NCBI GenBank assembly: GCA_020341775.1
Contig: CP070835.1
Location: forward strand, 1,100,657-1,133,719
Length of the DNA: 33,063 bases
Reading direction: 5' to 3'
Source of the DNA: Candidatus Bathyarchaeota archaeon
GTDB lineage: Archaea > Thermoproteota > Bathyarchaeia > Bathyarchaeales > SOJC01
A program made the translations under genes and the position numbers. Positions 1 to 33,063 of the stretch are shown piece by piece. The notes beneath the pieces were generated by a model. It searched no databases and had not been told where the DNA came from. It saw only the letters and a program-made list of their open reading frames with translations. Positions within the stretch are counted from its first letter, which is position 1. Every line of letters starts with the position of its first letter.

Positions 1-685
1 GCCGTGAACTCCCCGGCCCGTGTTTCTAGACGGAACATGCAACCCTGGTCCCCCATTCCCGTACTACCGTATCGCTACGGGTTTCTTCGAATGGGATCTA
101 TCCTTCCGGGCTGCATACGTCTGTAACCGTCTGGTTTCAGACTCTTTTCAGCTCCCTTCCGGGATACTTTTCAACTTTCTGTCACCGTACTAGTGCGCTA
201 TCGGTCTTGAGACGTGTTTAGTCTTGGAAGTTGGTGGCTCCCAAGTTTCCACACCAAAACCTAGGTATGGTACTCTGGGATTCCGGCCTAATTCTTTCCA
301 GTTTTCGATTACGGGACTTTCACCCTCTTTGGTGGGTCGTTCCAGACCACTTCAACTTTGCTGGCGAAGACATAGCTGGACCCATAACTCTACATCCCTC
401 GTAAGTTTCCTTACAAGATTCAGTTTGGACTTTTCCCGCTTCGCTCGCCGCTACTAAGGGAATCCTTGTTAGTTTCTTTTCCTCCCCCTACTATGATGCT
501 TCAGTTCAGGGGGTTCCCTCTCCGTTGTCGGAGTGTCACGGTTCCCGAAGGAGCCGCGACGAGAAGTCTCATTGGGGCATCCTCGGTTCTACAGCTGCGT
601 GCGCTTACCCGAGGCGTTTCGCTGCTTGCCGCGCCCTTCTTCAGCGCTCAAGCCTGGCCATCCACCAGATGGCGTGGCATGTCGG
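1..685 (-). rRNA. 23S ribosomal RNA, 5' portion (partial)
   Basis: Read on the minus strand, this stretch begins with the conserved 23S 5' segment, including CTGGTGGATGGC near 650-670 and GAAACGCC near 612-620. It continues through the domain I hallmarks GTAGCGGCGAGCGAAGCGG (around 440-458) and GGGTGAAAGTCCCGTA (around 312-328). The gene runs off the left edge of the window, so only about the first 685 nucleotides are present. The mature 5' end is placed near 685 from the usual distance upstream of the CTGGTGGATGGC segment; it is approximate to about 10 bases. Translated ORFs over this region are meaningless. No 16S gene lies upstream (to the right), which is unusual. Confidence 0.95.
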
Positions 686-1105
686 ACTTTTTTGGCGTGT
701 AGGTGAATAGGTGTTTGTTTAGTGTAGGTTGTTGGCTTTTCGATCTTGCTTTTGTGTAATGCTCATTGTGAGCTCAAAATGTCCTAATATTCCAAGCTCA
801 CTAACATTCTTAGCTTTGCAATCATATGCGATTGAAAGCAGCATCTACATTTTTGGCGTGTGAATGTTCGCCAAACAACTTTAGAGGCGAAGTTTTGGGA
901 TATAAGGATTACTGTGTCGTTTGTGGTTGTTTCTGGCTTTCTGGAAAATCTGGTTTTGCTGCGTTTTTTACATGTTTCTGTGTAGCATGCACCTGCATAT
1001 GGGCATGTCCACAGACTTTAGGAAAACACGGGTCAGTTGATTGACACAGGTTATTTCGATGTATTTATGTGGAGGGCGCCACAATGGCTTTGAGATGGTG
1101 AAACC
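686..1105. other. Intergenic region between 23S rRNA and hypE
   Basis: About 420 bases without a convincing gene separate the divergent 23S and hypE. The only long open frame (826-1044, plus) is short, cysteine-rich and TG-rich, and has no ribosome binding site or recognisable motif. The region holds the inverted repeat at 768-801 facing the 23S gene. A GTATTTATG element near 1058-1066 could be a TATA box for hypE. No tRNA or 5S rRNA was recognised. Confidence 0.5.
768..801 (-). promoter_or_regulatory. Inverted repeat with AT-rich core upstream of 23S (candidate rRNA promoter region)
   Basis: The arms GTGAGCT (768-774) and AGCTCAC (795-801) are a perfect 7-bp inverted repeat. The spacer holds an AATATTA element that could be a TATA box for minus-strand transcription into the 23S gene. 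It lies about 100 bases upstream of the predicted mature 5' end, which would leave a leader of roughly 70 bases. A second small repeat, CAATC/GATTG, lies at 820-835. Function is inferred from position only. Confidence 0.25.
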
Positions 1106-2164
1106 GTGCAAAAAAATGGACGAATCACGATGAGTCACGGAGCTGGAGGTGCTGTGATGGCTAAATTAATCGAACAGTTAGTTATACCATATCTCGGAGG
1201 TTTTCAAGCCGAGGTTGGCCTAGAGGCGTTGGATGATGCTGCAGTGGTCGATGGGGTGGTGTTCAAGAGCGATTCACATGCAGTACAACCTATTTTCTTT
1301 CCGGGAGGTGACATAGGGCAGCTAGCTGTGGCCGGAACGGTGAATGATTTAGCTGCTTTAGGAGCTGAGCCGGTAGCGTTGGCTTGTGGTTTCGTGTTGG
1401 AAGAAGGTTTGCTTTTTAGCGATCTGCAGCGGATCATGGCGAGTATGAAAGCCACTTGTGAGAAGGCAAGGGTGTTCGTCGTGACTGGAGATACGAAGGT
1501 AGTAGAAAAGGGTAATCTTGGAGGGTTAGTCGTGAATGTGAGTGGAATTGGTCGCAGGAGTGAAGCCTTAGACCATAATTTGGCAGTGGCGAAAAAGCAT
1601 AGGAGTAGATTTAAGGCGCGTTGGATTTTGGACAGGAATCTAGCCGCTGGAGACAAGATAATTCTTTCTGGATCCATTGGGGACCATGGATTAGCAGTCT
1701 TGTCGGCGCAAGAAGGCCTAGCGTTTAGCAGTGACATAGTGTCAGATGTCAGTCCACTCAATCATGTGATCCAACACTTGTTGAGTGTCGGAGGTGTAGT
1801 TTCTATTAAGGATCCAACTCGGGGAGGGTTGGCCAACTCTTTGAATGAGTGGAGCAGCAAAGCATGCGTGGGAATTTTAGTGCACGAGAACAAAATTCCA
1901 ATCCGAAGAGATGTACGAGTGGCCTGTGAAATGTTGGGAATAGATCCTCTAGAAGTTGGAAACGAAGGGAAAATAATTGTCGGGGTAGTTGAGGAGATGG
2001 CGGCAGAGGTGTTAAATGCACTAAGAAGCACTGAAGAAGGAAAGAATGCAGAAATCATAGGTGAAGCTTCTGATGAATTTAATTTGGTGGCAATGGAAAC
2101 TGCAGTTGGTGGAAAACGAATTTTGCCTATGCCTGTAGGCGATCCAGTGCCCCGAATATGCTAA
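1106..2164 (+). CDS. hypE: Hydrogenase expression/formation protein HypE
   Basis: HypE dehydrates the thiocarboxamide carried on its C-terminal cysteine to a thiocyanate, making the CN ligands of the [NiFe]-hydrogenase active site together with HypF, HypC and HypD. The 352-residue product has the family length. It shows the N-terminal ITMSHGAGG segment (residues 7-15), the PurM-like ATP-binding region with FFPGGDIGQLAVAGTVNDL, a GDTKVV motif, and the diagnostic C-terminal PRIC, whose last cysteine is the modified residue. The GTG at 1106 is the first start after an in-frame stop; GGTGA lies just upstream. No other hyp gene is adjacent, but a HycI-type maturation protease domain is encoded at 9.4-9.9 kb. 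Related PurM-fold enzymes (SelD, ThiL) are excluded by the PRIC tail. Confidence 0.95.
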   Translation: MQKNGRITMSHGAGGAVMAKLIEQLVIPYLGGFQAEVGLEALDDAAVVDGVVFKSDSHAVQPIFFPGGDIGQLAVAGTVNDLAALGAEPVALACGFVLEEGLLFSDLQRIMASMKATCEKARVFVVTGDTKVVEKGNLGGLVVNVSGIGRRSEALDHNLAVAKKHRSRFKARWILDRNLAAGDKIILSGSIGDHGLAVLSAQEGLAFSSDIVSDVSPLNHVIQHLLSVGGVVSIKDPTRGGLANSLNEWSSKACVGILVHENKIPIRRDVRVACEMLGIDPLEVGNEGKIIVGVVEEMAAEVLNALRSTEEGKNAEIIGEASDEFNLVAMETAVGGKRILPMPVGDPVPRIC

Positions 2165-2292
2165 TGGAGTTCAATGAGCGCGGTTTCTTGCGCGCGCGCG
2201 TTTGGGAGACGGAAGAATCCTGGTGAGATTCACGGAGCTAGGCTGAAGCAAAGCAAAAGAGATGCGCCCGCTGTGGACCCAAAGCCTTCTTG

Positions 2293-2517
2293 TCACCACA
2301 TGTCGGCAATCTTCGCGGCCTTAATAATCTTCCACTTGCCAAACATGTCCTTCTTATAAAAGTGATACAAACCACATCGCTGACACTGTAGAATCCGTCG
2401 CCCCTTTTTTAAGTCTAACATGTATAACTCTAAAATCTCTCCGCAATCAATGCACTTGCCTGTGTGTCGACGTCGCTCCTCATCACCAAAAATCCCGACT
2501 GTCAAAGGACACCACAC
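2293..2517 (-). CDS. Small zinc-ribbon protein, function unknown
   Basis: This 74-residue protein has two cysteine pairs, CIDCG and CQRCG, separated by about 22 residues. That is the spacing of a single zinc ribbon. It is followed by a basic, aromatic tail (LYHFYKKDMFGKWK), which suggests nucleic-acid or protein binding. I do not recognise a named family. The start is the GTG at 2515-2517. A TATA-like TTTATATTG lies about 27 bases upstream (near 2542-2550), so the transcript is probably leaderless. It is transcribed away from the downstream membrane-protein gene. Confidence 0.7.
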   Translation of the reverse strand: MWCPLTVGIFGDEERRRHTGKCIDCGEILELYMLDLKKGRRILQCQRCGLYHFYKKDMFGKWKIIKAAKIADMW

Positions 2518-2541
2518 ACGCTACACAAATCCTTCCCTACA

Positions 2542-2551
2542 CAATATAAAC
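2542..2551 (-). promoter_or_regulatory. TATA box of the zinc-ribbon gene
   Basis: The minus strand reads GTTTATATTG here, about 25-30 bases upstream of the GTG start at 2517. This is the normal archaeal TATA-to-start-site distance, so transcription would begin at or next to the start codon. Confidence 0.45.
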
Positions 2552-2631
2552 ACTACCACACCAAAAACAATAAAGCAAATATTCGACCCCAATCCTCTAC
2601 TACAAACAAATCATTAAAACAAGTGAAATGA

Positions 2632-3480
2632 ATGACCTCTACACATCGAAAGCGCTTAATATTCCATTGGACAACCCCAAAAAGCCTCCTAACCATCATT
2701 CTCTTCGTCACTCTCACGATAATAATAGAATATTCAATCATCACATTAACAACCGCTGCAGCTGATCTCGCAGCGACAACAATACTCTTGTTCAATGTGC
2801 CAATAAACCCCGTCTACCACCTGCTTCCCTCCGCAGTCATAATTACTCTCACGGCTTGCTTTACGCACCTCACCACACAAACAGCTGTGTTTCCCAAAAG
2901 AGCTCAACTCTTGCAATCACTCCCCCCACGAAAAATCCGCTTAAAGCCTCAGCGGTTAAAGGTGTTGAGAAGAGTCTATGAAAAATTCACAACCTCAGCA
3001 AGAAAGATAAAGGATCAAATTCTCAGAACATCCGCCCTCACTCAAGTCCAACGGCGAGTACTCCTGACTAAGACCATCATCAGAAGCGCTGCTACAATAG
3101 TGACAACCTTCATCATCCTAGTTCTCCTCATCACTTTGGCGGCATATCCTTATCCAATTCCAACAGCAGCCCTGGCCGTTTACAATTGGAATAAATCCTT
3201 CCTTAATTTCGTCGCTGGAACAATGGAAGCTTCCAACGCCATCGCAAATGCCCTATCACCCCTAGGTGCTGTTGCAGGAGCCATCCAGAATGCACTTATT
3301 GCTGCGTCACCTGCATTCCATACCACAATTGATGGATTCGCCTCCGCAATAACGTTGGGTCTTGCACCACTCAGCTCTATTGAGAAGTTTGTCTTAATTC
3401 AAAATGTAGCTGCTTGGACTATAGCTACTGCAACTCTGATCTACAGTCAATACACCAAAACTCGCCGGTACAGACGGTAA
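2632..3480 (+). CDS. Multi-pass membrane protein, function unknown
   Basis: The 282-residue protein is strongly hydrophobic, with likely membrane segments near residues 19-45, 62-82, 147-175 and 250-272. A further small-residue hydrophobic stretch (about 200-232) is rich in Ala, Gly and Ile. A basic loop between about 88 and 145 holds many Lys and Arg residues and probably faces the cytoplasm. An in-frame TGA directly precedes the ATG at 2632, which fixes the upstream limit. I recognise no catalytic motif or named family. It is followed six bases later by an endonuclease IV gene and is probably co-transcribed with it; a functional link is not evident. Confidence 0.75.
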   Translation: MTSTHRKRLIFHWTTPKSLLTIILFVTLTIIIEYSIITLTTAAADLAATTILLFNVPINPVYHLLPSAVIITLTACFTHLTTQTAVFPKRAQLLQSLPPRKIRLKPQRLKVLRRVYEKFTTSARKIKDQILRTSALTQVQRRVLLTKTIIRSAATIVTTFIILVLLITLAAYPYPIPTAALAVYNWNKSFLNFVAGTMEASNAIANALSPLGAVAGAIQNALIAASPAFHTTIDGFASAITLGLAPLSSIEKFVLIQNVAAWTIATATLIYSQYTKTRRYRR

Positions 3481-3486
3481 ACACCG

Positions 3487-4365
3487 ATGCATGACGAACC
3501 AAGATTCGGCCCCGCAGGAGCTCCTCAATGGTTTAAAGAACTAAGAGCACCAACCAGCGATCTTCCCCATCTTCTCCAAGAAGAAGGCCTCAACGCACTT
3601 GAGTATGAGGCCGTACGGTGGGGATGTACCCCTCAAATCAAGCAGGGAGACGCAGAACGACTAGGAAAAAACGCTAGAAAAAGCGATGTCTGGCTAACGA
3701 TACATGGTTCCTACTATGTCAACCTTCTCAGCAAGAATGAAACATTAGAAGCGAGCAAAAGAAGGCTAATCGCCTGCGCCGTCGCAGCCAAATGGATGAA
3801 TGCGCATACAATTGTCTTTCACACAGGTTATTATACTAAAAAACAATCCCACAAGAAAGACCTACAAAACTGCATAGAAGCTCTAAAAGGAATACTAGAA
3901 ACGATGCAATCTATGAACATCCAGGCCAACCTCGGACCAGAGACCGCGGGCAAACTCGCTCAACTTGGAAGCCTCGGAGAAATCCTAACAATTTGTGAAG
4001 AAGTAGACCAAACGCAGCCTGTCATTGACTGGGCGCACCTCCACGCTAGACAGAGAGGAGGCCTTAGAGATGCGAATGACTTTCAACGAATAGTGGAAAG
4101 TATTGAAAACCGTTTAGGAACTAAGACAGTCAGAAATCTACACTGCCATTTCTCACACGTGGAATACACTTTTAGAGGAGAAAGACGACATCATTCTCTA
4201 AATGCGCATAGATATGGACCAAAGTTTGAGTCGCTTGCTGATGTTATAATCAACAATAACCTCCACCCAGTGGTCATAAGTGAGAGTCCCCTCCTTGATG
4301 TGGACGCTAAGAAAATGCGTAATATAGTCTATCAAAAAAGGAGAACTTCTTTTATTATACGATAA
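3487..4365 (+). CDS. nfo: Endonuclease IV-type AP endonuclease (Nfo/Apn1 family, TIM barrel)
   Basis: The 292-residue protein belongs to the AP endonuclease family 2 / xylose-isomerase-like TIM barrels. These enzymes cleave DNA 5' to abasic sites using a trinuclear zinc centre. Metal-ligand motifs appear in family order: IHGSYYVN, IVFHTGYY, LGPETAGK with SLGEI, VIDWAHLHAR, HCHFSHVEY and a C-terminal VISESP. Length is close to E. coli Nfo (285 residues). The ATG at 3487 follows the membrane-protein stop by six bases. The role in base-excision repair is inferred from family; sugar-isomerase relatives share the fold but not this motif set. Confidence 0.88.
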   Translation: MHDEPRFGPAGAPQWFKELRAPTSDLPHLLQEEGLNALEYEAVRWGCTPQIKQGDAERLGKNARKSDVWLTIHGSYYVNLLSKNETLEASKRRLIACAVAAKWMNAHTIVFHTGYYTKKQSHKKDLQNCIEALKGILETMQSMNIQANLGPETAGKLAQLGSLGEILTICEEVDQTQPVIDWAHLHARQRGGLRDANDFQRIVESIENRLGTKTVRNLHCHFSHVEYTFRGERRHHSLNAHRYGPKFESLADVIINNNLHPVVISESPLLDVDAKKMRNIVYQKRRTSFIIR

Positions 4366-4372
4366 GTTTTTG

Positions 4373-4389
4373 TGCAATGCTATATTGCA
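4373..4389 (+). promoter_or_regulatory. Palindromic TATA element upstream of the moeA pair
   Basis: TGCAAT (4373-4378) and ATTGCA (4384-4389) form a perfect 6-bp inverted repeat around GCTAT, and the whole contains a TATA-like CTATATT. The element lies 20-30 bases before the moeA start, the normal TATA position. A repressor bound to the palindrome would cover the promoter. The regulator is unknown; control by molybdate or tungstate is only a guess from the downstream genes. Confidence 0.4.
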
Positions 4390-4410
4390 TTGGGGCGGGT
4401 GTAACGGTTG

Positions 4411-5643
4411 GTGCGACTTGAAGGCTTCAGAGAACTGAAGCCACTCGACGAAGCTTTAGATAGATTCTTTAAAAGGCTTCAGCCAAAAAGACTAGGAACT
4501 CTTTTTGTCCGTGTTGACGAAGCCTTGGGAAGAGTCACTGCTAGAAATATCATTGCAGAGAGGTCTTTGCCCTCTTTTGACCGGTCTGCAGTAGATGGGT
4601 ATGCACTGAGAGCGAGAACCGGGGCCACAGCTTCACAATTTCAGCCGAAAACTTTCCTTCTTGTTGAGAAAGAAATCTTAGAAGAAGGAGAAACAAAGGA
4701 AGTTTGGACAGGTAATGCGCTTCCAAAAGGAGCAGACGCAGTTGTAATGTTGGAGCATACAAAGAGAATTCATGATCGAATTGAAGTTTCCACTCCTTTG
4801 ACGCCCAACATGAATGTTTCGAGGAGAGGTGAAGATGTGATGAGAGGCGAGATTGCAGTGAGTGCTAAAACTCGACTAAAACCACAACATTTAGGTCTAT
4901 TAGCTGCGATTGGGAAAACAGAAGTTGAAGTTGTCCAAATTCCTAAAGCGGCCATCATAGCAACAGGCACCGAACTCATTAAGCTGGGTGAGAAGCAACG
5001 TCCACATCAGATTGTTGAAGTTAACAGTATAATACTGTCCGGGATGTGTTCAGAACTCGGAGTTAAAGCGTTTAGACTAGGTATAGTAGGAGACGACGAA
5101 AAAGAGATTGCAGAGAAAATCCGTCAAGGTTTGGCAGCTGCAGATGCAGTGATCACAACTGGTGGCACAAGCGTTGGTCTCCACGATTTAGTGCCAGCAG
5201 CAATCAAACAGATAGATTCGAAAGCTATTGTGGTTCACGGTGTTGCTATTCGTCCGGGCATGCCGACTGCCCTTGCGGTCGTGAAGAATAAACCTGTGCT
5301 GATTCTTTCCGGAAATCCCATAGCTGCAGCTGTAGGGTTTGAGGTTTTTGGTCGCCCTCTTTTTAAGGAATTATTGGGATTGAATGAAATAGAGAGAATC
5401 AGAGTGAAGGCCAAGATGACACGGAGAGTTGCAGGAGTTTTAGGGCGACGTGTCTTCTTAAGGGTGAGAGTTATAGAAAAGGATGATCAATTTTTCGCTC
5501 AGCCTATTCGCATAAAGGGATCTGGCATCATCACTACAATGACGTCCGCCAACGGCTATGTCATCATTCCTGAAGATAGGGAAGGTTTGAAAGAAAATGA
5601 GCAAGTCACCGTTCATCTTTTTGATGTTTTATTGAGTGAATAG
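4411..5643 (+). CDS. moeA: Molybdopterin molybdenumtransferase MoeA (first paralogue)
   Basis: MoeA inserts molybdenum or tungsten into (adenylylated) molybdopterin to make the cofactor. The product is about 410 residues, the family length. It shows the MoeA N-terminal domain with SFDRSAVDGYAL, the GNALPKGADAVVMLEHT segment, the MoCF-binding domain with ATGTELI and TTGGTSVGLHD, then LSGNPIAAAVGFEVF and a C-terminal beta domain. A TTG at 4408 directly precedes the GTG at 4411 in the same frame, and either could be the start. A purine-rich GGGGCGGGTG lies just upstream. It is followed three bases after its stop by a second moeA, an arrangement seen in many archaea and thought to reflect molybdenum versus tungsten or different enzyme clients. 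Confidence 0.92.
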   Translation: MRLEGFRELKPLDEALDRFFKRLQPKRLGTLFVRVDEALGRVTARNIIAERSLPSFDRSAVDGYALRARTGATASQFQPKTFLLVEKEILEEGETKEVWTGNALPKGADAVVMLEHTKRIHDRIEVSTPLTPNMNVSRRGEDVMRGEIAVSAKTRLKPQHLGLLAAIGKTEVEVVQIPKAAIIATGTELIKLGEKQRPHQIVEVNSIILSGMCSELGVKAFRLGIVGDDEKEIAEKIRQGLAAADAVITTGGTSVGLHDLVPAAIKQIDSKAIVVHGVAIRPGMPTALAVVKNKPVLILSGNPIAAAVGFEVFGRPLFKELLGLNEIERIRVKAKMTRRVAGVLGRRVFLRVRVIEKDDQFFAQPIRIKGSGIITTMTSANGYVIIPEDREGLKENEQVTVHLFDVLLSE

Positions 5644-5646
5644 AAG

Positions 5647-6894
5647 ATGTTTAGGAAACTCATTAGTTTAGATGAAGCGAAAGAGAAAATCGCAGGTGCG
5701 GTCTCCACCAAACCAATTGGCATCGAAAAGATTTCATCGTCAAAGGCTGTTGGACGCGTGTTGGCTGAGGATATTGTTTCACCCATGCCAGTTCCACCAT
5801 TTCATCGTTCAACGGTCGATGGATACGCTGTTATATCAAAAGACACCGTCGGTGCTGAGGAAGACAATCCAACTTTGTTGAAGCTAATAGGTCGTGTTGA
5901 TGTGGGGGAAATATCGCCGCTAACAATTGAAAATGGCAATGCTGCTGAAATTGTGACTGGCGCACCTTTGCCTGCTTGCGCCGACGCAGTAGTCATGCTT
6001 GAACACACAACAACCGAGGAGAAGGGGAAGTTACTTATCTATAGATCGGTGGCACAGAACGAAAACGTAATGATGAGGGGCTCCGACATTCGAAAAAATG
6101 AAACTGTTTTGAAAAGCGGTACTGCACTATCATCTAGGGAACTAGGTGTATTGGCGGCGTTAGGATTCACACAAGTAAAAGTTCTCAAGCAGCCCAAGGT
6201 TGCAGTAATCTCCACTGGAGCAGAAATTGTGGAACCTGGAAAGCCTTTGCCACCAGGAAAAATCTATGATATAAACACTGCTACATTGACTGCAGCAGTA
6301 CTTGAATGTAGTGGAGAGCCTATTAATTTTGGAATTGTTGAGGGCGACGATGCTGAATCGCTGAGAAAAACAGTTAAGATGGCGATAGATGCTGCTGATA
6401 TTGTCATAACCTCGGGTGGGGTTTCTGTTGGAACAAAAGACTTGATTCCTGAGATTGTCTCTGAACTTGCAAAAACGGGTTTAGTAGTTCACGGAGTGGC
6501 TGTGAAGCCAGGAAAACCTGTTGCAGTTGGAATTGTCAAGAAAAAGCCGGTCTTTTCACTTCCGGGACATCCAACTTCATCACTTTTGATGTTTCATCTG
6601 CTTGTCCGCCCAATCCTCCTAAAAATTGCGGGAAAACAAGAAGAGCCCCCCAATATCGTAAAGGCGATCAACGCAGTTAGGCTGTTTTCAGCGGTAGGGC
6701 GACGCACTTTCATAGCTGTCACCTTATCCCGCGACCATAAAGATCGATGGTTGACTTTTCCAGTGGCTACAGGTCAATCAGGTGCAATAACCACGCTTGC
6801 GAAAGCAGATGGCTACGTGGAATTGAGAGAGACTCAGCAATTCATAGAGGCGGGAGGAGAGGTCACAGTTTTTCTGTTCAATCCTATAGAATAA
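5647..6894 (+). CDS. moeA: Molybdopterin molybdenumtransferase MoeA (second paralogue)
   Basis: This 415-residue protein is a second complete MoeA. It has FHRSTVDGYAV, TGAPLPACADAVVMLEHT, the MoCF domain motifs STGAEIVEPG and SGGVSVGTKD, then LPGHPTSSLLMF and the C-terminal domain. It differs from its neighbour at the substrate loop, with LPGHP here and LSGNP there. The two are therefore diverged paralogues rather than a recent duplication. The ATG at 5647 sits just after the upstream stop, so the pair is translationally coupled. No moaABCE or mobA gene lies in the window. Confidence 0.92.
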   Translation: MFRKLISLDEAKEKIAGAVSTKPIGIEKISSSKAVGRVLAEDIVSPMPVPPFHRSTVDGYAVISKDTVGAEEDNPTLLKLIGRVDVGEISPLTIENGNAAEIVTGAPLPACADAVVMLEHTTTEEKGKLLIYRSVAQNENVMMRGSDIRKNETVLKSGTALSSRELGVLAALGFTQVKVLKQPKVAVISTGAEIVEPGKPLPPGKIYDINTATLTAAVLECSGEPINFGIVEGDDAESLRKTVKMAIDAADIVITSGGVSVGTKDLIPEIVSELAKTGLVVHGVAVKPGKPVAVGIVKKKPVFSLPGHPTSSLLMFHLLVRPILLKIAGKQEEPPNIVKAINAVRLFSAVGRRTFIAVTLSRDHKDRWLTFPVATGQSGAITTLAKADGYVELRETQQFIEAGGEVTVFLFNPIE

Positions 6895-6896
6895 TG

Positions 6897-7277
6897 TTAT
6901 TCTAGGTTTGCTCTTCTTGCCACCACATACATCGTTGCTATCCAAGTGAGTAGAATATATATCAGCCAGGCAACCACAGCAAGTAATTGACCCAAGTTTG
7001 TGTTAGCCATGGAACTACTCAAAAGGGCGTTAAGCATGAAAGCGCCATAAGTTGTGCCAATGAAGAAGAGCCCTACAACCAACCAGAGAGACCATTTTTG
7101 AAGTCGATAGAGTCCAAAGGCGGTAAATAAGCTTAAAACAGCTACCAAGCCTACATGAAAGAGACCTAACCCATAGATCCCGACGATTATGAAGTTGACA
7201 ATACCAATTACAGAGTAGAAGAGGGCGAAAAAAAGCATCCCCTTATTATTGAAGCCTAGTTTAGGTCGCCAACGCAC
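6897..7277 (-). CDS. Small four-helix membrane protein, function unknown
   Basis: The 126-residue product has four hydrophobic segments near residues 13-35, 38-57, 62-82 and 97-120, with short loops and a basic end (ARRANLE). A basic N-terminus (MRWRPK) precedes the first helix. No family motif is recognisable. Its stop lies two bases from the stop of the second moeA, so the two are convergent and probably share a terminator region. The ATG at 7277 is preceded by GAAGGTT, a modest ribosome binding site. Confidence 0.65.
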   Translation of the reverse strand: MRWRPKLGFNNKGMLFFALFYSVIGIVNFIIVGIYGLGLFHVGLVAVLSLFTAFGLYRLQKWSLWLVVGLFFIGTTYGAFMLNALLSSSMANTNLGQLLAVVAWLIYILLTWIATMYVVARRANLE

Positions 7278-7608
7278 TGTTGAACCTTCCTTTGAAATAC
7301 GGCTATAGACATCTAGGTAATAAATCTGTCTCTATGGGCTTTTCTATTATTACTATGGTTTTTCTGCTTTTCTTGCGTTTTCGGAAGAATTTGTGATCAC
7401 CCATCTCAGCGACGTATTCGAAAATGCATGCATACATCGCATGCAGTAGCTCCGGTAGAGCAATCTCGCAGCAAAAGCATCTATTCTTGGCGGTTTTGTT
7501 AGTTTCAGGTGCATCACCGCTGGTATTTCATACTATACACCAAAAATAAGGGCGTAGACTTGTTTAAACATACTTTTATTAGCTTTGCAGCAAACTTTAT
7601 GGAGGTCT
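7278..7608. other. Intergenic region upstream of rpl13e
   Basis: About 330 bases separate the small membrane protein and rpl13e. Apart from the minus-strand ORF remnant, it holds a GCATGC-rich patch (ATGCATGCATACATCGCATGC near 7424-7444) and AT-rich sequence leading to the rpl13e promoter. No RNA gene was recognised. Confidence 0.4.
7303..7437 (-). pseudogene. Short ORF or gene remnant, lysine-rich tail
   Basis: On the minus strand a frame ends at 7303 with FFRKRKKSRKTIVIIEKPIE followed by a few more residues. It stays open upstream to about 7529, through a segment with CFCCEIALPELLHAMYAC. The only ATG in frame is at 7437, giving 44 residues. No start codon exists further up before the stop. 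Composition looks like protein, unlike the other frames. It could be a true microprotein starting at 7437 or the decayed end of a longer gene. Function is unknown. Confidence 0.3.
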
Positions 7609-7618
7609 TATAAAAAAT
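7609..7618 (+). promoter_or_regulatory. TATA box of the rpl13e-RNase P operon
   Basis: The sequence TTATAAAAAA lies about 25-30 bases before the TTG start of rpl13e, the standard archaeal TATA spacing. A start site near 7636-7640 would give a leaderless mRNA beginning with UUG. Confidence 0.6.
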
Positions 7619-7638
7619 GCTTTGTGGAATGATTAGAA

Positions 7639-7902
7639 TTGGCTTCAAGCAACTGCAGGGTTGGCGCGCACGCGCATAAAAGGGATGGTAGAAGTCGGGA
7701 GGGGAGAGGATTCAGCAGAGAGGAATTGAAGAAGGCGGGTCTCAGCGTGAAGCAGGCTTTGTGCATTGGATTGGCTATTGACACCAGACGACGCACAATT
7801 CACGACGATAACGTGGAGCGGCTTGCACAGGAGTTCAAGAGGCGGGGTACCTCTAAAAACATGTCTCCGCGTCAAAGGATATCTCTACGAGAACGCGTTT
7901 AG
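7639..7902 (+). CDS. rpl13e: Large-subunit ribosomal protein L13e
   Basis: The 87-residue product matches eukaryotic/archaeal L13e, seen in the RDGRSREGRGFSREELKKAGL block (residues 15-35) and the following segment LAIDTRRRTIHDDNVERL. L13e is found in TACK archaea and eukaryotes but is generally missing from Euryarchaeota, so it helps place the organism. An in-frame stop at 7630-7632 leaves TTG at 7639 as the first possible start. A good TATA box about 25 bases upstream supports a leaderless transcript. It heads an operon with the COG1325 protein and the RNase P subunits, a place where other archaea often have rpl15e. Confidence 0.9.
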   Translation: MASSNCRVGAHAHKRDGRSREGRGFSREELKKAGLSVKQALCIGLAIDTRRRTIHDDNVERLAQEFKRRGTSKNMSPRQRISLRERV

Positions 7903-7917
7903 AAGAAGGAATCTAAG

Positions 7918-8367
7918 GTGGCGAAGGTTACATCTCCTGTAGTTTATATTGATGTGCGCTTCTCAGCTCACGCCACCGAAAATCTAGAAAAGACAAAGAA
8001 GGCAGTGTACAACTTGTTTCCTCCAGATCGGAAAGATAAGATGAAGTTTACAAAGGAAACCATTAAAGGGCACCATGGTAACCTGATAACCCTTTTTCAA
8101 GCAAGAATCAAAGACAAAGAAGTGCTGCAAGCCTTTGTTGAAAAGCTCTCTACAGGTCTTTCAGAGCTAGATAAAGAGACAATGTCTCGAGAGGCAAAAT
8201 TGCTCGTTGAGAGGAGTAACTTATACCTTCGTCTTGACAAGCAAGCAGCAGTTGAAAATCAAATGAGGCTCTATAGAGCCGATCCAATTCACATACGCAT
8301 TCATTTCAAGCGGAAAGATAATCGAAGCATCATTGAACTCTGCAGGGAACTTGGGTTAATGTCATGA
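7918..8367 (+). CDS. RNA-binding protein of COG1325 (predicted exosome-associated)
   Basis: This 149-residue protein resembles the archaeal COG1325/DUF54 family, long known as a predicted exosome-linked RNA-binding protein because it is encoded beside RNase P and exosome genes. Visible features are a beta strand with VYIDVRFSAHAT, a central KGHHGNLITLFQARIKD strand pair, SNLYLRLDKQAA, and a C-terminal IHIRIHFKRK strand. The start is GTG at 7918. The stop overlaps the next gene in an ATGA junction (8364-8367), so translation is coupled to Rpp30. Its biochemical role is not established; the name rests on family and context. Confidence 0.8.
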   Translation: MAKVTSPVVYIDVRFSAHATENLEKTKKAVYNLFPPDRKDKMKFTKETIKGHHGNLITLFQARIKDKEVLQAFVEKLSTGLSELDKETMSREAKLLVERSNLYLRLDKQAAVENQMRLYRADPIHIRIHFKRKDNRSIIELCRELGLMS

Positions 8368-9101
8368 AGCAGTTTGCTGATCTTCACGTATGTCCAAACC
8401 TGGATGACAAGGAGGAGTTAGAGAGAATTATTCGCAAAGCGTCAAGCTTGGGCTGTAATTTGATCGGAGTTTCATTGCCTTTCAGACCTAGGCACAAAAC
8501 AATTAACTTCTTGCATAGACTTTGTAGAGACAGCTGCATTGACTTGGCTACTAGAATAGATCTGGCGCCAAAGTCGTCAAAAGATCTGTTGGAAAGCTTG
8601 AGGTTATTTCGACGAAGGTTTGACTTAGTGGCGGTGAACTGCTCTTCAAAATCAATTGCCCGACAAGCTGCTAAGGATCATCGCGTTGATTTGCTTGTCT
8701 TTTCCTCACGTAATTCTCACAGGCGGTTTTTTGATTTGGCTGAAGCAACATTAGCTTCACAGAGCGTTGCTGCGCTGGAGGTTAATATGGCTTTGCTTTT
8801 AGGCTGTAGGGGTTTTTCTCGAGCACGTTTGCTATCTTGTTTGTGGAGGGAAGCAGAGATTGCACGAAGGGTCGGCGTCTCCATTGTGATTTGCAGTGGA
8901 GCTATTGACGAGTTTGGACTTCGTAGTCGACACGACTTTGTGAGCCTTGCTGCTCTATTTGGGATGAACGATGCGACCGCTTTGAATGCGATTTCCGTTG
9001 CGCCCCAAGCTATCGTAACGCGAAATCGAGGGAAACTTGGGTCTGACTATGTGTCAAGAGGCGTACGTGTGGTGAGGAAGGGGAGGAATTGCGGCGACTG
9101 A
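8364..9101 (+). CDS. rnp3: Ribonuclease P protein component 3 (Rpp30/Rnp3)
   Basis: Rpp30 is a TIM-barrel-like protein subunit of archaeal RNase P. With Pop5 it activates the catalytic domain of the RNase P RNA that matures tRNA 5' ends. The 245-residue product has family features: the N-terminal FADLHVCPN segment, LGCNLIGVSLPF, a VDLLVFSSRN strand, ALEVNMALLLG, and the C-terminal VVICSGAIDEFGLRSRHDFVSLAALFGM region. It overlaps the upstream stop by ATGA. Its last 13 bases overlap the start of the Pop5 gene at 9089, which fits coupled 1:1 synthesis of the Rpp30-Pop5 pair. Confidence 0.9.
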   Translation: MKQFADLHVCPNLDDKEELERIIRKASSLGCNLIGVSLPFRPRHKTINFLHRLCRDSCIDLATRIDLAPKSSKDLLESLRLFRRRFDLVAVNCSSKSIARQAAKDHRVDLLVFSSRNSHRRFFDLAEATLASQSVAALEVNMALLLGCRGFSRARLLSCLWREAEIARRVGVSIVICSGAIDEFGLRSRHDFVSLAALFGMNDATALNAISVAPQAIVTRNRGKLGSDYVSRGVRVVRKGRNCGD

Positions 9102-9928
9102 GAAGGCGTTACTTAGCTTTGAAGGCTGAGGGCCGACGATTTCTTGATCCCGACGATCTTATGCATACCGTTTGGAGTGCCGTGTATCAGCTTTTTGGGG
9201 AGCATGGGGCAAGTCAAACTGGTTTGGTTCTGGTGGATTCGGATGGAAAAAGTGGGATATTCATAATTCGATGCTCTCATAAGGCTTTGAGCTTGGTTTG
9301 GGCCGCTGTCGCCTCTATTACGGAGATTAATGGAAAGCGCATTGCTGTTCGAGTGGTGGGAGTGTCAGGGACACTAAAGGGACTCAGAAGAAAATTGCTT
9401 AGACAGGAGGTTAATGGAGGTATGAGCAAAAAAAGAGATACCATTGAGTCCATGTTGCGGAAGTGGTTGAGAAATGCAAGAAAACTGGTAGTAGTTGGGA
9501 TCGGCAATGAACTTCGCAGAGACGATTTTGTCGGTGTCAAAATTGTTAGAAACGTAAGGGAAAACACCTCTGATCGGGTCATGTTGATTGAGAGCGAAAC
9601 TGTTCCAGAAAGCTTCATTGACACCATCACCAAGTTTCGTCCAACGCACATTCTAATTATCGATGCGGGATTGCTTGGCTTGGCACCAGCCAGTGTTAAG
9701 TTTTTAGAGTCAAGTGAAGCTTTAGGTCCAATCACTACCACAATTTCAACCCATGCTCTTCCTCTAAGGCTTTTTTGCGAATATCTGCAGAGGGCAATCG
9801 ATACAAAAATTGCCTTGATAATTGTGCAACCGAGAAGAACCGATTTTGGCGAAGGTCTAAGTAGAGAAGTTAGGGAAGTCAGCGATACAGTTGAAAAGAC
9901 GCTGCAAAAAATCTTGTCTGCCTTTTAG
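9089..9928 (+). CDS. rnp2: Fused ORF: RNase P component 2 (Pop5/Rnp2) + HycI-type hydrogenase maturation protease
   Basis: One open frame of 279 codons carries two unrelated proteins. Residues 1 to about 108 are Pop5, a ferredoxin-fold RNase P subunit, with RRRYLALKAEG, DLMHTVWSAVYQLFGE and VRVVGVSGTLKGLRRKL. From about 131 on it is an M52-type protease that trims the hydrogenase large-subunit C-terminus after nickel insertion: GIGNELRRDDFVGV with D145/D146, IIDAGLLGL with D192, and STHALPL with H222, the expected metal ligands. There is almost no linker. Met112 (9422) is preceded by two GGAGGT sequences, so the protease may be made separately from an internal start as a 168-residue protein, close to normal HycI size. 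The upstream TTG start follows a strong GGGAGG. Confidence 0.88.
   Translation: MRRLRRRYLALKAEGRRFLDPDDLMHTVWSAVYQLFGEHGASQTGLVLVDSDGKSGIFIIRCSHKALSLVWAAVASITEINGKRIAVRVVGVSGTLKGLRRKLLRQEVNGGMSKKRDTIESMLRKWLRNARKLVVVGIGNELRRDDFVGVKIVRNVRENTSDRVMLIESETVPESFIDTITKFRPTHILIIDAGLLGLAPASVKFLESSEALGPITTTISTHALPLRLFCEYLQRAIDTKIALIIVQPRRTDFGEGLSREVREVSDTVEKTLQKILSAF
9406..9424 (+). promoter_or_regulatory. Internal ribosome binding site and start for the HycI part
   Basis: Two GGAGGT copies at 9406-9411 and 9416-9421 precede the in-frame ATG at 9422, with spacings of 10 and 0 bases. The first is a near-perfect Shine-Dalgarno sequence at usable distance. It lies inside the fused frame, exactly at the boundary between the Pop5 and HycI domains. 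Confidence 0.6.
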
Positions 9929-9930
9929 CC

Positions 9931-9976
9931 TTTTTGCTTGTAGATTCACCTATTTGCGGGCTGTGTCAATACAAGC
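9931..9976. terminator. Possible bidirectional termination region
   Basis: Between convergent genes there is a TTTTT run (9931-9935) and an inverted repeat with arms GCTTGTA (9936-9942) and TACAAGC (9970-9976). The loop is long, so a strong hairpin is doubtful. The T-run alone could act as an archaeal terminator for the Pop5-HycI transcript. Confidence 0.3.
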
Positions 9977-9982
9977 CAAATT

Positions 9983-10441
9983 TTAAGTCTCCTTCTTCTT
10001 AGCACTTACGCCTGGTGGAGGCCGTTTCTGTACGTATCTGTACCGTCGGGGCCTTCCCACACGTGTCAAGACTCCCTCCCGAACTAGATCCACTAATGCA
10101 TGCGCCACTGCTGTGCGATCGTAGTGAAATCCACTTCGCCCCATTTCTCCATGAACCTCGCCCAGGGCCCGTCCCAATTCAAACCAACTTGCCCTCCACA
10201 GGTTCAATATAATACCTTTGCAAGTTTCTCCTCGACCGCCCACATTAATTCCGCTGCCAGTCCTTTCAGAGCTAGTGTGACTACCAATTACTTCCTTCTG
10301 CTGAGCCAATGCTCTCAAGACTTCATCGACAACATTTCCCACTTCCCCTACCCCGCACTCCACCTCCACGTCTACATCTCCTACGCGGAGCTTGATATGC
10401 ACACGCTCACCACTAGCTGCTTCTCCTGTCATCGTCTTCAC
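9983..10441 (-). CDS. Winged-helix-like protein, predicted DNA-binding regulator
   Basis: The protein of about 152 residues has an N-terminal beta-rich part (HIKLRVGDVDVEVECGVGEV) and a C-terminal part with HYDRTAVAHALVDLVREGVLTRVGRPRRYRYVQKRPPPG. The latter has the look of a recognition helix followed by a basic wing. I read it as a winged-helix DNA-binding domain, but cannot assign a named family. A TTG at 10444 precedes the GTG at 10441, and either may start translation. It is divergent from nurA-herA. Two TTGCGCAA palindromes lie between its likely TATA box and start, so autoregulation and control of nurA-herA are plausible. Confidence 0.65.
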   Translation of the reverse strand: MKTMTGEAASGERVHIKLRVGDVDVEVECGVGEVGNVVDEVLRALAQQKEVIGSHTSSERTGSGINVGGRGETCKGIILNLWRASWFELGRALGEVHGEMGRSGFHYDRTAVAHALVDLVREGVLTRVGRPRRYRYVQKRPPPGVSAKKKET

Positions 10442-10456
10442 CAAATGCTTATTGAA

Positions 10457-10479
10457 TTGCGCAAGTTGCTATTGCGCAA
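10457..10479. promoter_or_regulatory. Paired TTGCGCAA palindromes, candidate operator
   Basis: Two identical, self-complementary octamers TTGCGCAA occur at 10457-10464 and 10472-10479. Their centres are 15 bp apart, about one and a half helical turns. They sit between the divergent winged-helix gene and nurA, directly beside the CTTAAATA box at 10482-10489. A dimeric regulator, possibly the adjacent winged-helix protein, is the natural candidate to bind them. Confidence 0.5.
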
Positions 10480-10481
10480 CA

Positions 10482-10490
10482 CTTAAATAC
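10482..10490. promoter_or_regulatory. Symmetric TATA box shared by divergent genes
   Basis: CTTAAATAC on the plus strand reads GTATTTAAG on the minus strand, and both are acceptable archaeal TATA boxes. Plus-strand transcription would start near 10512-10518, just before nurA. Minus-strand transcription would start near 10458, just before the winged-helix gene. Confidence 0.4.
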
Positions 10491-10527
10491 CAAGAAGATC
10501 CAACCAAATAGATATTGGTGAATCTTG

Positions 10528-11598
10528 GTGAATGCACAATTCCCTATAACAATAACACCAAAATATAATTTTCCACTCCCTCCAGAAAATTTGTTGCTCC
10601 CCCAGCAGCTAATAGAATTGAGCATGCGTTCTCTGAAACAGCTAGAAAAATTTCATCCACCCCTTGGAAAGGGGCCACCTTACCAATCTACATTGCCGAG
10701 AGGTGATAGACAATTCCGCACAGCAAACCTCGTGAAGCTGAAGCCAAATGCCTTGCAGACGCGCATAGTGGCAATTGATGCTTCAAGTATAAGAATTGGC
10801 GAAACTGAAAGAGGAACACTGCTTGCTATACGAGGTGCTATTGTATGGAGACAAGCGAAACGCTATCGTTATCTGCGTTTAGGTCCATTTCCTTTTCACA
10901 TCACTGAGAGGAACAAGAATGAGATTTGCAGTTTTCTCCACAGCGGCAATAGAGCCGCAGTCGTGCATGAAGACTTTATGCCGAGCTTCATTCACCTTCA
11001 GACCAAACTGACAACTCTGCTTGAGCGCTGGATACAAGCATTTGTGATTCAAACAACACATGACAGCTTGATTCTTTGGGATGGAAGCCTAGTGGTCGGC
11101 CCTTTCGATGTACCGAAGCATTCTGTAGAAGAATTACTGAAAGAAGCTCGAAGTCGCAAGAATACTATCTTAGCTTTTTCAAAGATGACAAGGTTGCTTC
11201 TTCATGGTCGTAGAATCACAGATTTTATATGGAGACAGCCCCCTCCATGCCTGCTCAAAATAAGAAACCATTCCATGATGGCTGGTTCAATGAGTCTGTT
11301 GGGCAGTGTGTATGTCACAAAATTGAGTGCTGGAAGTTGCGCTTTCCGCTTAGATGTAGATAAAGAGCTATCTCATAAAAGAGCGGTTGAGGCAGTTCAG
11401 AATCTGCTTGGAGATGATTTGATCCGCCAAAGCTATCCAGAAACTCTTCGATTGGCTCACATATTTTCCACATTTACTGCAAACGAAGTTATAGGGATAC
11501 AAAGGTGCTTTGCTCTGGAAAGCAACATGAAAATCGTCACTCGGCCAAACATTCGTCGACTACTCTTTGGTCGGTTTGGAAAAGGCGCAGAGGGCTAA
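10528..11598 (+). CDS. nurA: NurA nuclease
   Basis: NurA is a toroidal 5'-3' exo/endonuclease that works with the HerA translocase in archaeal DNA end resection. The product is about 356 residues. It shows the NurA core: IVAIDASSIRIGE with Asp near residue 85, LILWDGSL with Asp near 186, and the C-terminal block with Tyr near 304 and His near 312 (YPETLRLAHIFSTFTANEV). The Tyr-His spacing of eight matches characterised NurA active sites. TTG at 10525 and GTG at 10528 are both possible starts; a 9-bp direct repeat TTGGTGAAT covers them. herA follows after five bases. mre11 and rad50, usual companions, are absent here. Confidence 0.88.
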   Translation: MNAQFPITITPKYNFPLPPENLLLPQQLIELSMRSLKQLEKFHPPLGKGPPYQSTLPRGDRQFRTANLVKLKPNALQTRIVAIDASSIRIGETERGTLLAIRGAIVWRQAKRYRYLRLGPFPFHITERNKNEICSFLHSGNRAAVVHEDFMPSFIHLQTKLTTLLERWIQAFVIQTTHDSLILWDGSLVVGPFDVPKHSVEELLKEARSRKNTILAFSKMTRLLLHGRRITDFIWRQPPPCLLKIRNHSMMAGSMSLLGSVYVTKLSAGSCAFRLDVDKELSHKRAVEAVQNLLGDDLIRQSYPETLRLAHIFSTFTANEVIGIQRCFALESNMKIVTRPNIRRLLFGRFGKGAEG

Positions 11599-11603
11599 GT
11601 GTC

Positions 11604-13058
11604 TTGCGTCTCTATCGAAAAGAAGGCTCGACCATACAAATTGTATGCTTTCCCAACGAAAGAGTTGAGAAAGGCGACTATCTGACCATCGGAGATTCTC
11701 AAATTGGGAAAAGCCTAATCGTCCAAGTCATAGATATCCAATATGCCAACGTTCCAGGCATCTTGGAAGAGCTTCTTCGACACTACGACGGTGACTCATA
11801 CATACAGGGTGAAGACGTGGATCCATTTGAAGTGGCAACACACATTGCCTACATCCAAGATGCGCGGCTGCTGATCTGCAAAATCAGAGCCACAGAAAAC
11901 GGTGGCGACCTAGTTTTTGCCAGTTCATGGCTTCCACATCGTTCTCGCGCTAAAGTCCAGAAACTTTCCATTGAAAGATTGCTGACCAAGGCTGGAACTA
12001 ACAATGGATATTCAATTCATCTGGGAGAAACAGCGGAGAAAAAGCAACTCAACGTGGATGTGCGGGCTTTAGATGGTAGCCTTAATATCATCACAGGAAA
12101 GAAGGGAACTGGCAAATCCCACATATCCAAACTTCTGACGCTCAGTTTGGCGAGCCACGGGGCGCCTGTTGTGATTCTCGATCTTAATGGAGAGTATACT
12201 AGACTTAGTCACAACAATGATGGAAAACCAAACGAATTTCTAGAGAAGATCCACGTTCTAAATCCTAGGCAAAATCTTAAAATTACTCTAGGGCAGATGG
12301 AGCTTCGAGTGATGCTCAGCATTCTCATTAATGCGCTCCACTTACCCGGGACATCTGCCAGAGAATTTAGGCGCATATGGCATTACCTTTTACAGCAAAA
12401 TGCTTTATCAATGCATGAGTTAGGTGAAGCAATAAGAAATTGGAAATGTAATCAGCATATTCGAGACGCACTGTACTCCAGATACCATACATTATTGAAT
12501 TCAGGCCTGTTTACCGACAATTCAACACAGATAACCTCGTTAGGAGAGGCGCTAGACCTGGCTCGTGTAGGTGGTGTGGTAGTAATCAACCTCCGTGATA
12601 CTTCAAACATTGACAGGCTTATTGTAGTGGAATTCTTACTTGGAAAGCTTTTAGAATTATTATCAAATTGGAAGTTGCGGGCTGTCTTTCTGTTCGCCGA
12701 GGAGGCTCATCTCTACTTGAAAGAGACCTATTGGGACGACATTGTAACCAGGATGCGGCATTTTGGAGTATTCACAACTTTCATCACAAACCAACCTGAC
12801 ACTATTCGAGAGAACATATACCGTCAGGCTGACAACCTGTTCCTTTTTAACTTTACAAATGAGCATGACTTGGAAACCGTGTCTAAAGCATCAAGAGTAG
12901 ACTCTGAAACCATCAAATCCGTAGCCCGAGATCTCCCCCCTTATAATTGTCTCGTTTCAGGAAGGATCGTAAATGACTTTCCAATCGTTGCCAAGATTAG
13001 AAGGTTGGATGTACATGCGATGGGGCAGACACGGCTATTTTTCTCTGATGAAAACTGA
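11604..13058 (+). CDS. herA: HerA-like DNA translocase (FtsK-HerA ATPase)
   Basis: HerA is a hexameric bipolar DNA translocase that feeds ends to NurA. From the TTG at 11604 the protein has 484 residues. An N-terminal barrel-like domain is followed by Walker A GKKGTGKSH (about 165-173), VVILDLNGEYTRL, and a Walker B-like VFLFAEEAHLYL ending in the HerA-typical EEAH. Near the C-terminus come GVFTTFITNQPDTI and an arginine-containing segment. The frame is open further upstream into nurA (to 11505), but that part is only a shadow of nurA. TTG 11604 is the first start after the nurA stop. At under 500 residues it is a little shorter than many HerA proteins. Confidence 0.85.
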   Translation: MRLYRKEGSTIQIVCFPNERVEKGDYLTIGDSQIGKSLIVQVIDIQYANVPGILEELLRHYDGDSYIQGEDVDPFEVATHIAYIQDARLLICKIRATENGGDLVFASSWLPHRSRAKVQKLSIERLLTKAGTNNGYSIHLGETAEKKQLNVDVRALDGSLNIITGKKGTGKSHISKLLTLSLASHGAPVVILDLNGEYTRLSHNNDGKPNEFLEKIHVLNPRQNLKITLGQMELRVMLSILINALHLPGTSAREFRRIWHYLLQQNALSMHELGEAIRNWKCNQHIRDALYSRYHTLLNSGLFTDNSTQITSLGEALDLARVGGVVVINLRDTSNIDRLIVVEFLLGKLLELLSNWKLRAVFLFAEEAHLYLKETYWDDIVTRMRHFGVFTTFITNQPDTIRENIYRQADNLFLFNFTNEHDLETVSKASRVDSETIKSVARDLPPYNCLVSGRIVNDFPIVAKIRRLDVHAMGQTRLFFSDEN

Positions 13059-13115
13059 TTTCTGAAAGTGCACATTTGATTGAATCATAGCGCGGGCAAA
13101 GATGCTTCAGGTCAC

Positions 13116-14411
13116 TCAATCCACGGAATTCTGAGTACACACGCTCGACTTGACTTTTGACATAAAAGTGATTGTGCCAATAACACTAATTGCGGACGCA
13201 ACTTGAAAAGTAGCAACATAAGCAGTTGCTTGCGTCGCTCCCGAACTGATTAAGTAGTCAGCAATTGGACCTCCTATCGCGGTGCCTGCTATGCCAAAGG
13301 ATATGTGAGTGGCTGCGTTGTACTGCCCAAAAAGTCTTCCTCTCTGGTCTGCAGGAATGATGTCGGATGCCAATAAATATCCAACAACATTAATGAGTGC
13401 TGTCGAGATCCCGGTCAGGCTGTTAACCATTATCATCTGAAGCGGGTTCTGTGCGAATACATATAGGAGAGGAGTAACGACGGCGAGTGAAAGCCCCAAC
13501 CCTAAAGCCTTCTTTCTTCCAACTCTATCTGCAAAGTGCCCCGCTAACAAGCTGGTTATAATAGAAGCGATAGAAGCTGAATTGCGAATCATGGAAATGC
13601 CGAGAGAATTAGCTCCTATTGGGGAGTCTAAAGCGACGTAAAGTATCAGTATTTGCAGGATTGAGTAGATGCCTAACCCAACAATGAAAATAGAAGTGAG
13701 AAACCAGTAGAAATTCCCAGGGTTATAGCTGGTAGGTCTCACCGCCTTGTGTCTAACAACATTTCCGTCTATTGCACCCGCGTGCCTCGTTTCGTCGATC
13801 TCTACCGTGGAGCGCGTCCCAAGCCAAATTACAGCTGCACTAGCAAGCATGATCCCCGAGGCAAAAAAGAACAAGACTCCATTTCTGAAGCCTCCGCCCT
13901 CGCCTTCATAGTTATAGAGCAATCCTGAGACGGAGATCCCAATTATTCGGCCAACGCCGCCAACACTATATATGATGCTCATCAGTTGTCCCCTTTCTCT
14001 GGACGTGGAAAGATCTGAGATAAGTGCACTCCACCCGAGATTGCTCATCGACCAAAAAAACTCAAGCAGTGAAAGCCCTGCAATTATACTGTATGCCGCA
14101 GCACTTGACCCTACCGTGTTAAACAGGCGGACGTGAACAAAGTAGACAACAATGTAGCCAAAAGCTGCGATTGTTTCTCCGACGACAACTAGGATTGCGC
14201 GTGCTTGATATTTATCAGAGATTTTGCCCCACACAAATGCTTGAGAAAGACTATTGGCTATCATTGTGAGGCTCGCAAGCAATGTTGTCTCTGTGACAGA
14301 GAGCCCGAGGTCAACTCTCAGGTATAGGGATAGGAATGTGTAAAATAAGCCTCGTCGTGCCATAGCCATGAATTGAAAACTTGAGAGACCCGCTGTGATT
14401 CTTGCTTTCAA
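13116..14411 (-). CDS. Major facilitator superfamily transporter
   Basis: The 431-residue protein has about twelve hydrophobic segments in two halves joined by a central polar loop (around residues 200-225). It carries the MFS loop 2-3 type motif as WGKISDKYQAR in the first half and GHFADRVGRKKAL in the second. This identifies a secondary transporter of the plasma membrane. Substrate cannot be told from sequence; a drug or sugar efflux-type member is possible. The start is TTG at 14411. It is convergent with herA and lies downstream of the SPFH gene on the same strand. Confidence 0.85.
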   Translation of the reverse strand: MKARITAGLSSFQFMAMARRGLFYTFLSLYLRVDLGLSVTETTLLASLTMIANSLSQAFVWGKISDKYQARAILVVVGETIAAFGYIVVYFVHVRLFNTVGSSAAAYSIIAGLSLLEFFWSMSNLGWSALISDLSTSRERGQLMSIIYSVGGVGRIIGISVSGLLYNYEGEGGGFRNGVLFFFASGIMLASAAVIWLGTRSTVEIDETRHAGAIDGNVVRHKAVRPTSYNPGNFYWFLTSIFIVGLGIYSILQILILYVALDSPIGANSLGISMIRNSASIASIITSLLAGHFADRVGRKKALGLGLSLAVVTPLLYVFAQNPLQMIMVNSLTGISTALINVVGYLLASDIIPADQRGRLFGQYNAATHISFGIAGTAIGGPIADYLISSGATQATAYVATFQVASAISVIGTITFMSKVKSSVCTQNSVD

Positions 14412-14512
14412 GACAACCAGCGGAGAATGGAAAGGATGCTTTATTCAGTCTTTTGGTGCGCTAATCACCCAGTTTGTTTTGTGCGCGCGATTATGGAGCA
14501 AAAAAGTGAGAG

Positions 14513-15601
14513 TTATTTGGACAGCTTTTCTCCGCAGTTCCCACAGAATTTTGTTCCAGTAGGATTTTCGGTTTTGCATTTGGGGCAAGTGATTTCTGTG
14601 TCAGCGGTTGCTTTGAGTAATGTTTTGCCACAGTTGCCGCAAAACTTATTGGTTGTAGGGTTTTCTGCTTTGCATTCACTACATGCAACTTTAGGTGTTG
14701 GAAGTAGGTTTGTTCCGCAGTTTCCACAGAATTTCATTCCCGCTGTGTTTTTTGCGCTGCATTTCTGGCAGATTACTACTTCTTGCGGTTTTCCTGCTTG
14801 AGCTTGTTGCATTTGCTGAGCCATTATATAAGGCATAGTTAAGCCCAGACCTGCTCCGACGCCTGCTGCAGCTGCTCCTCCTCCTGCTGAACCTTTCAGT
14901 TCGCTGGCTGTTTCTTTCATGTATTGCATGGTCATGGCTTGAGCGCCAAGTTCCGAAGCAAAGCGCCTAGCCTCTTCAGGGATCTTTACACCTTCGAATA
15001 TGCAGTCCACAACTTTTAGACCGATACGAGCGGCTTCGTCACTTATTTTTAGAGCGACTTTGTCAGTTGTGATGTCCATGCTTTTGACGACAGTAAATAT
15101 GTCGAAGTTTCCAAACTGGTCGATGATCCGCTCGTTTATGAATCCTCGAATATAGTTTTCAATGTCTTGAGTGTCAGTTGCGCCACGGTTGCCAAAGAAT
15201 TCTACGACAAAGAGTTTGGGATCCTCGACTTTGTAGAGAAGGTACCCGTAGAATCCAAGCTCAGCCTGATATTTTATATCGCCGCTAGGAGCAGAGTATG
15301 CTGTACCGCCGAAGTTGCCTCGGAATTGACTGTTGCTAATGAAAATAACCGAACATTCAAAGATGTCACCAATAATTCCTAGCACTTTCAAGGCGCCAGT
15401 CAAAAGAGGAACATTCTTACTCGTGATCGTATGCCTACCAGGTCCAAAAATATCATAAGCCTTGCCATCCCGGAAGAAGACTGCCCATTGATTTTCTTTA
15501 ACAATCACTTGGCTCCCATATTTCAAGGAAAGATTGGGAAATCTATAGGCGATATCTTCTTCTCCTGCAAAATCCCAAGCAACCTTATCAATAATTGGCA
15601 T
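14513..15601 (-). CDS. SPFH-domain protein with three C-terminal zinc ribbons
   Basis: This 362-residue protein begins with an SPFH/band-7-like domain of the virion-core-protein (YdjI-like) type (about 1-230): YRFPNLSLKYGSQVIVKENQ, FGPGRHTITSKNVPLL and a long amphipathic tail. A Gly/Ala-rich linker (237-255) and a Gln/Ala stretch (261-270) follow. Three tandem zinc ribbons end it, at about 278-296, 307-325 and 339-357, each with a CxxC pair and a KFCGNCG pair. The ribbons also repeat at DNA level. Such proteins probably scaffold or sense at membranes, but function is unproven. It follows the helical protein gene after five bases, with GGAGATG of that gene's end serving as ribosome binding site. 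Confidence 0.85.
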   Translation of the reverse strand: MPIIDKVAWDFAGEEDIAYRFPNLSLKYGSQVIVKENQWAVFFRDGKAYDIFGPGRHTITSKNVPLLTGALKVLGIIGDIFECSVIFISNSQFRGNFGGTAYSAPSGDIKYQAELGFYGYLLYKVEDPKLFVVEFFGNRGATDTQDIENYIRGFINERIIDQFGNFDIFTVVKSMDITTDKVALKISDEAARIGLKVVDCIFEGVKIPEEARRFASELGAQAMTMQYMKETASELKGSAGGGAAAAGVGAGLGLTMPYIMAQQMQQAQAGKPQEVVICQKCSAKNTAGMKFCGNCGTNLLPTPKVACSECKAENPTTNKFCGNCGKTLLKATADTEITCPKCKTENPTGTKFCGNCGEKLSK

Positions 15602-15606
15602 TAAAT

Positions 15607-16260
15607 CTACATCTCCAAAGGTCTGAAACTCTCTTCTCTTTCATTCCATTTCGATTCGAAGTCGAGTATTAGAGACTTGATGTTCCTAATCTTAGTGTTC
15701 AACTCGTTCCACTTCTCGAGTTCACTGTCTGAGTACAATTCTGCGACAGCTTTAACTATGCCTTGAAGGTCCAAATCTAAGGCCTTGTCAAAATTAAATA
15801 TTCGAGCAAGCTCCTTCTCTCTTATACTTCCTTTCCGATCCCATAATCCGGAGTATCCATAGTCGCCATGGTGAACTTTTTCAGCGACTCTGTCAATAAC
15901 TTGGAGAACCTTCTTAAGGTCATCGCCCATGCTTTTCTGCTCAGCGTTCAGAGCCGCCAGAGATATTTCTTCCCACCTATGTCGTAGAGCTTTGAAGTCA
16001 GCATAATAGAAATCACGGAGCTTCTTGTCTACTTCACGCAAATCTTCTTTTGTCCCATAGCCACCAGTGAATACGTTTTGAACTGTGTCGAACACTCCTT
16101 GCCTTTCTTTAATCTTGTCAATCACTTCTCTTTCCGACATGGAAAAATCTCCTAACCAATCTGAATAAACTATCTCACCTAAATCTTTTTCCTTGGCAGA
16201 GATGCTTTGTGCACACACATAAAAAACTGCGTCGAGTACATTTGAAATGCTATCTTCCAA
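15607..16260 (-). CDS. Helical protein of unknown function, partner of the SPFH protein
   Basis: The protein is mostly alpha-helical and charged, with heptad-like stretches such as EVDKKLRDFYYADFKALRHRWEEI and a C-terminal ELNTKIRNIKSLILDFESKW. A distinctive HHGDYGYSGLWDRKG motif lies in the middle. No family is recognised. Two starts compete. TTG 16260 gives 217 residues with a protein-like N-terminus but no ribosome binding site. ATG 16140 gives 177 residues and has AGGAGA seven bases upstream. It is co-oriented with and five bases from the SPFH gene, which suggests a two-component unit. Confidence 0.7.
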   Translation of the reverse strand: MEDSISNVLDAVFYVCAQSISAKEKDLGEIVYSDWLGDFSMSEREVIDKIKERQGVFDTVQNVFTGGYGTKEDLREVDKKLRDFYYADFKALRHRWEEISLAALNAEQKSMGDDLKKVLQVIDRVAEKVHHGDYGYSGLWDRKGSIREKELARIFNFDKALDLDLQGIVKAVAELYSDSELEKWNELNTKIRNIKSLILDFESKWNEREESFRPLEM

Positions 16261-16319
16261 GCGGGAAAGGGCCTGATTGAAGGTGTTTGCTTAACAGCGC
16301 ATTGAGGATAGGAGTCTAG

Positions 16320-16334
16320 CCTCTGAATCAGAGG
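16320..16334. repeat. Perfect palindrome CCTCTGA-A-TCAGAGG
   Basis: Seven-base arms flank one central base. The palindrome covers the stop codon of the TsaC-like gene and lies about 60 bases upstream of the TTG start of the helical-protein gene. It could be an operator for the SPFH operon or a short hairpin; position alone cannot decide. Confidence 0.35.
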
Positions 16335-16957
16335 TCTGTATTCCAAAACTGCAAGATACAATTAAAACCGATAGCCCCTCTCCGCAGCAACCTAGGCACA
16401 TCACCGCTCAGATCAACTACAGTTGAAGAAACACCAAACTCCACTGATCCTCCATCAAGGACCATATCTACTACATCGCCCAACTGGTGATATGCATCAA
16501 CAGCAGAGCAAGGAGGGATACTCCCACTTTTGTTAGCACTGGAGCCAACAAGGAGACCTCCGCAGAGCCGCACAAGCTCAAGTGCAACATTGTGGTCAGG
16601 TATCCTTATGCCGACAGTCTTTAACCCAGAAGTCACAACGTCAGGAAGAGCCTTTTTTGGGAGTACTAGTGTAAGAGGTCCGGGCCAGAACCGCTCGCTA
16701 AACTTCCTTGCATCATCAGAAAGCTCTGCAACTCTCTCCACCTCAACTATATTGTGTGCAAGGATAGGCAAAGCCTTATCCCGACGACCCTTAACTCTGG
16801 TAAGCCTCTCAACAGCATCACAATTGAAGGGATCACATCCCAGTCCATAGACAGTTTCAGTTGGATAAACAATTAGCCCGCCTTTCTGGACAATCTTTGC
16901 AGCAGCTCTAAGGTTCTCCTGAGAAGCTTTCAGCACTCGCTTGTCCACATCACACAT
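16328..16957 (-). CDS. tsaC: Threonylcarbamoyl-AMP synthase (YrdC/Sua5 family)
   Basis: The enzyme makes threonylcarbamoyl-AMP from threonine, bicarbonate and ATP, the first step in t6A modification of tRNAs reading ANN codons. The 209-residue protein is a single YrdC domain. It has GLIVYPTETVYGLGCD, the KGRRDKALPI basic motif, RFWPGPLTLVL, VGIRIPDH, GSSANKSG and STVVDLSG. It lacks the extra C-terminal Sua5 domain, so it is the short TsaC type. The ATG at 16957 is preceded by a divergent intergenic region facing the asparaginase gene. The KEOPS partners that finish the reaction are not in the window. Confidence 0.92.
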   Translation of the reverse strand: MCDVDKRVLKASQENLRAAAKIVQKGGLIVYPTETVYGLGCDPFNCDAVERLTRVKGRRDKALPILAHNIVEVERVAELSDDARKFSERFWPGPLTLVLPKKALPDVVTSGLKTVGIRIPDHNVALELVRLCGGLLVGSSANKSGSIPPCSAVDAYHQLGDVVDMVLDGGSVEFGVSSTVVDLSGDVPRLLRRGAIGFNCILQFWNTDL

Positions 16958-17164
16958 GCTGCATGCAACCTAATGATTCCCCGAGCGCGCGCAATAGAGC
17001 AATATGGTCAGCAAGTAGGCGCGTCACTGCGAGAAGGCTCCACGCCGTCGCCTCACATCATCCCACGAAATAAGACGTGACATAACTATTAGATGTTTCC
17101 ATGAGCATAGCCTTTAAATGTTAAAATGCTCGTAGCTAATCTAAAAATCCTCAAGGCTTGAGAG

Positions 17165-18142
17165 TTGAAACCGCAAAGACCAACACTAGTTATTCATGGA
17201 GGCGCTGGAGAATGGCGCTTGGAAAGGCGAGAAAAGGGCATTGCAGGCGTCAATAGAGCAGCGAAACTGGGATTCAACATTCTGAAAGGTGGTGGAAACG
17301 CCCTTGATGCGGTGGAATCCGCAGTTATGTCTATGGAAGACAACGAAGTTTTTAACGCTGGAATAGGCTCATCGTTAACGTTCACCCGAAGTGTTGAAAT
17401 GGAAGCCTCTATAATGGATGGCAAAACATTGTCTGCAGGAGCTGTCGGATTAATAGCTGACGTTAAGAACCCTGTACACTTAGCCCGAATAGTCATGGAA
17501 AACACGGACCACGTTTTCATAGTAGGACGAGGCGCTGCAAAACTTGCGGCAGCTTTCAATCTGAAACGTCAAGACCCGCACACTGATCTCAGAGAGAAAT
17601 ACTGGCGTGAGTTGAAGGAGAAGATCGAGCGGAGTGAGCTAAGCTATTTGCAAAAATTGTCTAAACTATTGAGAACCAATCAAAACCTCTTGAGTTTGGA
17701 CACAGTTGGTGGGATTGCAGTTGACAAAAAGGGCAATGTAGCAGCAGCTACATCAACAGGTGGACTCTCGCTGAAAATTCCAGGGCGTATAGGAGACTCC
17801 CCTCTGATAGGGTGCGGCAACTACGCAGATAATGAAGCAGGCGCCTGTTCAGCCACAGGAATAGGAGAAATAGCCATCAGATTAGTTCTAGCAAAGAGCG
17901 CATGTGACCAAATGCGTAGAGGACATACGCCGCAAGAAGCTGCAGCAAATTCAATCAAAGAAGTAAACCGAAGAATAAAGAATACCGCTAATCAAATGGG
18001 CTTAATCGCTATTGATCCCCGCGGAAGGATCGGGGCTGCGCATAATTCGCCTCATATGTGTTGGGCCTATATGACTCCAACGACTTCTAGTCCTAAAACC
18101 TTCTTTAAAGCAGAAACGCTTAAAAGACCACCTTCTTCCTAG
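17165..18142 (+). CDS. Isoaspartyl peptidase/L-asparaginase (Ntn hydrolase)
   Basis: Plant-type asparaginases are N-terminal-nucleophile hydrolases that cut isoaspartyl dipeptides and asparagine after self-cleavage. The 325-residue protein starts with LVIHGGAGEW. It has GNALDAVESAV and FNAGIGSSLT, and the self-processing site LDTVGGIAVD with Thr180 as predicted nucleophile, followed by ATSTGGLSLKIPGRIGDSPLIGCGNYAD, the family hallmark. The segment before Thr180 (135-178) is a charged linker, as usual. The start is TTG 17165. A TTTAAATG box near 17113 lies about 50 bases upstream. A role in repair of damaged proteins or asparagine use is inferred from family. Confidence 0.92.
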   Translation: MKPQRPTLVIHGGAGEWRLERREKGIAGVNRAAKLGFNILKGGGNALDAVESAVMSMEDNEVFNAGIGSSLTFTRSVEMEASIMDGKTLSAGAVGLIADVKNPVHLARIVMENTDHVFIVGRGAAKLAAAFNLKRQDPHTDLREKYWRELKEKIERSELSYLQKLSKLLRTNQNLLSLDTVGGIAVDKKGNVAAATSTGGLSLKIPGRIGDSPLIGCGNYADNEAGACSATGIGEIAIRLVLAKSACDQMRRGHTPQEAAANSIKEVNRRIKNTANQMGLIAIDPRGRIGAAHNSPHMCWAYMTPTTSSPKTFFKAETLKRPPSS

Positions 18143-18193
18143 AAGGTCTAACATGAAAAGAACGAGTCACATGGTTTGAGATTTTTTCTGGAG

Positions 18194-18268
18194 GTGAAGT
18201 CTCTGGTCGAGGAAGATGAATGGGAGGAGGAAGATTGGGATGACGAGGAAGATGAAGACGAGTGGTGA
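18194..18268 (+). CDS. Possible acidic microprotein
   Basis: A short frame from GTG 18194 (or TTG 18176) to TGA 18268 encodes 24 (or 30) residues, nearly all Glu, Asp and Trp, such as EEDEWEEEDWDDEEDEDEW. GGAG lies two bases before the GTG, too close for a classical ribosome binding site. It stands alone between the asparaginase and ABCE1 genes. Acidic tails of this type occur in several archaeal proteins. It may be a real microprotein, a relic of a longer gene, or a chance effect of a GA-rich strand. Confidence 0.3.
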   Translation: MKSLVEEDEWEEEDWDDEEDEDEW

Positions 18269-18407
18269 CGTTTAGATCCCAATCAGTTTGATGGATTTTT
18301 TGCAGCGTATTTTTCCCAATTATTCTCTGTGTTGTCTTTATAGGTGTACTCAACTTTTATTAATTCCCTGTTTTCCACTCTAATGAATCAAAATTTATCG
18401 TTAGGAA

Positions 18408-20213
18408 ATGGGTACGACCATGGTTCGCATCGCAGTACTTGACGCAAATAGATGTAAACCCAAGCGGTGTGATAGAATCTGTTTTCACTTTTGTCCAAAA
18501 GTAAGGAGCAATGTAGAAGCAATAGTCTTTGAAGAAAGCCACCCCAAAGTTATTGAATCGTTGTGTGTAGGCTGTGGCATTTGTGTCAAGAAGTGCCCGT
18601 TTAACGCGCTCACAATAGTGAATTTACCCGACGAGCTTGAAGTAGAATCTAGTCACCGTTTTGGACCCAATGCCTTCAAACTCTTTCGTCTCCCTATCCT
18701 GTCGCCAGGTGTAGTTCTTGGCTTATTAGGTCAAAATGGGATAGGGAAGAGCACTACAATTCAGATTTTATCTGGTGAAATTAGATTAAACCTTGGAAAC
18801 TACAGCAGTCCACCGAGTTGGACAGACATAGTTAAGCATTATAGAGGCTCAACTTTGCAGGAATATTTCCTAAAGCTAAGTGAGAATAATTTGAAGGTTG
18901 CACACAAGCCACAGTATGTGAACAGGATTCCACAAGTCGTCTCTGGCGAAGTGTGTGAATTGCTAGAAAAACTTGATGAAAGAGGTAGACTTAGAAAAAT
19001 TGCAGAACAGCTTCAGCTAAAGCAGATCTGGACTCGTAAATTAGATGTTTTGAGCGGTGGCGAGCTTCAACGAGTCGCTGTTGCTGCCGTTATACTTAAG
19101 GACGCTGATGTATATCTTTTTGATGAGCCTTCAAGCTTTCTAGATGTGAAGCAGCGTCTGGCAGTTGCGCGTGCAATACGAAGCTTGAAAGAAGAAGATA
19201 AAAATGTTGTTGTTGCCGAACACGACCTCGCTGTGATTGATTATTTGTCAGATCAAATTTGTGTTTTTTATGGAGAATCGGGTGTTTATGGCGTTGTTTC
19301 CCATGTTCATGGTGTACGTGTAGGCATCAACATATACTTGCAGGGCTATATTCCAGACGAAAACATTCGATTCAGGGACGAACCGATAATTTTCCACGTA
19401 AAGCCTCCAACTATAAGTGAAGCAGGTGGTGAAGCCATTCTTGAATGGAACCAAATGAAGAAAACATTCGAGGGATTCAAGCTAGATGTAGAATGTGGGG
19501 AAGTCAAAAGAGGCGAAGTTGTTGGAGTTGTGGGTCCAAATGGAATTGGAAAAACGACTTTTGTAAAGCTTCTAGCGGGAATTGAAAAGCCTGATGATGA
19601 AACAAATGCTGCACTCTGCAAATTAGCAGTAAGCTACAAGCCCCAATATATTTCTGCAGAGTATGATGGCACAGTAGAAACACTATTAAGAAGCATTAAA
19701 CAGGCGCATTTTTCAGCAAGCTGGTATCAAAGCAGAGTGTTACGACCTCTTAATGTGGAAGAATTGCTGGATCGAATGGTCGGTCAACTGAGCGGGGGCG
19801 AACTCCAACGAGTCGCCATCGCAGCCTGTCTCTCTCAAGAAGCTCAGCTTTATCTGATTGATGAGCCAAGCGCCTACCTAGATGTTGAAGAACGTTTAAG
19901 CATGGCGCGCACCATCAGAAGATTTATTGAGGAAAAACAGGCGACTGCGTTTATTGTGGAACACGATGTGGTTGCGCAAGACTTCATTGCTGACTGCTTA
20001 ATGGTTTTTGAAGGAGAGCCAGGTGTAAGAGGTGTTGCTAATCCTCCAACGACGCTTAGAAAAGGTATGAATGCTTTCCTAAAGAAGATGGAAGTTACAT
20101 TCAGGAGAGACCCAACCACAAAGCGACCGAGAGTGAACAAAGAAGGGTCGAGAACCGATAGGTATCAGCACAAAATAGGCGAATATTACTACGTAGCAGA
20201 AAAGCAAGAGTAG
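18408..20213 (+). CDS. abce1: ABCE1/Rli1 ribosome recycling ATPase
   Basis: ABCE1 splits 70S ribosomes after termination together with release factor/Pelota. The 601-residue protein has the N-terminal two-[4Fe-4S] domain (CKPKRCDRICFHFCP at 16-30, CVGCGICVKKCP at 53-64) and two ABC domains. The first has Walker A GQNGIGKST (108-116), signature LSGGELQ (215-221) and Walker B VYLFDEPS (235-242). The second has GPNGIGKTT (376-384), LSGGELQ (461-467) and LYLIDEPS (481-488). All eight cluster cysteines are present. ATG 18408 and ATG 18420 are alternative starts; the second gives MVRIAVLD, which fits the family better. It leads a long run of plus-strand genes. Confidence 0.96.
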   Translation: MGTTMVRIAVLDANRCKPKRCDRICFHFCPKVRSNVEAIVFEESHPKVIESLCVGCGICVKKCPFNALTIVNLPDELEVESSHRFGPNAFKLFRLPILSPGVVLGLLGQNGIGKSTTIQILSGEIRLNLGNYSSPPSWTDIVKHYRGSTLQEYFLKLSENNLKVAHKPQYVNRIPQVVSGEVCELLEKLDERGRLRKIAEQLQLKQIWTRKLDVLSGGELQRVAVAAVILKDADVYLFDEPSSFLDVKQRLAVARAIRSLKEEDKNVVVAEHDLAVIDYLSDQICVFYGESGVYGVVSHVHGVRVGINIYLQGYIPDENIRFRDEPIIFHVKPPTISEAGGEAILEWNQMKKTFEGFKLDVECGEVKRGEVVGVVGPNGIGKTTFVKLLAGIEKPDDETNAALCKLAVSYKPQYISAEYDGTVETLLRSIKQAHFSASWYQSRVLRPLNVEELLDRMVGQLSGGELQRVAIAACLSQEAQLYLIDEPSAYLDVEERLSMARTIRRFIEEKQATAFIVEHDVVAQDFIADCLMVFEGEPGVRGVANPPTTLRKGMNAFLKKMEVTFRRDPTTKRPRVNKEGSRTDRYQHKIGEYYYVAEKQE

Positions 20214-20262
20214 ATTGGCATAACTGTTTTTAACGAACTCCAATATGCTATACACGGTGGCA

Positions 20263-20955
20263 ATGAATTTGAACACGCTTTGGACGCCCCTGATTCTCGT
20301 TAACTTCAAAGCGTACACACAAGCAATGGGAAAGAAAGCTTTAGAGCTAGCCAATATGGCGGAAAGCGTAAGTGCTGAAACAGACGTATGTATTGGACTA
20401 GCCCCCCAATATACAGATATACAGCAGCTCGCCCAGAAATCCTCTTTGCCAATTTTTGCACAACATGTTGATCCAATATGGCCAGGAAGTTTCACAGGTC
20501 ACATTTTGCCTCAAGCTGTGAAAGAAGCAGGTGTGGTGGGAACATTGATCAACCATTCGGAACGTCGTTTGAAACTAGCGGAAATCGACGCCACCGTCAA
20601 AATGACTAGGGACATGCAATTAGCATCAGTGGTCTGCACAAACAACGCAAAGGTCAGCGCATCTGCCGCCGCATTAAGGCCAGATTTTATCGCTATAGAG
20701 CCTCCTGAACTAATTGGAACGGGCACACCTGTATCACAAGCTAAACCCGAAATCATCATCAAAACGGAAACCCTTGTCAAGCAAATAAATCCAGAAGTTA
20801 TCATTCTATGTGGCGCTGGCATCACGAAAGGTGATGATGTAACTGCAGCTCTAAGACTAGGTACTAAAGGCGTTCTTGTTGCTAGCGGCATTGTAAAAGC
20901 GAAAGAACCGAAAAAAGTGCTTCTAGATTTTGCTCAAGCAGCCACGACTGTCTGA
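20263..20955 (+). CDS. tpiA: Triosephosphate isomerase (archaeal type)
   Basis: The enzyme interconverts dihydroxyacetone phosphate and glyceraldehyde 3-phosphate in glycolysis and gluconeogenesis. The short (about 230 residue) archaeal form is recognised from NFKAY with the catalytic Lys, FAQHVDPIWPGSFTGH, LINHSERR with the catalytic His, AIEPPELIGTG with the catalytic Glu, and the C-terminal phosphate-binding ILCGAGI and GVLVASGIVKAK. The ATG at 20263 fits family length; an in-frame ATG at 20245 would add six residues. A GTTTTTAAC box near 20226 would place the transcription start near 20253. It lies directly before the DUF89 gene and the glycogen cluster. Confidence 0.94.
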   Translation: MNLNTLWTPLILVNFKAYTQAMGKKALELANMAESVSAETDVCIGLAPQYTDIQQLAQKSSLPIFAQHVDPIWPGSFTGHILPQAVKEAGVVGTLINHSERRLKLAEIDATVKMTRDMQLASVVCTNNAKVSASAAALRPDFIAIEPPELIGTGTPVSQAKPEIIIKTETLVKQINPEVIILCGAGITKGDDVTAALRLGTKGVLVASGIVKAKEPKKVLLDFAQAATTV

Positions 20956-20967
20956 TGGTGCTGGTTC

Positions 20968-21861
20968 TTGAAAGTAGAAATCGAATGCCTCTCGTGCATG
21001 ATACATCGTGGTTACTTGGAGATTGTGGGAGCAACTCAGAATCCCTCTCTTCAATTCGCCGCAGCTTCAACGCTCTTGGAATATATGGCAAAAGAGTTTA
21101 ATCCAAACGCAGTTGCGGCGATTCTTGGAACGATGCGGGATCGAATGATCAAGAAAATCTCCGGTACTCTAGACATTTACAGGGAGAAAAAACGTGCCAG
21201 CAACCAAGTAGCTCTCAATCTACTACCTTCACTGAGGAACTTGGTTAGCCAGGAAGCTTCACAGAAACAAAGATTCAGAAAAGCAAGTCTTATTGCGATT
21301 GTCGGTAACACTATCGAGTTTGACATTCCGGGACATGAAGTAGATTTCAACAAATTGAAACAATTGATTGAAAGCGCTGAGAAGGAGTTAGCAGTTGATG
21401 ACATATCAGAGATTTACCAAGAAGCCAATAAAGCGAACAAAATCCTTTTTTTAGCGGATAATGCTGGCGAAATCGCGTTTGATAAGCTCTTAATTTCCGA
21501 ATTGAAAAGTTTGAGTGCAAAAGTTATAGTTGTAGTTAAAGCGGGGCCTATTCTGAATGATGCCACTTTGGCGGATGCAGACGCCGTGAACATGCAGGAG
21601 GTAGCTGATGCCATTATCACTACTGGAGCCGACGCTGTGGGCCTGCCTTTACCAGAGGAACGCTCCAAGGAGTTCATTAAGGCCTACAAGGAAGCTGATT
21701 TTATTATTGCCAAGGGCATGGCATACGCTGAAACCCTGACAGAGGTAGGATTAAAGCAACCTCATGCTTTGCTCCTGAGGACCAAGTGCAATCCCGTAGC
21801 CAAATACTTTGGTGTCAGCCGTGATGAGAATGTCGCAAAATTATACAAACCTAGAGGTTGA
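20968..21861 (+). CDS. DUF89/ARMT1-family protein (predicted damage-control phosphatase)
   Basis: DUF89 proteins are metal-dependent phosphatases that remove harmful or side-product phosphate esters such as sugar phosphates. This 297-residue archaeal member has an N-terminal helical domain starting with IECLSCMIHRGYLE. The catalytic core shows LADNAGEIAFDKLL (about 157-170), VVVKAGPILNDATLADAD, TTGADAVGLPL and a C-terminal LLLRTKCNPVAKYFGV. The conserved Asp and Asn in DNAGE and the Asp in NDAT fit the metal site. The start is TTG 20968, twelve bases after the tpiA stop; GDE follows after six bases. Co-transcription with tpiA and glycogen genes suggests a sugar-phosphate substrate, but that is inference. 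Confidence 0.85.
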   Translation: MKVEIECLSCMIHRGYLEIVGATQNPSLQFAAASTLLEYMAKEFNPNAVAAILGTMRDRMIKKISGTLDIYREKKRASNQVALNLLPSLRNLVSQEASQKQRFRKASLIAIVGNTIEFDIPGHEVDFNKLKQLIESAEKELAVDDISEIYQEANKANKILFLADNAGEIAFDKLLISELKSLSAKVIVVVKAGPILNDATLADADAVNMQEVADAIITTGADAVGLPLPEERSKEFIKAYKEADFIIAKGMAYAETLTEVGLKQPHALLLRTKCNPVAKYFGVSRDENVAKLYKPRG

Positions 21862-21867
21862 AGCTGC

Positions 21868-23982
21868 GTGAAAATTAGTTTACCTCAAATCACAATTCAC
21901 CGCCAACCACTTTCAAATCTGGAAGAAGCTCTAAGATTGGAGTGGATTGTGACAAATAGTTTAGGGGGATACGCTTCTTCAACGGTTTTAGGGATAAATA
22001 CTCGCAAATACCATGGAGTCTTGGTGGCTTCTTTCAATCCTCCTGTGGACAGGCGAGTTGTACTCTCAAAGCTTGATGAACAGCTCCTCGTTGGGGATGA
22101 AATCTACCATCTGGGCGCTAATGAATTTAGTCATGGCATACACCCTAAAGGCTATGAATATCTCGAAAGCTTCTCAAGGTTTCCATTTCCCACATTTATT
22201 TACAGCATGAGAAAGGCAAAACTTCGCAAGACAATTCTAATGCCCTCTGAGAAAAACGCAACAGTTGTTTGCTTCGACGTTGAATCTCCCTCGAAAACAA
22301 CTTTGCGTGTCTCGCCTCTCGTCAATCTCAGACATTTCCATGCCGTTACGGATAAAGACGCGATTGACCAGAGCTTCTTTCAAAGCACGAACTCTGAGAA
22401 GACAAAACTCACTATGCAACCGGACTCAACTTTGATCATGTCCTCGACTCATGGACGATACATCGCTGAGGGGAAAACATGGATTGAAAGAATGCTTTTC
22501 AGAACCGACAAATCCCAAGGAAACAGCTACTTCGACGATTGCTACATCCCTGGGCATTTCGAAAATGAAATCGAACGTGACACAAAATCAAGATTCTGCA
22601 TAATTGCAACGGCTGATAAAAATGAAGAGGATGCAGAAAATGTTCACTCTTCCGTAATTGAAGAATTGAGGGATTTCAACAGCTTTTATCAAAAAGAACT
22701 GGATAGATTACACGCACCCGTAAGGGAACTCTATAATCAACATCCCCACATAATTCGAGAAGATTGGCTCAAATGGCTTGTTTTAGCTGCTGATTCCTTT
22801 ATCGTAAATCGGACCTCCACAAACACGAAAACAGTTATTGCAGGCTATCACTGGTTTGAAGATTGGGGGCGTGATGCGCTGATCTCTTTGCCAGGTCTCT
22901 CTCTTGTCCTTGGACGCTTCCATGTTGCTCGAGAAATACTGCTAACTTTCAAGCATTACATGCATAAGGGCATCATTCCTAATCGGTTCCCAGATAAAGC
23001 TGGAGAAGATCCTGTCTACAACACGGTTGACGCCACATTATGGTTTTTCAACGCTGTTCTTCAGTACCTTAAATATACAGGCGACTTTGACTTTATCGAG
23101 AAAACGCTTTGGAAAACGTTGCAGTCTGTAATTACCTATCACGTACAAGGAACAATAAATAACATACATCTTGATGATGACGGACTGATCGTACACGCCC
23201 CACAGCTAACGTGGATGGATGCAGTGATCGACAACAACCCGGTTACACCCAGAGAAGGGAAAGCTGTAGAAATTCAAGCATTATGGTATAATTCACTGAA
23301 AACTATGGAACTTATCGCGACTCATTTGAGACGCGATGATCTTGTAGAGAAATACAAAAAAATTGCAGACAAGGCTGCAAAAAGCTTCCGCGAAAAATTC
23401 TGGAATCCCAACCTAAATTGCCTTCTAGACGCAAGATATGGAGAAATAGAAGACCCATCACTGCGACCAAATCAAATATTGGCTGTTTCACTTGACTTTT
23501 CTATGCTTGACAGAATAAGGCAGACAGCAATAGTCTCTATTGTTCAGGATAAGCTATGGTCGCCCTATGGATTGAAAACGCTTTCACAGAACGACTCGAA
23601 ATATCGTGGAAAATACTGCGGAAACTGGGCTGAACGTAACTACGCCTACCACAATGGCACGACGTGGCCTTGGCTAATTGGACCATTCGTCACAGCGTTG
23701 TTGAAAACGAAGAACTTCGACGCCCAATGGAGAAAGTATGCTTTTAACAACTTCCTTCAGCCGTTGTTCAAGAACCAAGTGGAGCAAGCTGGACTCGGAA
23801 CGATAAGTGAAATTATGGATGGTGACCCGCCTCATTCACCAGGCGGCTGCATCTCACAAGCATGGAGTGTAGCGGAGCCGTTAAGAGCATTTGTTGAGGA
23901 TGTGTTGTTAGAGCGACCACCTTTTGAAAATGATGTTCTAAGAAAAATCTCAGCCAGCAAGCCAAATAAGTGGGAGAGATGA
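21868..23982 (+). CDS. Glycogen debranching enzyme (amylo-alpha-1,6-glucosidase, GH133-like)
   Basis: The 704-residue enzyme removes alpha-1,6 branches from glycogen. The N-terminal GDE domain begins with LEWIVTNSLGGYASSTVLG and NTRKYHGVLVAS. The catalytic (alpha/alpha)6 barrel has HWFEDWGRDALISLPGLSL (about 328-346), with RFPD, YNTVDATLWFF, TWMDA and NGTTWPW (about 596), the usual active-site loops. The start is GTG 21868. It is followed by a GH57 enzyme whose TTG start lies 42 bases after its stop. The order debranching enzyme, GH57, glycogen synthase is a recognisable archaeal glycogen cluster. Bifunctional transferase activity cannot be judged. Confidence 0.92.
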   Translation: MKISLPQITIHRQPLSNLEEALRLEWIVTNSLGGYASSTVLGINTRKYHGVLVASFNPPVDRRVVLSKLDEQLLVGDEIYHLGANEFSHGIHPKGYEYLESFSRFPFPTFIYSMRKAKLRKTILMPSEKNATVVCFDVESPSKTTLRVSPLVNLRHFHAVTDKDAIDQSFFQSTNSEKTKLTMQPDSTLIMSSTHGRYIAEGKTWIERMLFRTDKSQGNSYFDDCYIPGHFENEIERDTKSRFCIIATADKNEEDAENVHSSVIEELRDFNSFYQKELDRLHAPVRELYNQHPHIIREDWLKWLVLAADSFIVNRTSTNTKTVIAGYHWFEDWGRDALISLPGLSLVLGRFHVAREILLTFKHYMHKGIIPNRFPDKAGEDPVYNTVDATLWFFNAVLQYLKYTGDFDFIEKTLWKTLQSVITYHVQGTINNIHLDDDGLIVHAPQLTWMDAVIDNNPVTPREGKAVEIQALWYNSLKTMELIATHLRRDDLVEKYKKIADKAAKSFREKFWNPNLNCLLDARYGEIEDPSLRPNQILAVSLDFSMLDRIRQTAIVSIVQDKLWSPYGLKTLSQNDSKYRGKYCGNWAERNYAYHNGTTWPWLIGPFVTALLKTKNFDAQWRKYAFNNFLQPLFKNQVEQAGLGTISEIMDGDPPHSPGGCISQAWSVAEPLRAFVEDVLLERPPFENDVLRKISASKPNKWER

Positions 23983-24024
23983 TACAGTGAAACAGCTGAA
24001 AAGAGTTTTCAGGTCGAAACAACC

Positions 24025-25596
24025 TTGACTGATATTTGCTTAATTTTTGAAGTCCATCAGCCACTGAGGTTGAATCGCAATTTCCATTCAGATTTGTTGA
24101 CACGACCTCCAAGAAGCAAGGAAGACCTGTTTGAACTCTATTTTAATAATCCTTTGAATAGACACATCTTTGATCGTGTAGCAAAGAAGTGCTATCTTCC
24201 AGCAAATAACATCATACTCAACGAGATTAGAAGGTTTTCGCGAGAAAGGAAGCAATTCAAGGTTTCCTATGGAATCTCAGGGGCCTTTATTGAACAATGC
24301 CAAAGCTGGAATCCAAAACTCGTCGAATCTTTCAAGAAACTAGCGGACACAGACTGTGTCGAGTTTCTAGGCGAAACATACTATCACTCTCTTGCAAGCC
24401 TATTTGGCATTGACCGGTCAGAATTCATTGACCAAGTGAAAATGCATCGACAGTTGATAGAGGGGTTGTTCAATCGTCAACCAAAGATCTTCGAGAACAC
24501 CGAGTGTCTCTATAATAATGCTATTGCAAAAACCATTTCAAACATAGGTTACGAAGCCATCATAACGGAAGGCGCAGAACGAATTCTCCGTTGGCGAAGC
24601 CCAAACTTCATATACAAAGCGAGAGGGTCTTCTATTCCTGTCTTGCTTCGCAATTACCGGCTCTCCGATGATATTGGCTTCCGTTTCTCCGCGAGATGGT
24701 GGAACGAGTGGCCCTTGACAGCTCAGAAATATGGGAGCTGGCTTGCAACGGCGCAAGGACAAACGGTTATTATTTTCGTTGATTATGAAACTTTCGGAGA
24801 ACACCACTGGCCTGAGAGTGGAATTCACGAATTTCTTAGGTGGTTGCCAAGCGAAGTGCTCAAATGGAAGCACCTACATTGGCGCACTCCCTCTGAAGTG
24901 ATACGTTTCCACCAACCAGTCGGCGAGATTGATGTTCACGAATATAACACCGTATCTTGGGCTGATCTTGAACGTGACCCAAGCGCTTGGTTAGACAATC
25001 CCATGCAGCGAGTCTCCTACGAGGTTTTGAAAGGATTAGAACCTTTTGTGAAGGGCTTAGGAGACAAATTTTGGATAAGGCTTTGGCGTTATTTCCAGAT
25101 GAGCGATCACCTCTACTACATGAGTGTCAAAGGTGGAGGACCTGGCGACGTACATTGCTACTTCAATCCATCGGGAAACCCAATTGACGCTTTTGTTTCA
25201 TTTTCTAACGTGATTTCTGATTTTGAAGCAAGAATTTTGCGGGAACTTGAGAAACCTGAGCTTGCAGCGAAATGGATTTTGCGACGGTTGTCGACAGACA
25301 AAGGCTTCACATTCTTCTACGAGTTTGCGCGACCAACTGACAGGGTGGCCTATGATCTGGCCGAATTCGCTAAAACACTTAGTAGTGTCCCCTGGCAGTC
25401 ACTTCAGTATCACACAGAAAGAGGTGACTTTGAAAGGTGGCTGAGTCAAGTGTTAGGAGACAAAAAACTGGCTGAAAGCGTAAAATCTATTTCTGGAATG
25501 AAATTTATTGGTGAGAAACTTCGGAGAAAACTTGTTATGGCTGTTGATGCAAGAGTAAAGCAGCTTGGGGCATTAGCTGGTAAGGATAACGTGTGA
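24025..25596 (+). CDS. Glycoside hydrolase family 57 enzyme
   Basis: GH57 contains alpha-amylases, 4-alpha-glucanotransferases and branching enzymes with an incomplete (beta/alpha)7 barrel. The 523-residue protein has motif 1 IFEVHQPLRL, motif 2 around FLGETYYHSL, motif 3 KIFENTECLYNN with the nucleophile Glu in FENTE (about 157-160), and motif 4 VDYETFGEHHWP with the acid/base Asp (about 253). A C-terminal helical region follows. TTG 24025 is the first start in frame after the debranching-enzyme stop. I favour alpha-amylase or glucanotransferase over branching enzyme, because the sequence continues FGEHHWPESGIHEFL as in amylase-like members. The precise reaction is uncertain. Confidence 0.9.
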   Translation: MTDICLIFEVHQPLRLNRNFHSDLLTRPPRSKEDLFELYFNNPLNRHIFDRVAKKCYLPANNIILNEIRRFSRERKQFKVSYGISGAFIEQCQSWNPKLVESFKKLADTDCVEFLGETYYHSLASLFGIDRSEFIDQVKMHRQLIEGLFNRQPKIFENTECLYNNAIAKTISNIGYEAIITEGAERILRWRSPNFIYKARGSSIPVLLRNYRLSDDIGFRFSARWWNEWPLTAQKYGSWLATAQGQTVIIFVDYETFGEHHWPESGIHEFLRWLPSEVLKWKHLHWRTPSEVIRFHQPVGEIDVHEYNTVSWADLERDPSAWLDNPMQRVSYEVLKGLEPFVKGLGDKFWIRLWRYFQMSDHLYYMSVKGGGPGDVHCYFNPSGNPIDAFVSFSNVISDFEARILRELEKPELAAKWILRRLSTDKGFTFFYEFARPTDRVAYDLAEFAKTLSSVPWQSLQYHTERGDFERWLSQVLGDKKLAESVKSISGMKFIGEKLRRKLVMAVDARVKQLGALAGKDNV

Positions 25597-25599
25597 TTC

Positions 25600-26766
25600 A
25601 TGAAGATATGTTTACTATCGTGGGAGTTTCCTCCTCGCATTGTAGGTGGAATTGCTCGTCATGTTTTTGGATTGGCAAAAGCGTTGGCGAAGGATGGCCA
25701 CGATGTGGGTGTCGTCACATTAGATTTTCCAGGGGCTCCGGATTACGAGGAAATTGAGAGCTTCAAAATTTACCGCTCAAAAACAGAAGTAGGTCACCCA
25801 AACTTCCTCGTTTGGGCGTTTCTATTCAATCATTTCTTGGAAAAACGCTTGGCCACGGCGGAACGAGATTTTGATTTTGACTTGATTCACGTTCATGATT
25901 GGCTTGCAGCGCCCGCAGGTATCGGCTTCAAACACTTCATGAACAAACCCTTGATATGTACAATGCACAGCACAGAGGAAGGTCGGTCAAGTTTGCATCA
26001 TCCTGATTCCTATATGATCGATGGAATGGAGTGGTGGGCGTGCTATGAAGCAGCTCGCATAATTGTGACTAGTAATTCCATGAAGGGTGAAATCTGCAAT
26101 CATTTTAAGATGCCAGGAGAGGATGTCGACGTCATTCCCAATGCAATTGATGTAGAGAAGTATAATGTGGATGCGGACCGTTGGGCCGTTAGAAGACGTT
26201 TTGGCGTTGGAGACCATGAGAAAATGGTGCTATTTGTAGGTCGGCTCGTACCACAAAAGGGAGTTGAGTATTTAATTCGAGCAGTGCCTCGGATTGGTTG
26301 GCGTTTCCCAGATGCAAAATTCGTCATTGTTGGTGAAGGATGGATGCGGGGGCATCTGGAGTGGCTGGCTGACCGGTCAGGACAGCATTGGCGGATCAAC
26401 TTTACAGGCTTCATTTCTGATGATGATTTAGTAGCTTTAACTAAAAGCGCAGACGTGATGGTTGTTCCCTCTGTCTATGAGCCGTTTGGCATCGTGGCGT
26501 TGGAAGGTATGGCAGCAGGCGTACCTGTAGTGGTCAGCCAAGTTGGCGGTCTAGCAGAGGTGGTGGAACACGATAAGACTGGCGTGTATGTATATCCCCG
26601 TAGCGTTGACTCTATTGCATGGGGTGTTGAACGCGTTCTTTCTGATTCAGGGTACAGGGACTGGCTGGTTAAAAACGCATATAGCACTGTTCAGAGTCGG
26701 TTTAGTTGGCAAGCCGTTGCAAAGCAGACGGTTGAAGTTTATAAGAGGGTTTTAGGAGAAGAATAG
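25600..26766 (+). CDS. Glycosyltransferase, glycogen synthase-like (GT4/GT5 type)
   Basis: The 388-residue GT-B fold enzyme starts with LLSWEFPPRIVGGIARHV, the nucleotide-sugar glycosyltransferase glycine-rich loop. It contains HVHDWLAAPAG, VIPNAIDVEKYN, VLFVGRLVPQKGVEYLI and the E-x7-E motif EPFGIVALEGMAAG in the donor-binding domain. It probably adds glucose from UDP- or ADP-glucose to glycogen, given the debranching enzyme and GH57 upstream; a role in other glycans is possible. ATG 25600 comes three bases after the GH57 stop. A 89-codon winged-helix gene follows three bases after its stop. Confidence 0.88.
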   Translation: MKICLLSWEFPPRIVGGIARHVFGLAKALAKDGHDVGVVTLDFPGAPDYEEIESFKIYRSKTEVGHPNFLVWAFLFNHFLEKRLATAERDFDFDLIHVHDWLAAPAGIGFKHFMNKPLICTMHSTEEGRSSLHHPDSYMIDGMEWWACYEAARIIVTSNSMKGEICNHFKMPGEDVDVIPNAIDVEKYNVDADRWAVRRRFGVGDHEKMVLFVGRLVPQKGVEYLIRAVPRIGWRFPDAKFVIVGEGWMRGHLEWLADRSGQHWRINFTGFISDDDLVALTKSADVMVVPSVYEPFGIVALEGMAAGVPVVVSQVGGLAEVVEHDKTGVYVYPRSVDSIAWGVERVLSDSGYRDWLVKNAYSTVQSRFSWQAVAKQTVEVYKRVLGEE

Positions 26767-26769
26767 GAT

Positions 26770-27039
26770 ATGAGCAGGTATCCCCCTGTTTCGCCCCGCC
26801 CAGAACTGCCTGAGGAGTTTCGGTTTTTATGCATGTTGCATAATGTTGGCGCCATCAACGCTGAAAGATCGCTCAAGGTCGAAGAGATTGCCAAGTGGAC
26901 AGATAAAGAGGTTTCTACTATTGGAGAGTTTTTGCGGAAACTGGCGGAACTTGGGTATGTGCAAGCTGTCAAGAGCAATGGAGTCAAATACCACGTTTCA
27001 GTGGCGGGCATTCGTAAGGTTTTAACATTATATAGTTAA
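26770..27039 (+). CDS. Small winged-helix protein, possible glycogen operon regulator
   Basis: The 89-residue protein is a compact winged helix. AERSLKVEEIAKWTDKEV forms the first helices, STIGEFLRKLAELGYV reads as the recognition helix, and QAVKSNGVKYHVSVAG gives the wing. It is one of the small archaeal helix-turn-helix proteins. It lies three bases after the glycogen synthase-like gene and ends the run of plus-strand genes, so it is probably co-expressed with them and may regulate them. DNA target and effector are unknown. Confidence 0.75.
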   Translation: MSRYPPVSPRPELPEEFRFLCMLHNVGAINAERSLKVEEIAKWTDKEVSTIGEFLRKLAELGYVQAVKSNGVKYHVSVAGIRKVLTLYS

Positions 27040-27150
27040 CTCACACGTATTGAGTGGACGTCCGATCGCTAGCTCCTTGCTGATTTGCTCGGCTTCGATA
27101 AAATGAGATTAGACGAAAGCAACGAAGCATGCAAACAATATCGCGGTTGT

Positions 27151-27711
27151 CTATCTGTTACGAGTACGCACCTTTTCTGCGCCTCTGCCTTTGTGGCGAA
27201 GTCCTCTCACCTTTTTCCCTGCACTCGTTAATCCCCGAAAAACACGCCTTTTGTGGACTTTTTCGCAAATCCAGTTAACGTCCTTGTCTGTTTTGATGAC
27301 AGGGTGCATAGGGTCAACCAGAATTACCTCGTACCATTTGTAGCGTCCATCTTCTCCAGTCCAGTAAGAATTGAGAACTTCCAAGTTTGGGAACTTTCTC
27401 GCTGCTCTTTCTTCAGCTAGCAGCCTTAAGCTTTTTGCAGGTTTGTACTTGGCAGACCCCATACGTCGCGGTGTTCTGCCAGATCTGGGTCTAGCTCTTC
27501 TCAATCCCCCCCGTCGCATCCTAACTCTAGATATAACGAAGCCTTGCTTGGCTTTGTATCCTAGCTTCCGCGCGCTATCCAACCTTGTAGGTTTTTCAAT
27601 TCTAACAATAACGGGCTGCTTTCGCCATTCAATAAGTCTCTGCCACATTAGGTCTTTCACATAAGAGTCTTCTGGCTTTTCCCAGGCTTTTGCAATGTAC
27701 TTGTACGTCAT
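27151..27711 (-). CDS. rpl15e: Large-subunit ribosomal protein L15e
   Basis: The 186-residue product is archaeal/eukaryotic L15e. It shows [90 protein letters not shown] and the C-terminal [17 protein letters not shown], all family blocks. Length is typical. The ATG at 27711 is followed closely on its 5' side by a palindromic TTTAAGG box about 30 bases upstream, so the mRNA may be leaderless. In many archaea this gene heads the RNase P/exosome operon; here it stands alone and that place is taken by rpl13e. Confidence 0.96.
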
Positions 27712-27735
27712 CTAATGCTCCTCAGTTGTAGGTTC

Positions 27736-27748
27736 AACCTTAAAGGTT
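27736..27748 (-). promoter_or_regulatory. Palindromic TATA box of rpl15e
   Basis: The minus strand reads AACCTTTAAGGTT, a perfect palindrome with one central base. Its TTTAA core sits about 30 bases before the rpl15e ATG. It serves as a TATA box by position; the flanking symmetry could also allow factor binding. Confidence 0.4.
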
Positions 27749-27874
27749 ACATTCCAGCGGATAGTATCCGCCAACAGCTTTAGGTTACAAACTAGGAGTC
27801 CTAATAAAGCTTTTCGCAGTTGTGTGTAGGCAGTGAGTTTATTAACGACAGTAAGCAGCTAAAAAGCGAGCAAA

Positions 27875-28804
27875 ATGGAAAGCTGGGACATTATAATAAT
27901 TGGAGCAGGACCTGCGGGCTTAACAGCAGGGATATACGCAGGTCGAAGTGGAATGAAAACCCTCGTTCTTGAAGAAAAGATGTCAGGCGGTGAAACAGCC
28001 ATCGCCCCATGGATCGAAAATTATCCAGGGTTTGACAGCATTAGCGGACCTGACCTGGTAATGAAGATGGTGACACACTGCCAGAAGTTCGGGGCGCAGA
28101 TAAACGAACTAGAAAAGGTAGTTTCACTCGATCCCAAAGGCCAAAAAAAAGTCGTGAAAACAAACAAAACCACGTACTCAACACCTGCTATTATCATCGC
28201 TACCGGAACCCATCATCGACGGCTCAACGTGCCCGGCGAAGAGAGATTTCAAGGGAAGGGGGTTAGCTACTGCGCTATGTGTGACGGGCCTTTCTTCAAG
28301 AGCAAGAAGGTAATTGTTGTAGGAGGGGGAAATTCTGCAGCAATATCAGCGCGCTATTTGTCAGGTGTAGGGGCAGAAGTAGAATTGCTGCACCGCAGAA
28401 GTCAACTGCGGGCTGAAGCAGCCTATTTGGATGATCTGAAAAGAGAGAACGTGAAATTTCGTTGGAACTCCGAAGTCAAAGAGATTAAAGGTGAAACCAT
28501 CGTGAACAGCGTTGTAGTGCATAACAATAAAACTGGAGAACTAAATGAATTGAACGTTGACGGTCTCTTCGTCCAAATTGGAGAAACTCCGAACACGCAG
28601 TTTGTCGAAAAAGCAGGGATCGAAGTTGACAAGAAAGGCTACATCGTGGTTGACACGCGCCAGAGAACTAATGTTCCAGGCGTTTTCGCAGCTGGCGACG
28701 TAACAGTCAAACCTGTGAAGCAGATTGGAACTGCAGTGGGAGAAGCCATCATTGCAGCAACCGAGGCTTTCGGATATGTTAACCGTCCTTATTATTATAA
28801 GTGA
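27875..28804 (+). CDS. trxB: Thioredoxin reductase-like NAD(P)H:disulfide oxidoreductase
   Basis: The 309-residue flavoprotein has the FAD-binding GAGPAGLTAGIYAGRSG (10-26), the redox-active CAMC pair (Cys133, Cys136), a second dinucleotide motif VVGGGNSAAISARYL (145-159), and the C-terminal GVFAAGDVT. It is the size and layout of thioredoxin reductase, which passes electrons from NAD(P)H through FAD to thioredoxin. The NAD(P) site has HRRSQLRA, suggesting NADPH or NADH cannot be decided. No thioredoxin gene is adjacent. The ATG at 27875 has AGCGAG upstream; a GTTTATTAAC box lies 35 bases before. Confidence 0.93.
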   Translation: MESWDIIIIGAGPAGLTAGIYAGRSGMKTLVLEEKMSGGETAIAPWIENYPGFDSISGPDLVMKMVTHCQKFGAQINELEKVVSLDPKGQKKVVKTNKTTYSTPAIIIATGTHHRRLNVPGEERFQGKGVSYCAMCDGPFFKSKKVIVVGGGNSAAISARYLSGVGAEVELLHRRSQLRAEAAYLDDLKRENVKFRWNSEVKEIKGETIVNSVVVHNNKTGELNELNVDGLFVQIGETPNTQFVEKAGIEVDKKGYIVVDTRQRTNVPGVFAAGDVTVKPVKQIGTAVGEAIIAATEAFGYVNRPYYYK

Positions 28805-28837
28805 TGCGCACCTACGGCTAACTGGAATTCCTGCGTG

Positions 28838-29302
28838 CTAGTTTTCTTTCAGCACATATTCGTCATATTCACGTTCTAGCTGGTTTTTGTGGGCTAGCTC
28901 TTCTTGTGCTAGCTTAGAAAAAATCTTCCCAGTCTCAGTGCCCTCAAGCCCTAAAGCTAGCGAATCGTAGTAATCGTGCGTTGCTTTCTCTCGTTTCGCC
29001 GCATAGACAAGTATCCGTTGATAGTCCACATCTTCAGACAAAGCAGTAGTTTTCATTGTGTCAACGATTTTGAGGTCTTGAATCCTCTTTGCACGGGAAC
29101 CAAGCTCCGAAAGCTTTTCTTGATCTTCCATTATCGCTAAGAGTTTCTTTTTATGTTTCAACTCTTCTTGCGCTAATTCTTGCAGAAACTTTTTAGAAGA
29201 TGGATACTTGACTTTGTTCTGTGCCATGATGTAAAGAGCATGAGATTGCTCTTCAGTTTTTATTGCTGCTTCTAGAATAACCTTCAGATTTGGATGGGCC
29301 AT
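28838..29302 (-). CDS. Rubrerythrin-like diiron protein
   Basis: The 154-residue protein is a four-helix ferritin-like fold with two ExxH repeats. E18 lies in KTEEQSHALY, E47 and H50 in EELKH, E105 with H109 in EKATHDYYD, and E135 with H138 in EELAH. These are the diiron ligands of rubrerythrin-type proteins. The C-terminal rubredoxin domain of classical rubrerythrin is missing, so another electron donor must serve it. It may reduce peroxide or bind iron. It lies convergent with the thioredoxin-reductase-like gene and divergent from the ferredoxin-MvhD operon, suggesting an anaerobic oxidative-stress context. Confidence 0.87.
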   Translation of the reverse strand: MAHPNLKVILEAAIKTEEQSHALYIMAQNKVKYPSSKKFLQELAQEELKHKKKLLAIMEDQEKLSELGSRAKRIQDLKIVDTMKTTALSEDVDYQRILVYAAKREKATHDYYDSLALGLEGTETGKIFSKLAQEELAHKNQLEREYDEYVLKEN

Positions 29303-29426
29303 TTTTGCTTTCCCTCTAGAGAGATGGATTTGCCAATTCTTGAAACATAAAGCTTTCTTATTTGCGTCGCAACAATTGATTTATTAGTGCGATTCACGGA
29401 TTATGCTTTTCTTAACATAACATGTA

Positions 29427-30680
29427 GTGAGCTCGGACGAGTGTTGTGGCATGAGCGAAGTGGGCATTGTCGGAATCAACTTGGATGATAATTATTGTGG
29501 TCGGTGCTCAATATGCTCCTCTATTTGTCCTTATGATGCTATTGGTGTTGACGCTGAAACAGGTGAAGTTCGAATAGACATAGAAAAATGTCAATTTTGC
29601 GGAATTTGCTATAGCGCTTGCCCAGTCAATGCAATCGACATAGTCTATTACGATAGTGACACACTTCTGAAAAAACTGGAAAAAGCAGCAGCTAAGAAAG
29701 GGGCAGACACTTTGGTTCTGATGTGTAGAGGCAATAGTCCTTCAACATGTCAAATAGATGAAATTCTCGAAGGTGTATGTTGCAAGAGCTATGTACCTTT
29801 GCGAGTTCCATGCGTAGGTCGTGTTCCCCCAGAATTTATCTTTAAAACGCTAACTTTGGGGATCAATAACATTATCGCTATACGGTGCGAAGAAGAATTT
29901 TGCCGGTTTAAAGATGGCAGTAGAATCAACAATCAACGATTATCGATAGCAAAACGCGTTCTAGAGGAGTTGGGCTATGATGATGTGCTAAGAGTAAACA
30001 CGTATGCTAGGAAGGCTGTCTATGACACCGACAAATGCGTAGGGTGCGATAAGTGTGTTTTCATATGCCCCTACGAAGCTATTGATGTGCAATCATTGGC
30101 AACTCCAGTCATCAATGCTGACAAATGTGTAGGATGTGGTGCATGTGCTCTCGTCTGCCCTCACTTGGCCATTCAGCTTGAAGGCTTCGAATATGAAGCT
30201 GTGGCGCGCCGTATTCAACGCTATGGAGCAGCTGCAAGAGAGCTGAAAGCCAAAGGCGTCTCGCCCTTAATCCTAGCATTTTGCTGTCAATGGTCCGAAT
30301 TTTCAGCTTTGGATCAACCTAAAACCCGTTTATTTGACAACAAAGTCGTCTTAATGGAAATTCCATGCTTCAAGGGATTAGACCCTTACCATGTCATTGA
30401 AGCTTTACATTATGGTTTTGATGGTGTTCTGGCAGTTGTCTGTTCTGACGAAGATTGTAAACTTGAAAAAGGCTACGATGTAGCTCAGCGAAACACTGCT
30501 GTACTACGTCGTGTGCTGAAAAATCTAAACCTGCAGGACAGATTTGAGCTTTACACAGCGTCGCCGAGAAATGTTGGCGACTTCACTAGGCAGCTCAGGT
30601 CCTTCATTGAGAGGATTGGCTCTCTTTCTCCTCTCTCCTTGTCTGCGCGACCAATAACAGTGGATGCGGATGATGTTTGA
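29427..30680 (+). CDS. Duplicated ferredoxin-MvhD iron-sulfur protein
   Basis: The 417-residue protein has the order Fd-MvhD-Fd-MvhD. The first ferredoxin part has two 4Fe-4S motifs (Cys24, 27, 30, 34 and Cys55, 58, 61, 65). MvhD-like domain 1 (about 93-190) has Cys100, 129, 154 and 159. The second ferredoxin part has two more 4Fe-4S motifs (Cys204, 207, 210, 214 and Cys234, 237, 240, 244). MvhD-like domain 2 (about 279-395) has Cys286/287, 314, 339 and 344. MvhD carries a [2Fe-2S] cluster that links F420-non-reducing hydrogenase or formate dehydrogenase to heterodisulfide reductase. The GTG at 29427 starts it, and the stop overlaps the next gene as TGATG. The internal repeat suggests an old tandem duplication. 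Confidence 0.85.
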   Translation: MSSDECCGMSEVGIVGINLDDNYCGRCSICSSICPYDAIGVDAETGEVRIDIEKCQFCGICYSACPVNAIDIVYYDSDTLLKKLEKAAAKKGADTLVLMCRGNSPSTCQIDEILEGVCCKSYVPLRVPCVGRVPPEFIFKTLTLGINNIIAIRCEEEFCRFKDGSRINNQRLSIAKRVLEELGYDDVLRVNTYARKAVYDTDKCVGCDKCVFICPYEAIDVQSLATPVINADKCVGCGACALVCPHLAIQLEGFEYEAVARRIQRYGAAARELKAKGVSPLILAFCCQWSEFSALDQPKTRLFDNKVVLMEIPCFKGLDPYHVIEALHYGFDGVLAVVCSDEDCKLEKGYDVAQRNTAVLRRVLKNLNLQDRFELYTASPRNVGDFTRQLRSFIERIGSLSPLSLSARPITVDADDV

Positions 30681-31519
30681 TGTATAAGATAATTACCAAG
30701 CAAGAATTAGCTGCTAAAATCAAATTGCTTGAAGTTAATGCGCCGGACATAGCTGCAAAAGCGAAACCGGGACAGTTTATAATCTTGGTTGTCGATGAAA
30801 CGGGTGAAAGGATCCCACTCACCATAGCTGACTACAATATTGTCAAGGGAACCGTAACGTTCATTTTCAACGAAGTGGGCAAGACGACAAAGCAGTTAGG
30901 ATCTCTAAACGAAGGTGATAGTATTGTGAACATCGCTGGTCCTTTAGGAGTCCCTTCTGAGATCAAGAAGTTTGGACGCGTCCTATGTGTCGGCGGTGGC
31001 GTAATGATCGCACCTTTGCATCTTCAAGTCAAAGCTTTGCGGGAGGCTGGAAACGACGTAACGACGGTGATTGGAGCCAGAGGAGAGGATTTGCTCATTT
31101 TTGAGCAAAAGATGAAAAAAGTCAGCAACAAGGTATACATCGTCACTGATGATGGGTCACGAGGATTCAAAGGTTTTGATTTCCTCAAAGAACTATTGAA
31201 AGCTGAAAGCTTCCAACGTGCCATAGTTATGGGTCCAGTTATCATGATGGAAACCGTGTCAGAAATTAGTAAATCTTTCAATATTCCCACGATGGTGACG
31301 GTTACACCCATAATGGTGGATGGCATGGGAATGTGTGGCGTTTGCCGAGTAACTGTAGGTGGTGAAACGAAATTTGCATGCATCGATGGCCCCGAATTTG
31401 ATGGTCATCAAGTTGATTTCGAAGAGCTCGTCAAACGACAACGCCTGTTTCTGCCGGAGGAAAGGCTTTCATCAATGTTTTGGGAAAAGCTGGGAGGGGG
31501 CTGCCATCGCGAAAGATAA
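30680..31519 (+). CDS. nfnA: NfnA-like FAD/[2Fe-2S] subunit (ferredoxin-NAD(P)+ oxidoreductase / sulfide dehydrogenase beta)
   Basis: The 279-residue flavoprotein has a FAD-binding barrel with AAKAKPGQFIILVVDETGERIPLTIAD, an NAD-binding domain with CVGGGVMIAPLH, VIGARGEDLL and AIVMGPVIMM, and a C-terminal cysteine group GMCGVCRVTVGGETKFACIDGPEFDGH that binds [2Fe-2S]. This is the small subunit of NfnAB-type transhydrogenases, also called sulfide dehydrogenase. ATG 30680 overlaps the upstream stop by one base. The paired large-subunit gene follows directly. In Nfn, this subunit carries the FAD that takes electrons from or to NAD(H). Confidence 0.9.
   Translation: MYKIITKQELAAKIKLLEVNAPDIAAKAKPGQFIILVVDETGERIPLTIADYNIVKGTVTFIFNEVGKTTKQLGSLNEGDSIVNIAGPLGVPSEIKKFGRVLCVGGGVMIAPLHLQVKALREAGNDVTTVIGARGEDLLIFEQKMKKVSNKVYIVTDDGSRGFKGFDFLKELLKAESFQRAIVMGPVIMMETVSEISKSFNIPTMVTVTPIMVDGMGMCGVCRVTVGGETKFACIDGPEFDGHQVDFEELVKRQRLFLPEERLSSMFWEKLGGGCHRER
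31493..31508 (+). promoter_or_regulatory. Strong ribosome binding site before an ATC codon (candidate nfnB start)
   Basis: GGAGGGGG (31493-31500) lies five bases before ATC at 31506. That ATC is in frame with nfnB and is followed by GCG AAA GAT AAG. The annotated ATG at 31557 has no comparable site upstream. Confidence 0.4.
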
Positions 31520-31556
31520 GCCTTCGCCCAAGCCTGTAATCAAGAAAAGCGTTTCC

Positions 31557-32921
31557 ATGCCCAAACAGAAACCTGAAATAAGAAAACACAATTTTAACGA
31601 AGTTGCTTTAGGCTACACCGCGGATCAAGCGGTTGCTGAAGCAGAGAGATGTTTGCAGTGTCCAAAACCGCAGTGCGTAAGTGGGTGCCCTGTTGAAATC
31701 GAAATCCCCGATTTCATTAGACTCATAAAAGAACGTCAATTTGATGAAGCAGTTAAGGAAGTGAAAAGAAGGAACAGTCTTCCGGCAATCTGCGGTCGGG
31801 TCTGTCCACAAGAAGAACAATGTCAGCAACAATGTGTAATGGGAAAAGCGGGCGAACCAATCAACATAGGAAGGCTGGAAAGGTTTGTTGCTGATTACGA
31901 AATGAATAGAGGTACAAGTACAATTTCGAAACAGGAGCCCACGGGAAAAAAGGTGGCAGTCGTCGGGGCTGGTCCTGCAGGTCTCACCGCTGCTGCCGAG
32001 CTCGTTAAGCTTGGACACGAGGTCGTAATTTTTGAAGCCCTTCACAAACCAGGCGGCGTGCTTATCTATGGCATACCGGAGTTTCGGTTACCTAAGAGAA
32101 TCGTTGCTGCCGAGGCAGATTACGTCAAGAGGCTTGGAGCGTCGATTGAAACTAATGCTCTTATCGGTAGGCTATTCACTATTCCAGAGCTTCTCGTAAA
32201 CAGGTTTGACGCGGTTTTTGTTGGAACCGGGGCAGGACTACCACAATTTCTGAAACTACCCGGTGAAAATCTGGGCGGCATATATTCAGCAAACGAGTTT
32301 TTGATTCGTGTGAATCTGATGAAATCCTATGCTTTTCCAGAATATGATACGCCTATCAGAATTGGTAAAAAAGTAGCTGTTATAGGAGCTGGCAACGTGG
32401 CAATGGACTCTGCTCGCTCCGCCTTGAGACTTGGAGCCGACACCGTTTACATCGTATATCGAAGGTCAAAGGCGGAAATGCCTGCTCGAGCAGAAGAAGT
32501 AGAGAACGCTGAGGAAGAAGGCATAATCTTCAAACTTCTCACAAACCCAACCAAATTTTTCGGTGATGAGAAAGGATGGGTAAAACACATGGAGTGCATT
32601 GAGATGCAGCTGGGAGAAACCGACGAATCGGGACGAAGACGCCCCAGTCCAGTTGAAGGATCAGAATTCCTAATGGACGTGGATACCGTAATCATTGCAG
32701 TAGGAAGAACGCCAAATCCCATCATTCAGCGAACCACAAAGGGATTGGAAACCACCAAATGGGGCACCATCAAAGCAGAAGAGGAGACTGGAAAAACCAG
32801 TTTGCCAGGAGTCTATGCTGGAGGCGACATTGTAACGGGAGAAGCCACTGTAATTAAGGCCATGGGAGCTGGAAAAAAAGCTGCGCGCGCAATACATCAA
32901 TATCTAGCTAGCCAAAAGTGA
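31557..32921 (+). CDS. nfnB: NfnB-like large subunit (GltD-type FAD/4Fe-4S oxidoreductase)
   Basis: The protein is the bifurcating large subunit of Nfn/sulfide dehydrogenase, related to the glutamate synthase small subunit. From the ATG it has 454 residues. The N-terminal cluster domain has CLQCPKPQCVSGCP and CGRVCPQEEQCQQQC. FAD-binding GAGPAGLTAAAELV and NADPH-binding GAGNVAMDSARSAL with YRRSKAEMP follow, then GVYAGGDIVTG. No alternative ATG, GTG or TTG lies in frame between the nfnA stop and 31557. The homology and a strong GGGAGGGGG ribosome binding site instead point to an ATC at 31506, encoding MAKDKPSP at its start. No glutamate synthase large subunit is nearby, so Nfn-type function is favoured. 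Confidence 0.88.
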   Translation: MPKQKPEIRKHNFNEVALGYTADQAVAEAERCLQCPKPQCVSGCPVEIEIPDFIRLIKERQFDEAVKEVKRRNSLPAICGRVCPQEEQCQQQCVMGKAGEPINIGRLERFVADYEMNRGTSTISKQEPTGKKVAVVGAGPAGLTAAAELVKLGHEVVIFEALHKPGGVLIYGIPEFRLPKRIVAAEADYVKRLGASIETNALIGRLFTIPELLVNRFDAVFVGTGAGLPQFLKLPGENLGGIYSANEFLIRVNLMKSYAFPEYDTPIRIGKKVAVIGAGNVAMDSARSALRLGADTVYIVYRRSKAEMPARAEEVENAEEEGIIFKLLTNPTKFFGDEKGWVKHMECIEMQLGETDESGRRRPSPVEGSEFLMDVDTVIIAVGRTPNPIIQRTTKGLETTKWGTIKAEEETGKTSLPGVYAGGDIVTGEATVIKAMGAGKKAARAIHQYLASQK

Positions 32922-33063
32922 TGTTCCATAATGAAGCTTGCGAGTGGCAATCTCACGTACTAGCTAATTAGATAACGAGAAGATGCACACATAAAGAACC
33001 ACGAAAAGGGATTGTTATTTAGCGACTAGTCGTGCGAGTTTGACGATCTAAGTGATACAAGAA
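32922..33063. other. Intergenic end of window
   Basis: The last 142 bases after nfnB hold no recognisable gene, RNA or strong promoter. A short AT-rich segment (ATTGTTATTTAG near 33011-33022) could be the start of a downstream promoter. Confidence 0.3.

Follow-up and report, generated by a model that had tools for sequence, protein, structure and literature searches.

The genes for the RNase P protein Pop5 and the hydrogenase protease HycI are joined in one reading frame in a genome of Candidatus Bathyarchaeota, and the same in-frame fusion occurs in another genus of the same family. The fusion is probably genuine, rare and lineage-specific, formed from two translationally linked neighbours, with both activities predicted to be retained. 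The window, that is, the whole stretch of DNA that was analysed, comprises 33,063 nucleotides (contig CP070835.1 of assembly GCA_020341775.1). The features at the fused locus are collected in Table 1.

Table 1. Features at the pop5-hycI locus (positions are those of the window).
Feature	Position	Strand	Remarks
Rpp30 (RNase P p30), upstream neighbour	8364..9101	+	PF01876, E 3.2e-23; end overlaps the Pop5 start by 13 bases
Pop5-HycI fused frame	9089..9928	+	279 aa, ~31 kDa, TTG start; both Pfam domains; same fusion in G009
Pop5 domain	9107..9397	+	residues 7-103; PF01900 (RNase_P_Rpp14), E 1.5e-19, profile 1-103/104
Linker	9404..9442	+	about residues 106-118; low model confidence at 111-113
Shine-Dalgarno AGGAGGT for the internal ATG	9405..9411	+	-11.2 kcal/mol with the anti-Shine-Dalgarno
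HycI part	9422..9928	+	ATG 9422, probable internal start giving a 168-aa free protease; basis: sequence and Shine-Dalgarno score
HycI protease domain	9485..9919	+	residues 133-277; TIGR00142, E 1.1e-32; PF01750, E 1.4e-14
First nickel-ligand position, D145/D146	9521..9526	+	invariant in 28 HycI-type sequences
Second nickel-ligand position, D192	9662..9664	+	invariant in 28 HycI-type sequences
Third nickel-ligand position, H222	9752..9754	+	invariant in 28 HycI-type sequences

Domains and structure of the fused frame

The ORF reading of the window gave a single open frame of 279 codons (without stop) on the plus strand. A complete Pop5 domain was found above the Pfam cut-off (PF01900, 70.4 bits; cut-off 23). 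The HycI profile PF01750 was matched by residues 151-272 over profile positions 2-127 of 130 (54.5 bits; cut-off 23). These near-full profiles in one open frame confirm the sequence-only reading that no stop lies between a complete Pop5 and a complete protease. The NCBIfam model TIGR00072 was also passed (91.1 bits; cut-off 47.45), and the hycI equivalog cut-off of TIGR00142 was narrowly missed (112.8 versus 119.1 bits). Membership of the fused frame in the HycI superfamily is clear from these scores, despite the strict equivalog cut-off.

Alignment of 13 Pop5 proteins showed that R7, Y8, R61, S93, G94 and T95 are invariant; these are the near-universal Pop5 residues described as R17, Y18, R71, S103, G104 and T105 (PMC4919917, in its numbering), all of which are present in the fused frame, key RNA contacts among them. 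The three ligand positions that had been pointed out in the protease were likewise borne out by the comparison of HycI-type proteins (Table 1). Neither domain looks decayed, since the key positions are conserved in both carriers of the fusion.

The solved structures matched by sequence were 5zby for HycI, and 3wz0, 2av5, 2czv and 6k0a for Pop5. The AlphaFold2 model consists of two separate folds with a disordered linker between them. In the structure search, the HycI part of the model matched 5zby (TM 0.90 over the target), and the Pop5 part matched the folds of 3wz0, 2czv and 2av5. The pLDDT is below 50 at residues 111-113, with helices at residues 96-109 and 119-126 on either side; the join falls after the C-terminal helix of Pop5 and before the first helix of HycI. 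The fusion may be tolerated because a flexible linker can connect the end of Pop5 with the start of HycI.

The N-terminal part thus resembles archaeal Pop5 (RNase P component 2; Pyrococcus horikoshii 2CZV, M. jannaschii 6K0A) in its full domain, its model fold, the RY, R and SGT residues (PMC4919917) and its operon neighbour Rpp30; unlike these proteins, it runs without a stop into a second enzyme. The C-terminal part resembles HycI (PF01750, TIGR00142; T. kodakarensis 5ZBY) in its fold, in the three metal-ligand positions and in the presence of a tailed large subunit in the genome; it differs in carrying Pop5 at the N-terminal end. The literature search yielded no report of an RNase P subunit joined to a metabolic maturation protease, and RNase P goes unmentioned in the main text of a survey on fusions in archaea.

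Gene order in the family and origin of the fusion

The order Rpp30-Pop5-HycI is conserved in the bathyarchaeial family to which the window genome (G000) belongs. In the window, a gene for an RNA-binding protein also lies upstream of the fusion, together with that of Rpp30; the Rpp30-Pop5 pairing is the ordinary archaeal arrangement (PMC4919917). Two other gene groups of the window were recorded: tandem moeA-like genes at 4408-6894 (411 and 415 aa, three bases apart; the second was matched against Pfam), and, at 10525-13058, a 357-aa frame without a Pfam match that overlaps the start of a HerA-type helicase gene and may be NurA by its position.

Pop5 and HycI are adjacent yet separate in seven relatives (G001, G002, G003, G006, G008, G011 and G012), with HycI always in the -1 frame. 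Depending on the start chosen, 5-17 bases lie between the two genes or the genes share a few bases, and HycI begins near the position equivalent to ATG 9422 of the window. For two of these genomes, G002 and G011, a GTGA overlap of stop and start is a possible reading; overlaps of this type are typical of translationally coupled pairs (PMC10666635). These two genomes resemble the overlapping archaeal pairs of the ATGA/GTGA type; the window genome differs from such pairs in having lost the stop, so that one frame continues into the other. Seven of the nine genomes with an adjacent pop5-hycI pair (including both carriers) are thus unfused, and the fusion is the minority state. The separate -1 frames of these seven relatives are likely the ancestral state.

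The second carrier, G009, has the same in-frame fusion at 53% identity, with both Pfam domains present. Its recurrence in another genus discounts a chance open frame at 9089-9928. Separate ORFs in every related genome would have spoken against the fusion according to the sequence-only reading; the join in G009, where the linker offers HycI neither an ATG nor a GTG start and the sequence is free of gaps over at least 9.9 kb, instead supports a bifunctional fusion.

Both-domain matches were confined to the window genome and G009 when the fused protein was searched against 257 Bathyarchaeia genomes with a strict E-value; the scores obtained for each part on its own suggest that fusions elsewhere in the order would have passed this limit. 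The other HycI proteins found in Bathyarchaeia are stand-alone. When the Pop5 profile was run against 398 genomes of the phylum, no other Pop5 frame among the matches listed exceeded 225 aa, and a scan of viral contigs gave no match. Two candidates were rejected. A match in G112 (L032) aligned from query residue 93, and its upstream part is the end of an apparent GltA-like oxidoreductase, not Pop5; a 456-aa Pop5 frame in G003 is an artefact of translation through a 100-N gap. G003 also has a second, truncated Pop5 (L058, 2064-2412) beside a 100-N gap, which is perhaps from another organism in the bin.

Phylogenetic trees were reconstructed for the two carriers and their relatives. The tree of ABCE1 and RpoB grouped the window genome with G009 (support 76), and so did a four-marker tree of ABCE1, RpoB, Rpp30 and Pop5, from which HycI was excluded (support 68). 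The tree of the RNase P proteins alone instead paired G009 with G002 (support 61); these proteins alone give trees too weak to decide between one and two origins. A single origin of the fusion in the two carriers is favoured, with weak support.

The junction and its alternative explanations

ATG 9422 is in the same frame as Pop5, and AGGAGGT lies ten bases upstream of it. The 22 bases before this ATG gave -11.2 kcal/mol against the anti-Shine-Dalgarno, which is among the best 1.4% of the 575 plus-strand ATGs of the window. An internal start at 9422, as proposed in the sequence-only reading, is therefore well supported in the window genome only, and free HycI is probably also made from it. With such a strong Shine-Dalgarno, a 31 kDa fusion plus an 18 kDa free HycI would be expected in this organism. 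No in-frame ATG or GTG was found in the linker of G009 (LTHTTEKSNPGQPRNLEK); a TTG is the sole near-start, and the Shine-Dalgarno before it is poor (-3.7 kcal/mol). If unfused, HycI of G009 would be left with no good start, which makes the fusion the simplest reading for this genome. The fusion is probably the sole route to the HycI encoded at this locus, and mainly the fusion would be expected as the product.

The internal start also allows an explanation in which HycI of the window genome comes mainly from ATG 9422, while the protease part attached to Pop5 is neutral and unneeded. The Shine-Dalgarno score and the similar HycI start of the unfused relatives agree with this. However, ribosomes that finish Pop5 meet no stop, so that every completed Pop5 chain is a fusion; no second copy of Pop5 was found in the 86% complete window genome, and a comparable HycI start is absent from G009. 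We consider this explanation unlikely; an internal start is in itself compatible with the fusion.

A one-base assembly or sequencing indel, joining frames that are truly separate in the window genome, appears somewhat less likely still. The sequence-only reading held that an indel near 9411 would restore a TAA stop. An extra base does create this TAA, but the resulting frame relation of HycI matches no relative. One base fewer in GGTTAATGG, near 9411, would instead create a TGA overlapping ATG 9422, together with the -1 relation of all seven unfused relatives. Against either change, there is no long homopolymer at this spot, and frameshift-like breaks are rare (1 per 85 kb of aligned DNA in the window genome and 1 per 58 kb in G009). 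An indel hardly explains the fusion in G009, since a separate HycI would not have a proper start there. If only the window genome were affected, the error would have to have arisen at the very pair that is truly fused in a related genus, which makes it unlikely. It was rejected as the main explanation on account of the G009 fusion and the low frameshift rate.

The assembly itself was considered in the same context. The Bathyarchaeia MAG that contains the window has a length of 1.92 Mb and is 86% complete, and its single record is a pseudo-chromosome in which 100-N gaps link the contigs (63 such runs in 401 kb of sampled sequence); none of them lies in the window. The idea that the one-contig genomes are indel-rich long-read assemblies was dropped, since their contigs are joined by such gaps; this joining would suggest short reads, in which such indels are rare. 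A split RpoB of the window genome (748-aa frame) was rejected as a frameshift, as it lies at a 100-N gap.

A further explanation is that the fusion was selected for a functional coupling of hydrogenase maturation with RNase P, for instance because each RNase P dimer would then carry two proteases, or because the amounts of the two proteins would be linked. It agrees with the presence of the fusion in two genera, with the retention of the key residues of both domains and with the conserved neighbour order in the family; moreover, short overlaps tend to link genes for subunits of the same complex (PMC10666635). On the other side, there is no known tie between tRNA 5' processing and hydrogenase maturation, the seven relatives with the adjacent pair stay unfused, and no paper on such a coupling was found in the literature searched. 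This explanation seems highly improbable. Hardly more probable is a selected fusion that makes the hydrogenase protease a permanent passenger of RNase P, with the amount or place of one protein setting both maturations; the fusion itself is all that points to a regulatory link of this kind.

RNase P, hydrogenase and the predicted role of the fusion

The archaeal RNase P RNA (RF00373) was not found in the window genome, which is incomplete and gap-joined, and was probably lost in a gap; it was found in 9 of the 13 genomes of the family, including G009 (partial). The absence of a gene from such a pseudo-chromosome means little. The one [NiFe] large subunit recovered from the window genome ends with DPCFACATH and 25 further residues. 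A cleavable tail of this kind requires a protease, and no HycI besides the fused one was found in this genome, which is 86% complete, so another could be missing. The fused domain or the internal-start product is therefore the likely working protease, as judged from sequence. Hydrogenase fragments of G009 have the same kind of tail (a DPCxxCxxH motif and 25-26 residues). Two additional HycI copies in G009 lie on fragments of about 1.0-1.4 kb, which may have been binned wrongly.

GltA-like genes occur at two places in these data. The window has a cluster at 29427-32921 for an MvhD/FlpD-ferredoxin protein, a DHODB-type iron-sulfur protein and a GltA-like oxidoreductase; in G112 (L032), HycI lies directly behind the apparent end of a GltA-like gene. 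The hycI gene may have moved from a GltA-like neighbourhood to pop5 in the family of the window genome.

We favour a genuine fusion for the following course of events. The hycI gene lies directly behind pop5 in the RNase P operon of the family, and two genera have lost the intervening stop, which makes the frames continuous; this loss may go back to a small indel in a common ancestor. The N-terminal Pop5 domain of the 31 kDa product would join Rpp30 and the RNase P RNA, and the C-terminal HycI, on its flexible linker, would cleave the tail of the [NiFe] large subunit once nickel has been inserted. In the window genome, the internal ribosome site at 9405-9422 would probably add free HycI, and the cell would then hold both forms. 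In G009, essentially only the fusion would be made from the pop5-hycI locus. An RNase P dimer could then bear two HycI domains.

The two activities need not be functionally linked, and the fusion is probably a structural by-product of operon packing. It cautions against taking every fusion as a functional link. Moreover, the tolerance of RNase P towards a large C-terminal extension of Pop5 can be tested with it. Within one family, the pair is found unfused, near-touching and fused, which represents a natural series of packed operon neighbours becoming one protein.
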